64,000 nucleotides of DNA, taken from positions 248,001 through 312,000 of the forward strand of contig NZ_JAMQON010000001.1 in the NCBI RefSeq assembly GCF_031624395.1, read 5' to 3'. A model generated the notes under the pieces. The model saw only the letters and a list, made by a program, of their open reading frames with translations. It was not told the DNA's origin and searched no databases. Each line of letters opens with the position of its first letter. Position 1 is the first letter of the stretch. The translations under genes were made by a program, and so were the position numbers. Source of the DNA: Halomicroarcula saliterrae. GTDB taxonomy: Archaea > Halobacteriota > Halobacteria > Halobacteriales > Haloarculaceae. Shown here piece by piece: positions 1-64,000 of this stretch.

Positions 1-1
1 C

Positions 2-1531
2 CTGCTTCGCGTCTCGCGGGCCGGCGGCGGCTACCACCCGCAGTTCGCCGACTCGTCCCACGAGGCGCTGGCCGCGCGGGTTCTCGGCGTCTATCAGGGC
101 CACGTCGGCGAGCCCCGGGCACGGCTCCAGCGGGCGCTCACCGACCTCGAAGGCGAGGCAGACGACTTCAAGCTCGTCCGGGGCTTTGCGAAGCTCGTCG
201 AGCGGGAGGCGACCGTCGAGACACGGGCGCCGATTCCGCCGGAACGTGCGCGCAAGCGGGTGTTCGAGGCCGCCCAAGCGGTCGGCGTCGTCACCGAAGC
301 GGAGCGCGAGACGGCCCTGACCCGGGCGGCCGACCGGCTCGGTATCGACGCCGACGCGCTCGAATCGTCGCTGTACGCCGACCTGGCCGACCGGCAGGTG
401 CTGGCTGCGGTCGACGCCCGCTGGTCGCCGGCCGAGCTGGTGACCCAGTACAACCTCTCGCTGGCTCAGACCGCGCTGTTCGACGCCACCGAGGTCCGCG
501 TGCGCTCCTCGGACCCGAAGGCGGTGGTGTCGGCGGTCAAGCGACTCCGATTGATGTACGAGATCCGCCGGACGCCACAGGGACGCGAAGTGGTCGTCAC
601 CGGCCCCGACGCCGTCTTCTCGAAGACGCGACGGTACGGGACCCGCTTTGCCCGGTTGCTGCGGACCGTCGCCGGGACGAGCGAGTGGACGCTCTCGGCG
701 ACCGTCGACGACCGCGGGACCGAGCGGGAACTGCGCCTCACCGACGCGGACGTGTCCGTGCCCGGCGTCGACCCCGTCGCCGAGGTGAGCTACGACAGCG
801 GCGTCGAGGCCGACTTCGCCGCTCGCTTTTCGTCGCTCGGTCTGGACTGGGAACTGATCCGCGAGCCAGAACCGCTCGAAGCGGGCGAACACGTCGTCAT
901 CCCCGATTTCGCATTCGACTGGCGCCCCGGCGGGGCTGGGGAGGTCCGGGACACCGCGAGCGGTGACACCGAGCTCCGGCTCTTCTTCGAGGTGATGGGC
1001 TTTTGGACGCCCGAATACGTCGCGAAGAAGCTCGACCGGCTGGCCGACGTCGACGACGTGACGATGCTCGTTGCCGTCGACGAGTCCCTGGGCGTGGGGG
1101 CGGACATCGAGGCGCGGGACCACCGCGCAATACCGTACTCGGGGACCATCCGGGTCAAGGACGTACGGGACGCCCTGCGGCCCTACGAGGACCAGCTGGT
1201 CGCGTCGAGCGCCGCCGATATCCCCGAGGAGTTCCGGCCCGAGGCCGACGTGGTGTCGCTCGCCGCCCTCGCGGACGAGTACGGCGTCAGCGAAGCTGCC
1301 CTCGCGGACAAGACCGTCCCCGACCACGAGCGCGTCGGGCGCACCCTGATTCGGCCGTCGGTACTCGACGACCTCGCCGAGCGTATCGAGGCCGGCCAGT
1401 CACTCGCGACTGTCGAGGAACTGCTGGACGAGCACGGTATCGACGACGACGGCGCCGTCCTCTCCCGGCTGGGCTACCGAATCGAGTGGGACGGACTGAG
1501 CGGCGGTACGGTTCGAGCGCGGTCGGAGTAG
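2..1531 (+). CDS. DUF790 / Bax1-like nuclease, 5' end outside the window
   Basis: The reading frame is open from base 2 and has no convincing internal start, so the gene begins upstream and about 509 residues are visible. The visible N-terminus contains LLRVSRAGGGYHPQF, typical of the DUF790 family, whose members include Bax1, the nuclease partner of the archaeal XPB helicase. In this family a helicase/nuclease pair acts on damaged DNA. A nuclease-like region around bases 890-1150 includes a PDFAFDWRP stretch and an acidic FFEVMGFWTPEYVAKK segment, as in PD-(D/E)XK folds. The XPB helicase gene is expected just upstream but cannot be seen. Family assignment is firm; the biochemical role is taken from the family. 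Confidence 0.82.
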   Translation: MLRVSRAGGGYHPQFADSSHEALAARVLGVYQGHVGEPRARLQRALTDLEGEADDFKLVRGFAKLVEREATVETRAPIPPERARKRVFEAAQAVGVVTEAERETALTRAADRLGIDADALESSLYADLADRQVLAAVDARWSPAELVTQYNLSLAQTALFDATEVRVRSSDPKAVVSAVKRLRLMYEIRRTPQGREVVVTGPDAVFSKTRRYGTRFARLLRTVAGTSEWTLSATVDDRGTERELRLTDADVSVPGVDPVAEVSYDSGVEADFAARFSSLGLDWELIREPEPLEAGEHVVIPDFAFDWRPGGAGEVRDTASGDTELRLFFEVMGFWTPEYVAKKLDRLADVDDVTMLVAVDESLGVGADIEARDHRAIPYSGTIRVKDVRDALRPYEDQLVASSAADIPEEFRPEADVVSLAALADEYGVSEAALADKTVPDHERVGRTLIRPSVLDDLAERIEAGQSLATVEELLDEHGIDDDGAVLSRLGYRIEWDGLSGGTVRARSE

Positions 1532-1613
1532 CCCGGGAATAACCGACTCCTACCCGCTGGCGGCGGGGCTAGCCTCTCCATAGTTAGGCCGCTCCGGCGA
1601 CGAGCCAATCGCT

Positions 1614-1823
1614 ATGACAGCAGTCAAAATCGTCAAGATACTCGGCACATCGACGGAGTCGTGGGAAGACGCGGCCCACGAGGCCGTCGCGGAGGCCACC
1701 GAGACCATCGACGACATCCACGGCGTCGAAGTCGAGAGCTGGACGGCGGAGGTCGAGGACGGCGAGATAACTGAGTACAAGGCCACCGTCGAGGTCGCCT
1801 TCCTCATCCACCGCGGGCGGTAG
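1614..1823 (+). CDS. dodecin family flavin-binding protein
   Basis: This 69-residue protein matches dodecin in length and pattern. It has an N-terminal VKIVKILGTSTESWEDA segment, a helix, then the GVEVESWTAEVEDGEITEYKATVEVAF strand pair that carries the flavin-stacking tryptophan. Dodecins form hollow dodecamers that store riboflavin or FMN in the cytoplasm and limit flavin photochemistry. The sequence looks closer to bacterial-type dodecins than to the Halobacterium salinarum protein of known structure. It stands alone, 82 bases after the nuclease gene, and is convergent with the next gene. Confidence 0.85.
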   Translation: MTAVKIVKILGTSTESWEDAAHEAVAEATETIDDIHGVEVESWTAEVEDGEITEYKATVEVAFLIHRGR

Positions 1824-1850
1824 GCACCGAGACGAGACTGGTGTCGTGTC

Positions 1851-2354
1851 CTATGTATCCAGGTCCCGCCGCCGTCCTTTCGGGACCTGCGAGCGGAGTT
1901 CGCCGTAGACGTATAGTCCCACCCCGACCGGTTCGCGGCGGCCGGCGAGGTCGTGAGTGACGACGAGGTAGCCCCAGTCGCCGTCCCAGTCGAGTTCCTG
2001 GTCGTACCCCGCCACGAACGCCTCGGCCTCGCTCTCGGAGAGGTGGATTACACACTCTGTCGCGTGCTCGCCGAACCGCTGGACGGCCTCCAGCGTCGGC
2101 TTCCAGTGTTCCTGGCGCGTCCGGAGGAACGTCATCCCCAGCGCCTCGACGTCGACGGGCGAGGGCGGTTCCCCCCGATAACACCAGAGCTTCCCCTTCC
2201 CGCGCTCCCAGAACGTGTGGCCGTCGAAGGTCTCGGGCGGGACGCCAAAGCGCGTCTCCCAGAAGTCGAGCACCGCCTCGCGGGTCGCCCGGTCGGGCTC
2301 GGCGCGGTCGTCGTCGCTGGCCGGCAGCCGCGTGAACTTCGTGCTGTCGTTCAC
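1851..2354 (-). CDS. stand-alone PUA-like RNA-binding protein paired with the m5C methyltransferase
   Basis: This 167-residue protein starts at a GTG that overlaps the TGA of the upstream methyltransferase gene by four bases (GTGA), so the two are translationally coupled. It resembles the PUA-like domain found at the C-terminus of RsmF-type rRNA methyltransferases: an N-terminal FWETRFGVPPETFDGHTFW stretch, a central WCYRGEP loop, and a C-terminal VGVGLYVYGELRSQVPKGRR segment rich in basic residues. I infer that it guides or stabilises the methyltransferase on its RNA. No catalytic motif is seen. The domain match is by pattern only and could be checked by structure prediction. Confidence 0.65.
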   Translation of the reverse strand: MNDSTKFTRLPASDDDRAEPDRATREAVLDFWETRFGVPPETFDGHTFWERGKGKLWCYRGEPPSPVDVEALGMTFLRTRQEHWKPTLEAVQRFGEHATECVIHLSESEAEAFVAGYDQELDWDGDWGYLVVTHDLAGRREPVGVGLYVYGELRSQVPKGRRRDLDT

Positions 2355-3259
2355 TGTCCGACCTCCAGTTTCGCACAGAAAAAGCCGCCCGTGTCGTTGA
2401 ACTGCGGGTAGATGCGTTTGGCCAGCCGGACGCTCGGGTCGAACGCCGCACCCTCCCACTCGGTGACGCCCGCGCGGTGGTCGAGGGGGAGGTCGAACTC
2501 GACGAGTTCGCAGTCCTCGCGTTCGAGGACGTGGTCGAGCACGGCCTCGTTCTCCTCCGGCGCGAAGGTACACGTCGAGTAGACCACCGTCCCGCCCTCG
2601 ACCGTGGCCTGTACGGCCCGTTCGAGGATGTCTTTCTGGACGCCCGAGATACCCCGAACGTGTGACAGCGACCACTCGTCGAAGGCGTCGGGGTTCTTGC
2701 GGATAGTCCCCTCACAGGAGCAGGGCACGTCCACCAAGGCCCGGTCGTACTCGGCCCCGCCAAAGGGCTTCAGCGAGTGGTTCCGGGCGTCCTCGTGGGT
2801 GACCGCGACGTTCGTCGCGCCCAGACGCTCGGTGTTGGTCCGCAGCGCCGAGATGCGCCCGAGGTTGTTGTCGGTCGCGACGACCTCCCCGCGGTCGTCC
2901 ATCAGCGCCGCGAGCTGGGTCGCCTTGCTCCCCGGCGCGGCACAGGCGTCCCACACCCGCTCGCCCGGCTCCGGGGCAAGCACCGACGCCGGCACCGCCG
3001 ACACCTCCTCCTGCCCGTGAATCCAGCCGTGGAAGTACGGCCAGTTCGCCCCCGGCGAGTCCTCGGGCAGCACGAACAGCTCGTCGTGCCAGTCGACCGG
3101 TTCGTAGCTGACGCCGGCCTCGTCGAGGGCTCGCCGAACGTCCGCGACGCCGGCTTTGAGGGTGTTGACCCGAATCGCCGACGGCAGCGGGCGCTCGCAG
3201 GCTGCCCGGAACGCCTCGAAGTCGTCGACGATGGCGCGATACCGTTCCGGTGGTTCCAT
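2351..3259 (-). CDS. RsmB/NOP2/Sun-family RNA (cytosine-5) methyltransferase
   Basis: This 302-residue SAM-dependent methyltransferase places m5C in rRNA or tRNA. The SAM-binding motif I is DACAAPGSKATQL at about residues 104-115. Motif IV is DVPCSCEGTIRKNP at about 177-190 and motif VI is STCTF with Cys230; these supply the two cysteines used by the family. I chose the ATG at 3259 because the family N-terminus (helix, then AIRVNTLK) follows directly. A longer frame to 3376 adds 39 residues unlike any family member. The RNA target cannot be told from sequence. The separate gene downstream supplies a PUA-like domain that RsmF proteins carry fused. Confidence 0.88.
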   Translation of the reverse strand: MEPPERYRAIVDDFEAFRAACERPLPSAIRVNTLKAGVADVRRALDEAGVSYEPVDWHDELFVLPEDSPGANWPYFHGWIHGQEEVSAVPASVLAPEPGERVWDACAAPGSKATQLAALMDDRGEVVATDNNLGRISALRTNTERLGATNVAVTHEDARNHSLKPFGGAEYDRALVDVPCSCEGTIRKNPDAFDEWSLSHVRGISGVQKDILERAVQATVEGGTVVYSTCTFAPEENEAVLDHVLEREDCELVEFDLPLDHRAGVTEWEGAAFDPSVRLAKRIYPQFNDTGGFFCAKLEVGQ

Positions 3260-3521
3260 TGCGGCGAGGTTTGCGAGGGTCCCGCTTGTGCGTTTCGAAG
3301 CTATGGGCCGAGGTAGTGACTGGACCGCTTCGAACACCGAACCGTTCGACTCGCATGAGTCCGCTCTCTCGAACAACCCCCGATTGTAGTCAGGGCGAGC
3401 GCGACGTCGTCCGGGAGAGCCGCCCTCTCCCGTGACCGTCGGTCTTGCAGAGATCGTGAATCTCCAAATCGCTCAGCCACGAAAGAACGCTCTACTCTCT
3501 GTCGGACGACACTCGCGGGCA

Positions 3522-3542
3522 ATCGGACGCTTTGTGTCCGAT
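3522..3542. repeat. 7-bp stem hairpin at the edge of the AT-rich region
   Basis: ATCGGAC (3522-3528) and GTCCGAT (3536-3542) are perfect inverted repeats separated by seven bases. An AT-rich tract follows at once. It sits in the 670-base gap between the methyltransferase start and the metallopeptidase gene, so an operator or a hairpin terminator are both possible. No gene upstream on the plus strand would need the latter. Confidence 0.4.
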
Positions 3543-3545
3543 GAC

Positions 3546-3608
3546 ACCCAATTTATTTTAATCTATTATAAGCAAATTTTATACCAGTAGGGTAGAGATA
3601 AGCAACTA
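3546..3608 (+). promoter_or_regulatory. AT-rich promoter region ahead of the metallopeptidase gene
   Basis: The stretch from 3546 to 3608 is markedly AT-rich against a high-GC background and holds several TATA-like words (TTTATTTTAA, TTTTATACC). It is the only strong promoter-like sequence in the gap 3260-3929. It lies more than 300 bases before the chosen start at 3930, implying a long leader, an unseen short gene, or a second promoter. The rest of the gap (3609-3929) holds no convincing gene. A 48-codon frame at 3615-3761 is possible but has poor codon use. Confidence 0.4.
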
Positions 3609-3929
3609 GTTCGGATGAGACGTACTGAGGGTTCGAGCGGTATCCGGCCGTCGGTCGGCCGGCCGATTGTCGACACGTCGAAGCGGTACTACTCGGCTGT
3701 GGCGACAGCGGTCCCAGAAATGGGGGATTCTCAGGTTGGTCGACGGCTGTCAGCGACGTGAGATGGTTGCTACTAACGCGTCGAGCAGGTCACGGGTGAT
3801 ACCAATGATGAGCATCATATCCACGGACGGACGACAGGGAAGACTGTATCGGGCGAACCACCGGTGGGGCCGTCACAGGCAGGCGACACGTCCCGGCAGA
3901 CGACCGCCTGCGAGCGGAGGGGGACACCG

Positions 3930-6900
3930 ATGACAGACGAGGGACCGCTTTCGGCTCTGAATCTTCCCGTGCTGGCTGTCGTCGGTGTTGTCGGCATTGT
4001 GCTTCTAGTGTCGGCGATGTTCCTCGCTCCCGGGGCAACGAACGCTGGGCCTGTCACGCCCGAGAGCGGCAACGACACCGGGACTCCGATACAGACCGCC
4101 GAGACCACTCCCCAGGCGGGCGAGGATAGCGGAGCGACGACTGCGGCGGCGATCAACACGTCGTCGGCGACGGTCGGCGAAGCCGTCACCTTCGACGCCA
4201 GCAATTCGACCGACGTAGACGGCGACATCACGAGCTACAGGTGGGACTTCGATGGCGACGGCACTACGGATGCGACCGGCCCCACTAACACTCACTCCTA
4301 CGAGAGCAACGGGACACACAGGGCGACGCTCACTGTCACTGACGAGACGGGGAACACCGAGACGACGACAGTGAACGTAACCGTCACCGAAACCAACGAC
4401 GCACCGACCGCAGCGATAACGGCCGCTCCGGCGTCACCGACTGTCGGTGAGAACGTTATGATAGATGCCCTCAACTCGACTGACGCCGATGGCGCTATCG
4501 AGAGCTACGAGTGGGATCTCGACGGCGACGGCACCACGGATGAGACCGGCACCTTCGTCGGCCACGTGTACGAGCGAGCCGGTACCCACGAGCTGACTCT
4601 CACTGTCACCGACGACGACGGTGCTGTCAACACCACGACAATGACGGTGAACGTCACCAACGGTGACGATGGGTCCTCTGGTGGCTCCAGCGGCGGTGAC
4701 GACGGGTCTTCGGGCGGTTCTGATGACGGTGATGACGGGTCTTCGGGCGGTTCTGATGACGGTGATGACGGGTCTTCGGGCGGTTCTGATGACGGTGATG
4801 ACGGGTCTTCGGGCGGTTCTGATGACGGTGATGACGGGTCTTCGGGCGGTTCTGATGACGGTGACGACGGGTCTTCGGGCGGTTCTGATGACGGTGACAC
4901 CGAACAGAACGACGCGCCGACCGCTGTGGCGACCGCCTCGCCGTCGGCAACTGTCGGCGAGAACATCACGCTCAACGCGACGGAATCCAGCGACGCAGAC
5001 GGCGAAATCGAGAGCTACGAGTGGGACGTTGACGGCGACGGCACAGTCGAAGCGACCGGTGCCACGCCCAACTACAGCTACGAGAGCGCGGACTCGTACA
5101 ACGCGACGGTCACTGTCACCGACGACGACGGGGCGACCGATAATGCAACGGTCACCGTCACTGTCGAAGGAGGGGCCAACAGCGCGCCAGCGGCCGACGC
5201 AACGGCCAACGCGTCGACGGTGAGTGTCGGCGAGACCGTCACGCTCAACGCGACAGCATCCAGCGACGCAGACGGGGAAATCGCGAGCTACGAGTGGGAC
5301 GTCGACGGCGACGGTGAGGTCGAAGCGACCAGCGCAACGAACAGTTACAGCTTCGACAGCGCCGACACGTACGACGTGACGGTCACCGTCACCGACGACG
5401 ACGGGGCGACCGACAACGCGACGGTCACCGTCACTGTCGAGGCCGAGACGCTCGAACCGAACGACGGTCCGTCGAGCGCGACAGAGGTCGGCGACGAGGC
5501 CACCTACGAGAACCTCAGCATCTCGGACGCGACTGATGCTGACTTCTTCGCCGTGGATGTCACTGCGGGTGGAACCATCTCGGCTGACGTTTTCTTCAGG
5601 CACGCCGACGGCAACCTCAAACTCGAACTGTGGGATGACAGTCGCGTGCGTAAACTGTCACTGTCCTTCTCGGACGACGAGTCGCTCGAATATACCGTCG
5701 ACAGCGGCGGGACGTACTACTTCGCCGTGTCCGGGCACAACGGGGCGACCAACAGCTACGACATCGATATCACCGCGAACAGCCCACCAGCCCCGGACGC
5801 GACAGCCAACCTGTCGACCGCCGGGCTCGGCGAGCCGGTGACGTTCGATGCCAGTGGCTCCACCGACCCCGATGGCACTATCGAGAGTTACGAGTGGGAT
5901 GTCGACGGCGACGGTGAAGTCGAAGTGACCGACGCCACGAACGACTACAGCTACGACAGGACAGGCACCTACGAGGCAACGCTGACCGTCACCGACGACG
6001 ACGGGAAGACCGCCACAGACACCGTGACCATATCGGTCGAAGCGGACACTGCGACACCGACTGTCGACGCGAGCGTGAACCAGACGACGGCCGTTGCCGG
6101 TATTCCGGTGTCGTTCGATGGAAGCGAATCGTTCGATTCCGACGGCTCGATCGAGAGATACGAGTGGGAGTTCGGTGACAACTCGACGGACACCGGCGAG
6201 ACCGTCACCCACACCTACGAGAGTGGTGGCACGTACAACGCGACGCTGACGGTGGTCGACGACGCCGGTGGGGCGAACAGAACCACCGTCGAAATCACGG
6301 TCGAGGACCCACCGAGCGCGCAAACCGCGGTGTACCCGACGACGATGATGGTCGGTGAACACTTCAGTCTCCACGCCAGTAACTCGGAGGACCCGGACGG
6401 CTCTATCGAGAGCTACGAGTGGGACTTCGACGGCGACGGCACGGTCGATGAGACCGGTCCCATCACCGACCACGCCTACGAGAGCGCCGGTAGCTACGAC
6501 GTGACGGTGACGGTGACTGACGATGACGGGTACACCGGCACCGCGACGGTCAACGTCACTGCCGAAGCGATACCCGAGTGTGAGGACGGGGTCGACTCCG
6601 ACGACGACGGTCTCGACGACTGTGCGGAAATCGACAATGGCACCGACCCGACCGAGGCGGACACCGACCGCGACGGCTTCCCCGACGGTGTCGAGGTCAA
6701 TCAGACGGAGCTGCTCCCCGACGCCGACCCGCTCCAGTTCGACATCTACCTCGAAGTCGACTACATCAAAGAGGACCCGATGAGCAAGAGCGACTGGGAC
6801 ACCGTCGAGGAGGGGCTCACCGACCCCGCGTTCGTCAACCCTGATGGGTCCTACGGGATGAACCTGCACGTCAAGGAGAACGATACGATTCCGCTATCCA

Positions 6901-7307
6901 ACGCGAGTGGAGACGACATGCGGTACTACAAGAACGAGTACCGGGACTTCCGCTGTGCCGGCTACCACTATGGCGTCATCACGACAGAGGATTTCTACGA
7001 CGATGGCGGGAGAGGTGCCGACGGGTCGTTCTACGTGGAAGGGTCTGACCCAACCTGGACGGTCCACCACGAACTGGGTCACTCGCTGAATCTCGCCGTC
7101 AGTTGGGCGAACGACGTGTACAGTGGTGGATTCCACCACGGGAAAACGTACACCGAAGAGGAGTATCAGAGCAACATGAACTACGACTACGGTTCCTGGT
7201 CCGGTCCGCTGCGCTTCTCGGACGGAACCGAGTCGGACGTCGCCTTCGACGACTGGGCGTTCCTGCAGGAGCACGGGGAAAACCCCGGCTGGGGCGGCGG
7301 CTGCTGA
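3930..7307 (+). CDS. exported multi-PKD protein with HELGH metallopeptidase-like C-terminus
   Basis: This 1125-residue protein starts at the ATG at 3930, preceded by a purine-rich GGAGGGGG. Residues about 10-35 form one hydrophobic segment acting as a signal or anchor. Seven PKD domains follow, two before and two after a Ser/Gly/Asp linker built of 11-residue repeats, then three after a PPC-like beta domain (about 507-615). Acidic DxDxDG calcium-type repeats lie near 887-923. The last 200 residues carry HELGH at 1047-1051, the HExxH zinc site of metallopeptidases, in a domain I cannot place in a named family. I infer a cell-surface or secreted protease or adhesin. The third metal ligand is not certain: HH at about 1071-1072 is one candidate. 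Base composition is lower in GC than that of its neighbours. The chain ends in GGGC. Confidence 0.75.
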   Translation: MTDEGPLSALNLPVLAVVGVVGIVLLVSAMFLAPGATNAGPVTPESGNDTGTPIQTAETTPQAGEDSGATTAAAINTSSATVGEAVTFDASNSTDVDGDITSYRWDFDGDGTTDATGPTNTHSYESNGTHRATLTVTDETGNTETTTVNVTVTETNDAPTAAITAAPASPTVGENVMIDALNSTDADGAIESYEWDLDGDGTTDETGTFVGHVYERAGTHELTLTVTDDDGAVNTTTMTVNVTNGDDGSSGGSSGGDDGSSGGSDDGDDGSSGGSDDGDDGSSGGSDDGDDGSSGGSDDGDDGSSGGSDDGDDGSSGGSDDGDTEQNDAPTAVATASPSATVGENITLNATESSDADGEIESYEWDVDGDGTVEATGATPNYSYESADSYNATVTVTDDDGATDNATVTVTVEGGANSAPAADATANASTVSVGETVTLNATASSDADGEIASYEWDVDGDGEVEATSATNSYSFDSADTYDVTVTVTDDDGATDNATVTVTVEAETLEPNDGPSSATEVGDEATYENLSISDATDADFFAVDVTAGGTISADVFFRHADGNLKLELWDDSRVRKLSLSFSDDESLEYTVDSGGTYYFAVSGHNGATNSYDIDITANSPPAPDATANLSTAGLGEPVTFDASGSTDPDGTIESYEWDVDGDGEVEVTDATNDYSYDRTGTYEATLTVTDDDGKTATDTVTISVEADTATPTVDASVNQTTAVAGIPVSFDGSESFDSDGSIERYEWEFGDNSTDTGETVTHTYESGGTYNATLTVVDDAGGANRTTVEITVEDPPSAQTAVYPTTMMVGEHFSLHASNSEDPDGSIESYEWDFDGDGTVDETGPITDHAYESAGSYDVTVTVTDDDGYTGTATVNVTAEAIPECEDGVDSDDDGLDDCAEIDNGTDPTEADTDRDGFPDGVEVNQTELLPDADPLQFDIYLEVDYIKEDPMSKSDWDTVEEGLTDPAFVNPDGSYGMNLHVKENDTIPLSNASGDDMRYYKNEYRDFRCAGYHYGVITTEDFYDDGGRGADGSFYVEGSDPTWTVHHELGHSLNLAVSWANDVYSGGFHHGKTYTEEEYQSNMNYDYGSWSGPLRFSDGTESDVAFDDWAFLQEHGENPGWGGGC
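4701..4898 (+). repeat. six in-frame 33-bp tandem repeats (coding minisatellite)
   Basis: Six consecutive 33-base units begin at 4701, 4734, 4767, 4800, 4833 and 4866. They are nearly identical and differ only at synonymous positions. Each encodes DGSSGGSDDGD, giving a flexible acidic linker between the second and third PKD domains. Because the unit is a multiple of three, gain or loss of copies would change linker length without breaking the frame. Confidence 0.95.
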
Positions 7308-7447
7308 TACCGGTCGCTGTCCGTCGACGGGGACCGTCCGTCCCCGACGTGACGATCGCTTCCGTCCGAGCACAGCCACAGTCTCTCCGACCGGATGGGG
7401 CTCTCTCGGCCCTGCCTTTCAAGCGGCCAGCCGCCCTCCGTTCAGGT

Positions 7448-8182
7448 ATGGCACACGTAGAGGTACATCGCGACGACATCGAACTCGACGAGCCGACGCT
7501 CGTCGAGGGGTTGCCGGGAATCGGCCTCGTCGGCAAGCTCGCGGCCGACCATCTGGTCGAGGCCAACGACATGGTCCACTACGGCACCGCGCGCTGTGAC
7601 GGGCTGCCCGAAATCGCTGTCTACAGCGAGGGGGACCCGACGGTCCGGAGCCCGGTCCGGCTCTACGCCGACGCCGAGGGGGAGCTGCTGGTCCTCCAGA
7701 GCGACGCGCCGGTCTCGCCCGACGCGGCGGAGTCGTTCGCGGGCTGTATGGTCGACTGGTTCCGGGGCGAGGGCGTGACGCCGGTGTTCCTCAGCGGGAT
7801 GCCCGCGGAGCGCGAGACAGACCCCTCGCTGTACGGTATCGCCACGGGCGAGGGGAGTGCTCTGCTGTCCGAGGCGGGCATCGACTCGCCCACCGAGTCC
7901 GGGGCCATCACTGGCCCGACCGGGGCGCTCGTGCACGAGGCCCAGCGGGTCGGCCTGACGAGCGTCGGGCTGGTCGTCGAGGCGGACCCGCAGTTCCCGG
8001 ACCCGGAGGCCGCCGGCACGCTGCTCGAAGCCGGTATCGTCCTGCTGACGGGCGTCGAGGTCGAAACCGAGTCGCTGGCCAAGCAGGCCGAAGAGATACG
8101 CCAGACAAAGGCCCAGCTGGCCCAGCAGATGCAGGGGGGCGGCGAGGAGTCCACCAGCGCCCGCCCGCTGGGGTTCCAGTGA
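7448..8182 (+). CDS. PAC2-family proteasome assembly chaperone-like protein
   Basis: This 244-residue protein has the PAC2 signature EGLPGIGLVGKLAADHLVE near its N-terminus, a central GIATGEGSALL region and a C-terminal coiled tail rich in Gln and Glu (about 205-225). PAC2 proteins assist assembly of the 20S proteasome, or form related ATP-grasp-associated scaffolds in archaea. The start at 7448 gives the standard N-terminus. The stop overlaps the ATG of the next gene by one base (TGATG), so it is probably co-translated with the membrane peptidase, a possible protein-quality-control pairing. Confidence 0.8.
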   Translation: MAHVEVHRDDIELDEPTLVEGLPGIGLVGKLAADHLVEANDMVHYGTARCDGLPEIAVYSEGDPTVRSPVRLYADAEGELLVLQSDAPVSPDAAESFAGCMVDWFRGEGVTPVFLSGMPAERETDPSLYGIATGEGSALLSEAGIDSPTESGAITGPTGALVHEAQRVGLTSVGLVVEADPQFPDPEAAGTLLEAGIVLLTGVEVETESLAKQAEEIRQTKAQLAQQMQGGGEESTSARPLGFQ

Positions 8183-9177
8183 TGGTCGACGGGGACTCGG
8201 TCGTCCGACTGGGTATCGTTCTGGTGGGCTCGCTGGTCGCGGTCGCCGCCGCCGCGGTGGTGTTCGTCCGCTTCCCGGCCGACCTCACCGACCTGCTCGG
8301 CGTGCTGTTGGTGCTCGTCGCGGGACTGGCCGGTGCCCGCATCGCGAGCAAGGTCGCCGGCTCCGTCGCGCCGAGTCACAACGTCGCGGAGGTCGCCGTC
8401 GAGGGGCCGATTACGCGGGACGGCGGCGGTGGGCTCGCCAGCGCGCCGACCGGCCCCGGCGCCGACGACATCGTCGAGCAGATAGAGCGCGCCGACGACG
8501 ACCGCGGGGCCGACGCGCTCCTGTTGAAGCTCAACACGCCGGGCGGACAGATCGTCCCCAGCGAGGACATCCGGCTGGCCGCCGAGGCGTTCGACGGGCC
8601 GACCATCGGTTACGCGACCGACGTCTGTGCCAGCGGCGGCTACGACATCGCCGCGGGCTGTGACGAGCTGTGGGCCCGCGAGGGCTCCATCGTCGGCTCC
8701 ATCGGCGTCATCGGCTCGCGCGTCAACGCCAACGAGCTGGCAGACCGGATTGGCCTCTCCTACGAGCAGTTCACCGCCGGCGAGTACAAGGACGCCGGCA
8801 CCCCGCTGAAACAGCTGGACGAAGAGGAGCGCGAGTATCTCCAGCGCATCGTCGACGACTACTACGACCAGTTCGTCGAGACCGTCGCCGACGGTCGCGA
8901 ACTGGACGAGGAAACCATCCGGGACACCGAAGCCCGGGTGTTTCTCGGGACGGAGGCACACGAGCGCGGGCTCGTCGACGCGCTCGGGACCCGCGAGGAC
9001 GTGGAGGACCGACTCGAAGACACGCTGAACGAACCCGTCACCGTCGCGGAGTTCGAGCCCCAGTCCGGACTCATGTCGAAGGTCCGCGGCGGCGCCCAGG
9101 CCGTCGCGTTCTCGCTGGGAGCCGGCGTCGCGAGCGCTTTCGACGGCGACGTCGACGGGCTCTCGTTCCGTCGGTAA
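8182..9177 (+). CDS. sppA: SppA-type signal peptide peptidase (S49 family)
   Basis: This 331-residue membrane protein has two hydrophobic segments near residues 9-29 and 36-55, followed by a peptidase S49 domain. The Ser/Lys dyad is visible as Ser151 in CASGGYD and Lys203 in EYKDAGTP. SppA cleaves leftover signal peptides in the membrane. The start ATG at 8182 overlaps the PAC2 stop codon. An upstream GTG at 8179 would add only one residue. The enzyme is of the short, single-domain form usual in archaea. Confidence 0.87.
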   Translation: MVDGDSVVRLGIVLVGSLVAVAAAAVVFVRFPADLTDLLGVLLVLVAGLAGARIASKVAGSVAPSHNVAEVAVEGPITRDGGGGLASAPTGPGADDIVEQIERADDDRGADALLLKLNTPGGQIVPSEDIRLAAEAFDGPTIGYATDVCASGGYDIAAGCDELWAREGSIVGSIGVIGSRVNANELADRIGLSYEQFTAGEYKDAGTPLKQLDEEEREYLQRIVDDYYDQFVETVADGRELDEETIRDTEARVFLGTEAHERGLVDALGTREDVEDRLEDTLNEPVTVAEFEPQSGLMSKVRGGAQAVAFSLGAGVASAFDGDVDGLSFRR

Positions 9178-9254
9178 CGCCGGGTTACGGGCCCCCTCGA
9201 CCGCCGAAACAGCGTGTCTCGTCGACGCCAGTGACGGATTCGGCCCGCGAGGGT

Positions 9255-9260
9255 TTTTTA
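9255..9260 (+). promoter_or_regulatory. TATA-like box of the DUF373 gene
   Basis: TTTTTA at 9255-9260 is centred about 28 bases before the GTG at 9285. That spacing is right for transcription to begin at or next to the start codon, giving a leaderless message. It supports the GTG as the true start rather than longer upstream frames. Confidence 0.55.
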
Positions 9261-9284
9261 TTTCGCGCCCTACTCTGCAACACT

Positions 9285-10406
9285 GTGACAACGCTGGTGG
9301 TGTGCATCGACCGGGACAGCCCTGTGTCCGACAGGTGTCCGGTGGTGGGGCGCCAGGCCGTCGAATCGACGATAACCGAGACCGGTGTCATCGACCCCGA
9401 AGACAGCCGCATCAACTGCCTGCTGGAAGGGCTCCGGGTGGCCGACGACCTCGAAGCCGACGGCGACGACACCGTCGTGGCAGTCGTCGGTGGCGGGGGC
9501 GACGCCGTCGGGAGCGACCGCGAAATCGCGCGCCAGACCGAGTCGCTGGTCTCCGACTACCAGCCCGACTCGGCCGTCGTCGTCGTCGACAGCGCCGACG
9601 ACGAGCGGCTGGTCCCCATCATCGAGAGCCGGGTCCGCGTCGACGCCGTCGACCGCGTCGTCGTCCGACAGGCCCGTGACATCGAGTCCACCTACTACCT
9701 GCTCAAGCAGTTCCTCGCCGACGAGGAGCTTCGCCGTACCGTCCTCGTCCCGGTCGGTATCGCGCTGCTCGCGTTCCCGCTGCTCCTGCAGTTCGTCGAC
9801 CCGACGACCGCGCTCGGCGCCATCGCGGCCGCGCTCGGTGTGTTTCTCATCTACAAGGGGCTCGGTATCGACGTCTACCTCTCCCGGCTGCCGGGCCAGA
9901 TTCGCGAGGCGCTGTATTCGGGACAGGTGTCGCTGGTGACGTACGTCGTCGCCGGCGGCCTCTCCATCGTCGGCATCTTCGCCGGCGCGCTGGAGATATC
10001 TTCGTTCGGCTCGACCGGCCTGTTTATCCTCGCGAACCGGTTCCTCTTCGAGAGCGTCCCCTGGCTGACCGCCGCGGCGCTCGCGGCCTCGCTGGGGCGG
10101 CTGCTCGACGAACTCCTCCAGCGGGAGGGCATCCGTAGCGCGTACGTGAATCTCCCCTTCGGCGCGGTCGCGGTCGGGCTCGTAATCCGTGGCTTCTCGG
10201 CGTACTTCCTCGAACGCGCGGGCGTGTTCGGCCCGTTTCGCGTGCCCGCGATGGACTTCGGTCTCGTCGAGGTCAACGGGTTCAGCATGGATCTCGGCAC
10301 CCGGCTGGCCTCGTTCATCCTCGCGGGCATCCTCGTCGCCGTCGTCGGCGTCCGCGTCGCGGCCTACGTCAGCCAGAACGACATCGAGGCGGAGCTGGTC
10401 GACTAG
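9285..10406 (+). CDS. DUF373 family membrane protein
   Basis: This 373-residue protein begins MTTLVVCIDRDSPVSD at a GTG, matching the DUF373 family, which is restricted to archaea. The first 140 residues form a soluble alpha/beta region with a VVGGGGDAVGSDREIA loop and a VVVVDSADDERL segment, suggestive of a nucleotide- or phosphate-binding fold. The remainder carries about six to seven hydrophobic segments. No function is established for the family. The gene has its own TATA-like box and is not obviously in an operon. Confidence 0.78.
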   Translation: MTTLVVCIDRDSPVSDRCPVVGRQAVESTITETGVIDPEDSRINCLLEGLRVADDLEADGDDTVVAVVGGGGDAVGSDREIARQTESLVSDYQPDSAVVVVDSADDERLVPIIESRVRVDAVDRVVVRQARDIESTYYLLKQFLADEELRRTVLVPVGIALLAFPLLLQFVDPTTALGAIAAALGVFLIYKGLGIDVYLSRLPGQIREALYSGQVSLVTYVVAGGLSIVGIFAGALEISSFGSTGLFILANRFLFESVPWLTAAALAASLGRLLDELLQREGIRSAYVNLPFGAVAVGLVIRGFSAYFLERAGVFGPFRVPAMDFGLVEVNGFSMDLGTRLASFILAGILVAVVGVRVAAYVSQNDIEAELVD

Positions 10407-10551
10407 GCGAGCGAACGACGTGACCGCTCGAAAAAGCGCAGCGGCGAGTGCAACGAGCCGCGAGCACAGCGACGCAGCGAGCGGTAGCGAGGGGCCGACG
10501 GGCGCTCCGCGAACAGACAGCGATTTACACGCGGCCGGGCTACGGGACTGC

Positions 10552-11265
10552 ATGACTGACGGCGTGTGGGTGTCGCTGTTCTCGGGCGGGAAAGACTCTT
10601 CGTGGGCGCTCTACCGCGCACTCGTTAACGATTACCCCGTCGAGCGACTGGTGACGGTCCACCCCGAGGGCGACTCCTACATGTACCACGTCCCGGCGAC
10701 GCGGCTCGCGAGCCTGGCCGCCGAGAGCATCGGCATCCCGCTCGTGGAGGTCGAACCCGACGACTTCGGCGCCGACGACGTGCCCGACTCCGGCGAACAG
10801 GGCGACGCGGAACTCGAACCGCTGGAGGCAGCCCTGCGCGAACTGGACGCCGAGGTCGGCGTGGCCGGCGTCACCGCCGGCGCCGTCGAGAGCGAGTACC
10901 AGACCAGCCGTATCGAGGCGATGGCCGAGCGCCTGGAAGCCAACCTCTTTGCCCCGCTGTGGCAGGAGGACCCCCGCGACCTCGCCGACGCCATGCTCGA
11001 CGCCGGCTTCGAGATTCGCATCATCCGCGTGGCCGCCTACGGACTGGACGAGTCCTGGCTCGGCCGCACCCTCGACGCCGACGCGCTGGACGAACTGGAG
11101 GAACTCAACGAGGAGTACGGCGTCCACATCCTCGGCGAGGGTGGTGAGTTCGAGACGCTGGTGACCGACGGACCTCACATGGACCGGCGCATCGAGCTCG
11201 ACTATTCGACAGAGTGGGACGGGACGCGCGGGACGCTCGTGGTCGAGGACGCGTGGCTGGAGTGA
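10552..11265 (+). CDS. dph6: diphthine--ammonia ligase (Dph6-like)
   Basis: This 237-residue protein has the PP-loop ATP-binding motif SGGKDS at residues 10-15 and the family signature EGGEFET near the C-terminus. The enzyme amidates diphthine on elongation factor 2, the last step in making diphthamide in archaea and eukaryotes. The central region (GVTAGAVESEYQTSRIEAM and FAPLWQEDP) also fits the family. The ATG at 10552 was chosen because PP-loop proteins begin a few residues before the motif. The 145 bases before it are GC-rich, with GCGAGC-type simple repeats and no clear box. Confidence 0.88.
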   Translation: MTDGVWVSLFSGGKDSSWALYRALVNDYPVERLVTVHPEGDSYMYHVPATRLASLAAESIGIPLVEVEPDDFGADDVPDSGEQGDAELEPLEAALRELDAEVGVAGVTAGAVESEYQTSRIEAMAERLEANLFAPLWQEDPRDLADAMLDAGFEIRIIRVAAYGLDESWLGRTLDADALDELEELNEEYGVHILGEGGEFETLVTDGPHMDRRIELDYSTEWDGTRGTLVVEDAWLE

Positions 11266-11332
11266 ATTCTCTCCGGCTGCTTCGCCGGCCCCACTCCGCG
11301 CGACCGGCCCTTCTAACGTAAATCTCAAGCTA

Positions 11333-11347
11333 AGTATTAATAATACT
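11333..11347. promoter_or_regulatory. 15-bp palindrome upstream of the O-methyltransferase gene, candidate operator
   Basis: AGTATTA and TAATACT are exact inverted repeats around one central base. The site lies about 16 bases upstream of an AT-rich TATA-like word (AAATTTTA, 11363-11370) and 60 bases before the start codon, as expected for an operator. A related half-site, AGTATAATA, occurs at 12876-12884 between the HxlR and MerB-like genes, so the nearby HxlR protein is the natural candidate ligand. Confidence 0.45.
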
Positions 11348-11406
11348 TTCCGCCTAGTAAACAAATTTTAGTGCGGTTCGCGGTACATACCTATCCGACT
11401 ATTGCC

Positions 11407-12471
11407 ATGAGCGAACCACACTCCGACGGCACGAGCGCACGCAACGAGGCGGAACAGCTTAAGCAGGCACAGGAACTCCTCGATGGGTTGTGGAGTGGGC
11501 AGGTTCTCCACGCGGCTGTCAGGGTCGGACTGTTCGACCGGCTCGACGAGGAACCGACGGCGGCCGAGACACTCGCGGCGGCGCTGCAACTGGACCCGGA
11601 CGCGACGTATCGCCTGCTCAGGGCACTGAGCCACTTTGGCGTCCTCGCGGAGGACGACAGCCGGCGGTTCGCTCTGACGCCGGTGGGGCAGTTCTTCCGC
11701 GCGGACCACCCGAAGTCGGTGCAGCCCGGGCTCATGCTGTTCCAGAGCACGGAGTGGGTCACGGCCCTGACTCACCTGCCCGACATCCTCCGCGAGGGCG
11801 AGCCCGACGGGTTCGTCCGCGAGTACGACCGCGACATCTTCGACTACATGACGGACGCCCCGGAGTTCGCGCGGGCGTTCAACGAGTTCATGACGGCGAT
11901 GTCATACCGGCAGACCGATACCCTGCTCGGGGTGCTGGCGGAGTACGACGTCTCACGGTTCGACCGGGTCTGCGACGTCGGCGGGGGTCACGGCTACCTG
12001 CTCTGTCGGCTGCTAGAGCAGTACCCGGAGCTGGAGGGCACCGTCTTCGACCGGCCCAGCGTCGTCGCCGAGGAGACGGAGTGGCCCCGGAAATTTGGGG
12101 TCACGGACCGCTGTACGTACGTGGGCGGCGATATGTTCCAGTCGGTTCCCGAGGCCGACGCCTACGTCCTGAAGTGGATTCTCCACGACTGGAGCGACGA
12201 GGCGTGCGTGGACGTTCTCTCGACCGTCCGCGAGGCGGCCCCCGCCGACGCCCGGCTGTTCGTCCTCGAAGCGGTCGTTCCCGGGCCGGAGCAGTCACAC
12301 TTCTCGAAGAAACTGGACGTGGCGATGCTGGCACACATGGGCGGCCGCGAGCGGACACGGTCGGAGTACGCAGCGCTGCTGGACCGTGCTGGCTGGACCC
12401 TCGCCGACCAGTGGGTGCCACCGGAGGGCCCGATGCAGGTCCTCGAAGCGAGGACGGCCCTCGCCGAGTGA
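11407..12471 (+). CDS. SAM-dependent O-methyltransferase (COMT/ASMT-like)
   Basis: This 354-residue protein has an N-terminal winged-helix dimerisation domain (about 20-105) and a C-terminal Rossmann methyltransferase domain. The SAM motif is DVGGGHGYLL near residue 194, and KWILHDWSDE is the hallmark of the small-molecule O-methyltransferase family (acetylserotonin, hydroxyneurosporene and plant COMT types). The substrate cannot be read from sequence. It ends five bases before the convergent HxlR regulator. A hydroxylated pigment or quinone would be ordinary substrates. Confidence 0.78.
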   Translation: MSEPHSDGTSARNEAEQLKQAQELLDGLWSGQVLHAAVRVGLFDRLDEEPTAAETLAAALQLDPDATYRLLRALSHFGVLAEDDSRRFALTPVGQFFRADHPKSVQPGLMLFQSTEWVTALTHLPDILREGEPDGFVREYDRDIFDYMTDAPEFARAFNEFMTAMSYRQTDTLLGVLAEYDVSRFDRVCDVGGGHGYLLCRLLEQYPELEGTVFDRPSVVAEETEWPRKFGVTDRCTYVGGDMFQSVPEADAYVLKWILHDWSDEACVDVLSTVREAAPADARLFVLEAVVPGPEQSHFSKKLDVAMLAHMGGRERTRSEYAALLDRAGWTLADQWVPPEGPMQVLEARTALAE

Positions 12472-12476
12472 CTGGC

Positions 12477-12860
12477 TCACTCGGTCCCCGACGCCGCTCG
12501 ACCGGCGCGACCTCGCGCCCACTCCAGAACCGGCTCTAACCGCTCGGCCAGTTCCTCGCCGTCGTCGGTCAGTTCGTACTCCACACGCGGGGGAATCTCG
12601 TCGTACTGTTCTCTGGTGACCAGTCCGGACGCTTCGAGGTCGTCGAGCCGCGTCGACAGCGTCGACGTGCTCGCCTCGGGGACGTGGTCCTCCAGCGTGC
12701 CAAAGCGGACGGTGCCGTGGATGGCCACCACACAGACGATGTCCATCACGTATTTCCGGCCGAGCAGGTCCAGCACGTCGGAGAGCAGACAGTAACACCG
12801 TGGGTCGTCGGTCGCACAGTCGAATCCGTCCATAGCTTTGAGTCCGTGTACCTGCTCCAT
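12477..12860 (-). CDS. HxlR-family winged-helix transcriptional regulator
   Basis: This 127-residue protein fits the HxlR family: LLGRKYVMDIVCVV helix, recognition region PEASTSTLSTRLDDLEASGLV, and wing EIPPRVEYELTDDGEEL. Such regulators sense redox, aldehydes or electrophiles, often through cysteines. Here Cys15, Cys22 and Cys24 form a compact N-terminal group (DCATDDPRCYC) suited to metal or thiol chemistry. I use the ATG at 12860. The ATG at 12833 is an alternative, because a TATA-like word at about 12877-12883 would place transcription near 12853. It is convergent with the methyltransferase and divergent from the MerB-like gene. Confidence 0.82.
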   Translation of the reverse strand: MEQVHGLKAMDGFDCATDDPRCYCLLSDVLDLLGRKYVMDIVCVVAIHGTVRFGTLEDHVPEASTSTLSTRLDDLEASGLVTREQYDEIPPRVEYELTDDGEELAERLEPVLEWARGRAGRAASGTE

Positions 12861-12910
12861 TACTTTGGACTTCACAGTATAATAGCTTCGGATAGCAAAG
12901 CATAGCCGCG

Positions 12911-13525
12911 ATGGCAGACCACCACATCGAACCGAGCGAACTCGGTCACGAACTGGCGCTCGAACAGTTCCGGCTCCCGGCGGATATCGCGACGGGAGTT
13001 GGCGACCTCTACGGGACGGCCCCGCCCGACACCGCGGCGGCCTGGGTCGCGATGCTCCGCGACCGCAAGCGGGGCTACGACGGCGAACCGCCCACTATCG
13101 AGGACCTCTGTACGACCGACGACGGCGCCCACGCCTTCGTCGACGGCGACCGCTCGCAGTCGTACATCTGCGTGCTCGACCCGCTAGTCGTGCCGTTCCT
13201 GGCCGACACGCCCGGCACTATCCGCTCGACCACGCCCGAACGCGGGGCGGCGGTGGAGATAACAGTGGCACCCGACGGCGTCGACTACTCCCATCCGAAC
13301 GCCGTGGTCTCGCTTGGGGTCGCCGACGAGGTCGACTGCGATTCGTGTCCCTCTATCGAAGAGACCTACAAACAGGTGTGTCCGTACATCCACGTCTTCG
13401 AGGACGAGGCGGAGTACGAGACGTGGGCGGCGAACACCGAAGCGGCGACGACGCAGGTACCCGTCGAGACGGGCGTCGCCCTCGCCAGTGCGTTCGCCGA
13501 GAATCTGTTCGGGCCGGCCGGCTGA
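12911..13525 (+). CDS. MerB-like organomercurial (alkylmercury) lyase
   Basis: This 204-residue protein resembles MerB, which breaks carbon-mercury bonds. MerB uses two cysteines and an aspartate (Cys96, Asp99 and Cys159 in the E. coli plasmid enzyme). Matching positions are Cys87 and Asp90 in ICVLDPL, and Cys157 in KQVCPYIHVF, so the triad appears intact. A further pair, Cys143 and Cys146 (CDSC), is not a standard MerB feature that I know. A TATA-like GTATAAT at 12877-12883 lies about 30 bases before the ATG. No mercuric reductase or mer transporter is nearby. The true substrate may be another organometal or a thiol adduct. Confidence 0.72.
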   Translation: MADHHIEPSELGHELALEQFRLPADIATGVGDLYGTAPPDTAAAWVAMLRDRKRGYDGEPPTIEDLCTTDDGAHAFVDGDRSQSYICVLDPLVVPFLADTPGTIRSTTPERGAAVEITVAPDGVDYSHPNAVVSLGVADEVDCDSCPSIEETYKQVCPYIHVFEDEAEYETWAANTEAATTQVPVETGVALASAFAENLFGPAG

Positions 13526-13734
13526 GGCGGCCGGGCGCGAGTGGTGCGACACCTGTCGCACCCGAGCGCCGACGGGGAAGGGCAGGCCGTCAGGAGCATA
13601 CGGCGAGCGGAGCGAGCCGTTTCCCGAGAGCGCCGTCCGCGGCGACTCCGGCAGTTTTCAGCGTAGATTTTTGCGACGGGGGTTCCCGCAGCGAGCGAAG
13701 CGAGCGAGGAGCCCCTCGAAGCGAAAAGGGACTA

Positions 13735-14694
13735 CTACTGCACGCGGGAGTGTTGCCCGATGAGCGCGCTGTCGAGGTCCTTGTCGTCGACGGTCGCTTT
13801 CTCGTCGATGACAGAGTCGGTGATGTCGGCGTCGGTGATGGTGGCGTCCTGGAAGACGACGGTGTCGTCGATGTCGGAGTTCTGTATCGTGGCGCCCGAC
13901 AGGACGTGGACGTTGCTACCCAGCCGGGAGTTCTCGACGGTGGCGTCGTCGGCGACGATGTTCTCGCCTTCGAGGGCGAACTCGACGGCTTCGAGGTAGC
14001 TCTCTGGCGTCCCGATGTCGTACCACGCGCCGTCGAAGCTGAACGGTCGCACCGAGCCCTGGTCGACGAGCCACTGGATGAACCAGCCGGGCTCGTCGGG
14101 GTTGTTGCCGTCCGAGAGGTACTCCTCGAAGCGGATGGAGTCGGCGGGGAAGGCATAGCAGGCGATGGAGACGAGCGTGCTCTTCGGGTTGTCTGGCTTC
14201 TCCTGGAAGTCGACGATTTCCTCGCCCTCGACCTGAATGAGGCCGTAGGACTTTGCCTTCTCCAGATCGCCGACGTCGTAGGCGGCCAGGGTCGGGTCCT
14301 CGTACCCCTTGAAGTGGTCGATGAACTCGCTGATGTCGAAGCCAAAGAGGTTGTCACCGGCGATGACGAGCAGGTCCTCCTCGCCCAGCCCCTCGCGGTC
14401 GACCAGCTGTGCGAGCGCGCCGACGACGCCGAACTTCTCGTCCTCGTCGCTGGTGTCCTCGACGGACATCGTTATCTTGTCGGTGCCCCGTTCCGCGAAG
14501 TGTGTCTCGAACTCGCCCGCGAAGGCCTCGTTCGTGCTGATAAAGATCTCGCTGATGCGGTCGTCGCCTTCGAGTTCGTCGACGATACCGTCGATGACCG
14601 TCGATTCCCCGACCGGCAGTAGCATCTTCGGCCGGTGTCGGGTGATCGGCCACATTCGCGTCGCGTATCCGCCTGCTAGTACAATGGCTTTCAT
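13735..14694 (-). CDS. sugar-phosphate nucleotidyltransferase (NDP-sugar synthase) with left-handed beta-helix tail
   Basis: This 319-residue protein opens with MKAIVLAGGYATRMWPIT, the nucleotide-binding signature of the glucose-1-phosphate nucleotidyltransferases. The acceptor region is IAGDNLFGFDISEF and FQEKPDNPKS follows. The last 70 residues (NSRLGSNVHVLSGATIQNSDIDDTVVF and so on) are hexapeptide repeats of a left-handed beta-helix. Such enzymes make UDP- or dTDP-sugars for surface glycans; haloarchaeal AglF is a relative. The exact sugar is not determined. No glycosyltransferase sits beside it. Downstream, 13526-13734 holds only GC-rich simple-repeat sequence. Confidence 0.83.
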   Translation of the reverse strand: MKAIVLAGGYATRMWPITRHRPKMLLPVGESTVIDGIVDELEGDDRISEIFISTNEAFAGEFETHFAERGTDKITMSVEDTSDEDEKFGVVGALAQLVDREGLGEEDLLVIAGDNLFGFDISEFIDHFKGYEDPTLAAYDVGDLEKAKSYGLIQVEGEEIVDFQEKPDNPKSTLVSIACYAFPADSIRFEEYLSDGNNPDEPGWFIQWLVDQGSVRPFSFDGAWYDIGTPESYLEAVEFALEGENIVADDATVENSRLGSNVHVLSGATIQNSDIDDTVVFQDATITDADITDSVIDEKATVDDKDLDSALIGQHSRVQ

Positions 14695-14980
14695 ATCCGG
14701 ACCGACACCTGCAACCGACAAGTTCTTTTCCCTCTGTGAAGGCCCCGGTAACCCATCCCTATGCCAATTGTTCACTATCTGCTGGCCGGAACAAAGACGC
14801 GCTCGTTCCCAGCCGGTAGCCGACCGCGTACCACCGGCCGGTACCCGACCAAAGTCGGGCCCGGACTCGTCGGTCAGGGCAGCGGCGGCCGCCCGGGCCT
14901 CAGCGAACGCCACCTCGACGCGTCTCCAGAGGGCGGCGGGTCGAACTGCACAGCGGTGTCTCCTCCCTGTGGGAGTCAGT
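14695..14980. other. 286-base intergenic stretch, no gene seen
   Basis: The stretch between the nucleotidyltransferase start and the methylmalonyl-CoA mutase stop has no frame with haloarchaeal codon character on either strand. The first 30 bases (TCCGGACCGACACC, then AAGTTCTTTTCCC) include a weak AT-rich box that may serve the nucleotidyltransferase on the minus strand. Confidence 0.4.
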
Positions 14981-16663
14981 TCACATCGACGAGCCGGGCT
15001 GGTACTCCCCGAAGGCGTCCCGGAGCACGTCACACACCTCGCCGGTGGTGGCGTAGGCCTTCACGGCGTCGACGATGTAGGGCATGAGGTTCTCGTCGCC
15101 GTCGGCGGCCTCGCGAAGGGCGGCGAGGGCAGCCTCGACGGCCTCGTCGTCTCGCTCCTCGCGCACCGCGGCGACGCTCTCCTGCTGAGCGGCTTCGACC
15201 GCTTCGTCGACCTCCTCGATGTCCTGCTCGCCCTCTTCCTCGACCTCGAACTCGTTGACGCCGACGATGACGCGCTCGCCGGCCTCCTGCTCGCGCTGGC
15301 GCTCGAAGGCGACGTCTTGAATCTGGCGCTGGACCCACTGGCTCTCGATCGCGCGACGCATCCCGCCGCGTTCGTCGACGTCCTCGATGATGTCGCGGGC
15401 CTCCTGTTCCAGTTCGTCGGTCAGCGATTCGACGTAGTAGCTCCCCGCGAGCGGGTCGACGGTGTCGGCGGCGCCCGACTCGTGGGCGAGAATCTGCTGC
15501 GTGCGGAGGGCTGTCCGAACCGACTCCTCGGTCGGCAGCCCGATGGCCTCGTCTTTGCCGTTGGTGTGTAAGCTCTGGGTCCCACCGAGGACCGCAGCGA
15601 GCGCCTGATAGGCCACTCTGACCACGTTGTTCTCTATCTGCTGGGCGGTCAGTGTCGAGCCGGCGGTCTGGGTGTGGAACTTCAGCTGCTTCGATTTCGG
15701 GTCTTCGGCGTCGAAGCGCTCGTCCATGAGCTTCGCCCAGAGCCGCCGGGCGGCCCGGAACTTCGCGACCTCTTCGAGGATGTTGTTGTACGACGCGAAA
15801 AAGAAGGAGAGCTGCGGGGCAAAGTCGTCGACGTCCAGCCCGGCCTCGATGGCGGCCTCGACGTACTCGATACCGTCACCGAGGGTAAAGGCGATCTCCT
15901 GGGCGGCCGTCGAGCCGGCCTCGCGGATGTGATAGCCCGAGATGGAGATGGTGTTGAACTTCGGCACCTCCGCGGCGCAGAACTCGAAGATGTCCGTGAT
16001 GAGCCGCATCGAGGGCTCGGGCGGGTAGATGAACGTGTTGCGGGCGATATACTCCTTGAGCACGTCGTTCTGGATTGTCCCCCGCAGTTCCTCGCGGTCG
16101 ACGCCCTGCACGTCGCCGACGGCGATGTACATCGCCAGCAAGACGGCGGCGGGCGCGTTGATCGTCATCGAGGTCGAGACCTCGTCCAGCGGGATACCCT
16201 CGAAGACGGTCTCCATATCGGCGAGCGAGTCGATGGCGACGCCGGTCTTGCCGACCTCCCCGGCCGCCATCGCGTCGTCGGAGTCGTACCCCATCTGTGT
16301 CGGCAGGTCGAACGCCATCGAGAGCCCGGTCTGGCCCTCGTCGAGCAGGTAGTTGAACCGCTCGTTGGTCTCGCTGGCGGTCCCCATCCCGGCGTACTGG
16401 CGCATCGTCCAGAGCCGCCCGCGGTAGCCCGTCGAGTAGACGCCCCGGGTGTACGGTTCCCGGCCCGGGAAGCCGAGGTCCGCCTCGTAGTCCAGGTCGG
16501 CCACGTCCGCCGGCGTGTAGAGCCGGTCTACCTTCTGGCCCTCCGTGTCCGTCGTGAACCGCTCCTCGCGCTCGCCGAAGCGCTCGACGGTCGGCTGGAC
16601 GTCCTCGCGCTCCCACTCGGCTTTCGCCTCGCGGATTTCGTCCAGTTCCTCGGGGTCGAACAT
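14981..16663 (-). CDS. methylmalonyl-CoA mutase, large (catalytic) subunit
   Basis: This 560-residue protein has the catalytic TIM-barrel domain of methylmalonyl-CoA mutase. The N-terminal [24 protein letters not shown] region binds Co[14 protein letters not shown] and [10 protein letters not shown] are conserved barrel motifs. The B12-binding domain is absent, as in other archaea where it is a separate small subunit, not visible here. The enzyme rearranges methylmalonyl-CoA to succinyl-CoA, the last step of propionyl-CoA use in the methylaspartate cycle. The start at 16663 gives the normal length. A longer frame to 16930 adds unrelated residues. It diverges from a CobW-type GTPase 93 bases away. 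Confidence 0.92.
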
Positions 16664-16756
16664 GGCCGAACCGTCGGCCGGCGCGGGCTTAAGGGTTCGC
16701 GACGGTTCGGCCAGCCACCGAGGATTCATTGTATCCCGGGACCTCCCCTCACACAA

Positions 16757-17890
16757 ATGACATCCGAACAACCTGTTCCCGTGCCGATTACACTCGTCAG
16801 CGGTCCGCTCGGCGCGGGCAAGACCACGCTCGTCAACCGCCTGCTGGCCGATCCCGGCGACAGGCGAATCGCCGTCGTCGTCAACGACATGGGCGAGATA
16901 AACGTCGACGCGGAGCTGCTCGCCGACCAAAGCGAGGAGGGAATCGTCGACCTCTCGAACGGCTGTATCTGCTGTCGACTGCAGGACGACCTCGTGACCG
17001 AGATCACCCGGCTGGCCGAGGTGCGTGAGTTCGACTATCTCGTGGTCGAGGCGTCGGGCATAAGCGAACCGATACCCATCGCTCGCACGCTGACCGTCGG
17101 GACCGACGAGGCGAGCCTCCCCGAGCGGTTCACGCTCGATACGACCGTCTCCGTCGTGGACGCCTACGGCTTCTGGAAGGCGTTCGACCCCGAAGAGTCA
17201 CTCCCCGACGCCGCGCCCGACCCCGAGCGGCCGCTGACGGAGGTGCTGGTCGACCAGATAGAGTTCTGTGACGTGTTGTTGCTGAACAAGTGCGACATGG
17301 TTCACGACGACGAACTCGACGCAGTCGAGGGCGCCATCCGCGAACTCCAGCCGCGCGCGACGGTACATCGGACGACCTACAGCGACGTCGACCCGACGGC
17401 GGTGCTGGAGACGGGACGGTTCGATTTCGAGGCTGCGCAGCGGCGGCAGGGGTGGAAAGAGACGCTCGCGGGCACGGAAAACGAGTCGCCCGGGCACGAC
17501 AGCCACGGGCACGACCACGGTGACGGACGCTCGGCCGCCGACGCACACGGCGTGGAGTCCCTCGTCTACCGCAGCGAGGACCCGTTCCACCCCGTCCGCT
17601 TCGACGCGTGGCTGGACGACTGGGACGGCGACGTCGTCCGAGCGAAGGGCTTCGTCTGGGTCGCGAGCAGGCCGGACACAGTTCTGGGCGTGAGTCAGGC
17701 CGGCCCGACAGTGCAGGCCGGCCCGATCGGCGAGTGGGGTGAGGACGATCCGGCCACCCGGTTCGTCGTCATCGGGCGTTCGCTCGACGGCGTGACGGCC
17801 CAACTCGACGACTGCCTCGTGCGTGACGGCGACTCAGTGCCGTCGGCCGACGCGGACCCGTTCCCGAGAGAGGCGAATCAGTCCCCGTAG
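16757..17890 (+). CDS. CobW/COG0523-type GTPase metallochaperone
   Basis: This 377-residue G3E GTPase has Walker [10 protein letters not shown] at 16-24, the COG0523 metal-binding CxCC motif (Cys70, Cys72, Cys73 in NGCICC), and the NKCD guanine-specificity motif. A histidine-rich loop, [12 protein letters not shown] (about 246-257), precedes the C-terminal CobW_C domain and could hold zinc, cobalt or nickel. Family roles include metal delivery, cobalamin-related functions and zinc homeostasis. The start lies 93 bases from the divergent start of the B12-dependent methylmalonyl-CoA mutase, which makes cobalt or B12 support plausible but unproven. The 3' end overlaps the next, opposite gene by 13 bases. 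Confidence 0.85.
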
Positions 17891-18036
17891 CCGACTTGCT
17901 CGCGGAGTTCGTCCCACTCCTCGTGGAAGCCGTAGGTCGACTCCGAGGTCGCGTCCATCGCCCGCTGGTAGACGTCGTCGTAGGCCAACAGCGCACTCCA
18001 CTCGTCGTGGAACCGATAGCTGCAGTACTGACACAT
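17878..18036 (-). CDS. 52-residue protein with N-terminal CxxC
   Basis: This short frame encodes MCQYCSYRFHDEWSALLAYD at its N-terminus and ends REQVGYGD. Two HDEW/HEEW-type segments recur about 28 residues apart. Codon third positions are GC-rich like those of true neighbours, the protein is acidic, and it fills an otherwise empty gap. I found no known family. An upstream in-frame GTG at 18042 would add two residues. The CxxC and histidines could bind metal, which is suggestive beside a CobW-type GTPase with which it overlaps tail to tail. It remains a prediction. Confidence 0.5.
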   Translation of the reverse strand: MCQYCSYRFHDEWSALLAYDDVYQRAMDATSESTYGFHEEWDELREQVGYGD

Positions 18037-18110
18037 ATCCACAGGTATCAGTCCGACAACTATAGCGCTGCCGCCGAAACCGCTGAGATAGCCCGTCGTC
18101 GGGTGCTATC

Positions 18111-19274
18111 TCAGGGTTCGAGGAGCACCTTGGTGACTCCCTCTTCACGTTCGTCGAACTTCTCGTACATCTCCGGGGCCTCTTCGAGGTCGACGCGGTG
18201 GGAGACAACCCAGCTGGGGTCGGCTCGTCCCTCGATGATGAGGTCACGGAGTTCGCGGTTGTAGGATTTGACGTTGCACTGCCCGGTGCCGAGCTTCTGC
18301 CCCTTCTCGAACAGGAGACCGAAGTCGATGCCCAGACGGCCCTGCGCGGCCATCTCGTCGGGCGCTCCCGGGTCCTCCGGAACGTACAGCCCGGGGATGC
18401 CGAGCTCGCCGGTCGGCCGAACGGTCCGGATGAGGTCGTTGAGGACGACCGCCGGGTTCTCGCGGGCGGGGTCGTAGGCGTCGTCGGCCTCTTTCTCGGG
18501 GTCGATGGCCTGGTAGCCGACGGCGTCGACGCCTTTGTCGACTTCGCCGCCGTGTTCGTCCATGATCTGTTCGACGGGGTCGCCCTCCTCGAAGTTGATG
18601 GCCGTCGCGTCGCAGTACTCCTCGGCCAGTTCGAGGCGGCTCGGGACGCGGTCGACGGAGTAAATCTCGGCCGCACCTTTGATTTTCGCGCTGTAGGCGG
18701 CCATCAGCCCCACGGGGCCCGCACCGTAGATGGCGACGGAGTCGCCGGGCTCTAGGTTCGCGAGTTCCGTCCCGTGCCAGCCCGTCGGGAAGATGTCCGC
18801 GAGCAGCGCGAAGGCGTCCTCGTGCTGGTCACCCTCGGGCAGCTGTAGCGCGTTGAAATCCGCGTACGGGATGCGAAGCGTCTCGGCTTGTCCGCCTTTG
18901 TACGGTCCCATCGCGACGTAGCCGTAGGCCCCGCCCGCAAAGCCCGGGTTGACGTTGGTACAGAAGCCCGTGTAGCCGTCCTCGCAGTTCTCACAGTGGC
19001 CGCATGCGACGTTGAACGGAGCGACGACGCGGTCGCCCTCTTCGAGCGTGGTAACGGCGTCGCCGACCTCGGTGACGATGCCCATGTTCTCGTGCCCGAA
19101 GACGATGCCCGGTTCGGCGGCCGTCCGGCCCTCGTACATGTGGAGGTCGGACCCACAGATACAGGACGTCGTGATATCGATGAGTACGTCGTTCGGGTGT
19201 TCTATCTGCGGTTCTTCGACTTCCTCTACCGCTACCTCGTGTGGCCCCTGATAGACCACGGCTTCCATTGACAT
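18111..19274 (-). CDS. zinc-dependent alcohol dehydrogenase, glutathione-independent formaldehyde dehydrogenase-like
   Basis: This 387-residue medium-chain dehydrogenase has the catalytic zinc ligands Cys40 (SCICGSD) and His61 (FGHE), and four structural zinc cysteines (Cys91, Cys94, Cys97, Cys105). The NAD-binding motif is GAGPVG. Segments such as NPGFAGGAYGYVAMGPYKGGQAE and the PADFN/YADFN region closely follow Pseudomonas putida formaldehyde dehydrogenase, which oxidises free formaldehyde without glutathione. An AT-rich box (about 19311-19320) lies some 40 bases upstream of the start. The start at MSMEAVVYQ is preferred over an MTGRSVNK extension. The substrate may be another aldehyde or alcohol. 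Confidence 0.83.
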   Translation of the reverse strand: MSMEAVVYQGPHEVAVEEVEEPQIEHPNDVLIDITTSCICGSDLHMYEGRTAAEPGIVFGHENMGIVTEVGDAVTTLEEGDRVVAPFNVACGHCENCEDGYTGFCTNVNPGFAGGAYGYVAMGPYKGGQAETLRIPYADFNALQLPEGDQHEDAFALLADIFPTGWHGTELANLEPGDSVAIYGAGPVGLMAAYSAKIKGAAEIYSVDRVPSRLELAEEYCDATAINFEEGDPVEQIMDEHGGEVDKGVDAVGYQAIDPEKEADDAYDPARENPAVVLNDLIRTVRPTGELGIPGLYVPEDPGAPDEMAAQGRLGIDFGLLFEKGQKLGTGQCNVKSYNRELRDLIIEGRADPSWVVSHRVDLEEAPEMYEKFDEREEGVTKVLLEP

Positions 19275-19540
19275 TTTATTGACACTCCGTCCTGTCATTT
19301 CTCGTGAATGTATAAAAAGATAATGTACAATACTCCGTCCCTCACACTATCGTTTGGGAGCGTGATTTCGGCAGCGAGATGCCAAATCTTCGCCTGTTAG
19401 CTCCGTCTAACTCGTTCTCTCTCACGCTGGACACGACTGGTTGAGTGACGCGCACGACAACTGTCCGTAGTTCAGACCACCGGTAGTCGACCGCCTCATC
19501 GGGAGAGCCGACGCGAAACCCGCGGCAACCAAAAGCTGGC

Positions 19541-19547
19541 TTTAAAT
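19541..19547 (+). promoter_or_regulatory. TATA box of the FKBP gene
   Basis: TTTAAAT at 19541-19547 is centred 27 bases before the ATG at 19571 and is a good match to the haloarchaeal TATA consensus. The spacing implies a leaderless transcript and supports the chosen start. The rest of the gap 19275-19540 shows no gene. Confidence 0.65.
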
Positions 19548-19570
19548 CACTCCTGCACAGAACACGTGGT

Positions 19571-20044
19571 ATGCCAGTCGAACGCGGGGATGGGGTAACC
19601 ATCCACTACGTGGGACGGTTCGAGGACGGGAGCCTCTTCGACACCTCACGGCAGGAGGTCGCCCGTCACGAGGACCTCATCACGGCACAGGGCGTCCAGC
19701 CGGCCGATTACGCGCCGCTCTCTTTCACCGTCGGTCGCGGCGACATCATCGAGGGGATAGAGGAGGCCCTCGTCGGCATGGAGGAAGGCGAAGAGCGGAC
19801 CATCGAGGTCCCGCCGGAAAAGGCCTACGGCGACATCGAGGAGGAGAAGATTCGCGAGTACGACCCGGAGGCGTTCGAGGAGATGGTCGGCCAGGAGCCG
19901 GAGGTCGGCGTCCACGTCGAGGCGAAAAACGAGCTCCACGGCGACGTGACTGCGGTCCGGGACGACGCCGTGCAGGTCGATTTCAACCACGAGCTCGCGG
20001 GGCGGACGCTGATTTTCGACATCGAACTGCTCGACGTTCGCTAG
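19571..20044 (+). CDS. FKBP-type peptidyl-prolyl cis-trans isomerase (SlyD-like)
   Basis: This 157-residue protein has an FKBP core split by an insert-in-flap domain: HYVGRFEDGSLFDTS, then FTVGRGDIIEGIEEALVGMEEGE, the insert EKAYGDIEEEKIREYDPEAFEEM, and a C-terminal VDFNHELAGRTLIFDIELLDV. NHELAGRTLIFDIEL is the conserved SlyD/FKBP26 closing strand. It speeds proline isomerisation and acts as a cytoplasmic folding helper. Unlike bacterial SlyD it lacks a histidine-rich tail. It is transcribed alone from a strong TATA box. Confidence 0.9.
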   Translation: MPVERGDGVTIHYVGRFEDGSLFDTSRQEVARHEDLITAQGVQPADYAPLSFTVGRGDIIEGIEEALVGMEEGEERTIEVPPEKAYGDIEEEKIREYDPEAFEEMVGQEPEVGVHVEAKNELHGDVTAVRDDAVQVDFNHELAGRTLIFDIELLDVR

Positions 20045-20090
20045 CCGAGACGACCGTGTTTGTCGCCGCGACCGCTTTGTAGCGCCGGAA

Positions 20091-20116
20091 AGTCCCGGAC
20101 TGCTACGCTCGGGACT
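20091..20116. terminator. stem-loop between convergent FKBP and GNAT genes
   Basis: AGTCCCG (20091-20097) pairs perfectly with CGGGACT (20110-20116) across a 12-base loop. It lies 47 bases past the FKBP stop. No T-run follows, so it is at best a weak terminator or an RNA-stabilising hairpin. Confidence 0.3.
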
Positions 20117-20186
20117 CTCTGGTGATTCACACCGCTCGCCGTTCCCCAAACGGCCACGGAGAGAGAACTACCGAGCCCAGAGGGCC

Positions 20187-20771
20187 CTAGCGACCGGTGT
20201 CGTACTTGTAGGTCGCTTCGTCGGGGTCGATACCGAAGTCCTCGGCGGTGTCCTCCGGTTCCGGCTCGGGCTCGTGGGCCGACGCGTTCTTGAACCGTTC
20301 GCGAAAGCGCGGCGGAACGGCGAAATCGGAGCGCGCGAGCCGCATCGGGACGGCGTCGGGCTGGATGTTCTCGCGTTTCTCTTCGAGTCGCTCCCGGAGT
20401 CGGGGCGGCAGCGCCGACGTCTCGATGCGCTCGAAACCGAACTGGGCCAGATAGCGGTCGGCGCCGGTCAGCGAGTAGACGACGTCGAACCCCTCGTCTT
20501 CGGCGTAGTCGACGAGTCGCTCGATGACGTGCGCTCCCACGCCCTGGTCGCGCCACTCCGGGAGGACGCCGATGCTCGTGAGCTCGCAGACGGGGTCGCC
20601 GTCGTCGGGTTTGTGGATTCGGATGCGGCCGAAGCCGGCCTTCCGGTCGTCGTGCTGGTCGATAGCGATGACGTAGTCACGGGAACGGAAGTTCGTCTCG
20701 TCCAGCCCCATCTCCTCTATGTGGTCGAGTAGCCAGACCTCCTCTCGATTTTTCGCATCCCGGACGTACAT
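20187..20771 (-). CDS. GNAT-family N-acetyltransferase
   Basis: This 194-residue protein has the GNAT acetyl-CoA motif with ELTSIGVLPEWRDQGVGAHVIERLVDYA at about 65-92, where QGVG is the pyrophosphate-binding loop, followed by GFDVVYSLTGADRYLAQFGFE. An acidic tail (HEPEPEPEDTAEDFG) extends past the fold. The substrate is not apparent. The start at MYVRDAKN (20771) was chosen over a 23-residue longer frame because the first beta strand begins there. Downstream lies a 7-bp stem-loop (20091-20116) between the convergent genes. Confidence 0.78.
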   Translation of the reverse strand: MYVRDAKNREEVWLLDHIEEMGLDETNFRSRDYVIAIDQHDDRKAGFGRIRIHKPDDGDPVCELTSIGVLPEWRDQGVGAHVIERLVDYAEDEGFDVVYSLTGADRYLAQFGFERIETSALPPRLRERLEEKRENIQPDAVPMRLARSDFAVPPRFRERFKNASAHEPEPEPEDTAEDFGIDPDEATYKYDTGR

Positions 20772-20892
20772 GACCGGAAGTTGGCCGTCCCCGTGCAAAA
20801 GGGTTTCCGGGGGCCGAAGGCAGTGACTGTGATCGTCCACGCGCCGTCACAGCCGGTCAATTACTTAGTCGGATGTGACGAGCTATCACGGT

Positions 20893-22962
20893 ATGGCCTC
20901 GGAGTCACTCGAAGAACTGGACGGGATAGCTCACGAACCCACGCGGGAGTTCGTCGAATCGACCAACGTCTGGCAGTTCATGCAGACGTTCGGTATCGAC
21001 GAGTACGACGAGCTGATACGCCGGACGACGACCGACATCGAGGGCGTCGAGGCGTCCGGCGTCGACTGGTTCTGGGACGAACTCGTCGACTATCTCCACG
21101 TCGACTTCTTCGAGGAGTACGACTCGGTCCGGGAGACCGAGACGCGCACTGTCGAGACCGCGAGCGGCGAGACGGAGACGTTCGACGGCCCGCAGTTCAC
21201 GAACTGGTACCCCGGAGGCGAGCTGAACGCGGCGCACAACGCCGTTTCCCGCCACGCGGCGCCCGACACCGACGTGCGAAACCAGGTCGCGCTGGTCTGG
21301 GAGGGGGAACCGGGCGACGTGCGTCAGGTCACCTATCACGACCTCCACGAGGAGAGCAACCGCGTCGCCAACTACCTCGAATCCGTCGGCGTGGAGACGG
21401 GCGACACCGTGGGCCTGTACATGCCGATGGTCCCCGAGGTGGCCAGCATCTTCTATGGCTGTCTGAAAGCCGGCGCAGTCGCCGTCCCCATCTTCTCGGG
21501 CTTTGGCGTCGACGCGACGGCGACTCGCATCGCGGACGCCGACTGCTCGGTGCTTTTCACGGGCGACGGCTTCTACCGGCGCGGCTCGCCGGTCGAACTC
21601 AAAGAGACTGCGGACGCGGCTATCGAACGGGCCCGGAGTCGAGTCGACGGCGACGGCGTCGAACACACCGTGGTCTACGACAGAGTGGGGACTGCCGACG
21701 ACCCCGACGAGACGCTCACGTGGACCCGCCGCGACGAGTGGTGGGACGAGGCCGTCGAATCACAGCCCGGCGGCTACGAGGACAAGTCCCTCCCGAGCGG
21801 CCAGGAGTCGATGCTGCTGTACTCATCGGGGACCACCGGAGAACCGAAAGGCATCGTCCACACGCACGCGGGAGCGCTCCTGCAGGCCGCCAAGGAGATC
21901 TACTTCGGCTTCGACCACAAACCCGGCGACCGATTCTTCTGGGTCAGCGACATCGGCTGGATGATGGGGCCGTGGACGCTGCTGGGCAACCACGCGCTGG
22001 GTGGGACCGTCTTCATGTACGAGGGGGCGCCCGACTATCCGGACCCCGACCGCTTCTGGGCGATGATAGACCGCCACGACCTGACCGTCTTCGGCGTCTC
22101 GCCGACCGCTGTCCGCGCGCTGCGCAAGAAAGGTGACGAGTGGCTCGACGGGCACGACCTCTCCAGTCTCCGCCTGCTCGGGTCGACCGGCGAGCCCTGG
22201 GACCCCGAGAGCTGGCAGTGGTTCTACGACAACGTCGGCGGCGGCGACTGTCCCGTCATCAACATCTCCGGCGGGACCGAAATCATGGGCTGCTTTCTGA
22301 TGCCGATGCCCATCCAGAAGCTCAAACCCTGCACGCTGGGCGGTCCCGGTCTCGGCATGGACATCGACGTCGTCGACGAGGCCGGCGACTCCATCGCCGA
22401 CGCGCACGAGCGCGGTTATCTCGTCGCCCGCGATTCCTGTCCCTCGATGACGAAGTCGCTCTGGAGCGGGGACGAGCGCTACATCGAGGAGTACTGGTCG
22501 CGCTGGGACGGCCTGTGGAACCACGGCGACTGGGCCCAGCAGGACGACGACGGCCTCTGGTTTCTCCACGGCCGGGCCGACGACGCGCTCAACGTCGCCG
22601 GGCGGAAGGTCGGCCCCGCGGAGGTCGAGGGCGCGGCGATGGACCATCCCGCGGTTAATCAGGCCGCAGCCGTCGGCGCCCCCGACGAGACGACCGGGAC
22701 GGCCGTCGTCCTCTACGTCGTTCTCGAACCGGACAGGGAACCGTCGGAGGACCTGCGCGAGGCCGTCAGCGCGACTGTCGGCGAGGAACTCGGCACGCCG
22801 TTCCGGCCCCGGGAGGTGCTGTTCGTCGACGCGTTCCCGAAGACCCAGAGCGGGAAGATACTCCGGCGGGCCATCGGGGCGACCTACCGCGGCGAGGAGC
22901 CGGGGGACATGTCCAGCATCGAGAACCCGGAGGCGCTGGAGGGAATCGAGGAGGCGACCTAG
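20893..22962 (+). CDS. AMP-forming acyl-CoA synthetase, acetyl-CoA synthetase family
   Basis: This 689-residue adenylate-forming enzyme makes an acyl-CoA from a carboxylate, ATP and CoA. It carries the P-loop motif LLYSSGTTGEPKGIVHTHAG, the WVSDIGWMMG region, the GGTEIMG motif, and the C-terminal SGKILRRAI with the catalytic lysine. An N-terminal ACAS-type extension and FTNWYPGGELNAAHNAVSRH fit the acetyl/propionyl-CoA synthetase branch. In this window it could feed the methylaspartate cycle. A TATA-like ATTACTTA at 20860-20867 lies about 29 bases before the ATG, indicating a leaderless start. The 3' end overlaps the next gene by four bases on the opposite strand. Confidence 0.87.
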   Translation: MASESLEELDGIAHEPTREFVESTNVWQFMQTFGIDEYDELIRRTTTDIEGVEASGVDWFWDELVDYLHVDFFEEYDSVRETETRTVETASGETETFDGPQFTNWYPGGELNAAHNAVSRHAAPDTDVRNQVALVWEGEPGDVRQVTYHDLHEESNRVANYLESVGVETGDTVGLYMPMVPEVASIFYGCLKAGAVAVPIFSGFGVDATATRIADADCSVLFTGDGFYRRGSPVELKETADAAIERARSRVDGDGVEHTVVYDRVGTADDPDETLTWTRRDEWWDEAVESQPGGYEDKSLPSGQESMLLYSSGTTGEPKGIVHTHAGALLQAAKEIYFGFDHKPGDRFFWVSDIGWMMGPWTLLGNHALGGTVFMYEGAPDYPDPDRFWAMIDRHDLTVFGVSPTAVRALRKKGDEWLDGHDLSSLRLLGSTGEPWDPESWQWFYDNVGGGDCPVINISGGTEIMGCFLMPMPIQKLKPCTLGGPGLGMDIDVVDEAGDSIADAHERGYLVARDSCPSMTKSLWSGDERYIEEYWSRWDGLWNHGDWAQQDDDGLWFLHGRADDALNVAGRKVGPAEVEGAAMDHPAVNQAAAVGAPDETTGTAVVLYVVLEPDREPSEDLREAVSATVGEELGTPFRPREVLFVDAFPKTQSGKILRRAIGATYRGEEPGDMSSIENPEALEGIEEAT

Positions 22963-23558
22963 GGCCGCTGGCCGACGATAGCGGCCCGAACCCGTCGGAC
23001 CTCCGCGCGGACCGCCTGCCATCCCGCCAGCGAGCCGGGAATCCCCTCCCCGTGCTCGCCGTTCGCGCTCCCCGCGGCCTCGGCGACGCGCTGGTGGACC
23101 GACTTCGGCCCGTCGAGCTGGCGCAGGGTCAGCTCCGCGCCCTGGCTCCCGGCGGTGTCGACGGTGACGGTCCCGTGGTCGAAGAGGGTCCCGAAGACGC
23201 CCTGGCTGTAGCTCGTGTTCTGTATCTTGCCCAGTCGGAGCTCGGTCACCGTCAGCGAGAGCACGCCCGTCCGGTGGTAGAGCGCGGCGTCGGTCAGGAC
23301 GTAGCGGGTCGACCGCCGCCAGAGCCACGCCCCGCCCGCGGGCACGGCGAACGCGAGCAGCGCTGTCGGCACGCCGACGGCCGCGGCCAGCGTCGCAGGG
23401 ACCGCACCGCTCGACGCGGCGACGGCGGTGCCGGCCAGCACCACGACCGCGACGACGACGCCGACCGCGACGCCCAGGTGGACGACTCGCTGCCGTGGCT
23501 GGCCCTGCCAGACGACCGTCTCGTCGGCTCCGGCAGGGGCCCAGTCCGGGACGGTCAT
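22959..23558 (-). CDS. bacterial PH-domain membrane protein, second of a pair
   Basis: This 199-residue protein has two hydrophobic segments (about 27-49 and 56-78), then a bacterial PH (bPH2/YdbS-like) domain: YVLTDAALYHRTGVLSLTVTELRLGKIQNTSYSQGVFG and VTVDTAGSQGAELTL. The start overlaps the stop of the partner gene by four bases (ATGA), so the pair is co-translated. Its sequence parallels the partner's domain, suggesting duplication and a heteromeric membrane complex. The role of the family is not known. Confidence 0.78.
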   Translation of the reverse strand: MTVPDWAPAGADETVVWQGQPRQRVVHLGVAVGVVVAVVVLAGTAVAASSGAVPATLAAAVGVPTALLAFAVPAGGAWLWRRSTRYVLTDAALYHRTGVLSLTVTELRLGKIQNTSYSQGVFGTLFDHGTVTVDTAGSQGAELTLRQLDGPKSVHQRVAEAAGSANGEHGEGIPGSLAGWQAVRAEVRRVRAAIVGQRP

Positions 23559-24157
23559 GGCCGCTCGGGGTCCCAGTCAGTGGCGCCGCCGTCGTCACGC
23601 TCGGTGCCGCTGTCACGCTCGGCTGTGCCGTCGCCCGACTCCACGGCGACGCGAATCGCCCGCAACTCGGTCAGTATCTCGTCGAGCACGTCCGGTTTCG
23701 TCTCCTCGTCGCCCCGACCGCGGTCGCCCTGGACCTCCTTGACCCGGCGGCTCAGTCGTTTCTGGACGTCCTGTGGCGAGCTGACCCCTCGCAGGGTCAT
23801 CTCGACACCGGAGCCGCCGGCCGTGCTGATATCGACGTTCCCGTAGTCGAAGTACCGGCCGACGACGCCGACGGAGAAGGAGGTGTTCTGGACTTTCTCG
23901 TACTCGACTTCCGAGACCGACCGGCTGAGGATGCCGGTCTTCTTGTACACTGACTTGTCGGTCACGACGTAGTCGGTGTTCTGGCGGTTCAGATAGGCGC
24001 CACCGAGTATCACCAAGCCGAGCCCGAAAAAGAGGATGAGAGGGATACCGGTCAGATAGGCCCCGTACATCGTCTCGGCCGCCGGCTTGCCCGACCAGAG
24101 GATCTCCTCGTCCGAATCGAGCGTCAGCCAGTCGTACGTCGCTGCGTCGCCACTCAT
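23555..24157 (-). CDS. bacterial PH-domain membrane protein, first of a pair
   Basis: This 200-residue protein has two transmembrane segments around residues 30-55, then a bPH2 domain with YVVTDKSVYKKTGILSRSVSEVEYEKVQNTSFSVGVVGRYF and VDISTAGGSGVEM. A charged C-terminal tail of about 60 residues follows, with a predicted short helix (VLDEILTELRAIRVAVE). A similar tail occurs in the downstream partner (WQAVRAEVRRVRAAIV), so the two may dimerise through it. It is first in a two-gene unit. No function is known beyond membrane association. Confidence 0.78.
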   Translation of the reverse strand: MSGDAATYDWLTLDSDEEILWSGKPAAETMYGAYLTGIPLILFFGLGLVILGGAYLNRQNTDYVVTDKSVYKKTGILSRSVSEVEYEKVQNTSFSVGVVGRYFDYGNVDISTAGGSGVEMTLRGVSSPQDVQKRLSRRVKEVQGDRGRGDEETKPDVLDEILTELRAIRVAVESGDGTAERDSGTERDDGGATDWDPERP

Positions 24158-24234
24158 ACGCTGTCCTGTATCGGTGGTCTGTTGAGTGTTTCCCCGCCCT
24201 GCGACTCGTTCGCACGGTCCGTCCGGGCGGGGCG

Positions 24235-25425
24235 CTACCCGGCCGCCCGCTCCTCGGCCGGCAGTTCGAGTGCCAGCAGCCGCGGCAGCGCGAGCAGCGC
24301 GAGCGCCACCTCGGCCCCGCCCGCGACGGCGAACGCCGCGAGGTAGCCGAACTCGCCGGCGACGGAGCCGCCGACCAGAATACCGGCCAGAAACCCGACG
24401 CTCCCGGCGGCGTTGAAGCCGGCCATCGCCGTGCCGCGTTCGGTCTCGCCGACGAGGTCGGTGACCAGCGCCATCGTCGCCGGGGCCATCAGCGCGCCGA
24501 TGACGCCGACGGCGACCATCCCGAGCCCCGCCGTCACGACGGTCGGGGCCAGGCCGACGCCGACGACCGCCAGACCGTAGAGCGACGACCCGGCGACGAT
24601 GGGTGCTGTTCGGCCGACGCTGTCCGAGAGCACGCCGAAGGGGTACTGCAACAGCGCGAACGGGGCGAAAAACAGCGCGAGCATGAGCCCGGTCTCGCCC
24701 GGCGAGAGCCCGAAGGCCTCCCGGAAGTACAGCGTTCCGACGAGCGCGAAGAAGCCGGCGGTCAGCCGGTCGATGAAGCCGAAGGCGTAGGGAATCGACA
24801 GCTCGGGAGTCCGGCCCAGACGACGGACGGCCCCGCGCAGTCGGCCGGCCTCGTCCGGCGGCGCGCGGTCGGTCACCAGCGTCGCCAGCAGCGCCACCAC
24901 GAGCAACAGCGCGCTCGCGACGGCGAGCGGTAGCGTCGGTGAGACGCCGTAGAGCTGGCCGCCCAGCGGCGCGCCGAGGGCCGTCCCGGAGCCGATGGCG
25001 ATACCGGCTGCACCCATGTTCTTCCCGTGGCCCCCGGAGAGGTCCATCAGCATCGTCATCGACAGGGAAAAGGCGGCGATGGTCGCCGCGCCCTGGAGCG
25101 CGCGAATCAGGAGGACGGTACCAAAGGAGACGCTGGCGACGGTCGGGAGTATCGCCAGCACGGCGTACAGGCCGCTCCCGACCACGGCGCCGCCGACGAT
25201 GAAGGGGACGCGCCGGCCGGTGGCGTCACTGACCGCGCCCCACACGCCGGCGAAAGCGACGAAGGCCGCGAACTCGGCGGCGAGGAACCACATGCTGGCG
25301 TCGAGTACGAACCCCGCGCCCAGCGCGCGGACCAAGGTGTCGATACCGGGATACAGCAACACCTGTGCCAGCAGGACGACGAAGACGACGGCCGCGAGGA
25401 CGACCCGCTCTCGGCGCTCGTTCAC
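24235..25425 (-). CDS. MFS transporter
   Basis: This 396-residue protein has about twelve hydrophobic segments in two six-helix halves. The loop GVWGAVSDATGRRVPFIVG between helices 2 and 3 is the classic MFS motif A, echoed in the second half as PFGVLSDSVGRTAPIVAG. It is a membrane carrier of the drug/proton antiporter type by appearance, but its substrate is unknown. I chose the GTG at 25425 (MNERRERVVL), directly before the first membrane helix. The longer frame to 25812 has no membrane or family character. Confidence 0.82.
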   Translation of the reverse strand: MNERRERVVLAAVVFVVLLAQVLLYPGIDTLVRALGAGFVLDASMWFLAAEFAAFVAFAGVWGAVSDATGRRVPFIVGGAVVGSGLYAVLAILPTVASVSFGTVLLIRALQGAATIAAFSLSMTMLMDLSGGHGKNMGAAGIAIGSGTALGAPLGGQLYGVSPTLPLAVASALLLVVALLATLVTDRAPPDEAGRLRGAVRRLGRTPELSIPYAFGFIDRLTAGFFALVGTLYFREAFGLSPGETGLMLALFFAPFALLQYPFGVLSDSVGRTAPIVAGSSLYGLAVVGVGLAPTVVTAGLGMVAVGVIGALMAPATMALVTDLVGETERGTAMAGFNAAGSVGFLAGILVGGSVAGEFGYLAAFAVAGGAEVALALLALPRLLALELPAEERAAG

Positions 25426-25508
25426 ACCCACACGGTGGGCCGGCCCGGGAAAATAGATGTCGCCGGACACCCCGACAGCCAAGTGGGTGGCAGCCGTCGG
25501 TCCGCGCG

Positions 25509-25709
25509 ATGCCGAGCGACATCGCCGACCGCGTCGTCGAAACCGTCGCTGACGTCGCCGGCGCCGAGGGCTGGTGTTCCCGGGCGCAGGTGGACTCGCT
25601 GCTGGGCGCGACCACCATCGACAAGCGCGAGGTCGACCGCGCGCTCGAAGTCGCCGTGGCCAACGGACGACTGGAACGGGACGGGGACCAGTACCGGGCC
25701 GTCGAGTGA
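25509..25709 (+). CDS. 66-residue putative winged-helix protein
   Basis: This small protein (MPSDIADRVVETVADVAGAEG at its start) has three predicted helices and a short C-terminal hairpin, VANGRLERDGDQYRAVE. That layout is typical of a minimal winged helix used for DNA or protein contact. Codon use matches neighbouring genes. I do not recognise a named family. It lies in the gap between the divergent MFS gene and the PPOX gene, 62 bases before the latter. Confidence 0.62.
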   Translation: MPSDIADRVVETVADVAGAEGWCSRAQVDSLLGATTIDKREVDRALEVAVANGRLERDGDQYRAVE

Positions 25710-25771
25710 GCGACACGCGAGAACGATTGTTCGTGTGACAGTTTCTTGGGCCGTGCGGCCGTAACAGCGGT

Positions 25772-26164
25772 ATGGCCGACGACATTCCCGAGGCGGCCGT
25801 CGAACTGCTCACCAGCGGCGTCCACGTCGCTCACCTGGCGACGAGCTACGAGGACCGGCCCCACGTCGCGCCCGTCTGGTACAACTACCGCGACGGCGTC
25901 GTCGAAATCGTCACCACCGGGAAAAAACTCGACAACGTCCGTCGGAACCCCCGGGTCGCGCTCTCGGTGCAGGACGACGATTCGGGCGACGCCCAGTGGG
26001 GCGTGACGCTCCGGGGGACGGCGACCGTCGTCGAGGACGACACGGCGGACCGCGAGATACGGCACCGTATCAACGACCGCTACGGCGCCGACGAGGACGA
26101 GTGGGCCGAGAACACGGCGGTCCGCATCGACGTCGGCTCGGCCAACTACTGGACGTACGACTGA
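25772..26164 (+). CDS. pyridoxamine 5'-phosphate oxidase family (split-barrel flavin) protein
   Basis: This 130-residue protein has the split beta-barrel pattern of the PPOX superfamily: VHVAHLATSYEDRPHVAPVWYNYRDG, VEIVTTGKKLDNVRRNPRVALSV, and GVTLRGTATVVED. The KKLDNVRRNP segment is a typical phosphate-contact region for FMN or F420. Members reduce or bind flavin-linked substrates, and the archaeal forms often use F420. It is shorter than true pyridoxamine phosphate oxidase, so B6 synthesis is unlikely. Confidence 0.8.
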   Translation: MADDIPEAAVELLTSGVHVAHLATSYEDRPHVAPVWYNYRDGVVEIVTTGKKLDNVRRNPRVALSVQDDDSGDAQWGVTLRGTATVVEDDTADREIRHRINDRYGADEDEWAENTAVRIDVGSANYWTYD

Positions 26165-26207
26165 GCGCCGCGAAAAAGCGGAGAAACCGCGTCTTGCCGG
26201 ACCGAGC

Positions 26208-27185
26208 TTACATGTAGCCGAGGTCGCGCAGGCGCTCCATCAGGTCCTCTTTGTCCTGGGCGCGGCCGGCGCGTTCGGTCGTGTTGGCCATGTCCTGCAG
26301 CCAGGCCGGTTCGTCGGCGGACTTGTCGGTGCTGACCTCGCTCCCGAGCGAGCGGAACCCGGCGAAGTACTTCGGCGAGACCGGCACGTCCTCCTTCTCG
26401 ATACCCTCGGGCAGGTCGTCCTGACCCTGCGGGACGTACCCTTCCTCGGGGTAGCCCTCGACGGTGTCCGGCACGACGAAGTTCCAGAAGGCCTCCCAGA
26501 CGTCGGGCTCGGCGAACTGGAGAATCGGCTGGATGCGGTCGTGTGGCGGGTAGATGTCGGGGTCGTGACGCGGCGAGAAGAACGTCTCGTCGGCGCGGGA
26601 CTCCTGCTCGTCCCAGCGGATACCCGACAGGATGCCGTCGACGTCGTACTCCTCGATAGCGTCGTTCAGCGCCACCGTCTTCAGGAGGTGGTTACCGACG
26701 TAGGTGTCGAGCAGGAACGGGAACGTGTCCTCCTCGTACTCGAGGATGTTGCGGACGTGGTGCTGGTTGTGCTCGGAGAGCTCCGAGATGGGGATGTCGT
26801 CGCCGGGCGTGAGGCCGTTCTCGTCGACGTAGTCGCCGACGTCCTCGTTGCGGGCCCAGATGACTTCGAGGTCCCACTCGTCGGCCCAGTACTTGACGTA
26901 GTCGATGAGCTCGTCGAAGTGCTGGTAGTGGTCGATGAAGACGACCGGCGGCACTTCCAGGTCGAAGCGGTCGGCGACTTCCTTGACGAAGTACAGCGTC
27001 AGCGTCGAGTCCTTCCCGCCGGTCCACATGACGACGGGGTTCTCGTACTGTTCGAGGCCCTGCTTCGTGACCTCGATAGCCTTCTCTATCTTGTGGTTGA
27101 CGGTCGGGTACTCCTCGGGTTCCTCGCCCTCGCCATCGGAGTAGTCGATGTCGAGGTAGTCGGGGAACTCGGCTGTTTCGGACAT
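26208..27185 (-). CDS. phosphoadenosine phosphosulfate reductase family protein
   Basis: This 325-residue protein has the PP-loop motif WTGGKDSTLTLYFV near residue 54 and the downstream family region DGILSGIRWDEQESR followed by FFSPRHDPDIYPPHDRIQPILQF. Such proteins reduce adenylated sulfate or carry out related ATP-dependent sulfur chemistry. The C-terminal ECGLH-type catalytic cysteine of true PAPS reductases is not seen, and no Cys stands out, so another PP-loop reaction is possible. The start at 27185 fits. The longer frame to 27269 runs through AT-rich promoter sequence. Confidence 0.78.
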   Translation of the reverse strand: MSETAEFPDYLDIDYSDGEGEEPEEYPTVNHKIEKAIEVTKQGLEQYENPVVMWTGGKDSTLTLYFVKEVADRFDLEVPPVVFIDHYQHFDELIDYVKYWADEWDLEVIWARNEDVGDYVDENGLTPGDDIPISELSEHNQHHVRNILEYEEDTFPFLLDTYVGNHLLKTVALNDAIEEYDVDGILSGIRWDEQESRADETFFSPRHDPDIYPPHDRIQPILQFAEPDVWEAFWNFVVPDTVEGYPEEGYVPQGQDDLPEGIEKEDVPVSPKYFAGFRSLGSEVSTDKSADEPAWLQDMANTTERAGRAQDKEDLMERLRDLGYM

Positions 27186-27304
27186 CGTGTAATGAGATAT
27201 AATTAGCGGTTGTAAGAACTTTTTGGATAGTCGACTTCTGTGTGTCGCGTTCACACGCGACTCGGCCACCGGTGTTTTTGCCCGCGACGGCCCTCGGTTG
27301 GACC

Positions 27305-27910
27305 ATGACGCCTCGTCTGGCCGCGGCGCGTGCGATCTGTCGCCGGTGGCTCGTCCTCTACGGGTCCGTGGCAGCGCTGGTGCTCGGTGTGAGCAGCGTC
27401 GCCGGGTTCCTGCTGGGCAGTGCCGTCCCCGTCGACTCGCTGCCGGCGGCGGGGGGCGGTGGCTCGAACGGGGTCTTCCCCCCGCTGACGACGGTGGACC
27501 TCGCCGTCAACAACCTCACCGCGATGCTCGTGCTGTTGCTCGGCGCGGTGTCGCTCGGGCTGGTCACCCTCTTCGGGCTCGTCCTGAACGGGCTGCTTCT
27601 GGGCGCCGTCGTCGGTATCGCCGTCCAGCAGGTCGACCCCCTCGTGGTCGCTGTGCTCATCGTCCCCCACGGCGTCCTCGAAATCCCGGCGTTGCTCGTC
27701 GCCTCTGCCGTCGGCCTCCGCTTTGCCCGGCTCACGGTCCGGTACATCCGCGGGCTCGAAGACGACCTCGTGACGCGGCGGGACCTCCGGGAGGCCGGCT
27801 ATCTGGTCGCGACGGCCGCGCTGCTCATCGTGGTCGCGGCCTACATCGAAGCCAACGTCACGCTGGAACTCGCCGAGCGCGTCGCTGGCGAAGAGTTCGC
27901 GGTTGCGTGA
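27305..27910 (+). CDS. SpoIIM-like (DUF95) stage II sporulation protein M family membrane protein
   Basis: This 201-residue protein has about five hydrophobic segments. The VNNLTAMLVLLLGAVSLG and VQQVDPLVVAVLIVPHGVLEIPALLVASAVGLRFA stretches match the SpoIIM/DUF95 family, with the conserved NN and PHGxxEIP motifs. In spore formers SpoIIM helps septum remodelling. Archaeal members have no known role. The start at MTPRLAAARA is chosen; an in-frame longer start at 27242 adds 21 non-hydrophobic residues. Confidence 0.82.
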   Translation: MTPRLAAARAICRRWLVLYGSVAALVLGVSSVAGFLLGSAVPVDSLPAAGGGGSNGVFPPLTTVDLAVNNLTAMLVLLLGAVSLGLVTLFGLVLNGLLLGAVVGIAVQQVDPLVVAVLIVPHGVLEIPALLVASAVGLRFARLTVRYIRGLEDDLVTRRDLREAGYLVATAALLIVVAAYIEANVTLELAERVAGEEFAVA

Positions 27911-27923
27911 GACGCGACGACGC

Positions 27924-28526
27924 TTACGAGATGAACTCGTTGTCCCGCCAGTTGACGCCCTCTTCCTCGCTCTCGTCGGCGGGGTCTTCGACGACGTTGA
28001 TGGAAGCGGGATGCTCCTCGCCGTCGACGATGCGGACGGCTTCGAGCTCCTCGTCGACGGCCGCGATGGCGGTCAACGTCCCCTTCTCGGCTACTTTCGC
28101 GACTTCACACAGCACCTCGAACATGGCGTACTGGAGCGCCGTGTTCTGGAGAACGGTTTCGCGGTCGCCCTTGAAACAGGCGTATTCGACGAGTTCGGAC
28201 TCGATCTCTTCCTCTTCCTCTTCGAGTGTCCCCCACTGTGGACCGCCGCCGGCCGAGCCTGTCGAGGCCGCGCCGGGCGGCCCCATCTCTTCGGGGTCTT
28301 CCTCGTAGACGCGGTTCTCGGTAACGCTGGCTTTCAGTTGTGCCGTCGGCGTATACTTGCTCATACTGTCGTCTTTCGCGACGGCACTGACGATGAGCGT
28401 GTTGTTCCGACGGGTGATGTCTACGTCAGCGATCTCCGGCGGGAGGTTCGGGTCCTCGAAGAAATCGTACGCGTCTTCCAGTGGCAGTTCGAGCGTCGAG
28501 TGAAGTCTGTATACACGGCTGGTCAT
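27924..28526 (-). CDS. conserved haloarchaeal protein of unknown function
   Basis: This 200-residue protein starts MTSRVYRLHSTLELPLEDAYDFFEDPNLPPEIADVDI, suggesting a ferredoxin-like or START-like alpha/beta N-terminus. A Gly/Ala-rich and then Glu-rich linker (TLEEEEEEIESE) separates it from a C-terminal helical domain. No catalytic motif is visible. A TATA-like CATATAAG lies on the minus strand near 28601-28608, about 75 bases upstream. It is convergent with the SpoIIM gene, 13 bases apart. I cannot assign a role. Confidence 0.68.
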   Translation of the reverse strand: MTSRVYRLHSTLELPLEDAYDFFEDPNLPPEIADVDITRRNNTLIVSAVAKDDSMSKYTPTAQLKASVTENRVYEEDPEEMGPPGAASTGSAGGGPQWGTLEEEEEEIESELVEYACFKGDRETVLQNTALQYAMFEVLCEVAKVAEKGTLTAIAAVDEELEAVRIVDGEEHPASINVVEDPADESEEEGVNWRDNEFIS

Positions 28527-28540
28527 GGTTGGGAGAGTGT

Positions 28541-28792
28541 GTCAAGTCGTCGACGGCCGTCCGCTGACGCTGGTGTCACCCTACACTACGGACCACGTGC
28601 TTATATGACCTGCCCTTCTATTCTATCAGTTGGACGTAGTGTGTGAGTTACTCACTCACAGCAGTGGCCGACGGTTCGTGGTCACACGTCGGGAGCGCAG
28701 TTGCGACGTGTCGGTCGTCTCGCGTCCCCGCTGCTCGCGGCTCCCGTCACCGCTCGCACACGAGGAAGCCGTTCGCACCGCTCGCGGCCTCG
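28541..28792. other. intergenic stretch with a GTGAG/CTCAC inverted repeat
   Basis: This 252-base stretch between two minus-strand genes has no credible frame. It contains the inverted repeat GTGAG-TTA-CTCAC at 28643-28655 close to the TATA-like word noted for the gene at 27924-28526. It may be an operator for that gene. Confidence 0.35.
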
Positions 28793-29107
28793 CTAGTCGT
28801 CCGCCGCCGCCGCGGCGTCGCCCTCGATACTGGGCGGATACTTGCCGCGGTCGAGCTCCAGGTCCGACGCCGGGCGGGCCATACAGGTGAGCGCGTAGTT
28901 CTCGCGTTCCTGTTCGGTGAGCCCGCGCGACGCCGGCTGGACGACCTCGCCGGAGAGAATCTCGGCCGAGCACGCCAGACACATCCCGACGCGACAGGAG
29001 TACTCCTGGGCGATCCCCTCCTCGATACAGCGCGAGAGGATGGTCTCCGTGTCCGAGACCGTTATCTCCTCGCCGGTCCCGACGAAGGAGACGGTGTAAT
29101 CTGTCAT
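28793..29107 (-). CDS. plant-type [2Fe-2S] ferredoxin
   Basis: This 104-residue protein has the [2Fe-2S] cysteine pattern Cys-x4-Cys-x2-Cys in SCRVGMCLACSAE, with the fourth cysteine at LTCMARP about 29 residues later. This is a compact chloroplast-type ferredoxin without the N-terminal insertion of the abundant haloarchaeal ferredoxin. It carries electrons in the cytoplasm. The start lies 103 bases from the divergent geranylgeranyl reductase gene, and ferredoxin is a known reductant partner for such reductases in archaea, so a functional pair is likely. Confidence 0.87.
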   Translation of the reverse strand: MTDYTVSFVGTGEEITVSDTETILSRCIEEGIAQEYSCRVGMCLACSAEILSGEVVQPASRGLTEQERENYALTCMARPASDLELDRGKYPPSIEGDAAAAADD

Positions 29108-29210
29108 ACGTTCGAGTTTGCCGGCCTCCGTCTAAACTCTTTATCGACGGGCCAGCGGAAACAAAAGGACAGTCGGAACGATTTTTGCGCTCCGGGCTGG
29201 ACCAGCGTGC

Positions 29211-30584
29211 ATGACTACTCACCAGTACGACGTGGCCGTCGTCGGGGCGGGGACGTCGGGCTGTTACGCCGCCGCGACAGTCGCCGGCGCGGGCTACGAC
29301 GTCGTTATCATCGAGCGCAAGGACGCCGAGGAGGCGGGCCACATCGCCTGCGGCGACGCGCTGAAAGGGGCGAGCGACTTCCCGGAGGCTATCCCAAAGT
29401 CACAGCTCGAACCCGCCTTCACCAACACGGACGTCGACCACGGCCGCTTCGAGATTCCACAGGAAGACACCGTCCTGGAGATTCCGGTCCCGGGCGAACT
29501 GGCCGTCATCGACCGGTGGGAGTACGGCCGGTGTCTCATCGAGGGCGCCGACGACGCGGGCGCCCAGTTCCACTACGACACCGTCGTTCAGGACGTCATC
29601 CAGACTGACGACGGCACCGTCACCGGCCTCGAAGCGACTCGCCGGGGCGACCACGTCACCTACGACGCCGACATCGTCATCGACGGCGCCGGTGCGCTCT
29701 CACTGCTGCAGGACAAGACCGACTTCGAGGGCACGACCTTCGATACGAACGTCCGCTACTCGCAGTTCTGCTCGGCGTACCGCGAGATCGTCGAGGTCGA
29801 CGACCCCGTCGAGTGGGACGACGCGCTGGTGTTCAAACCCACCGAGCGGTCGGCGGGGTACCTCTGGTACTTCCCGCGCACGGAGACGGAGATAAACGCC
29901 GGCCTGGGCTTCCAGATGAACGAGGAACCGATGGAGCTCGTCGACGACCTCAAGGCCGACCTCCGGGAGCGCCCGGAGTTCGAGGGCGGGGAAGTCACCG
30001 ACAAGCTCGGTGCCGCCCTCCCCACGCGACGGCCATACGACTCGGCGGTCGCACCGGGCTACATGGCCGTCGGCGACGCCGCCGCCCACGTCAACCCCAC
30101 GACCGGCGGGGGTATCGCCGGGGCGGCGTACGCGGGCAAGTACGCCGCCGAGCAGGCCATCGACGCCATCGAGGACGACCGCACCGACGACGAGGACGCC
30201 CTCTGGGAGTACAACGTCAACGTGATGAACGACTTCGGGGCGCGCTACGCCGCGCTGGACGTGTACAACATCTTCACGACCGCCTACGACGTGGACGACC
30301 TGATGGCGCTGCTCGCCTCCATCCCGGGCGAGAAGCTCGCCGAGGCGCTGTACGGCGGGTCGACGAGCGTCGGTCTCGGGCTGAAGCTCAAGATGGCCGT
30401 CAAGAGCTTCGGCCACTGGGGCACCATTCGGGACCTCTACCGGACGAAGAAGGCCGCCGACCGCCTCCTCGACCACTACGACTCCTACCCGACCGACCGG
30501 TCGGGCTTCGAGGCGTGGCAGCGCGAGCGCGACGCCATCATGGACGACATCTACGCTGTCACCGGCGCCGACCCGAAGTACTGA
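29211..30584 (+). CDS. geranylgeranyl reductase family flavoprotein (digeranylgeranylglycerophospholipid reductase-like)
   Basis: This 457-residue FAD protein starts with a dinucleotide-binding motif VVGAGTSGCYAA and continues with GHIACGDALKG, a signature of the geranylgeranyl reductases, and the second FAD motif GDAAAHVNPTTGGGI. The enzyme saturates the isoprenoid chains of archaeal membrane lipids or related prenyl groups. Haloarchaea carry several paralogues, so lipid, quinone or carotenoid chains are all possible targets. The divergent ferredoxin at 28793-29107 is the probable electron donor. Confidence 0.82.
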   Translation: MTTHQYDVAVVGAGTSGCYAAATVAGAGYDVVIIERKDAEEAGHIACGDALKGASDFPEAIPKSQLEPAFTNTDVDHGRFEIPQEDTVLEIPVPGELAVIDRWEYGRCLIEGADDAGAQFHYDTVVQDVIQTDDGTVTGLEATRRGDHVTYDADIVIDGAGALSLLQDKTDFEGTTFDTNVRYSQFCSAYREIVEVDDPVEWDDALVFKPTERSAGYLWYFPRTETEINAGLGFQMNEEPMELVDDLKADLRERPEFEGGEVTDKLGAALPTRRPYDSAVAPGYMAVGDAAAHVNPTTGGGIAGAAYAGKYAAEQAIDAIEDDRTDDEDALWEYNVNVMNDFGARYAALDVYNIFTTAYDVDDLMALLASIPGEKLAEALYGGSTSVGLGLKLKMAVKSFGHWGTIRDLYRTKKAADRLLDHYDSYPTDRSGFEAWQRERDAIMDDIYAVTGADPKY

Positions 30585-30635
30585 CTGGCCGGGTTGGCTT
30601 GTACGGATTGCCGGCAGGCTACCCACAGTAGTTAG

Positions 30636-32924
<2,289 letters not shown>

Positions 32925-32939
32925 GCGGCGCTGCCGCTC

Positions 32940-34205
32940 TCACCACAGCCGGTCGATAGCGCCCGAGAGCACGTCCACACCGATTGCGAGTGACCGCTCG
33001 TCCACGTCGAAGGTGGGCGTGTGGTGACCGCCGGGGTGGTCGGTGCCGATGCCGACGTAGCTCGCCCGGCCACCGTGCTTCTGGACGCGGTCCATCAGAT
33101 ACGTCGCGTCCTCGCTGCCCCCCAGCGGCGCGCTCCGCAAGCGGCTATCGACCCCGGGCGTGTCGCCAGCGACCTCGTACACCACGTCCGCGAGTTCGGG
33201 GTCGCTCTCGGCACTCGGGGCCTGTGCGAGGGTCTCGACGCTGGCCTCACAGCCGTGCATCCCCGCAGCGTGCTCGACTACCGAATCAGCTCGCTCGCTC
33301 ATGTACTCCATCAGCGCGGTCGTCTCGCCCCGCACCTCACCCTCGATGGTCGCGCGCTCGGGGACGATGTTCGTCGCGGTCCCGCCGGAGACGACGCCGG
33401 CGTTGACGCGGGTGGCCCCGTCCTCGTGCCGGCGGATGGCGTGGAGGTTCTGCACGGCGGCCGCCAGCGCCTGGACGGCGTCCCGGCCGGCCGCCGGGTG
33501 GCCGCCGGCGTGGGCTGACTTACCCCGGAACGTCGCCTCGAACTGCCGGACCGCCAGGAAACCGCCGACGCCCGCGACGACCTCGCCGGTCGGGTGGTCG
33601 AGGCCGACGTGGACGGCCAGCAGCTGGTCGACGTCGTCCAGCACGCCGCTCTCGGCGACCGCGCGCCCGCCGCCGATGACCTCCTCGGCGGGCTGGAAGA
33701 GGAGTTTGAACGTCCCGGAAAAGTCGCTCTCGACGACGGCTTCGAGGACGCCGACGCCGATGGCAGCGTGGGCGTCGTGGCCGCAGGCGTGCATGTAGCC
33801 CTCGTTGCCGGAGCGAAAGCCGCCGTCGGCGGGGGCGTGGTCGGCCGTCTCGGCTTCGGTTATCGGGAGCGCGTCGATGTCGACCCGGAGCGCGACCGTC
33901 GGTCCGTCGCCCCGTTCGACGGTCGCCAGCACGCCGGTGCAGCCGCCCGCACACTGGTCGAGCACGTCCTCGCGTGCGCCCGCCCCGCGAGCGCGCTCGC
34001 GCCACTCGGCCAGTGTCGCCTCGGCGGGCACCGCCATCCGGGCCTCGCCGGCGAGCAACTCGGGGCCGACCAGACGGTTCTCGACGCCGATGCGGTCCAG
34101 TTCGTCGACGATGCGACTGGTCGTCCAGTACTCACACCACGCTGGCTCGGGGTGACTGTGGAGGTCCCTGCGCAGCGCCACCAGCCGTTCGCGTCGGTCG
34201 TCCAT
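32940..34205 (-). CDS. M20-family amidohydrolase (AbgB/IAA-amino acid hydrolase type)
   Basis: This 421-residue metallohydrolase has the M20 metal motif MHACGHDAHAAIGVG, a lid domain beginning about VRQFEATFRGKSAHAGGHPAAGRDAV, and the C-terminal metal region HHTPTFDVDE. The family cleaves amide bonds of N-acyl amino acids, aminobenzoyl-glutamate or indoleacetyl conjugates. The N-terminal helix followed by LHSHPEPAWCEYWTT is typical. The start at 34205 follows the family N-terminus. A longer frame to 34676 is not supported. It is convergent with katG, 15 bases apart. Confidence 0.82.
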   Translation of the reverse strand: MDDRRERLVALRRDLHSHPEPAWCEYWTTSRIVDELDRIGVENRLVGPELLAGEARMAVPAEATLAEWRERARGAGAREDVLDQCAGGCTGVLATVERGDGPTVALRVDIDALPITEAETADHAPADGGFRSGNEGYMHACGHDAHAAIGVGVLEAVVESDFSGTFKLLFQPAEEVIGGGRAVAESGVLDDVDQLLAVHVGLDHPTGEVVAGVGGFLAVRQFEATFRGKSAHAGGHPAAGRDAVQALAAAVQNLHAIRRHEDGATRVNAGVVSGGTATNIVPERATIEGEVRGETTALMEYMSERADSVVEHAAGMHGCEASVETLAQAPSAESDPELADVVYEVAGDTPGVDSRLRSAPLGGSEDATYLMDRVQKHGGRASYVGIGTDHPGGHHTPTFDVDERSLAIGVDVLSGAIDRLW

Positions 34206-34240
34206 ATCGGGTCGTAGACGCCGAGTGCCTTTACTCTCCG

Positions 34241-34573
34241 CTACGAGCCGCTGCCGAACTGGGTCCGCTGTTCGACGCCGGCCTCGACGTGGACGCCCGC
34301 CGGAAACGCCTCGGCGGTCACCTCGCGGGCGAACGTCTCGTAGCCGACGATCTCGATGGTGCGCGTGTAGACGGTGTAGTTCCACGGGTCGAAGCGGTCC
34401 CCGTCGGGCCCCAGCGTCTTCGACTGCGGGACGCGGAGCTCCTCGGGTGGTTTCGGGTGTGGCCCTTTCAGCTCGACGCCCTTGCGCTCGGCGCGGGCCT
34501 TGATATCCGCCACGACGTTGTCGAGGCGGTGTCGGTCCCCACTGGTGAGAGTCAGAGTCGTGACGAACGGCAT
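34241..34573 (-). CDS. uS10/mL48-like protein, paralogue of ribosomal protein S10
   Basis: This 110-residue protein has the S10 fold pattern: an N-terminal strand VTTLTLTSGDRHRLDNVVADIKARAERKGVELKGPHPKPPEELRVPQSK with the conserved GPxPxP loop, then VYTRTIEIVGYETFAREVT. The usual haloarchaeal uS10 is a different, shorter protein encoded beside elongation factor 1A, so this is a divergent second copy. It may substitute for or modulate uS10, or work in another RNA complex. It lies 35 bases upstream of the M20 gene on the same strand. The start at 34573 fits the first strand. Confidence 0.68.
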   Translation of the reverse strand: MPFVTTLTLTSGDRHRLDNVVADIKARAERKGVELKGPHPKPPEELRVPQSKTLGPDGDRFDPWNYTVYTRTIEIVGYETFAREVTAEAFPAGVHVEAGVEQRTQFGSGS

Positions 34574-34806
34574 TGACAGGTGGAAGACTGGCGACGACCA
34601 AAAGCCCAGCCTTTCGCGTCGGTCGTCGGGCGCGGCCATCCAGTAGCGACGGGGACCGTAACCACCCGAGGGCCACCGTACGAACGGGATACTGCGGAGT
34701 AATTGTATGTTATCGTACAGATAGTCGACTGGGCGATGCCCGCCACGCCCGCGCGATTCCGCCCGCTGTGGGACCGCTGGCCCGCGGCGCTCGTCTCCGA
34801 TATTCT

Positions 34807-34812
34807 CTTAAG
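34807..34812 (+). promoter_or_regulatory. TATA-like box of the Nudix gene
   Basis: CTTAAG at 34807-34812 is centred about 26 bases before the ATG at 34836, which fits a leaderless transcript. The remaining gap from 34574 holds no gene that I can support. Confidence 0.45.
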
Positions 34813-34835
34813 TACCCGTGATGTAAAATCAGATA

Positions 34836-35276
34836 ATGATAGAGGCCACGAGCGCGGGAGCCATCCTCTTTCGCGATACGCGTGGCCGGCGGGAGTACCT
34901 CCTGCTCAAGAGCCGACCCGGGGACTGGGAGTTCCCCAAGGGCGGCGTCGAGGGCGAGGAAGAGCTCCAGCAGACCGCCATACGCGAAGTGAAAGAGGAG
35001 GCCGGAATCGGTGATTTCCGGCTCTTGGACGGTTTCCGCGAAGATTACGACTACGTGTTCGAGGCGAACGGTAACACCATCCACAAGACGGTGCACCTGT
35101 TCGTCGCGAAGTCCTTCGAGGCGTCGGCAGAGCTGTCGACCGAGCACCGCGACCTGCAGTGGCGCGACTACGAGCAGGCGATAAACACCGTCACACAGGA
35201 CGGCCCGCGCGAGATACTGGAACAGGCCCACGAGTTCCTGGACGACCGCCAAGACGAGGACGAGACCGAGGAGTGA
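34836..35276 (+). CDS. Nudix hydrolase, Ap4A hydrolase-like
   Basis: This 146-residue protein carries a full Nudix box, from GGVEGEEELQQTA to IREVKEEAGI, at about residues 34-56. Its surroundings (AGAILFRDTRGRREYLLLKS, WEFPKGGV) are those of diadenosine tetraphosphate hydrolases. It would cleave NpnN or related nucleoside diphosphate compounds with magnesium. The C-terminus ends in an acidic tail. It stands alone with its own promoter. Confidence 0.85.
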   Translation: MIEATSAGAILFRDTRGRREYLLLKSRPGDWEFPKGGVEGEEELQQTAIREVKEEAGIGDFRLLDGFREDYDYVFEANGNTIHKTVHLFVAKSFEASAELSTEHRDLQWRDYEQAINTVTQDGPREILEQAHEFLDDRQDEDETEE

Positions 35277-35368
35277 CACGCCGCCCTGACAGGCGGCCGG
35301 GACGGTCGCCCACAGGTAGCACCGCTACTGTAGTGATTGGCATTATAAATCACCGTTGCGGCGGTATC

Positions 35369-35375
35369 TTTATAT
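35369..35375 (+). promoter_or_regulatory. TATA box of the DUF4013 gene
   Basis: TTTATAT at 35369-35375 lies about 38 bases before the ATG at 35410. Transcription would begin near 35399 with a short leader of roughly ten bases. Confidence 0.5.
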
Positions 35376-35409
35376 GAGACAATAGTAAGAAATTGAGTGA
35401 GGCTCAAAA

Positions 35410-36102
35410 ATGTTAGAAGACGGACTTTCGTATCCAATGCAAGGAGAGAGCTGGATCGGTCGCATGTTGATCGGCGGTCTGCTGGTGTTTTTCGCCTTCT
35501 TTATCATACCGATATTCTTCTTCCAGGGCTACCTGCTCAGGGTTCTGGGTTCGAGCGTCCGCGGCGACCCGGAACCCCCCGCGTGGGAAGACTGGGGCGG
35601 GCTCTTCGTAGACGGGCTGAAAGCGACGGTCGTGGCGTTCGTCTACGCACTGGTCCCGACAATCGTGTTCCTCGGTATCGGTGGGGTGCTGGTGGGTATC
35701 GGCGGCGCGGCCGGCGACAGCGGCGGTGGCATCATCGCCGGGTTCGGCATCCTGACGGCGCTGCTTTTCATCCCGGTGCTGTTACTCGTCTACTACTTGG
35801 TGCCGGCGGCGCTGGCGAACATGGCCGTCGAGGGCTCGATCGGCGCGGCGTTCGACTTCGAGATGATATCGAACGTCGTGCTCTCCGTTGATTACCTCGT
35901 CGCTGTCCTGATGCCGATTGTGGTCGGCGTCCTCCTCAACATCGTCAGTTTCTTGTTGGGTATCACTATCGTGGGCTACCTGCTCGTCCCCTTCATCACC
36001 TTCTACGGACAGGTGGCCATCTTCCGCATGTTCGGGCTGGCATTCGCCAAGCAGAGCAACAAGGGTCCCCAGACGGCGGCCAGCGCGGCCACCGGCTACT
36101 GA
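35410..36102 (+). CDS. DUF4013 membrane protein
   Basis: This 230-residue protein begins MLEDGLSYPMQGESWIGRMLIGG, the DUF4013 N-terminal pattern, and has about six hydrophobic segments. The loop LRVLGSSVRGDPEPPAWEDWGGLFVDGLKA is the conserved inter-helix motif of the family. The role is unknown. Members are integral membrane proteins common in haloarchaea and methanogens. The C-terminus is short and polar. The next gene starts 71 bases later on the same strand. Confidence 0.85.
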   Translation: MLEDGLSYPMQGESWIGRMLIGGLLVFFAFFIIPIFFFQGYLLRVLGSSVRGDPEPPAWEDWGGLFVDGLKATVVAFVYALVPTIVFLGIGGVLVGIGGAAGDSGGGIIAGFGILTALLFIPVLLLVYYLVPAALANMAVEGSIGAAFDFEMISNVVLSVDYLVAVLMPIVVGVLLNIVSFLLGITIVGYLLVPFITFYGQVAIFRMFGLAFAKQSNKGPQTAASAATGY

Positions 36103-36173
36103 GGCCACGACCCACGCGGGTTTGTGCCCCCCCTCTCGTAACATTATTTTGACAGACGGTGCTATGTGTCGGT

Positions 36174-36950
36174 ATGCCGTCCCAACGGGACTCCGACGAC
36201 GACCCTGAACGGTACTGCTGGCACTGCGGGCACCCGGTCAGAGCCACCGCGAACTTCTGTTCGGACTGCGGTGAATCCCAGTCCCGACGGCAGAGCCGCG
36301 AGGACGGGCGTCCGGACAAGGACACCGCCGGCATACTGGCGCTCCTGTTCGGGAGTTTCGGTGCACACAAGTTCTATCTCGGGCAGAGCGGGCTCGGCGT
36401 CCTCTATCTGCTCTTCTTCTGGACGATGATACCCGGTCTGCTCGGCGTCGTCGAGGGACTGGTCTATCTGGCCAGTTCCGAGGCGAGATTCGAGCGCGGT
36501 TACGTCGGGGCCGAGCGGCGCTCTCCGGTCCTCGGGAGCGTCCAGTTGCTCATCGGTGCGGCCTTCCTGCTGGTGGCCGTCGATACCGCGACCACCGCCG
36601 GTGGCACGCTCACGCGGACCGGCGTCGAGGCACTCGCCTACACCGGCATCGGACTGTGTTTCCTCCCGCCGGTCCGCGACCGAATCGGGAAACGACACTC
36701 CCTGACGACAGTCGGCCGCAGCGAGACCGTCAGAACGGACCGGGAACGCGCGGTCGTCGAGACGTGTTCGAACTGCTTCGAGACTTTCGAAGACGGCGTC
36801 GTGCGGACGTTCGGCACGGAGTACGTCCTGTTCGGGCTGTCACTCTGGTTCGACGCCGAGGGACGGAACCACTACTGCGGTGACTGTCACGGGCCGGTGA
36901 CCGACTCGGACGCCGACCGGGTTCGCACGCTCGCCGAAGAGCATTCGTAG
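36174..36950 (+). CDS. zinc-ribbon and TM2-domain membrane protein
   Basis: This 258-residue protein has an N-terminal zinc ribbon (CWHCGHPV, CSDCGES) at residues about 15-37. A TM2 domain follows, with the typical KDTAGILALLFGSFGAHKFYLGQSGLGVLYLLF. Two further hydrophobic segments and a C-terminal CxxC pair (CSNC, CGDC) come after. The TM2/zinc-ribbon combination is common in prokaryotes but has no settled role. I chose the ATG at 36174 over 36159 for a tighter N-terminus. Confidence 0.78.
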   Translation: MPSQRDSDDDPERYCWHCGHPVRATANFCSDCGESQSRRQSREDGRPDKDTAGILALLFGSFGAHKFYLGQSGLGVLYLLFFWTMIPGLLGVVEGLVYLASSEARFERGYVGAERRSPVLGSVQLLIGAAFLLVAVDTATTAGGTLTRTGVEALAYTGIGLCFLPPVRDRIGKRHSLTTVGRSETVRTDRERAVVETCSNCFETFEDGVVRTFGTEYVLFGLSLWFDAEGRNHYCGDCHGPVTDSDADRVRTLAEEHS

Positions 36951-37078
36951 GTGCTCTCACTGGTGGCTGTAAGTGCGTGCAGATATCCGGTACCTCGGGG
37001 TACCGAATTCGTCCGCAATGGCACAGCCGACGGTCTCAGGAACCGGACGTTGAAGACACCTCGCGTCGTGGCTCGGGT

Positions 37079-38107
37079 GTGCGCACCGACTCCGAGTTCG
37101 CCTTCGAACTGCGGGTCTGCCAGTGGGCCGAGCGCGAGTGGTCGCCCGCGCGCGAGGACTCGGCAGTGGTCGTCGCCCGCCAGCTCGGGACGAAGTACCG
37201 CCGCTGGGACACGGTGGTGCTGGAGTGTGACCCGGAGGGGCTGGCCACGCGTGGCGCGTTCGGCCCCGACGCCTTCGACTCGGACCAGCTCCACGTCCTC
37301 CGGCACGCGCCCGCGGACTGGACCTTCTATCGAGACGCGCTCCCCGACCCCGGCTACCCGTGGCGCTACGTCCGCGAGTCGGTGCACGAACTGGCCGACC
37401 GGGACGCTCTCGACACCCGCAAGCGCGGCCGTCGCATCGAGATTCGTCGCAAGCGCGCGTACCCCGACTGGGTCCGACGCGTCGTCGCCATCGAGAACAA
37501 GCCCGACCTCACCGCGAACGCCGCCCGCGACCTGGCGGGCCAGCTAGAGCGGGACGTGGCGCTGGGGCTGGCCGACGAGGTGTGGGTCGCCACCGAAGCC
37601 ACGAACGAGCGCGTCGAACCGATACTGCTCGCGGACTTCCCCGCGGCGGCCGGCGTCCTGACGGTCGACCCGGCGGCGGGCACCGCCGAGACCGTCTGGG
37701 AGCCCCGCACGCTTCCGGTCGACGGGCCGGGTACCCGGATTCTCGACCGGCCGGAAGACGCCCACAGCGCCGCGCGTTTCGAGTACGCCGACCCCGACTG
37801 GAAGGCCGAGAAACGGCGGGCCATCGCCGAACGGGCCTACGCGCGGGGGTGGCGCAGCTACGCCGACACGATGCGACCGGACTGCCGGCACTTCGAGTTG
37901 CGGGCCGACGGGACCGGCGTCTCGCCGTACTGTGTGGCCAAAGCGCGGACGCCGACCCAGAGCGAATGTCGGGGGTCCTGTGGCTCGTTCGAGCCCGAGC
38001 CGCCGGTCTGGCGGACGAAGGGGTGGCCCATCGAGGGCGGTCCCGGCGCGGCGACCAAGCGACTGCTGGCCCGGCGGCGACGCGAGCGCCGACCCGGGCT
38101 GGAGTGA
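37079..38107 (+). CDS. DUF5787 family protein, PD-(D/E)XK nuclease-like with four C-terminal cysteines
   Basis: This 342-residue protein begins at a GTG with VRTDSEFAFELRVCQWAE, matching my memory of the haloarchaeal DUF5787 family. A central AYPDW-x-VVAIENKPDL segment (Asp130, Glu139, Lys141), followed by a QLERDVALGLADEVWVAT helix-strand, looks like a PD-(D/E)XK nuclease core. Cys14 near the N-terminus and Cys269, Cys285, Cys297 and Cys301 near the C-terminus resemble the split iron-sulfur cluster of Cas4/AddB-type nucleases. That reading is my inference. No Cas genes are nearby. The gene ends exactly where the next, opposite gene ends. Confidence 0.62.
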   Translation: MRTDSEFAFELRVCQWAEREWSPAREDSAVVVARQLGTKYRRWDTVVLECDPEGLATRGAFGPDAFDSDQLHVLRHAPADWTFYRDALPDPGYPWRYVRESVHELADRDALDTRKRGRRIEIRRKRAYPDWVRRVVAIENKPDLTANAARDLAGQLERDVALGLADEVWVATEATNERVEPILLADFPAAAGVLTVDPAAGTAETVWEPRTLPVDGPGTRILDRPEDAHSAARFEYADPDWKAEKRRAIAERAYARGWRSYADTMRPDCRHFELRADGTGVSPYCVAKARTPTQSECRGSCGSFEPEPPVWRTKGWPIEGGPGAATKRLLARRRRERRPGLE

Positions 38108-38587
38108 CTACTCGTCGCGGACCTCGACGTCGATGTCCTCGCGCGGGACGGCCAGCCGGAACGTCGGCACCGTCTTCTGGACCGTCTCGACGATACCCAT
38201 GTCCGCGAGGCTCCGCAGCGCCGACCGCACGTCGTCGACCTCTGGATCCTCCCCGGCCGCCCGTACGGCTTGCAGGGTCGCGACGACGCTCTGGGACTCC
38301 TCGCCGGGGCCGGCGAGCACCTCGATGATAGTCCCCTGCAGCGGCGAGACGGTCATCGTCTGCACCCGGTCGGAGTCCTCGCCGTCTATCAGCGCCGTCG
38401 CCTCGGGCGTGGCACAGATGAGGCTGTTCTCGTTGCGGTAGTAGTACTCCTTGAGCTCCGATTCGAGGTACTGGTGCACCTCGCTCCCGCTGTCCATTCC
38501 CCACAGCTCCTGTAGCTGACCGTTTTTCGTCGGCTGGTTCGCGACGATGTCGGCGAGTCGCTCCTGGGCCTCCTCCGAGAGGGTCAT
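38108..38587 (-). CDS. DUF5797 family protein, winged-helix-like
   Basis: This 159-residue protein fits the haloarchaeal DUF5797 family: an N-terminal helical LSEEAQERLADIVANQPTKNGQLQELWGMDSGSEVHQYL and a C-terminal winged-helix-like region ending SLADMGIVETVQKTVPTFRLAV. The layout suggests a transcription factor, but no regulon is known. It is convergent and directly adjacent to the DUF5787 gene. Confidence 0.68.
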   Translation of the reverse strand: MTLSEEAQERLADIVANQPTKNGQLQELWGMDSGSEVHQYLESELKEYYYRNENSLICATPEATALIDGEDSDRVQTMTVSPLQGTIIEVLAGPGEESQSVVATLQAVRAAGEDPEVDDVRSALRSLADMGIVETVQKTVPTFRLAVPREDIDVEVRDE

Positions 38588-38754
38588 TATCCGACCCTAG
38601 CAGGACAGGTGTTACAAGCGTTCTGGAGTCACACTGTCAGCTGTGTCGACGGGAGTGGCGCCCGTCCGCGGGCCCGAACACCTGTCCGGTCGTGCCGACG
38701 ATGGTCACGTCCAGCGAAGATATTTCAGCGTACGGCCCCTGATGCGGCTAGATA

Positions 38755-40335
38755 ATGCGTCCACCCTCCGCGCCGTCGAGACGCCCTGTCTCGGTCGCCC
38801 TCTCGCTACTCCTCGTCGTGTCGCTCGTCGCGTTCGGGGCGGCGGTCGGCCCGGCCGCCGCCGCCGACGCCCGTGTCGCGCTGACCGACACGGCGGTCAC
38901 GCCGGCCACACCGACCGTCGGTGCGCCGATTACCGCCGAAACGACGCTCCGCCTCTCCGCGGGGAGCGACACGTCGATAACCGTCGACGAGGTCAGAGTC
39001 GTCGACCCCGGTGGGACCGACGAGAGCACCGTTCTGGGGACCGCGACGGACCTCGGCAGACTCTCGCCCGGCGAGACGCTCGACGTGCCGGTCACGTTCA
39101 CCGTCAACGAGTCGGGGACGTACGACCTGCGGCTGGTCGCCGTCGGAACCGACAGCGACGGCGAGCCGGCGCGGGCGACCCGTCCCCTGACCGTCGGCGT
39201 CGAACCCGGCGGTCCGCAGGTCGACATCGACACCGACACGCTGGTCGCCGGCGCCGAGTCGCCCGTCCGGGCGACCGTCTCGAACCCGACGACCGCGCCG
39301 CTTCGCGGCGTCGAGGTGGCGGTCGACGGCGGGAGCGAGACGACCATCGCCACGCTCGCGGCCGGGGCCACCCAGACGGTGAACCTCAGCGCCCGGCTCC
39401 CCGAGGCGGGCGAGCAGTCTCTCGAACTGACGACGAGCTATCGGACCCCTAACGGGGCACAGAGCCGGACCGAGACCAGCAAGTCAGTGACGGTCGAGCC
39501 GCTCGCGACCGACATCGGGCTCCGCGTCGAGCGGGCCCAGAGCGACGACAGCCAGCAGGGGGCGGACGACCTCACGGGGCTGCTCGGCGGCGGCGGGACC
39601 GACGCGCTCCAGTCCCAGTCGGACGGCCAGGGCGAGGCGAGCGCCTCCCGCGTCGACGTGACGGTGACGAACTTCGGTAACGCGGCCGCCGACGAGGTGG
39701 TTCTGGTCGCCGAGGACAGCGAGGGCGCACAGCTGAGCTCCGTCGGGCGGTTCGCGGTCGCGGACACGCTCGGACCGGGCGAGTCGGCGACGGTCACGGT
39801 CGACCTCTCGACGGTCAGCACCGACGACGTCCGCTTCGTCGCGGGTTACGAGACGCCCGGCGGCGACGACGAGAGCGCGCTCGTCTACGGCTACGACGCC
39901 CAGCGCGGCGCGGCGGCGCTTACCGGTATCGACGTGTCGGTCACCGATGGCGGCCGCGTCACCGTCGACGGGAACCTCGCCAACGTCGGCGACGGCGAGC
40001 TGACGAGCGCGGTCGTCACCGTCCAGCCGACCGACGGCGTCCAGCCGGCCTACCCACAGCGGGACTACTTCGTCGGCACCGTCGACGCCAGCGCCTTCGC
40101 CCCATTCGAGCTCACGGCACAGGCGGACACGGACAACGCCACCGAGGTGCCCATTCAGGTGACCTACACGGTCGACGGCGAGCAGCGCACAGAGACCGTC
40201 AACGCCCCGCTCCCCCCGGCGGAGGAACGCTCCGGCGGTGGGCCGCTCTCCGGCGGTGTCGCGGTCGGACTGGTGGTCGCGCTGCTCGCGCTCGCGGGCG
40301 GCACAGTCTACGTCACCCGCTACCGGAACCAATGA
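38755..40335 (+). CDS. exported CARDB/COG1361-like cell-surface protein
   Basis: This 526-residue protein has an N-terminal signal peptide (about 15-38, ending AAAADA), several Ig-like beta domains of CARDB/COG1361 type (repeated VxVxNxG patterns such as VDVTVTNFGNAAADEVVLVAEDSEG), and one C-terminal membrane helix (GGVAVGLVVALLALAGGTVYV) followed by TRYRNQ. The bulk faces outside. It overlaps the ABC ATPase gene by four bases, making a three-gene transporter operon in which it probably supplies the extracellular partner. Confidence 0.8.
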   Translation: MRPPSAPSRRPVSVALSLLLVVSLVAFGAAVGPAAAADARVALTDTAVTPATPTVGAPITAETTLRLSAGSDTSITVDEVRVVDPGGTDESTVLGTATDLGRLSPGETLDVPVTFTVNESGTYDLRLVAVGTDSDGEPARATRPLTVGVEPGGPQVDIDTDTLVAGAESPVRATVSNPTTAPLRGVEVAVDGGSETTIATLAAGATQTVNLSARLPEAGEQSLELTTSYRTPNGAQSRTETSKSVTVEPLATDIGLRVERAQSDDSQQGADDLTGLLGGGGTDALQSQSDGQGEASASRVDVTVTNFGNAAADEVVLVAEDSEGAQLSSVGRFAVADTLGPGESATVTVDLSTVSTDDVRFVAGYETPGGDDESALVYGYDAQRGAAALTGIDVSVTDGGRVTVDGNLANVGDGELTSAVVTVQPTDGVQPAYPQRDYFVGTVDASAFAPFELTAQADTDNATEVPIQVTYTVDGEQRTETVNAPLPPAEERSGGGPLSGGVAVGLVVALLALAGGTVYVTRYRNQ

Positions 40336-41027
40336 AGACGGCGTCCGTCCAGACGACGGTCCCGCCGCTGGCGTTGCGGGACGTGACCAGGCGCTACGAC
40401 AGCGGCGGCGGTGGCGAGGTCACCGCGCTCGCGAACGTCGACTTCGCCGTCGCGAGCGGAGAGGTCGTCGCCGTCGTCGGGCCGAGCGGCAGCGGCAAGT
40501 CCACGATGCTCAACATCCTCGGGCTGCTGGACGAGCCCACCAGCGGCAGCGTCGAGCTCCGCGGGGAGCCGACCGTCGGCCTGAGCGAGGCCGAGCGGAC
40601 CGACGCCCGCCGGGAGTCACTCGGCTTCGTCTTCCAGGACTTTCACCTCCTGCCGACGCTGTCGGCCGTCGAGAACGTGCGGCTCCCGACGGCGTTTCTC
40701 CCCGAAGACGCGACCGAGCGCGCCCGGAGCTTGCTGGAGCTCGTGGGGCTGGGCGACCGGCTCGACCACACGCCCGACGAGCTCTCCGGCGGGCAGAAAC
40801 AGCGCGTCGCCATCGCGCGAGCCCTGATAAACGAGCCCGACGTGTTGCTGGCCGACGAGCCGACCGGGAACCTCGACCGCGACACCGGGACCGCTATCCT
40901 GGAGGAGGTGCGCCGCATCGCCGACGAGGCCGGCGTCGGCGTCGTCGCCGTGACCCACGACGACCTCGTCACGGAGTACGCCGACCGGACCGTAGAGCTC
41001 GTCGACGGGGTGTTGCGGGATGTCTGA
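40332..41027 (+). CDS. ABC transporter ATP-binding protein, MacB/LolD type
   Basis: This 231-residue ATPase has Walker A GPSGSGKST near residue 54, a Q-loop FVFQDFHLLPTLS, the LSGGQKQRVAIARAL signature, Walker B VLLADEPTGNLD and the H-loop VTHDD. This is the MacB/LolD/FtsE class that couples ATP to mechanical work by a permease with large external domains. It overlaps the surface-protein gene by four bases and the permease by eight, so the three are translated together. Confidence 0.9.
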   Translation: MKTASVQTTVPPLALRDVTRRYDSGGGGEVTALANVDFAVASGEVVAVVGPSGSGKSTMLNILGLLDEPTSGSVELRGEPTVGLSEAERTDARRESLGFVFQDFHLLPTLSAVENVRLPTAFLPEDATERARSLLELVGLGDRLDHTPDELSGGQKQRVAIARALINEPDVLLADEPTGNLDRDTGTAILEEVRRIADEAGVGVVAVTHDDLVTEYADRTVELVDGVLRDV

Positions 41028-42156
41028 GGGGCGTCGGTTCCCGGCGCTGTCGCTCGCGACCCGGAACCTCTCGCGCCAGCGACTCCGGGCGGGGCTCGCG
41101 GCGCTGGGTATCGTCATCGGCGTCTTCGCCGTCGTGACGCTGGGGCTGCTGGGCAACGCCCTCTCGGCGGCCGCGACGGAGGAACTGGGCGGACTCGGCG
41201 ACCAGGTCATCGTCAGCCCCGCCGAGGAGAGCGGGCGCGACTCGCTGGACAGCCGCGACGTGGCGGCCGTCCAGCGGGCCGCCGACGGCCGCGGGACGGT
41301 GGTCCCGCTGCAGTCCACCGGCGGGACCGTCCGCGGAACCGGCGGCCAGTCGGTCGCCCAGATATACGGCACCGACAACCCGCAGGCGCTCTTTGGCAAC
41401 GGGACCGGTGCCGTCCCCGCCTCGCACCGCCAGGGCGCGCTCGTCGGTGCTGGGCTGGCCGACGACCTCGACTTGCGAACCGGTAGCACACTCACCGTCG
41501 AGGGGAACGACTACCGCGTCGTCGGCGTGTTGCCGCCCGTCGACTCTATCTCGCCGCTCCAGCCCGACTCGGCGGTCATCCTGCCCCCCAGCGAGTTCGC
41601 CACTGACGGCGTCTCGCAGGTGGTCGTGCGTGCGAACTCCCCCGATGACGCCCGCGCGGTCGCGAGCGGCGTCCGCGAGCGGCTCAACAGCCGCCAGCAA
41701 CGGGTCAGCGTCTTCTCGCTGACGAGCGTCCTCGACCGGATCGCGGAGTTCTTCGAGCTGCTGAACGGGTTCCTGCTCGCTATCGCCGGCGTCTCGCTGG
41801 TCGTCGCCGGCGTCAGCATCTTCAACGTGATGTTGATGACCGTCGCCGAACGGCGCGGGGAAATCGGTGTGCTCCGGGCGGTGGGCATCCACCGCAAGCA
41901 GGTGTTGCGGACGCTGCTCGTCGAAGCGACGCTGCTGGGGGTCGTCGGCGGCGCGGTCGGGGCGGGTCTCGGCGTCCTCGCGGTCGTCGTCGCGGCGACA
42001 CAGACCGAGCTCCCGCTGTGGGCCGTGCTACAGCCCGGGAACGTCTTCGTGCCCCTCGGTGCCTTCGCCTTCGGCGTGTTCATCGCGCTGGTCGGCGGGC
42101 TCTACCCGGCCTACAAGGCCGCCTGGGAGCCGCCAGTCGAAGCGCTTCGCGGGTGA
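41020..42156 (+). CDS. ABC transporter permease, MacB/FtsX family
   Basis: This 378-residue permease has one N-terminal membrane helix (LAALGIVIGVFAVVTLGLLGNAL), a MacB-type periplasmic-side domain of about 200 residues, and three C-terminal helices in an FtsX domain (AIAGVSLVVAGVSIFNVMLMTVAERRGEIGVLRAVG is the typical coupling segment). With the ATPase and the CARDB-like protein it forms a type VII ABC system. What it moves or pulls on is unknown. Confidence 0.88.
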   Translation: MSEGRRFPALSLATRNLSRQRLRAGLAALGIVIGVFAVVTLGLLGNALSAAATEELGGLGDQVIVSPAEESGRDSLDSRDVAAVQRAADGRGTVVPLQSTGGTVRGTGGQSVAQIYGTDNPQALFGNGTGAVPASHRQGALVGAGLADDLDLRTGSTLTVEGNDYRVVGVLPPVDSISPLQPDSAVILPPSEFATDGVSQVVVRANSPDDARAVASGVRERLNSRQQRVSVFSLTSVLDRIAEFFELLNGFLLAIAGVSLVVAGVSIFNVMLMTVAERRGEIGVLRAVGIHRKQVLRTLLVEATLLGVVGGAVGAGLGVLAVVVAATQTELPLWAVLQPGNVFVPLGAFAFGVFIALVGGLYPAYKAAWEPPVEALRG

Positions 42157-42350
42157 GTTTCGGCGGAGGGCCTCGTTGCCACAGCCGACAGAGGGAACCG
42201 GCAAGTCGAGTGCAGCCGGGCGAGAGCTCCCTCTCGCGGACAATCGGGAGCACCGCTTCCGAGGACAGCCGGGGCTTTCTGCTCGTCCGAACCCCCGCTG
42301 TACTGTCTACGCGGAACGCGTAGCCGTCGGAGAAAACACTGGACGTCTCG

Positions 42351-42596
42351 TTACAGGTCCTTCGCGACCCGAAGCTCGGTATCAGTAACCGTCTCGACGG
42401 TCTCGGCGGGGACCTCGATGTCGTCCTCGTCGGCGTCACCGAAGCCGAAGCCCTGGATGACGGCTTCACCGATACCCGGGTCAGGCTCGACGTAGGCCAC
42501 CTGTGCGTCGGTGTCGACCTGGGTCACGATGCCGATCTGTTCCGCCTCGATGTCCATGAGGTACTTCCCCTCGTCCTCGGTGGATAGGACTGACAT
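42351..42596 (-). CDS. 81-residue beta-rich protein of unknown function
   Basis: This 81-residue acidic protein begins MSVLSTEDEGKYLMDIEAEQIGIV and alternates short strands with turns (VTQVDTDAQVAYVEPD, ETVETVTDTELRV). That pattern resembles a single PRC-barrel-like or SH3-like barrel. Archaeal PRC-barrel proteins include cell-division and RNA-related members. The match is weak. It lies 51 bases downstream of Mut7-C on the same strand and may be co-transcribed. Confidence 0.6.
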   Translation of the reverse strand: MSVLSTEDEGKYLMDIEAEQIGIVTQVDTDAQVAYVEPDPGIGEAVIQGFGFGDADEDDIEVPAETVETVTDTELRVAKDL

Positions 42597-42647
42597 ACAG
42601 TCGGTGCTCTCGGGGGCGGAATAAATACCCACGACATCTCTGCCGCG

Positions 42648-43109
42648 CTACAGCTCCGCGAGCGTGTCGGCCACGTCGTCCCAGTGGCTCCCCCGCCAGA
42701 AGTGCTGGCCGCAGTCCCGACAGCGCCAGATGTCGGTCTCGCCCGGGTCGGGGGCGTACTCCGGGGTCGGTTCGGTCCGGTCGACGGACTCGACGGGCGC
42801 GTTGCAGGTGCCACAGTGGACCGGCTCCGCCGACAGTTCGAGCGCGAAGCCGGCCGCCGACAGCTCGCGCAGCTGGTCGGCCACGTCGCGTTCGGTGAGC
42901 AAGACGGCGTCGGGCGCTCGGCGGGCCAGCCCCTCGTCGCGGGTCACCACCCGGCGGCCCTCGGTCTCGGCCAGCGCGAGCAGGACGTCGTCGCCCTCGG
43001 CGTCGCGCTCCAGCGCGTAGGCGGTGTCGTAGCCACACATCCGGAGGTACGTGGTGAGCTTCCCGAGCATCGCGTCGAGCACCAGCGGGTCGCGCTCGCG
43101 GTCAGCCAT
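42648..43109 (-). CDS. Mut7-C RNase domain protein
   Basis: This 153-residue protein has the Mut7-C PIN-like fold at its N-terminus (LVLDAMLGKLTTYLRMCGYDT and [13 protein letters not shown] carry the acidic cluster), then a C-terminal zinc ribbon with CGTC and CRDC. It is a predicted RNase of uncharacterised target. The start overlaps the end of polX by eight bases, so the two are co-translated, and an RNase beside a DNA repair polymerase is a recurring haloarchaeal layout by my impression only. Confidence 0.82.
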   Translation of the reverse strand: MADRERDPLVLDAMLGKLTTYLRMCGYDTAYALERDAEGDDVLLALAETEGRRVVTRDEGLARRAPDAVLLTERDVADQLRELSAAGFALELSAEPVHCGTCNAPVESVDRTEPTPEYAPDPGETDIWRCRDCGQHFWRGSHWDDVADTLAEL

Positions 43110-44844
43110 CGAGGAACTCCCGCAGGTCGTCGGGCGAGCGGGTGTTGAGCACGTCACCGGCCTCGGCCCACCCCCGGCGGGCGGTGTGGACGCCGTAGGT
43201 CACCTGGCCGAAGCTCCCCGGGCTGTGGGCGTCGGTGTCGATAGCGACGGTCGCCCCGGCCTCGATGGCCGGCTTGACCGCGTTCCCGCTCAGGTCCAGT
43301 CGGGCGGGGCTGGCGTTGACCTCCAGCGCCGTGCCCGCCTCGGCGGCCGCCGACGCCAGCCGTTCGATATCGACGTCCAGCCCGGACCGGCGGTTGAGAT
43401 ACCGCCCGGTCGGATGGCCGATGATGTCGACCTCGGGGTGTTCGGCGGCGGCGACGAGCCGGTCGGTGCCGTCGCCGGAAAGCGCCGCGTGGGGCGAGGC
43501 GACGACCACGTCGAGTTCGGCCAGCACGTCGTCGGCGACGGAGATGCCGCCGTCTTCGGCGATGTTGGCCTCGACGCCGCTGAACACGTCGATGTCGGCG
43601 TCGGCGGCGACGGCCTCGACCGCCGCGATCTGCTCGCGGAGCGTCTCGTCGTCGACGCCCACGCCGCCGACCATCCCCGGGCCGGTCGCGTGGTCCGTAA
43701 CCGCGATGTAGTCGTGGCCGAACGCGGCCGCGCCCGCGGCCATCTCCTCGATGGTGGTGCCGCCGTCGGACCACTCGGTGTGGGTGTGGAGGTCGCCCCG
43801 GACGTCGTCCTCGGTCAGCAGTTCGGGGAGGTCACCGTCGACGGCCGCCCCCACTTCGCCGCGGTTCTCGCGGAGTTCGGGCGGGACCCACGCCATGCCC
43901 AGCGCCTCGTAGACGCCCTCCTCGGTCTCGCCGGCGATCCGCTCGCCGGCGCGCTGATGATCCTCGCCGTCGTCGACCGCCGACACGTCGAACACGCCGT
44001 ACTCGTTGACCTTCAGGTCGCGTTCGATCGCGCGGTTCCGGACCACGACGTTGTGGTCCTTGCTCCCGGTGAAATACTGCAGGGCGGCGCCGAACTCCTC
44101 TGGGACCACCACTCTGAGGTCGACCCGGAGCCCGCCGGCCCGAACCGAGGCCTTGGTCTCGCCGGCCTCGATGACGCCCTCGACCTCGGGCCAGTCGGTG
44201 AACGCCTCGACGACGGCGGCGCCGTTCTCGCTGCCGACGAGCACGTCCACGTCGCCGATTGTCGGTCGCCAGCGCCGCAGGGACCCGCCGAGCGCGCAGG
44301 TCTCGACGGCGTCGATCTCAGTCACGTAGGCTTTGGCCTGTTCGCCGTAGGGGCGGGCCTTCCCGAGCAGTGTGCGGGCGTGTGCCTCGCGGGCGAACTC
44401 GACGTTGTCGAGGATGTTCTGCTCGGTCTTGGCGCCGAAGCCCTTGATATCCTGTATCTCGCCGGCCTCGGCGGCCGCTTCCAGTTCGTCCAGCGTCGTG
44501 ATACCCAGCGTCTCGTACAGCGACCCCACGGTCTTCGGGCCGACGCCCTCGACGGCTGTCAGCGCGGCCATGTCGACCGGTAGCTCCTCGCGGAGTTCGG
44601 TCAGCTCCTCGATTTCGCCCGTCTGGAAGTACTCGACGACCTTCGCGGAGATGGCGTCGCCGACGCCCTCTATCTCGCCGACCGACTCCTCGCCTTCGGC
44701 GGCCAGCCCCTCGATGTCGCCGGGGTGGTCGCGGATGTTCTCGGCGGCCCGGCGGTAGGCCCGGGGCTTGTACTCGACGCCCTTCGCGTCGAGCAGGTCG
44801 GCGAACTCCTCCAGTCGCGTCGCGACTTCGGCGTTCCGGCTCAC
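43102..44844 (-). CDS. polX: family X DNA polymerase / PHP exonuclease (PolX)
   Basis: This 580-residue enzyme joins an N-terminal helix-hairpin-helix and lyase-like region (two EGVGxxxxxK-type motifs), a nucleotidyltransferase palm (GGSLRRWRPTIGDVDVLVG near 190-200, with the catalytic aspartates), and a C-terminal PHP domain starting about 350 (DLHTHTEWSDGG) that acts as a metal-dependent 3'-5' exonuclease or AP endonuclease. It functions in gap filling and base-excision repair. I chose the GTG at 44844. Upstream codons are possible but add no family sequence. Confidence 0.9.
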   Translation of the reverse strand: MSRNAEVATRLEEFADLLDAKGVEYKPRAYRRAAENIRDHPGDIEGLAAEGEESVGEIEGVGDAISAKVVEYFQTGEIEELTELREELPVDMAALTAVEGVGPKTVGSLYETLGITTLDELEAAAEAGEIQDIKGFGAKTEQNILDNVEFAREAHARTLLGKARPYGEQAKAYVTEIDAVETCALGGSLRRWRPTIGDVDVLVGSENGAAVVEAFTDWPEVEGVIEAGETKASVRAGGLRVDLRVVVPEEFGAALQYFTGSKDHNVVVRNRAIERDLKVNEYGVFDVSAVDDGEDHQRAGERIAGETEEGVYEALGMAWVPPELRENRGEVGAAVDGDLPELLTEDDVRGDLHTHTEWSDGGTTIEEMAAGAAAFGHDYIAVTDHATGPGMVGGVGVDDETLREQIAAVEAVAADADIDVFSGVEANIAEDGGISVADDVLAELDVVVASPHAALSGDGTDRLVAAAEHPEVDIIGHPTGRYLNRRSGLDVDIERLASAAAEAGTALEVNASPARLDLSGNAVKPAIEAGATVAIDTDAHSPGSFGQVTYGVHTARRGWAEAGDVLNTRSPDDLREFLDG

Positions 44845-44845
44845 G

Positions 44846-45298
44846 CTAGCGCCCCCTGCTGGCACGGCCAGTGCCGGAATCGGCGTCCTCGTGGCCCAGC
44901 GCCTTCCGCAGGAAGGACATCCAGCGCTTCTTGTCGGCCGTCTCCTGTGCCTTCGCCTCGTCTTCGAGGTTCGCCGGCCCCAGCTGTTCGAGGGCGTTCA
45001 GCGCCCGGTCGATACCGATGATGGTCTCGACCAGCTCCTCGCCGCGGTCGCGGCTGATGTCGGCTTCCTCCAGGCGCTGCTTGCGCTGGAGCCGCTCCCG
45101 GCGGAGGTTCTTCTTCGCCTGGGTGACCCGCTCGCGCTCGCCGCGTGGCACCGTCTCCCTGCGTTTTATCTCGAAGACGAACGACTGCAGGTCGATGCGC
45201 TCGCCCTGGACGCTAATCCCGTCGGGGATCTCGGCACCGACGGTCGAACCCTCCCGTTCGATGCGCTCTAGCAGTTGTTTGCGCTCGAACTCTTGCAC
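44846..45298 (-). CDS. DUF5788 family coiled-coil protein
   Basis: This 150-residue basic-helical protein starts MQEFERKQLLERIEREGSTVGAEIPDGI and runs into a long heptad-like region with many Arg and Glu (KKNLRRERLQRKQRLEEADISRDRGEELVETIIGIDRALNALEQL). It matches the haloarchaeal DUF5788 family as I recall it. The stop is one base before the polX start, so it is first in a polX/Mut7-C operon. A role as a nucleic-acid accessory protein is plausible but not shown. Confidence 0.65.
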   Translation of the reverse strand: MQEFERKQLLERIEREGSTVGAEIPDGISVQGERIDLQSFVFEIKRRETVPRGERERVTQAKKNLRRERLQRKQRLEEADISRDRGEELVETIIGIDRALNALEQLGPANLEDEAKAQETADKKRWMSFLRKALGHEDADSGTGRASRGR

Positions 45299-45404
45299 TA
45301 CTCACCACTTTGGCCCCGGGGGTCTTATACTGTCGGCCGTCCCGTTCGTGCCGGTGAGCCGCACAAACACAACCCCTTTGCACCGCCCACCCCAAGCTTC
45401 GCCA

Positions 45405-46343
45405 ATGTCGGAGTGCGACGTCTGTGGGAAGCAGGAGAACATGCCCTACCAGTGCGGGCACTGCGGGGGGACCTACTGCGCCGAGCACCGGTTGCCCGAG
45501 GCCCACGACTGCCCGGGGCTGGACAACTGGAACGACCCGAAGGGGGTGTTCGACAGCGGCTTCGACGACTCCGTAAACGGCGGCTCGTCGGGCGGTTCCG
45601 GCGGCGTCGCCGACCGCTTTGGCGTCAACACCGGTCCCGGCGGCTTCTTCAGTTACTTCCGCGGGAACATGACCTACGTGTTCCTCGCGATTATGGCCAT
45701 CGTCTTCGTCGCCCAGCGGGTCGTCATCGGGCTCGTCGCCACCGGGACGCTCCCGCCTGCCGCCTACCGGGCCCTCTTCATACTCCACCCGGACAACATC
45801 TTCCTCGTCTGGACCTGGTTCACCTCCATCTTCTCCCACGGCGGCCTGATCCACATCCTCGGGAACGCCATCGTCATCTACTTCTTCGGCCGGTTGGCCG
45901 AACAGCAGATGGGCTCGAAGAAGTTCACGCTCTTTTTTCTCGGCTCGGGGATGCTCGCCGGCCTCGGACAGGTCGCCCTGCAAGTCGTCACGGGCGGGCC
46001 GGCCTACGGCGTGCTCGGGGCGAGCGGCGCGGCGCTCGCAATCCTGGGCTTCGTCACCGTCATCAACCCCGACCTCACGGTGTATCTGTACTTCCTGCTG
46101 CCGGTCCCCATCTGGGCGATAACCGGCTTCTACGCCCTCCTCAGCATCGCCGGCACGCTCGCGCCCGGCGCCAGCATCCTCGGCGGGGAAATCGCCCACA
46201 CGGCCCACCTCGTCGGGCTCGTCATCGGCCTCTGGTACGGCCGCCGCGTCAAGGACCGGGCGCGTATCCCCAACCAGATACAGTTCGGCCGCGGCGGCGG
46301 CCCGGGCGGTCCCGGTGGACCCGGCGGTCGCGGCCCCTTCTGA
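45405..46343 (+). CDS. rhomboid intramembrane serine protease with AN1-type zinc finger
   Basis: This 312-residue protein starts with an AN1-type zinc finger (CDVCGKQENMPYQCGHCGGTYCAEHRLPEAHDC), then a Gly/Ser linker, then a rhomboid domain of six or more helices. The catalytic Ser is in GVLGASGAALAILG and the His in AHTAHLVGLVIG. IHILGNAIVIYFFG is the other rhomboid signature. The tail is rich in GGPGGP repeats. It cleaves membrane proteins inside the bilayer. The zinc finger may recruit substrates. Its TGA overlaps the next ATG. Confidence 0.9.
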   Translation: MSECDVCGKQENMPYQCGHCGGTYCAEHRLPEAHDCPGLDNWNDPKGVFDSGFDDSVNGGSSGGSGGVADRFGVNTGPGGFFSYFRGNMTYVFLAIMAIVFVAQRVVIGLVATGTLPPAAYRALFILHPDNIFLVWTWFTSIFSHGGLIHILGNAIVIYFFGRLAEQQMGSKKFTLFFLGSGMLAGLGQVALQVVTGGPAYGVLGASGAALAILGFVTVINPDLTVYLYFLLPVPIWAITGFYALLSIAGTLAPGASILGGEIAHTAHLVGLVIGLWYGRRVKDRARIPNQIQFGRGGGPGGPGGPGGRGPF

Positions 46344-47191
46344 TGGATATCGTCCGCCCGGAGTTCGTTCCCGACGCCTCGCTCTCGACCGCGGAGATGG
46401 AGGCCCTGCAGCGCGATATCGCCGACGTCGCGGTCTTCTCTGACGATTTCACGTTCGACCCCGACGCCGTCGCTCTCGGTGGCCCCGCCGGACAGCAGAC
46501 GCTCGGTGAACAGGGCGACGAACACGCCGCGGGCGACCGCCCGCTCGTCGCCGGCGTCGACCAGGCGTTCGTCGGCGACCGCGCCGTCTCGGCCGTCGTC
46601 GTCCTCCGCGGGCGAGAGGTAGTCGAGCGCGTCTGGGCCGTCGAACCGGCCGAAATCCCGTACGTCCCCGGGCTGCTCTCCTTCCGGGAGGGCGGTGCCA
46701 TCCTGTCGGCGTTCGGGGCGCTCGACTGTGAGCCCGACGTCGTCTTCGTGGACGGCAGCGGTCGCATCCACTACCGCGAGGCCGGACTGGCGACGCATAT
46801 CGGTGTTACGCTCGACGTCCCGGCTGTCGGCGTCGCGAAGAACCTCCTCTGTGGCGAGCCGACGGAGTCGCTGGACCGCAAACTCCCCGAGGGGGCCCGC
46901 GTCCCGATAGAGGCCGACGCCCGGGTGGAGACCAGCGTTGCGTCGGGGGCACAACGGGCAGACGGCGACGCCGTCGACGCCACCGAGGGGACCGTCATCG
47001 GCTACGCCGTCCAGAGCCGCCAGTACGAGTCCGACAGCCAGTACATCAACCCGCTCGTCGTCAGCCCGGGCCATCGGGTCAGCGCCGAGACGGCGGCCGA
47101 CCTCGTGCTGGCGACGGCAGCGGGCTACAAGCTTCCCGAACCCACGCGGCTGGCGGACTCGTACGCCGACTCGGTGAAAGGCGAACTCTGA
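46343..47191 (+). CDS. nfi: endonuclease V
   Basis: This 282-residue protein has the endonuclease V core: AGVDQAFVGDRAVSAVVVL with the first catalytic Asp, VWAVEPAEIPYVPGLLSFREG, VFVDGSGRIHYREAGLATHIGV with the second Asp, and GVAKNLLCGE. It nicks DNA next to deoxyinosine, or RNA at inosine. The ATG overlaps the rhomboid stop by one base. The N-terminal 45 residues are an acidic extension not found in bacterial Nfi. Confidence 0.88.
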   Translation: MDIVRPEFVPDASLSTAEMEALQRDIADVAVFSDDFTFDPDAVALGGPAGQQTLGEQGDEHAAGDRPLVAGVDQAFVGDRAVSAVVVLRGREVVERVWAVEPAEIPYVPGLLSFREGGAILSAFGALDCEPDVVFVDGSGRIHYREAGLATHIGVTLDVPAVGVAKNLLCGEPTESLDRKLPEGARVPIEADARVETSVASGAQRADGDAVDATEGTVIGYAVQSRQYESDSQYINPLVVSPGHRVSAETAADLVLATAAGYKLPEPTRLADSYADSVKGEL

Positions 47192-47251
47192 GCGGATTCT
47201 TGCGACGCCGAACGGGGGAAGCTTAATTGTCCGGGGCGTGTCGGCCCGAAC

Positions 47252-48085
47252 ATGGCCAAGACGGTACTCGTAACCGGTGCCTCATCGGGCATCGGCCGCG
47301 CGACAGCCGAGGCGTTTCTCGACGACGACTGGCAGGTCTGGGCGACCGCCCGCGACGAGGAGGACGTGGCCGACCTCGCGGCGGCCGGCTGTGAGACAGC
47401 CGAACTCGACGTGACCGAGCCCGAGGCGTGCGAACGCGTCGTCGAGGACGTCGTCGAGTCGGCGGGGCGCATCGACTGTCTGGTGAACAACGCCGGCTAC
47501 GCCCAGTTCGGGGCGGTCGAGGACGTTTCGACGGCGGACCTGGCCGCTTCGGGCGGCCAGTTCGACGTGAACCTCTACGGGCCACACCGTCTCATCCGCC
47601 AGGTCATGCCCCACATGCGCGCTCGCGAGAACGGTGCCATCATCAACGTCTCCAGCGTCGCCGGCCGCCTCGCGCTGCCGGGGCAGGGCGCCTACGCCGC
47701 CTCGAAGTTCGCCCTCGAAGGGCTGAGCGACGCGCTCCGCGTCGAGGCCGCCGAGTACGGTATCGACGTCGTCGTGGTCGAACCGGGCCCGGTCGAGACG
47801 AACTTCTACGACCGCGCCCGTGCGGAACAGGACGACCTGGAGACGACCGGCGCCTACGACTGGCTCTACACCGCCCGGGAGGACTCCCGGCTCGCCGGCG
47901 TGCAGGACGCGCTGTCGGTGACGCCGGAGACCGTCGCACTGACTATCCGGGACGCCGCGAACGCGAGCGACCCCGACCCGCGCTACGCCGTCGGCGAGGG
48001 CGCGAAGCTTATTCTCATGGCACGGTACCTCCCGGCGCGCTGGCGAGACGCCGCTTTCGGTGTGATTCGGAAGCTGACGAACTGA
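47252..48085 (+). CDS. short-chain dehydrogenase/reductase (SDR)
   Basis: This 277-residue enzyme has the NAD(P)-binding TGASSGIG motif at 8-15, the NNAGYAQFG segment, and the catalytic Ser and YAASK (Tyr-x3-Lys) triad. FALEGLSDALRVEAAEYGIDVVVVEPGPVETNF is the usual C-terminal core. The sequence type is that of classical SDRs acting on hydroxy-ketones or lipids. It has no close operon partner, so the substrate is unknown. Confidence 0.88.
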   Translation: MAKTVLVTGASSGIGRATAEAFLDDDWQVWATARDEEDVADLAAAGCETAELDVTEPEACERVVEDVVESAGRIDCLVNNAGYAQFGAVEDVSTADLAASGGQFDVNLYGPHRLIRQVMPHMRARENGAIINVSSVAGRLALPGQGAYAASKFALEGLSDALRVEAAEYGIDVVVVEPGPVETNFYDRARAEQDDLETTGAYDWLYTAREDSRLAGVQDALSVTPETVALTIRDAANASDPDPRYAVGEGAKLILMARYLPARWRDAAFGVIRKLTN

Positions 48086-48100
48086 GCCCCCTCGAACCGC

Positions 48101-49189
48101 TCAGTCCAGACAGGCCGCGACCACCGACAGCAGCCCCTCGCCGTGGACCTCGTCGGCAAACAGCGGCACCCGCCGGACCTCGTGGCCCCGGAAGAGGTCC
48201 TGTGCACGGGCCAGCGCCTCCTGCTGGACCTCCCAGCGCCGGGCGCAGAACTCACAGTGGTCGGTGTTTGGGCCGGGGATGTCGACCTCGCGGCCCAGCA
48301 CCTCGCTCGGGTCCTGCATCACCCGGTTGACGACGATGGTGCTGACCGGAATCTCGAAGTCGGTGAGCTGGGCAAGCAGGCGCTCGGACTCCATCACCGA
48401 GAGGGTCTCGGGCACCATCACGATGCGGAAGTCGGTGCGAGTCGGGTCCCGCAGGATGGCCCGCAGGCGTTCGATGCGCTCGGACAGTTCCTCTAAGTCC
48501 TGGATGCCGGCCTCCGTATCCACGTCGTCCCCGCCGCCGAACATCCCTTTCATCGAATCCATCATCCCCGAGAAGCGCTCGCGGAGTTTCAGAATCGTCC
48601 CGACCATCGAGTCCATCGTCTCGGGCAGTTCCAGCAGCCGCAGCGTGTGACCGGTCGGCGCCGTGTCGATGACCACGCGGTCGAACCGGTCGTCGTCGGT
48701 GTAGTCGAGCAGGAGTCGCATCGCCGCGGCCTCGTCCGCGCCGGGCATCGAGCCACCCAGCAGCCCGTCTTCGCCGCCGATGGGGTTCTCCTCGCTCGCG
48801 TCGCCACCCATGGGCCCACCAGCGTCGCCCATCGGCCCGCCGCCGCCGAGCATCCCGCCCAGGCCGCCCAGCGCGTCGTCTTCCATTCCCAGGGGCCCCT
48901 CGCCCATCGCGGCCTCGGGGTCGATTTCCGCGGCGTAGAGCGGGATATCCTCGCGGATGCGGGTCGGTTCGGCGGGGATATCAGTCTCCAAGGTGTCCGA
49001 CAGCGAGTGGGCCGGGTCCGTCGAGACGACCAGCGTCGCCGTCCCGTCGCGGGCCGACGCCAGCGCCGTGGCCGCGGCACACGTCGTCTTTCCGACGCCG
49101 CCTTTCCCCCCGTACAGCACGTACTCCGGCGCGTCGACACCGGTCGGTGCGTCGATGTCGTCGACTGCTTCGACGTCCAGATTGCTCAT
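48101..49189 (-). CDS. ArsA/Get3-family ATPase (TRC40-like)
   Basis: This 362-residue ATPase has the deviant P-loop GGKGGVGKTTCAAATA (about 27-41), switch motifs STDPAHSLSD and DTAPTGHTLRLLELP, and a CxxC pair (HCEFCARR) that binds zinc between Get3 subunits. A Met/Gly-rich insert (about 100-135: GGLGGMLGGGGPMGDAGGPMGG) sits where Get3 binds hydrophobic tail anchors. Only one ATPase half is present. This fits a tail-anchored protein targeting factor rather than an arsenite pump; no ArsB or ArsC is nearby. Confidence 0.85.
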   Translation of the reverse strand: MSNLDVEAVDDIDAPTGVDAPEYVLYGGKGGVGKTTCAAATALASARDGTATLVVSTDPAHSLSDTLETDIPAEPTRIREDIPLYAAEIDPEAAMGEGPLGMEDDALGGLGGMLGGGGPMGDAGGPMGGDASEENPIGGEDGLLGGSMPGADEAAAMRLLLDYTDDDRFDRVVIDTAPTGHTLRLLELPETMDSMVGTILKLRERFSGMMDSMKGMFGGGDDVDTEAGIQDLEELSERIERLRAILRDPTRTDFRIVMVPETLSVMESERLLAQLTDFEIPVSTIVVNRVMQDPSEVLGREVDIPGPNTDHCEFCARRWEVQQEALARAQDLFRGHEVRRVPLFADEVHGEGLLSVVAACLD

Positions 49190-49305
49190 ACCCGAGGCTG
49201 TGTTTCCTGACTTGAGTAGTTCCCGGAAAAGGCGAGCGAGCGCGACCCGTCGCTGTCGCCTATCTGTCAACCGTCGTGGGCCGCTCCACGCCGGCTGAGA
49301 CGTGA

Positions 49306-49467
49306 CTACTGACGCGAGGAACGCGCTTCGCGGACCTCGGCGCCGTCTCGGAGTTTGTCTTCGCAGTTCGGGCAGACCCTCGGCCCGTGTGCTTCGGAGG
49401 CTTCCGGTGTAAACACCCGCACGTACTGCTCAGTTACGAATTCGCCGCAGTTCTGACACTCGGGCAT
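49306..49467 (-). CDS. 53-residue DUF7563-like zinc-finger microprotein
   Basis: This microprotein begins MPECQNCGEFVTEQYVRVFT and ends DGAEVREARSSRQ. It carries two CxxC pairs (CQNC and CPNC), the layout of haloarchaeal small zinc-finger proteins; I recall a close DUF7563 pattern. A single zinc ion is expected. Homologues of this size often affect swimming, biofilm or stress in Haloferax, but this specific one is not characterised. It lies 89 bases downstream of the helicase gene on the same strand, with an AT-rich stretch between them. Confidence 0.75.
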   Translation of the reverse strand: MPECQNCGEFVTEQYVRVFTPEASEAHGPRVCPNCEDKLRDGAEVREARSSRQ

Positions 49468-49556
49468 CCCTTGTAACACTCTAATAATGATGTAAATGCT
49501 TTTTGTTTACGGCCAACGAGGCAGTTACAAACCGCGTTCAGGCGACCAGCCGCCGA

Positions 49557-52001
49557 TTATCCGTGGTTTCGCCAGAACGACTCCAGCTGGCCGGCCAGAA
49601 AGTCGGGGGTCATCCGCGTGAACTCCTCGCGCTCGCCCTCGGGGAGAAACTCGTAGACCGAGTGGCGGCCGTCGGGGGTGTAGCGACGGCCGACGAAGGC
49701 GCGCACCCCGACCTCCTCGGCCCCCCGAATGACCCGGCCGATGGCCTGACGGGCGCGCCTGACCGCGGGCACCGTCAGCGCGTACTCGAAGGCGTTCTCC
49801 TCGCCGAAGGTGTCGCCGTAGGCCCGCTGGACGCCCCGAATCCGGGGCGAGCCGATGTTCACGAGCGGGATCCCGACGACGGCACAGGTCGACAGCTTCG
49901 CGCCGTCGTAGTCGACGCCCTCGGTGAGCGTGCCCCGCGTCGAGGTGACGAGCACCTTCCCCTCGCCGGCGAAGAACGACCGCTTGGTCCGCTCGGTCTC
50001 CTCGTTGCTGGAGGACTCGTCGACGAGGACGGCTTTCTCGACGGCTTCCTGCAGGTAGGCGCCGGCCCATTGCGCCTCCCGGTAGTTCGGCATGGCTATC
50101 ATGACGTTGCCCGGCGAACGCGCCAGCGCGCGCAGGGCCTGGGCGTACTCGTCCCGGGTCGGGTTCCAGTTCTCGCCCAGCGGCTTCATCTCCCCCGGGT
50201 TCCCGCGATTTCGCGCGGTAAAGGGCCGGGCGTCGACGAGATACGAGGCCCGGTTCTCCGGCGGGAACGGGAGGTCGTAGGTCGCCGAGCGGACCGGCCG
50301 CGTCGGGGAGTCCTCGTCGGTATCGTCTACGGCCTGCTCGGCCAGTCCGTCCAGTCCGGCGACGCGGGTGAACACGTCGAGCGGTTCCAGCGTCGCGCTC
50401 ATCACCACGCCGCCGCCGAGTTCGTCGAAGGCGTCCCGCAGCGCAACGGCGGGCATGCAGTTGTAACAGAGCAGCCCCGGCGTGTAGACGGCCTCGTAGT
50501 CGGCGTCGGTGGCCCGGCGCCCGTCGGGGGAGTGTTCGAGTTCGATCTCCCGCAGGAACGTCGAGTGGTCCCGCTCCCACCAGTGGCCACAGATAGCCCC
50601 GACGGCGGCACAGACGGGCTGGCGGGTCAGCCCGAGCTGGTCGATAGCGTCCTCGACGGCCGCGCCGACCGTCGCGAGCGAGCGCCACAGCTGCCCGTCG
50701 TACCCCTTGCCCTCGGCCCACTCGGTGAGTTCGTCCCGCTCGACGGTGTCGGGGTCCCGCAGCGGTATCTCGCGGTCGTGGTCCGGGAGGACCGCGGGGT
50801 CGGCGCGCCACCCCTCGTGCTCGCTGTCCAGGAACGACTCGACGCGGTCGTCCAGCCACCGTTCGAGGTCGGCGTAGAACTTGCGTGCGCGGTCGACCGC
50901 TTCGAGCGGAACCTCGCGGGCGTCCAGTACCTCCCGGACCTGCGCCTTGTGGTCGGCGGTCTGCTGGGCGCGCTGGACCAGCAGGTCACAGTCGTTGCGC
51001 GCCTGCGTGATGGTCTGTTTGCCCAGGCGGTCCGACAGCAGATCCCGGACCCGCTCTTCCAGCCGGTGGGCCTCGTCCACGACGACGAAGGTCTGCTCGT
51101 CGAGAACCGACGACAGCAGCGGCCGGGAGTTCGGGTCGAAGAGGTGGTTGTAGTTGCCGACGACGACGTCGGCCTCCGCCAGCATGACGCTCATCACTCG
51201 GTGGGGACAGGTGCCCCGCTCGACCGCTTCCGGGAGGTAGTCCTCGATAGTGACGACGTTGTTCGGCCCGGCCGAGAAGTCCACCGGCGAGCCCTTGTTC
51301 CGGGCGTACCAGTCGGCCTCGAACGGGCAGTACAGCGGCGGGTCGTCGCCCCCGGCCATGGATTCGGGGGCGGTGGGCTGGCTCGGGCGGTACGGCGACG
51401 CTGCGCCGGCCGTCGAGAGCGCGTCCTCGCCGAGCGTCGTCTGGGACGCGGCGTCGGGGCGGGCGGCCGCGGCCAGGTCCTGACCCAGTCGCGGGTCCCA
51501 CCACTGGTCGTCCTCGTCGACCTCGTTGTCGATGGCGGTGTCGGCGACGGCCGCCCCGTCCCCGCGGCCGTCGCCCTCGACCAGCCGGGCGGTCGCCTCC
51601 CGCAGGTCCTCACAGCGGTCGTGGGTGCTCGCGTCGTCGGGGAACTTCCCCTCGCGGCCGTACGGACAGAGGTCCCGTTTCCCCACGAGAGAGATGCCGT
51701 CGAAGGGCTCGTCCAGCCCGGCGTTGAGCGTCCGGAGGTCGTCGACGAACTGCTGGAGCTGTTGTTTGACCGGCGTCACGACGACGATGCGGTCGTACAG
51801 GTCGGTGTCCCTGACGAGGTGGGCGCCGGCGGTCAGGGCCGCCATGGTCTTGCCCGTGCCACACGGGCCTTCCATCGCGAGGAACCCCCGGGATTTCCCG
51901 GCCTCGATGACCCGCTCGATAGCGTCGGCCTGGTTCGCGTACGGCTCCTCGAAGCCGAAGTACGGACGCCACGCCTCGCTCCCTGAAGCCGTCTCCCGCA
52001 T
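49557..52001 (-). CDS. XPD/DinG-like ATP-dependent DNA helicase with iron-sulfur cysteines
   Basis: This 814-residue superfamily 2 helicase has Walker A EGPCGTGKT at 44-52 and the DEAH box VVVDEAHRLEERV at 306-318. Between them lie four cysteines, Cys112, Cys130, Cys225 and Cys265, as in the [4Fe-4S] domain of XPD. C-terminal motifs include MIAMPNYREAQW, LVTSTRGTLTEGVDYDG and QAIGRVIRG. It unwinds DNA in repair. The region between Cys130 and Cys225 is a long acidic insert. The start at 52001 is backed by a TATA-like TTCAAATA about 27 bases upstream. The frame to 52568 is discarded. Confidence 0.87.
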   Translation of the reverse strand: MRETASGSEAWRPYFGFEEPYANQADAIERVIEAGKSRGFLAMEGPCGTGKTMAALTAGAHLVRDTDLYDRIVVVTPVKQQLQQFVDDLRTLNAGLDEPFDGISLVGKRDLCPYGREGKFPDDASTHDRCEDLREATARLVEGDGRGDGAAVADTAIDNEVDEDDQWWDPRLGQDLAAAARPDAASQTTLGEDALSTAGAASPYRPSQPTAPESMAGGDDPPLYCPFEADWYARNKGSPVDFSAGPNNVVTIEDYLPEAVERGTCPHRVMSVMLAEADVVVGNYNHLFDPNSRPLLSSVLDEQTFVVVDEAHRLEERVRDLLSDRLGKQTITQARNDCDLLVQRAQQTADHKAQVREVLDAREVPLEAVDRARKFYADLERWLDDRVESFLDSEHEGWRADPAVLPDHDREIPLRDPDTVERDELTEWAEGKGYDGQLWRSLATVGAAVEDAIDQLGLTRQPVCAAVGAICGHWWERDHSTFLREIELEHSPDGRRATDADYEAVYTPGLLCYNCMPAVALRDAFDELGGGVVMSATLEPLDVFTRVAGLDGLAEQAVDDTDEDSPTRPVRSATYDLPFPPENRASYLVDARPFTARNRGNPGEMKPLGENWNPTRDEYAQALRALARSPGNVMIAMPNYREAQWAGAYLQEAVEKAVLVDESSSNEETERTKRSFFAGEGKVLVTSTRGTLTEGVDYDGAKLSTCAVVGIPLVNIGSPRIRGVQRAYGDTFGEENAFEYALTVPAVRRARQAIGRVIRGAEEVGVRAFVGRRYTPDGRHSVYEFLPEGEREEFTRMTPDFLAGQLESFWRNHG

Positions 52002-52051
52002 TGCCCCGGGGTTAGGCGTCCCCGTATTTGAACCGCGGGGTTCGACACCGC

Positions 52052-52071
52052 TTCTGGTTACGTAATCAGAA
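52052..52071. promoter_or_regulatory. 20-bp palindrome between divergent helicase and propeller genes
   Basis: TTCTGGTTACGTAATCAGAA at 52052-52071 is an inverted repeat matching at nine of ten base pairs. It sits in the 105-base divergent gap, four bases upstream of the propeller gene's TATA-like TTAATA (52076-52081) and some 20 bases from the helicase gene's TATA-like word (52023-52031). That places it where a bound protein would block or aid transcription factor B. The regulator is unknown. Confidence 0.55.
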
Positions 52072-52106
52072 ACGGTTAATACAGCTACTAGATATGTTGT
52101 TTGAAC

Positions 52107-54098
52107 GTGCCAGGTAGACATCGAGAGACCTACGGGACGCGCTCGCCGGAGCTCACGCCCCCGTTCCCGAAACCGGCCGACGACATCGGGCTCGCGACCC
52201 CGGTCGGCGTGGTTCAGGACCGGGAGGGGCGTGTCTGGGTCGCCGACGCGGGCAACAGCCGTCTGCTCGTCTTCGACCGCACGCTGGAGCGGGTGCTCGG
52301 ACAGGTCGGCCGGTTCGGGACCGACCCCGGCGCCTTCGACCTCCCGTTCCGGTTGGCTCACCATCCGAGCGAACCCCGCGTGTTCGTCACCGACCTCGGC
52401 AACGGCCGGGTGCAGGAACTCGCCTACGGCCGGGCCGGCACAGAGGGTGTCGCGGTGACCGTCGAGCAGGTGTTCGGGCCCGAAAGCGACGAGTTCCACC
52501 CCAACGGCGTGGCGGTCCACGAGGGTGCCGACGGGCTGACGATATTCGTCGCCGACGAGTTCTACCACGAGGACCCCGCGGATACCCGGAGCCGTGTCGT
52601 CGTCTTCGACGGGGCGGGCAGTCAGATCGGGAGCTTCCGCGCCGTTACCCGACCAGACGACGACGCCGTCGGGCTCTACTGGCCACAGGGCCTCGACACG
52701 GACCCGGACGGGAACCTCCTCGTCGCGAACACCGGCTACGGCCAGCAGGCCCGGGAGTTCGGCCGGCCGCCCTACTACGCGAACGTGGTCCGCTGTGACC
52801 GCGAGGGCCGCGGTGTCCCGTTCCCGTCGACGGGAAGCCCCGTGCTAGACGACGAGTTCGCGATTCCGCGCGCGGTCAGCTACCTCCCGGCGGAGGAGCG
52901 CATCCTCGTCCCCGACATCGGCGGCGGCCACCTCTACGCCTACTCGCTGGACGGCGACCGCCGCGGCGAGGTACCGTCGGTCGTCGCGCCCGACATCGAG
53001 ACGCGACGGTTCGGCGCCCCGATGGCGGTCACCGGTTACGAACCCGCCCCCGACGCCGACCCGACCGGCGCCATCCGCGGCCGCGTGCTGGTCACCGAAG
53101 CCCTCGACCACGCCGTCTCGGCCTACCGACTGCGCTTCGTCGCGGAGAAGAAGCGCCGGCTGGCGACGGTCGACGGCCGCCGGAACCGGGCCGGGCAGTT
53201 CGACTTCGCCTCCGGCTCGGCCGTCCAGCGACCGACCGACGACCGGGTCCTCTGGGTCGGCGACGGCGGCAACGGTCGCGCCCAGCACACCGGCAGTGGG
53301 CTCGAAGCGCCCGTCTCACCGGCCGCGCTGCCCGAGAACCGCTTCCCGGCGACGCTCGCGACGTGGCATCCCGGCGACGAGACGTACCTCTTTGCCGCCG
53401 ACTACACCGCCGACGCCGGCGAAGCTGACGACGACCGCCAGCTCCACTGCTACCGGCTCCGCAACGGCGAGCCCCACCACGTCGTCAGCTTCGGCGGCTG
53501 GGGCTACTTCGGCGGCGACGTGCGCCTGCCCCGCGGGATGGCCGTCGAACCCCTCGACCGCGACCGGGCTCGGCTCCACGTCGCGGACTCGCTCAACGGC
53601 CGCCTCGCGTCGTGGGTCGTGAACCGCCGGACCGAATCCGTCGAGGACCACGACACGCGGGGCACGTTCGGCCACGACGCCGGCGAGTTCTGGCTCCCCT
53701 CCGACGTGGCGGTCGGGCCCGAAGCGACCTACGTCGCCGACCGCAGCAACGACCGACTCCAGTACGACGCCGGCGACGGCTGGCAGGTCGTCGGACGGGC
53801 GGGCTACGGCGACGACAGCGGTCGATTCCTCCTGCCGACGAGCCTCGCGCTCGCCGACGGCTACCTGTTCGTGGTCGACCTCGTGAACCGGGCCATCAAA
53901 GTGTTCGAGACGCTCCCGGGCGGCGGAATTCCCGAGGAGCCGGCGGATTCGTTCGGCACGTTCGGCGGTCAGACCGCCGGTGGGGACCTCTGGTTCCCGG
54001 CGATGATAAGCGCCGTCTCCCACGACGACGGCGTGACGGTGTTGCTACCCGACAGTGTCCTGAACGTGGTGTACCGGTTCGAGTGGACGGCGCCCTGA
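52107..54098 (+). CDS. NHL-repeat beta-propeller protein
   Basis: This 663-residue protein has repeated propeller blades with DREGRVWVADAGNSRLLVF-, ADSLNGRLASW- and VADRSNDRLQYD-type NHL repeats, about six or more. No signal peptide or membrane helix is present, so it is probably cytoplasmic. The start is taken as GTG 52107, 29 bases after the TATA-like TTAATA. A TTG at 52101 is the alternative. Such propellers bind RNA, proteins or small molecules. Its gene ends 105 bases from the convergent CoA transferase. Function unknown. Confidence 0.72.
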   Translation: MPGRHRETYGTRSPELTPPFPKPADDIGLATPVGVVQDREGRVWVADAGNSRLLVFDRTLERVLGQVGRFGTDPGAFDLPFRLAHHPSEPRVFVTDLGNGRVQELAYGRAGTEGVAVTVEQVFGPESDEFHPNGVAVHEGADGLTIFVADEFYHEDPADTRSRVVVFDGAGSQIGSFRAVTRPDDDAVGLYWPQGLDTDPDGNLLVANTGYGQQAREFGRPPYYANVVRCDREGRGVPFPSTGSPVLDDEFAIPRAVSYLPAEERILVPDIGGGHLYAYSLDGDRRGEVPSVVAPDIETRRFGAPMAVTGYEPAPDADPTGAIRGRVLVTEALDHAVSAYRLRFVAEKKRRLATVDGRRNRAGQFDFASGSAVQRPTDDRVLWVGDGGNGRAQHTGSGLEAPVSPAALPENRFPATLATWHPGDETYLFAADYTADAGEADDDRQLHCYRLRNGEPHHVVSFGGWGYFGGDVRLPRGMAVEPLDRDRARLHVADSLNGRLASWVVNRRTESVEDHDTRGTFGHDAGEFWLPSDVAVGPEATYVADRSNDRLQYDAGDGWQVVGRAGYGDDSGRFLLPTSLALADGYLFVVDLVNRAIKVFETLPGGGIPEEPADSFGTFGGQTAGGDLWFPAMISAVSHDDGVTVLLPDSVLNVVYRFEWTAP

Positions 54099-54203
54099 CC
54101 TCAGTCGCCACTGTCGTCTTCCTCGGATTGCTGCGCTGGTCATCGCCGGGAGAGACCACCGGGCAAGCGCCGGATTAGTCGCCGTACGCCGTCCGCAGCA
54201 CGG

Positions 54204-55394
54204 CTAATCGTCGCTCTCGGCGACCTCGCGGCCGCTGTCCACACGCTCCTCTCCCAGCAGCTCCGCCCGATGCTCGTCCAGCAGCGGCGCCCGACCACGC
54301 GGCTCGGGCATGGTCTCGGTCATCTTGATGGGGCTGCCCGCGACAGTCATCACCTCGTCGGAACCGGGCTGGGCCACGTCGGCGAGCATCTCCCGGTCGT
54401 GGACGTGCGGATCGGCGAAGATATCCGCAGTGTCCTGTACGGGCGCGGCCGGGACGCGGCCGGCCAGTCGCTCCAGAATCTCGTCGGTCGCGTGTTCGCG
54501 GGTCCAGTCCGCAATCGCCTCGCGGAGCGACTCCCGGTTGGCCCGCCGACTGGACGCGTCCGGGTACTCCGCGGCCAAATCGGGCCGGTCCATCGCCGCA
54601 CAGAGCGTCTCCCAGTGGCCGTCCGAAAAGGCCGCGACGACGACGTAGCCGTCGCCAGCCTCGAAGGCGTCGTAGGGGAACAGCGTCGGGTGGGAGTTGC
54701 CCTGTCTCGTGGGTGCGTCGCCGTCACAGGAGTACTGATACACCGCGCGTTCGGCCAGCGAGACCATGCAGTCGTACATCGCGGTGTCGACGTACTGGCC
54801 CTCGCCGGTCCGCTCCCGGTGGTGGACCGCGGCGAGAATCCCCACCGCGTTCAGGGCGGCGGTGAAGATGTCGCCGACGCCCGGCCCCACCTTCGTCGGC
54901 GGGCCGTCCGCCTGACCCGTGATCTCCATCACGCCGCCAAGCGCCTGCGCGATGAGGTCGAAGGAGGGCTGGCCCTGGCGGTCCGTCTCGCCCGTGCGCG
55001 GGTCGCCAAAGCCCCGAATCGAGGAGTAGATTAGCTGGGGGTTGCGTTCCAGCAGTGTCTCGTAACTCAGGTCGAACCGTTCCATGGTCCCGGCTTTGAA
55101 GTTCTCGACGACCACGTCGGCGCGTTCGACAAGCGAGAGGAAGGCCTCGCGGTCGGCGTCAGTACGGAGGTCGAGTTCCAGCGAGCGCTTGCCGCGGTTG
55201 ACGCTCTGGAAGTAGCCGCCGTAGGCTTCCGACTCGGCGTCGGAGACGTACGGCGGGTTCTCCCGGATGAGGTCCCCGCCTGGGCGCTCGACCTTTACCA
55301 CATCTGCGCCCATGTCCGCGAGCAACATCGTACAGTACGGCCCGGCGAGGACCTGTGTGAGGTCGAGCACCCGCAGGTCGGCAAGCGCGCTCAT
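54204..55394 (-). CDS. mct: class III CoA transferase, probable succinyl-CoA:mesaconate CoA-transferase
   Basis: This 396-residue CaiB/BaiF protein has the N-terminal VLDLTQVLAGPYCTMLLADMGADVVKVE motif and the GQPSFDLIAQALGG region carrying the catalytic Asp that forms the acyl-CoA-enzyme intermediate. Its position beside glutamate mutase, methylaspartate lyase and mesaconyl-CoA hydratase points to the mesaconate-activating transferase of the methylaspartate cycle, as characterised in Haloarcula hispanica. A TATA-like TTTAAG on the minus strand, centred at 55422, is 28 bases before the ATG at 55394. The longer frame to 55469 crosses this box and is rejected. Confidence 0.86.
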   Translation of the reverse strand: MSALADLRVLDLTQVLAGPYCTMLLADMGADVVKVERPGGDLIRENPPYVSDAESEAYGGYFQSVNRGKRSLELDLRTDADREAFLSLVERADVVVENFKAGTMERFDLSYETLLERNPQLIYSSIRGFGDPRTGETDRQGQPSFDLIAQALGGVMEITGQADGPPTKVGPGVGDIFTAALNAVGILAAVHHRERTGEGQYVDTAMYDCMVSLAERAVYQYSCDGDAPTRQGNSHPTLFPYDAFEAGDGYVVVAAFSDGHWETLCAAMDRPDLAAEYPDASSRRANRESLREAIADWTREHATDEILERLAGRVPAAPVQDTADIFADPHVHDREMLADVAQPGSDEVMTVAGSPIKMTETMPEPRGRAPLLDEHRAELLGEERVDSGREVAESDD

Positions 55395-55515
55395 GGGGGA
55401 ACCGAGTGACGGCGGGGGCTTAAACTTTGGCGATAAATCATTATAGATTCCTAAAGGAGGTATTATCATGAAAGACCATTAGGTTTATTGTTGCGCCCCG
55501 ACCACCACTGAGCAC
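55395..55515. promoter_or_regulatory. divergent promoter of the methylaspartate cycle genes
   Basis: This 121-base region drives mct leftward and mamA rightward. Each has a TATA-like word at leaderless spacing: TTTAAG (minus strand, 55419-55424) and TTTATT (plus strand, 55484-55489, 29 bases before mamA). Between them lies AT-rich sequence with CCTAA and TTAGG as an inverted pair (55450-55454 and 55479-55483). There is also a strong Shine-Dalgarno-like AAAGGAGGT (55453-55461), followed by an ATG at 55468 and a stop four codons later. Confidence 0.6.
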
Positions 55516-55956
55516 ATGCCCCGTACCGTCATCCTCGGCGTGATCGGCTCCGACGCACACGTCGTCGGTATCACGATTCTCGAGCAGGCGCTGTCGGCCG
55601 CTGGCTTCGACGTCGTCAACCTCGGCGTCCAGACCTCACAGGCCGACTTCGTCACCGCCGCCAAAGCCAACGACGCCGAGGCGGTACTGGTGTCTTCCCT
55701 GTACGGACACGCCCGGCAGGACTGCGAGGGGTTCCACGACCGGCTCGCGGAAGCCGGCGTCGACGTGCCCACGTACGTCGGCGGGAACCTCGCCGTGGGA
55801 CAGGACGACTTCGAGGCCACGCGCGAGCGGTTCCGCGAGATGGGTTTCGACCGGGTCTTCGACGCCGAGACCGACCCGGAGGAGGCCATCGCCGCCCTGC
55901 GCCGTGACCTCAGGATAACCACGACAGAGGGCGAGCAGGTCAGGGTCGACAGCTGA
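55516..55956 (+). CDS. mamA: glutamate mutase (methylaspartate mutase) sigma subunit
   Basis: This 146-residue protein has the B12-binding DxHxxG motif at SDAHVVG, where His provides the axial cobalt ligand, and a Rossmann-like fold with VLVSSLYGHARQDCEG and YVGGNLAVG. It is the small subunit of coenzyme B12-dependent glutamate mutase, which rearranges glutamate to 3-methylaspartate. It is first in an operon with the epsilon subunit three bases downstream. It starts as a leaderless message. Confidence 0.93.
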   Translation: MPRTVILGVIGSDAHVVGITILEQALSAAGFDVVNLGVQTSQADFVTAAKANDAEAVLVSSLYGHARQDCEGFHDRLAEAGVDVPTYVGGNLAVGQDDFEATRERFREMGFDRVFDAETDPEEAIAALRRDLRITTTEGEQVRVDS

Positions 55957-55958
55957 CC

Positions 55959-57410
55959 ATGCCCACAGACACGAAACTGCCCGCCGACGAGCTACAGCGC
56001 ATCGCACACGACCTGCGCGACGACTGGCACACCGGACGAACGGTGGACTTCGAGGAGGCCGTCGCCTTCCACGAGTCGCTGCCGGCCGAAAAGCGGTTCG
56101 CCCGCGTGCTCGAATCCGCCGACCGGCCGCTGCTCCAGCCCCGCGCCGGCGTCCCCTGTCTGGAAGACCAGATAGACCTCCTGCGCTATCTGCACGATGA
56201 GGGCGGCGCCGACCTCCTTCCCACGACCATCGATTCGTACACGCGGGACAACCAGTACGAGAAGGCGGAGGAGGGGTTGTCGGCGTCCAGAAACGGGGAC
56301 GACGAGCTCAACGGCTTCCCGGCCGTGAATCACGGCGTCGAGGACTGCCGGCGGCTCGTCCGGGCGCTCGACGCCCCGATCGAGGTGCGCCACGGCACCC
56401 CCGACGCGCGCCTGCTGGCGATGGTCACGCTCGCCGGCGGCTTCCAGTCCTTCGAGGGCGGCCCCATCTCGTACAACATCCCCTACACCAAACGCCACGA
56501 CTTAGCGACGACCATCGAGCACTGGCAGTTCGTCGACCGGCTCTGTGGTGCCTACACCGAGCGCGGGGTCACCATCAACCGCGAGCCCTTCGGCCCGCTG
56601 ACCGGGACGCTCGTCCCGCCCTGCATCGCCATCGCAGTGATGCTCGTCGAGGGAAAGCTCGCGGCCACACAGGGCGTGCGCTCGGTGACACTGGGCTACG
56701 GGCAAGTGGGGAATCTCGTTCAGGACGTGGCCGCCCTGCGCGCGCTGCGGACGCTGGGCGAGCGGTACCTCCCCGACAGTGTCACTGTGACCACCGTCTT
56801 CCACGAATGGATGGGCGGCTTCCCGCCCGACGAGGCCCGCGCCAACGGCGTCATCAGTCTGGGCGGCGCGACCGCGGCGGTCGCGAAGCCGGACAAGGTC
56901 ATCACCAAGTCCGCACAGGAGTTCCGCGGCGTCCCCACCAAGGAGGCCAACGCCGCCGGCCTGCGCACCACGAGACAGCTTATCGATATGATGATAGAGC
57001 AAGACATCGACCTCGGCGGCATCGACGACGAACAGCGCCTCATCGAGCGGGCCACGACGGCCCTCGTCGACGCCATCGAACGGGCGGGCGACGGTGACGT
57101 CGCCCGGGGCGTCGTCGCGGCCTTCGACAGCGGCGAGATGGACGTGCCCTTCGCTCCCTCTGACGCGGCGGCGGGGGCGGTTTTGCCGGCCCGCGACGAC
57201 GACGGCCGGGTGCGTATCTTCAACTTCGCCGACCTCGCCCTGCCCGACGACGTCAGGGAGACACACGAGGCGAAACTCGGCGAGCGCGCCCGGACCGAGG
57301 GCCGGGACCAGTCGTTCCGGATGGTCGCCGACGACGTGGACGCCATCAGCGACGGGAAGTTGATTGGGCGGCCCGCCGGCCACCGGGGAGGTGCCAGCGA
57401 TGCGGATTGA
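55959..57410 (+). CDS. mamB: glutamate mutase (methylaspartate mutase) epsilon subunit
   Basis: This 483-residue protein is the catalytic TIM-barrel subunit of glutamate mutase. RAGVPCLEDQIDLLRYLHDEGGADLLPTTIDSYTRDNQYEKAEEGL is the active-site and cofactor-contact region, and VNHGVEDCRRLVRALDAPIEVRHGTPDARLL follows as in the clostridial enzyme. It starts two bases after mamA and overlaps the next gene by 11 bases, so all three are co-translated. With B12 it turns glutamate into methylaspartate. Confidence 0.93.
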   Translation: MPTDTKLPADELQRIAHDLRDDWHTGRTVDFEEAVAFHESLPAEKRFARVLESADRPLLQPRAGVPCLEDQIDLLRYLHDEGGADLLPTTIDSYTRDNQYEKAEEGLSASRNGDDELNGFPAVNHGVEDCRRLVRALDAPIEVRHGTPDARLLAMVTLAGGFQSFEGGPISYNIPYTKRHDLATTIEHWQFVDRLCGAYTERGVTINREPFGPLTGTLVPPCIAIAVMLVEGKLAATQGVRSVTLGYGQVGNLVQDVAALRALRTLGERYLPDSVTVTTVFHEWMGGFPPDEARANGVISLGGATAAVAKPDKVITKSAQEFRGVPTKEANAAGLRTTRQLIDMMIEQDIDLGGIDDEQRLIERATTALVDAIERAGDGDVARGVVAAFDSGEMDVPFAPSDAAAGAVLPARDDDGRVRIFNFADLALPDDVRETHEAKLGERARTEGRDQSFRMVADDVDAISDGKLIGRPAGHRGGASDAD

Positions 57411-58722
57411 GGCCGTCCGGGCGATTCCCGGCCTGTCGGGCTTTTTCTTCGACGACCAGCGGGCCATCAAAGCCGGCGCTACCCAGCGGGGCTTCGCGTA
57501 CGACGGCTCGCCACAGACGGCGGGGTTCGAGCGGGTCCGCGAGGCCGGCGAGTCCCTCATCGTCGAGCTGGAACTCGCCGACGGCTCCGTGGTCACGGGC
57601 GACTGCGCCGCGGTGCAGTACTCCGGTGCCGGCGGCCGGGACCCGCTCTTTCGCGCCGGCGAGTACCGCCCCGTCGTGGAAGGGAGCGTCGCCGACGCGC
57701 TCCGAGGCCGCGATGCGACGCTGTTTCGCGAGAACGCGGAAACGGTCGAAGCGCTCGACCCCGCCACTGCCGACAGCGACCGTCTTCACACCGCCGTCCG
57801 CTACGGCGTCTCCCAGGCGCTGTTGAACGCCGCCGCCCGAGCGCGGGGCCGGACACCCACCGACGTGCTCGCGGCGGCCTACGACACCGACCCCGCGACC
57901 GCGCCCGTCCCCGTCTTCGGCCAGTCGGGCGACGAACGCCGGACCAACGCGGAGAAGATGCTCATCAAGGAGGTCCCGGTGCTTCCACACGGCCTGTTCA
58001 ACAGCGTCGAGAAAGTGGGCGACGACGGCGCGGTGCTGTGTGAGTACCTCGCGTGGCTGGCCGACAGGGCCGACGCGCTGGGCCCCGAGGGGTACGCGCC
58101 GCGGTTCCACGTCGACGTCTACGGCATCCTCGGGGAGGTGTTCGGGCCGCCGTACGACCGCACCGAGGTGACGGCGTACTTCGACTCGCTGCGGGAAGCC
58201 GCCGCGCCCTATCCGCTACAGGTCGAGGGCCCGATGGACGCCGGGAGCCGCGAGACGCAGATCGCACAGATGGCCGAGCTCCGCGACGGGCTGCAGTCCG
58301 CGGGCGTGGCCGTCGACATCGTCGCCGACGAGTGGTGCAACACCTTCGAGGACGTGCGGGCGTTCGTGGACAGGGGCGCGGCCGACGTGGTGCAGATAAA
58401 GACGCCGGACCTCGGCGGCGTCCAGCGCTCGGCCGAGGCGGTGCTGTACTGCGACGGCACCGACACGCGCGCCTATCTCGGCGGCACCTGCAACGAGACG
58501 GTCACCTCCGCGCGGGCCTGTGCCCACGTCGCGCTGGCGACCGACGCCGCGCAGGTGTTAGCCAAGCCCGGCATGGGGTTCGACGAGGGGTTCATGGTCG
58601 TCACGAACGAGATGCGGCGGGCGACCCGGGCGACCGACGCGACCGGAGGGAGCGAGGTCGCACAAGGGCCGAGCGGCGATAGCCGCGAGGCGCGGTCGAC
58701 CGGAAGTGGTGACGATGATTAG
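57400..58722 (+). CDS. mal: methylaspartate ammonia-lyase
   Basis: This 440-residue enolase-superfamily enzyme removes ammonia from 3-methylaspartate to give mesaconate. The active-site lysine lies in VVQIKTPDLGGVQ, preceded by the metal-ligand strand segments FHVDVYG, VEGPMD and IVADEWCNT. It is about 25 residues longer than bacterial enzymes because of a low-complexity tail (TRATDATGGSEVAQGPSGDSREAR...) that runs into a GC-rich repeated sequence. The start at ATG 57400 has a GGGGAGGTG motif ahead and overlaps mamB by 11 bases. Confidence 0.93.
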   Translation: MRIEAVRAIPGLSGFFFDDQRAIKAGATQRGFAYDGSPQTAGFERVREAGESLIVELELADGSVVTGDCAAVQYSGAGGRDPLFRAGEYRPVVEGSVADALRGRDATLFRENAETVEALDPATADSDRLHTAVRYGVSQALLNAAARARGRTPTDVLAAAYDTDPATAPVPVFGQSGDERRTNAEKMLIKEVPVLPHGLFNSVEKVGDDGAVLCEYLAWLADRADALGPEGYAPRFHVDVYGILGEVFGPPYDRTEVTAYFDSLREAAAPYPLQVEGPMDAGSRETQIAQMAELRDGLQSAGVAVDIVADEWCNTFEDVRAFVDRGAADVVQIKTPDLGGVQRSAEAVLYCDGTDTRAYLGGTCNETVTSARACAHVALATDAAQVLAKPGMGFDEGFMVVTNEMRRATRATDATGGSEVAQGPSGDSREARSTGSGDDD

Positions 58723-58749
58723 TCGCCCGACCGGAGGGAGCGAGGTCGC
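58640..58749 (+). repeat. 22-bp direct repeat at the end of mal and before mch
   Basis: CGACCGGAGGGAGCGAGGTCGC occurs at 58640-58661, inside the 3' end of mal, and again at 58728-58749, just past its stop. The unit is itself an imperfect palindrome (CGACC...GGTCG). The copies are 88 bases apart, so the mal tail could be a recent slippage or duplication. Similar GCGAGC-rich sequence occurs in the 10407-10551 and 13526-13734 gaps. Confidence 0.75.
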
Positions 58750-58772
58750 TCACTCGACGGGCGGTGGTGCCG

Positions 58773-59861
58773 GTGACTGACTGGACCGCCCCCGATGCCG
58801 TCGACTGCGCCGACCAGCAGACCTTCGAGGCGCTGCTCGACCGCGCCGAGACCCGCGAGAAGGGCCACTACTTCGAGTTCTTCGGCGAGGGCGACGAACT
58901 CCGCCACGACCCGGGCCTCCGGCTCTCCGTCCACGGCAACGAGCGGTGGATGGGCCAGACGCTGAACCACGACCCGGCCTACTGGCGGCCCGACACCGCC
59001 CGTGAGCGGGGGTTCGCGGAGCCGCCGACCCACCCGGACTACCTGCTCGCCTGCGTGATGGGCATCACAGTCGAGGACCTCTCGGAGAAGGGCGGCTACT
59101 TCCTCGGCCGGACGAACGTCGAGTTCCACCGGACGGCCTACCCCGGCACTGAACTGGACGTGACCTCCACGGTGCTCGACACCCGCTCCTCGTCCTCGCG
59201 GCCGAGCTACGGAATCGTCACGTGGGAGTCCGTCGGCCGGGACCGCCAGACCGGTGAGCGACTCGTCTCCTACGAGCGGACGAACATGATACCGCGGCGG
59301 GAGCCCGCAGCCACGGATGGCAGCGGTACAGTGGCGAACGGGGACCCGGCCGACGAGGACGGCCCCGACCTCCCGCCCCGTCTGCTCGCACCCGACGGGG
59401 AGTACTTCGAGCAGTTCCGCGACGCGCTCGAACGCGCCCGCGACTCCGACGCCGCGGTCGCCTACCGCCACGAGCGCGGCCGGACGATGGACGACGCGCT
59501 GGTCTCCGGGCTGCCCCTGTCGACGCTCAACACCGCCCGCCAGCACCACAACCGCGACGCCATGGCCGACTCGCCCTCGGGCGACATCGTCGCCTACGGC
59601 GACGTGACCCGCTCCATCGCGCTTGCTCACGCCCGTTCCGACGAGGCGACCTACCGCGAGCGCCGCTTCGAAGACGAGCGGTTCCACGACTTCGTCACGC
59701 TCGGTGACACAGTCTCCGGCTTCACCCGCGTGCTCGACTGCGACGGCGACGCCGGTCCCGACCACGCGGGCGAGGTCACGTTCGAACACGTCGCGTTCAA
59801 TCAGAACAACACCCCGGTCTACAGCGGCCGGCGAACCGCACTCGTCCGACGACACCAATGA
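58773..59861 (+). CDS. mch: mesaconyl-CoA hydratase (beta-methylmalyl-CoA dehydratase), MaoC-like
   Basis: This 362-residue double hot-dog-fold enzyme has a MaoC-type region beginning GHYFEFFGEGDELRHDPGLRLS with LNHDPAYWRPDTA, and a second one with FHDFVTLGDTVSGFTRVL. It hydrates mesaconyl-CoA to beta-methylmalyl-CoA. Candidate starts are GTG at 58764, 58767 and 58773. I use 58773, which leaves GGTGGTG upstream as a possible ribosome site. It lies 50 bases after mal and its stop overlaps the lyase start by four bases. Confidence 0.88.
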   Translation: MTDWTAPDAVDCADQQTFEALLDRAETREKGHYFEFFGEGDELRHDPGLRLSVHGNERWMGQTLNHDPAYWRPDTARERGFAEPPTHPDYLLACVMGITVEDLSEKGGYFLGRTNVEFHRTAYPGTELDVTSTVLDTRSSSSRPSYGIVTWESVGRDRQTGERLVSYERTNMIPRREPAATDGSGTVANGDPADEDGPDLPPRLLAPDGEYFEQFRDALERARDSDAAVAYRHERGRTMDDALVSGLPLSTLNTARQHHNRDAMADSPSGDIVAYGDVTRSIALAHARSDEATYRERRFEDERFHDFVTLGDTVSGFTRVLDCDGDAGPDHAGEVTFEHVAFNQNNTPVYSGRRTALVRRHQ

Positions 59862-60892
59862 CACGACTCTCCCGAACCTTCCAGACAGCGCCCGCCGCCG
59901 TGCCGCGAGACAACAGCGCGAAGTTCCTCGACTCCGGGCTCACGAGCGAGGGGTTCCAGACCCCCGACTGGCTCGTGCCCGACATCGAGGACGGGACCGC
60001 TCCGTCGATGAAGGCCGAGGCGGTCGACAACGTCGTCGACCGCCTCCCGGACCACGCGCCGGAGTTCGCGGGCGAGATACGCCCCCGCGTCGAGTGGGCC
60101 TACGACGACGCCGCGTTCCGCGAGCGCGGGACCGAACAGGTCCGTCGGCTCGCCGGCGACGTAGGCGAGCATCTCGACGGCATCGTCTTCCCGAAAGTGG
60201 GTCGCATCGACGACGTGCGAGCGGCCGCCGGCGTGCTGGCCGACGCCGAACGCGAGGCCGGACTGGCGGACGGGGCGCTCGATATGGCCGTCATCCTCGA
60301 AACCGCGCCCGCCCGGTCGGACCTGCGCGAGATATGCCGGTTCGCCTCGGAGTCGCGGCTCGCGGGACTCGTCTTCGGTCCGGTCGACTACACGGCGGAA
60401 CTCGGCGGGCGGGCGCTCCACGGCGAGCGCCCGCGCTGGGACGGGCTGCTCGAAGCGCTCTCGAACGAGACCAGCGCCGCTGGCGTCGTCGCCTTCGGCG
60501 GCCCGTTCGACCAGCTGTTCCACGAACGGGCCGGCGTCAGCTACTACAACGCCGAGGGGTACGCCGACCAGGTCGAACACGAGGCGACCATCGGCATCGA
60601 CGGCTCGTGGTCCCTGCATCCCAAACAGACCGCTCAGGCCAACCGCATCCACACGCCGGGTAGCGAGGAGCTTGACCGCGACCTCACGAAAATCGAGGCG
60701 TTCAACGACGCCAAACGCGAGGGGACCGGTGCCGTCGTCGTCTCGGGGCAGATGGTCGACGAGGCCACCTACAAGAACTTCGCCAACACCGTCCTGACGG
60801 TGCGGGCGATAGACGACGCCCACCCGGAACAGACGGCCGAGTTGTACGACGACGACCTGCTGGAGCGGGCGCTGTCGGTCGAACTCGCGTAG
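59858..60892 (+). CDS. CitE-like HpcH/HpaI-family CoA-ester lyase (beta-methylmalyl-CoA lyase)
   Basis: This 344-residue TIM-barrel enzyme has the CitE/malyl-CoA lyase pattern: WLVPDIEDGTAPSMKAEA, IVFPKVGRIDDVRAA, ILETAPARSDLREI, LVFGPVDYTAELGG, and GSWSLHPKQTAQAN. It uses a divalent metal to cleave beta-methylmalyl-CoA to glyoxylate and propionyl-CoA, which completes the C5-to-C2+C3 step of the methylaspartate cycle. It may also act on malyl-CoA. It is the last gene of the operon and overlaps mch by four bases. Malate synthase and propionyl-CoA carboxylase are not in this window. Confidence 0.87.
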   Translation: MTRLSRTFQTAPAAVPRDNSAKFLDSGLTSEGFQTPDWLVPDIEDGTAPSMKAEAVDNVVDRLPDHAPEFAGEIRPRVEWAYDDAAFRERGTEQVRRLAGDVGEHLDGIVFPKVGRIDDVRAAAGVLADAEREAGLADGALDMAVILETAPARSDLREICRFASESRLAGLVFGPVDYTAELGGRALHGERPRWDGLLEALSNETSAAGVVAFGGPFDQLFHERAGVSYYNAEGYADQVEHEATIGIDGSWSLHPKQTAQANRIHTPGSEELDRDLTKIEAFNDAKREGTGAVVVSGQMVDEATYKNFANTVLTVRAIDDAHPEQTAELYDDDLLERALSVELA

Positions 60893-60957
60893 GCGCGGCG
60901 GATATTTCGAGGGCCGACCGAGTACGTAAGTGCCCGGAGTGTCAACAGTCCAACGGT

Positions 60958-61407
60958 ATGGAAGAGATAGAACTCGGTCAGGCGACAATCGTCTACGAGG
61001 GTGCCGACGGCGAGACCATCGAGGAGACGCTCGACAACGAGGAGATCGTGTACGCTCGCGACCACTGGCACGTCCACACCGGCACGGACGAGGACGGCAA
61101 CGACCTGATGACACAGATTCCGAAAGAGCGTGTCCACCGGGTCGACCGGAACGTCGAGAAGTTCGAGGACCACGCCGGGACCGTCCGCCGGCGGGTCGAA
61201 TCGCTGGCCAGCGACCTCCGCGAGCGGATTCCGGTCGACGTCGGCAACGGCGGCCGCCGCGAGACGATGCGACCGGAGAGTGGGCAGGAGGAGGAAGCGC
61301 GGACGATTCCCGTCGACGAGGGCGGCGTCCACGAGCAAGGCGCCGCGGAGGCGCAGTCGGACACCGAATCCGAAGGCGGCACAGACGACGACTCCGACGA
61401 GCGATAG
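60958..61407 (+). CDS. acidic haloarchaeal protein of unknown function
   Basis: This 149-residue protein begins MEEIELGQATIVYEGADGETIEETLDNEEIVYARDHWHVHTG, a small beta-rich domain, followed by helix EKFEDHAGTVRRRVESLASDLRERI and a long acidic disordered tail (ESEGGTDDDSDER at the end). Nothing like a catalytic motif is seen. It lies 65 bases after the lyase gene on the same strand and could be part of the same transcript. Role unknown. Confidence 0.68.
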   Translation: MEEIELGQATIVYEGADGETIEETLDNEEIVYARDHWHVHTGTDEDGNDLMTQIPKERVHRVDRNVEKFEDHAGTVRRRVESLASDLRERIPVDVGNGGRRETMRPESGQEEEARTIPVDEGGVHEQGAAEAQSDTESEGGTDDDSDER

Positions 61408-61537
61408 CACGGGCCACTCCACCCCTGGCGCCGACACTGCTGGCCGTGCCGAACCGGCGTTTTTCCCGCCCGGGTGACGACTAGCCGTGCGGACGCAGTC
61501 GGCCGCGAGGACTGCGCCGATAGTTTCGACCGTGTGG

Positions 61538-62095
61538 TCAAGTGAGCGGGTCGAAAAACTCCACCTTCGTCGAGTCAGCCGAGATACCGACATCCGCGCC
61601 GCTCGTGGGGAGGACCCGGACCAGCCCGCGCAGTTCGGAGGTCACCACTCGGTCTCCGGCTAGCGACTCTTCGTCGTCGTCCAGCACGCCCTCCTCCAGC
61701 GTACCACTGGTTTCGATTCGATAGCCGTTTTCAGTCTCTCTCTCGACCCGACCCAGTGACCTCGTGAAGGTAATCGTCTCCCGTCCGACGTCCGAATCTC
61801 GTGTCGTCACGCCGATTATTCCGAGGTTGTCGTCGGCGGGCCCCTCGGCGTCCTGGTGCAGGATCTTTCTGAAATCCCAGAAACCCCAGTCGGTCCTGTA
61901 TAGCTCCTCCTCTACGTCGTAGTCGTCCAGTGGCCCATCCACTTCGACCAGTCCACCGACGACCTCGTAACTGACCGTCTCCGTCTGCCCAACCGTGGTG
62001 AAGTCCACGTCGAACTCCAGTTCGGCTTCCAGCATCTTGCCCTCCGTCGTCTCTTTTACCGACGTGGATAGCGAGACGTTGCTAACTTTTACCAT
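61538..62095 (-). CDS. beta-rich protein of unknown function, lower GC than neighbours
   Basis: This 185-residue protein is built of alternating strands (LSTSVKETTEGKMLEAELEFDVDFTTVGQTETVSYEVVGG) with no membrane helix or known motif. Its codons are visibly less GC-biased than the adjacent genes, as expected for a recent acquisition. A strong AT-rich box (rc AAATAATAAATATCC at 62117-62133) lies about 30 bases before the ATG, giving a leaderless start. No partner is evident. Confidence 0.65.
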   Translation of the reverse strand: MVKVSNVSLSTSVKETTEGKMLEAELEFDVDFTTVGQTETVSYEVVGGLVEVDGPLDDYDVEEELYRTDWGFWDFRKILHQDAEGPADDNLGIIGVTTRDSDVGRETITFTRSLGRVERETENGYRIETSGTLEEGVLDDDEESLAGDRVVTSELRGLVRVLPTSGADVGISADSTKVEFFDPLT

Positions 62096-62271
62096 GGCAA
62101 ATCATTCCGCCCCCGGATATTTATTATTTTTCCGCTACACTTCAGGATTAAACGGCACCTGACGATTCATTGCACCCATCGTCCGCGGCCGGTGTCCGGC
62201 TGACCGATACACTGGCGCGCCGGACACGGCTGTCCGATAGCCGTGGCAGCTCTGACAGACCGACCCTCCGC

Positions 62272-63390
62272 TCACCCGAAGTACTCGACCAGCCGCTCGG
62301 CCGCGGTCTCGACCCGTGGCGTCGTCAGCGAGAATCGCAGGTCGTCGGCCCGCGCCTCGCCGAAGGCCGCGCCGGGCATCCCCGCGACCCCGGCCTCGTC
62401 GACGAGCCGCTCGGCGTTCTCGAAGCTGCCCGGGAAGTCGGGAAACCGGGCCAGCACGTAGAAGCCGCCGTCGGGCCGGGTGTACGTCGCACCGGCCTCG
62501 TCCAGTGCCTCACAGAAGCGCCCGATACGCTGCTGCAGTCGCTCCCGGGCGGCCTCGTAGTACGCTGTGTCAGTCCGTTCCATCGCCTGCTGTACGGCGT
62601 ACTGGGCCGGGCGCGAGCCGCTGACGTTCGTCAGCATGTGCCGCGTCGTCGCCCGCTCGACGAGGTCCCCGGTCGGCCCGTCCGTGGGCGGGAAGACGGC
62701 GTACCCAACGCGAAAGCCGGTGACGGCCATCGACTTCGAGAACGCGTTCGTGGCGACGACGTTGGGCGACTCGACGGCGAGGGCGGAGCTGAACCGCCCG
62801 GAGTAGTCGAACTGACTGTACACCTCGTCGGAGACGAGCAGGGCATCGTTTTCCTCCGCGACGGCGACGAACGCCGCCATCGCGTCTTCACCGTACACCG
62901 CGCCGGTGGGGTTGTTCGGCGAGTTGGCGACGACGACGGCCGTCTCCGAACTCGCCGCGGCCCGGACCGCAGCGGGGTCCAGCCGGCCGTCGGACTCGAC
63001 CGGGACGAAGGTGGTCTCCGCGCCGAGGAAGTTCGCCCGACCGGCGTAGTAGGGGTACACCGGGTCCGGCAGCAGTATCTCCCCGCCGTCGAACCGTTCG
63101 AGCCCGCCGGTCATCGCGAGGTGGTTGGCCTCGCCGGCCCCGTTCGTGACGACGACGCGGGCCTCGTCGACGCCGTGGCGCGCGGCGATGGCCGCCCGGA
63201 GCCCCCGGAGGCCGCGGCTGGGGGCGTACTGGAACTCGTCGGCGTCGGCCTCGGCGTACGCGCTCAGGCCGTCCCGGACCGCCTCGGGCGGGTCCCAGTC
63301 CGGGCTCCCCGACACCATCTCGACCACGTCCCGGTCGGCGCGGGCGGCGTACTGCATCACCCGGTAGAACTGCGGGGTCTCGTAGTCCAT
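62272..63390 (-). CDS. class I/II pyridoxal-phosphate aminotransferase
   Basis: This 372-residue fold-type I enzyme has the PLP-binding lysine in NAFSKSMAVTGFRVGY, the cofactor motif VVVANSPNNPTGAVY, the VVSDEVYSQFDYSG segment, and a substrate Arg near the C-terminus. It transfers amino groups between amino acids and oxo-acids; the substrate is undefined. The N-terminal ETPQFYRVMQYAARADRDVVEMVSGSPD is typical of aspartate/aromatic aminotransferases. The start at 63390 is supported by this. The long frame to 63858 reads through promoter and adjacent gene. Confidence 0.87.
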   Translation of the reverse strand: MDYETPQFYRVMQYAARADRDVVEMVSGSPDWDPPEAVRDGLSAYAEADADEFQYAPSRGLRGLRAAIAARHGVDEARVVVTNGAGEANHLAMTGGLERFDGGEILLPDPVYPYYAGRANFLGAETTFVPVESDGRLDPAAVRAAASSETAVVVANSPNNPTGAVYGEDAMAAFVAVAEENDALLVSDEVYSQFDYSGRFSSALAVESPNVVATNAFSKSMAVTGFRVGYAVFPPTDGPTGDLVERATTRHMLTNVSGSRPAQYAVQQAMERTDTAYYEAARERLQQRIGRFCEALDEAGATYTRPDGGFYVLARFPDFPGSFENAERLVDEAGVAGMPGAAFGEARADDLRFSLTTPRVETAAERLVEYFG

Positions 63391-63437
63391 ACGCCCTCTC
63401 GCAGCGCCGGTCCCCTCTGTCTTTCCGTCGACCGCGA

Positions 63438-63584
63438 CTACACCTGCCGGATGTACAGTACTACCATCCCGAGTACGAGCAGGAGTATCCCCCAGAAGAG
63501 GTCCGTGCCCGGAAGGAAACCGAGTATCAGCGTTACGATGCCCGATGTGAGAAGCGACCAGCCGACCGTCGTCTGGTAGGCCAT
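63438..63584 (-). CDS. 48-residue two-helix membrane microprotein
   Basis: This short frame starts MAYQTTVGWSLLTSGIVTLI and forms two hydrophobic segments of about 17 residues split by a PGTDLFWG turn. It ends IRQV with a positive residue at the C-terminus. Codon third positions are less GC-rich than in neighbours but the hydrophobic pattern is too regular to be chance. It sits in the gap between the aminotransferase and the MscS-type gene, on the same strand. Such small hairpins often sit as subunits or regulators of membrane complexes. Confidence 0.62.
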   Translation of the reverse strand: MAYQTTVGWSLLTSGIVTLILGFLPGTDLFWGILLLVLGMVVLYIRQV

Positions 63585-63689
63585 ACGACACGTTCGCGGG
63601 CGACACAGAAATGTCTGCGGCCGGCGTCCGGAGCGGCGAGCGACGATAGCAGTTCGGCCGTCGAAAAATACCGAAGTTCGGACCGGTTC

Positions 63690-64000
63690 TCAGTCGTCCG
63701 CGACGGCGCTGGTCTCGGTCTGGTTGACGTCCAGCGAGCCGACGACCTCGGTGTGTGGGTACGGGAACCCGATGTCCGCTTCGTCGAAGCGGTCCATGAC
63801 CGATTCCGTGAGCTGGTGCTTGACGCCGCCAGCACCGGTCTCCTGTGGGTTTATCCACGCGCGAGCGTTGAAGACGATGGCGGAGTCACCGAGGGTGGTA
63901 AGGGGTGCACTCGGCGCCGGCTCGTCCAACACGCCGTCGATAGCGGCGACCTCTTCGAGGATTATCTCCCGTGCGCGGTCCACGTCGGAGCCGTAATCGA
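63690..64000 (-). CDS. MscS-family mechanosensitive channel, C-terminal end only
   Basis: The frame is open to the end of the window, so the gene continues beyond it and about 103 residues are visible. The visible start DYGSDVDRAREIILEEV and the following AIVFNARAWINPQE, then DRFDEADIGFPYPHTEV, match the cytoplasmic C-terminal domain of MscS channels. These channels release solutes on osmotic downshock. A GTG at 63983 is internal and is not a real start. The length and pore region cannot be judged here. Confidence 0.8.
   Translation of the reverse strand, partial: DYGSDVDRAREIILEEVAAIDGVLDEPAPSAPLTTLGDSAIVFNARAWINPQETGAGGVKHQLTESVMDRFDEADIGFPYPHTEVVGSLDVNQTETSAVADD

Follow-up and report, generated by a model that had tools for sequence, protein, structure and literature searches.

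A divergent hxlR–merB-like gene pair of Halomicroarcula saliterrae as a probable organomercury detoxification module

Genes and features of the locus

We analysed a 64,000-nucleotide stretch of the 4.2-Mb genome of Halomicroarcula saliterrae (contig NZ_JAMQON010000001.1, positions 248,001 to 312,000; hereafter the window, to which all coordinates refer). The genes of interest lie in the order dph6 (+), O-methyltransferase (+), hxlR (-) and merB-like (+) (Table 1), and the families assigned to the last three in a preliminary description made from the sequence alone were all confirmed by Pfam matches.

Table 1. Position and character of the features at the hxlR–merB-like locus
Feature	Position	Strand	Remarks
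dph6 (diphthine–ammonia ligase)	10552..11265	+	TIGR03679, 264 bits (cut-off 197); syntenic neighbour conserved in relatives
17-bp palindrome, AAGTATTA-A-TAATACTT	11332..11348		exact; 5' of the O-methyltransferase gene; outside the system
O-methyltransferase gene	11407..12471	+	PF00891 and PF08100; neighbour, outside the system
hxlR-type regulator gene	12477..12833	-	PF01638; 118 aa; Cys6, Cys13, Cys15, Cys34
Putative operator, 42-bp imperfect inverted repeat	12861..12902		TACTTTG-28-CAAAGCA; profile of 80 sites
TATAATA	12878..12884		probable TATA element of both divergent genes; conserved position
merB-like organomercurial lyase gene	12911..13525	+	PF03243; 204 aa; triad C87-D90-C157

Relatives have dph6 followed by hxlR (reverse) and merB, and the divergent hxlR–merB pair recurs at about 30 loci in many genera across the haloarchaea. 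Of about 16 syntenic loci, only two have the methyltransferase gene between dph6 and hxlR, namely the window and locus L070 of one relative (genome G305), and homologues of its product (E < 1e-50) occur in 5 of 146 genomes of the family. The gene is convergent with hxlR, so that the two have no promoter in common. Its product is a Methyltransf_2 protein with a dimerisation domain, similar to CalO6 and MmcR; it belongs to the plant/polyketide O-methyltransferase group and is not of the ArsM type, the metalloid methyltransferases.

The palindrome in front of the methyltransferase gene is exact, as described previously, but it spans 17 bp instead of the 15 bp (11333–11347) first reported. It is unique in the genome and is the sole AT-rich member of a group of about 18 palindromes in the window with arms of at least 8 bp and spacers of up to 4, which means that such an element is not rare by itself. 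The palindrome is absent upstream from the only orthologous methyltransferase gene, that of G305, and it finds no match with the profile of the HxlR operator described below. We therefore rejected it as an operator for HxlR, the role that it had been given; another factor may bind there.

These observations bear on the proposal that the methyltransferase, the regulator and the lyase form one system for alkylated metal(loid)s or electrophiles, with the palindrome as its operator. The three genes are indeed adjacent, in the window and in G305, but an order conserved in haloarchaea was not borne out, the methyltransferase being missing from most syntenic loci. Together with the convergent orientation, the unconserved palindrome and a methyltransferase of the wrong group, this makes a three-gene system scarcely credible. 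The O-methyltransferase gene is a recently inserted, unrelated neighbour, and, judged from gene order, the unit at this locus is one of two genes, hxlR and merB-like.

Other syntenic loci show that the region is variable. Fragments of the dph6 3' end are repeated between dph6 and hxlR at L071 (5003–5350) and L089 (6253–7212), which suggests that local duplication or recombination has occurred repeatedly at the place where the methyltransferase gene sits in the window. Moreover, three loci from genus-mates (L077, L088 and L089) carry decayed merB/hxlR remnants adjoining dph6; as read from these remnants, the pair is undergoing loss in some lineages.

The MerB-like protein and its regulator

The MerB-like protein matches PF03243 with 63.5 bits (cut-off 27), and the Cys-Asp-Cys triad noted at the outset is intact: C87, D90 and C157 align with C96, D99 and C159 of MerB and are invariant in 34 homologues. 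Its AlphaFold model (pLDDT 90.5) has 11 PDB matches at E < 0.001, all of them MerB, with a TM score of about 0.5. The protein thus has in common with bacterial MerB (PF03243; R831b MerB, PDB 3f0o and 1s6l; MerB2, 5c17) the fold, the CxxD...C triad, the size and the domain order. It differs from them by an identity of only about 20% and by scores below the NCBIfam equivalog cut-offs (51.3 versus 193 bits for PRK13239, 44.5 versus 200 bits for lyase_MerB), by which it ranks as a diverged member of the MerB family. Two further residues, C67 and H74, are likewise invariant in the 34 homologues, whereas the bacterial MerB sequences in the alignment lack them; in addition, merA and merR do not accompany the gene. 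MerB-like genes have already been annotated in haloarchaea (PMC3600143; PMC8261052; RefSeq 'merB: organomercurial lyase'), and distant relatives of the window lyase carry the label merB at NCBI.

Some of the more distant MerB-like proteins (loci L087, L090, L091, L094–L102, L106 and L107) bear a Cys-rich N-terminal extension (CDCC, CNC, DCCDQCG), which the window protein does not have. A further MerB-like subfamily (L092, L097, L159 and L160) has no hxlR; its genes are flanked by an HTH_10 regulator on one side and by a copper-type P1B ATPase on the other.

The regulator contains the PF01638 winged helix (72.7 bits, cut-off 20.8) and is therefore a member of the HxlR family. Its start most likely lies at 12833 and not at 12860, because close relatives share only the second ATG and carry stop codons 5' of it. 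As a result, the cysteines first listed as Cys15, Cys22 and Cys24 are present but become C6, C13 and C15, and a fourth one, C34, had been overlooked. C13, C15 and C34 are invariant among 26 aligned homologues, while C6 is not, and none of the genome's six further HxlR paralogues has C13, C15 and C34 as a set.

A fold search returned B. subtilis HxlR, YodB, HypR and QsrR as the best structural matches. B. subtilis HxlR (the formaldehyde sensor, PDB 7bzd) and YodB, HypR and QsrR resemble the window protein in their winged-helix fold and in an N-terminal cysteine near helix 1. By contrast, they have a Cys-x-Lys motif or a single cysteine where the window protein has a CxC motif and the helix Cys34, and the latter differs also in that its partners are mer genes. 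Neither the window protein nor its aligned homologues have a lysine two positions behind the aligned cysteine, which makes it unlikely that the regulator senses aldehydes in the way of B. subtilis HxlR and disfavours formaldehyde as the ligand.

A conserved putative operator and its link to haloarchaeal mer genes

A conserved element with the consensus TACTTTGGACTTCACAGTATAATAACTTCGGTATTCAAAGTA lies in the gap between hxlR and merB; its 7-bp outer arms, 28 bp apart with the TATA element in the middle, form an imperfect inverted repeat. A profile built from 80 sites, the window being excluded, matched the window only at 12856–12911 with E = 1.2e-15, the next best match having an E of about 6; the sites had been gathered with a loose pattern, on which the profile therefore depends to some degree, although the window site took no part in it. 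The core pattern has a single exact match in the whole genome, at this same site. The TATA element is at a conserved position about 33 nt 5' of the merB ATG, and the merB transcript would probably be leaderless. The segment 12876–12884, formerly taken for a half-site related to the palindrome, turns out to be the TATA part of the conserved element.

A variant form of the element is also present at hxlR–merA and hxlR–C14 promoters, C14 being a protein of 112 residues that belongs to no Pfam family and in which a vicinal CC is conserved (L107 5299–5637 and relatives). HxlR homologues of about 48–60% identity adjoin, divergently, MerA proteins scoring above the TIGR02053 cut-off. A class-wide search of 391 haloarchaeal genomes found a strong MerA match in 52 (51 above the cut-off), and all 30 MerA loci examined from that search had an HxlR of the subfamily divergently beside them. 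In the combined set, HxlR adjoined each of 58 MerA locus entries, some of which represent the same place twice. Conversely, a scan of named genomes seeded with HxlR placed 17 of the 20 haloarchaeal matches beside merA, merB or C14; among the next 60 matches, all non-haloarchaeal, there was none (0/60). We define here a haloarchaeal HxlR–mer regulon by a CxC HxlR, a divergent mer gene and the common operator, all three of which are found in the window.

These partners also bear on the idea that the regulator is a general thiol-redox or aldehyde switch of the YodB, HypR, QsrR or B. subtilis HxlR type, with the lyase as one stress target. Its closest solved structures are of just this kind, but its haloarchaeal partner genes are almost only merA, merB and C14, its operator occurs once in the window genome, and the lysine of the formaldehyde Cys-x-Lys motif is lacking; we consider such a switch very improbable.

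As reported earlier, there is no MerA nearby, the whole window included, nor a mercury transporter beside the hxlR/merB pair. Furthermore, no MerA above the cut-off is encoded in the whole genome (best match 345 bits, TIGR02053 cut-off 454), and the mercury link is consequently indirect here. The locus thus departs from a mer operon both in this respect and in its regulator, which is an HxlR and not a MerR- or ArsR-family protein. The suggestion previously made, that the system may serve something other than mercury, is nevertheless not supported, given the presence of the same HxlR subfamily and operator beside true MerA at all haloarchaeal loci examined.

The more distant MerB–HxlR pairs are on plasmids together with metal P1B-ATPases, HMA domains and C14. 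The C14 gene itself often diverges from hxlR, with a bile-acid-type symporter close by, and in two Rhodococcus plasmids C14 relatives are found within genes annotated as MerR-family regulators. A link to arsenic through the SBF symporter near the distant pairs was considered and dropped: bile-acid/pantoate-type models match weakly, and ACR3 is not among the matches.

On these grounds one might suppose that the MerB-like protein, with its fold and triad, acts on another organometal (organotin, organoarsenic or organolead) or binds a soft metal, and that HxlR senses that compound. The scores below the equivalog cut-offs, the extra invariant C67 and H74, the genome devoid of MerA, and distant copies whose neighbours are a bile-acid-type symporter, C14 and metal ATPases instead of merA are all compatible with this. 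We nonetheless regard it as unlikely, since true merA is served by this regulator subfamily and operator too, and since all three residues of the MerB triad are invariant.

The regulators also differ in their thiols according to the gene they accompany. All 35 unique MerA-linked HxlR proteins have C-x5-C-x-C and Ser34, while 43 of the 45 linked to MerB or C14 have CxC and Cys34; of the two exceptions, L085 is real (Trp) and L151 is a parsing artefact. Note that CxC alone was rejected as a mercury signature, as many archaeal HxlR proteins that have no mer neighbours carry it. In HxlR proteins distant from mer genes, CxC commonly occurs without Cys34, and Cys34 is thus the more specific mark of the MerB/C14-linked regulators. 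At four loci of one genus, g11 (L075, L076, L078 and L079), the MerB-like protein and HxlR both end in vicinal CC, which looks like a C-terminal metal-binding tail gained by both proteins.

A candidate mercury-sensing switch

One review (PMC3466566) names only MerR, ArsR and MerD as regulators of mer operons, and covers the ArsR-like repressors of Sulfolobus and Streptomyces. Like MerR and the ArsR-like repressors, which control merA or merB, often divergently, and for which sensing of mercury by thiolates has been proposed, the HxlR studied here is paired with mer genes and has candidate thiols; unlike them, it belongs to the HxlR/DUF24 family. Genomes with MerB but without MerA, as in the present case, have been discussed (PMC8261052). 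The haloarchaeal merA/merB literature that we found (including PMC3600143 and PMC8261052) describes no regulator, operator or HxlR link, and a search conducted mostly outside subscription papers returned none linking HxlR to mercuric reductase or organomercury lyase. An HxlR-type regulator of haloarchaeal mer genes thus appears undescribed so far and, with relatives beside every merA examined, it looks like a novel mercury-sensing switch.

We favour, with a probability of about 0.8, the interpretation that hxlR and the merB-like gene form a self-contained module for the detoxification of organomercury, under an HxlR-type sensor of mercurials. As far as sequence comparison goes, the gene pairing, the operator, the MerB triad and fold, and the regulator and operator held in common with merA are established. 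Repression, mercurial sensing and catalysis are what we infer from them. Regulation by the Cys-bearing HxlR of its own gene and of the lyase gene, as first suggested, is plausible, in contrast to the membership of the methyltransferase (2 of about 16 syntenic loci).

In the resting state, an HxlR dimer would sit on the 42-bp inverted repeat and block the access of TBP/TFB at both genes, thereby repressing hxlR itself as well as merB. Binding of a mercurial by the thiols of C13, C15 and C34 would release HxlR from the operator. The lyase would then bind R-Hg+ through C87 and C157, and D90 would protonate the carbon, with release of the hydrocarbon and Hg(II). As the genome encodes no MerA, thiols, export or a partner system would have to deal with the Hg(II).

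More broadly, we tentatively suggest, at somewhat less than even odds, that haloarchaeal mercury genes are under a private HxlR-type sensor that replaces MerR/ArsR, and that the ligand can be read from where the third thiol lies: a helix Cys34 for organomercury (merB, C14), an N-terminal Cys together with Ser34 for inorganic mercury (merA). The way in which a sensor might separate organic from inorganic mercury could be tested cleanly on the split between Cys34 and Ser34. Finally, one HxlR subfamily and one operator join merA and merB in haloarchaea, and through this link the demethylation of organomercury by archaea becomes open to direct testing in Haloarcula-type strains that can be cultured.
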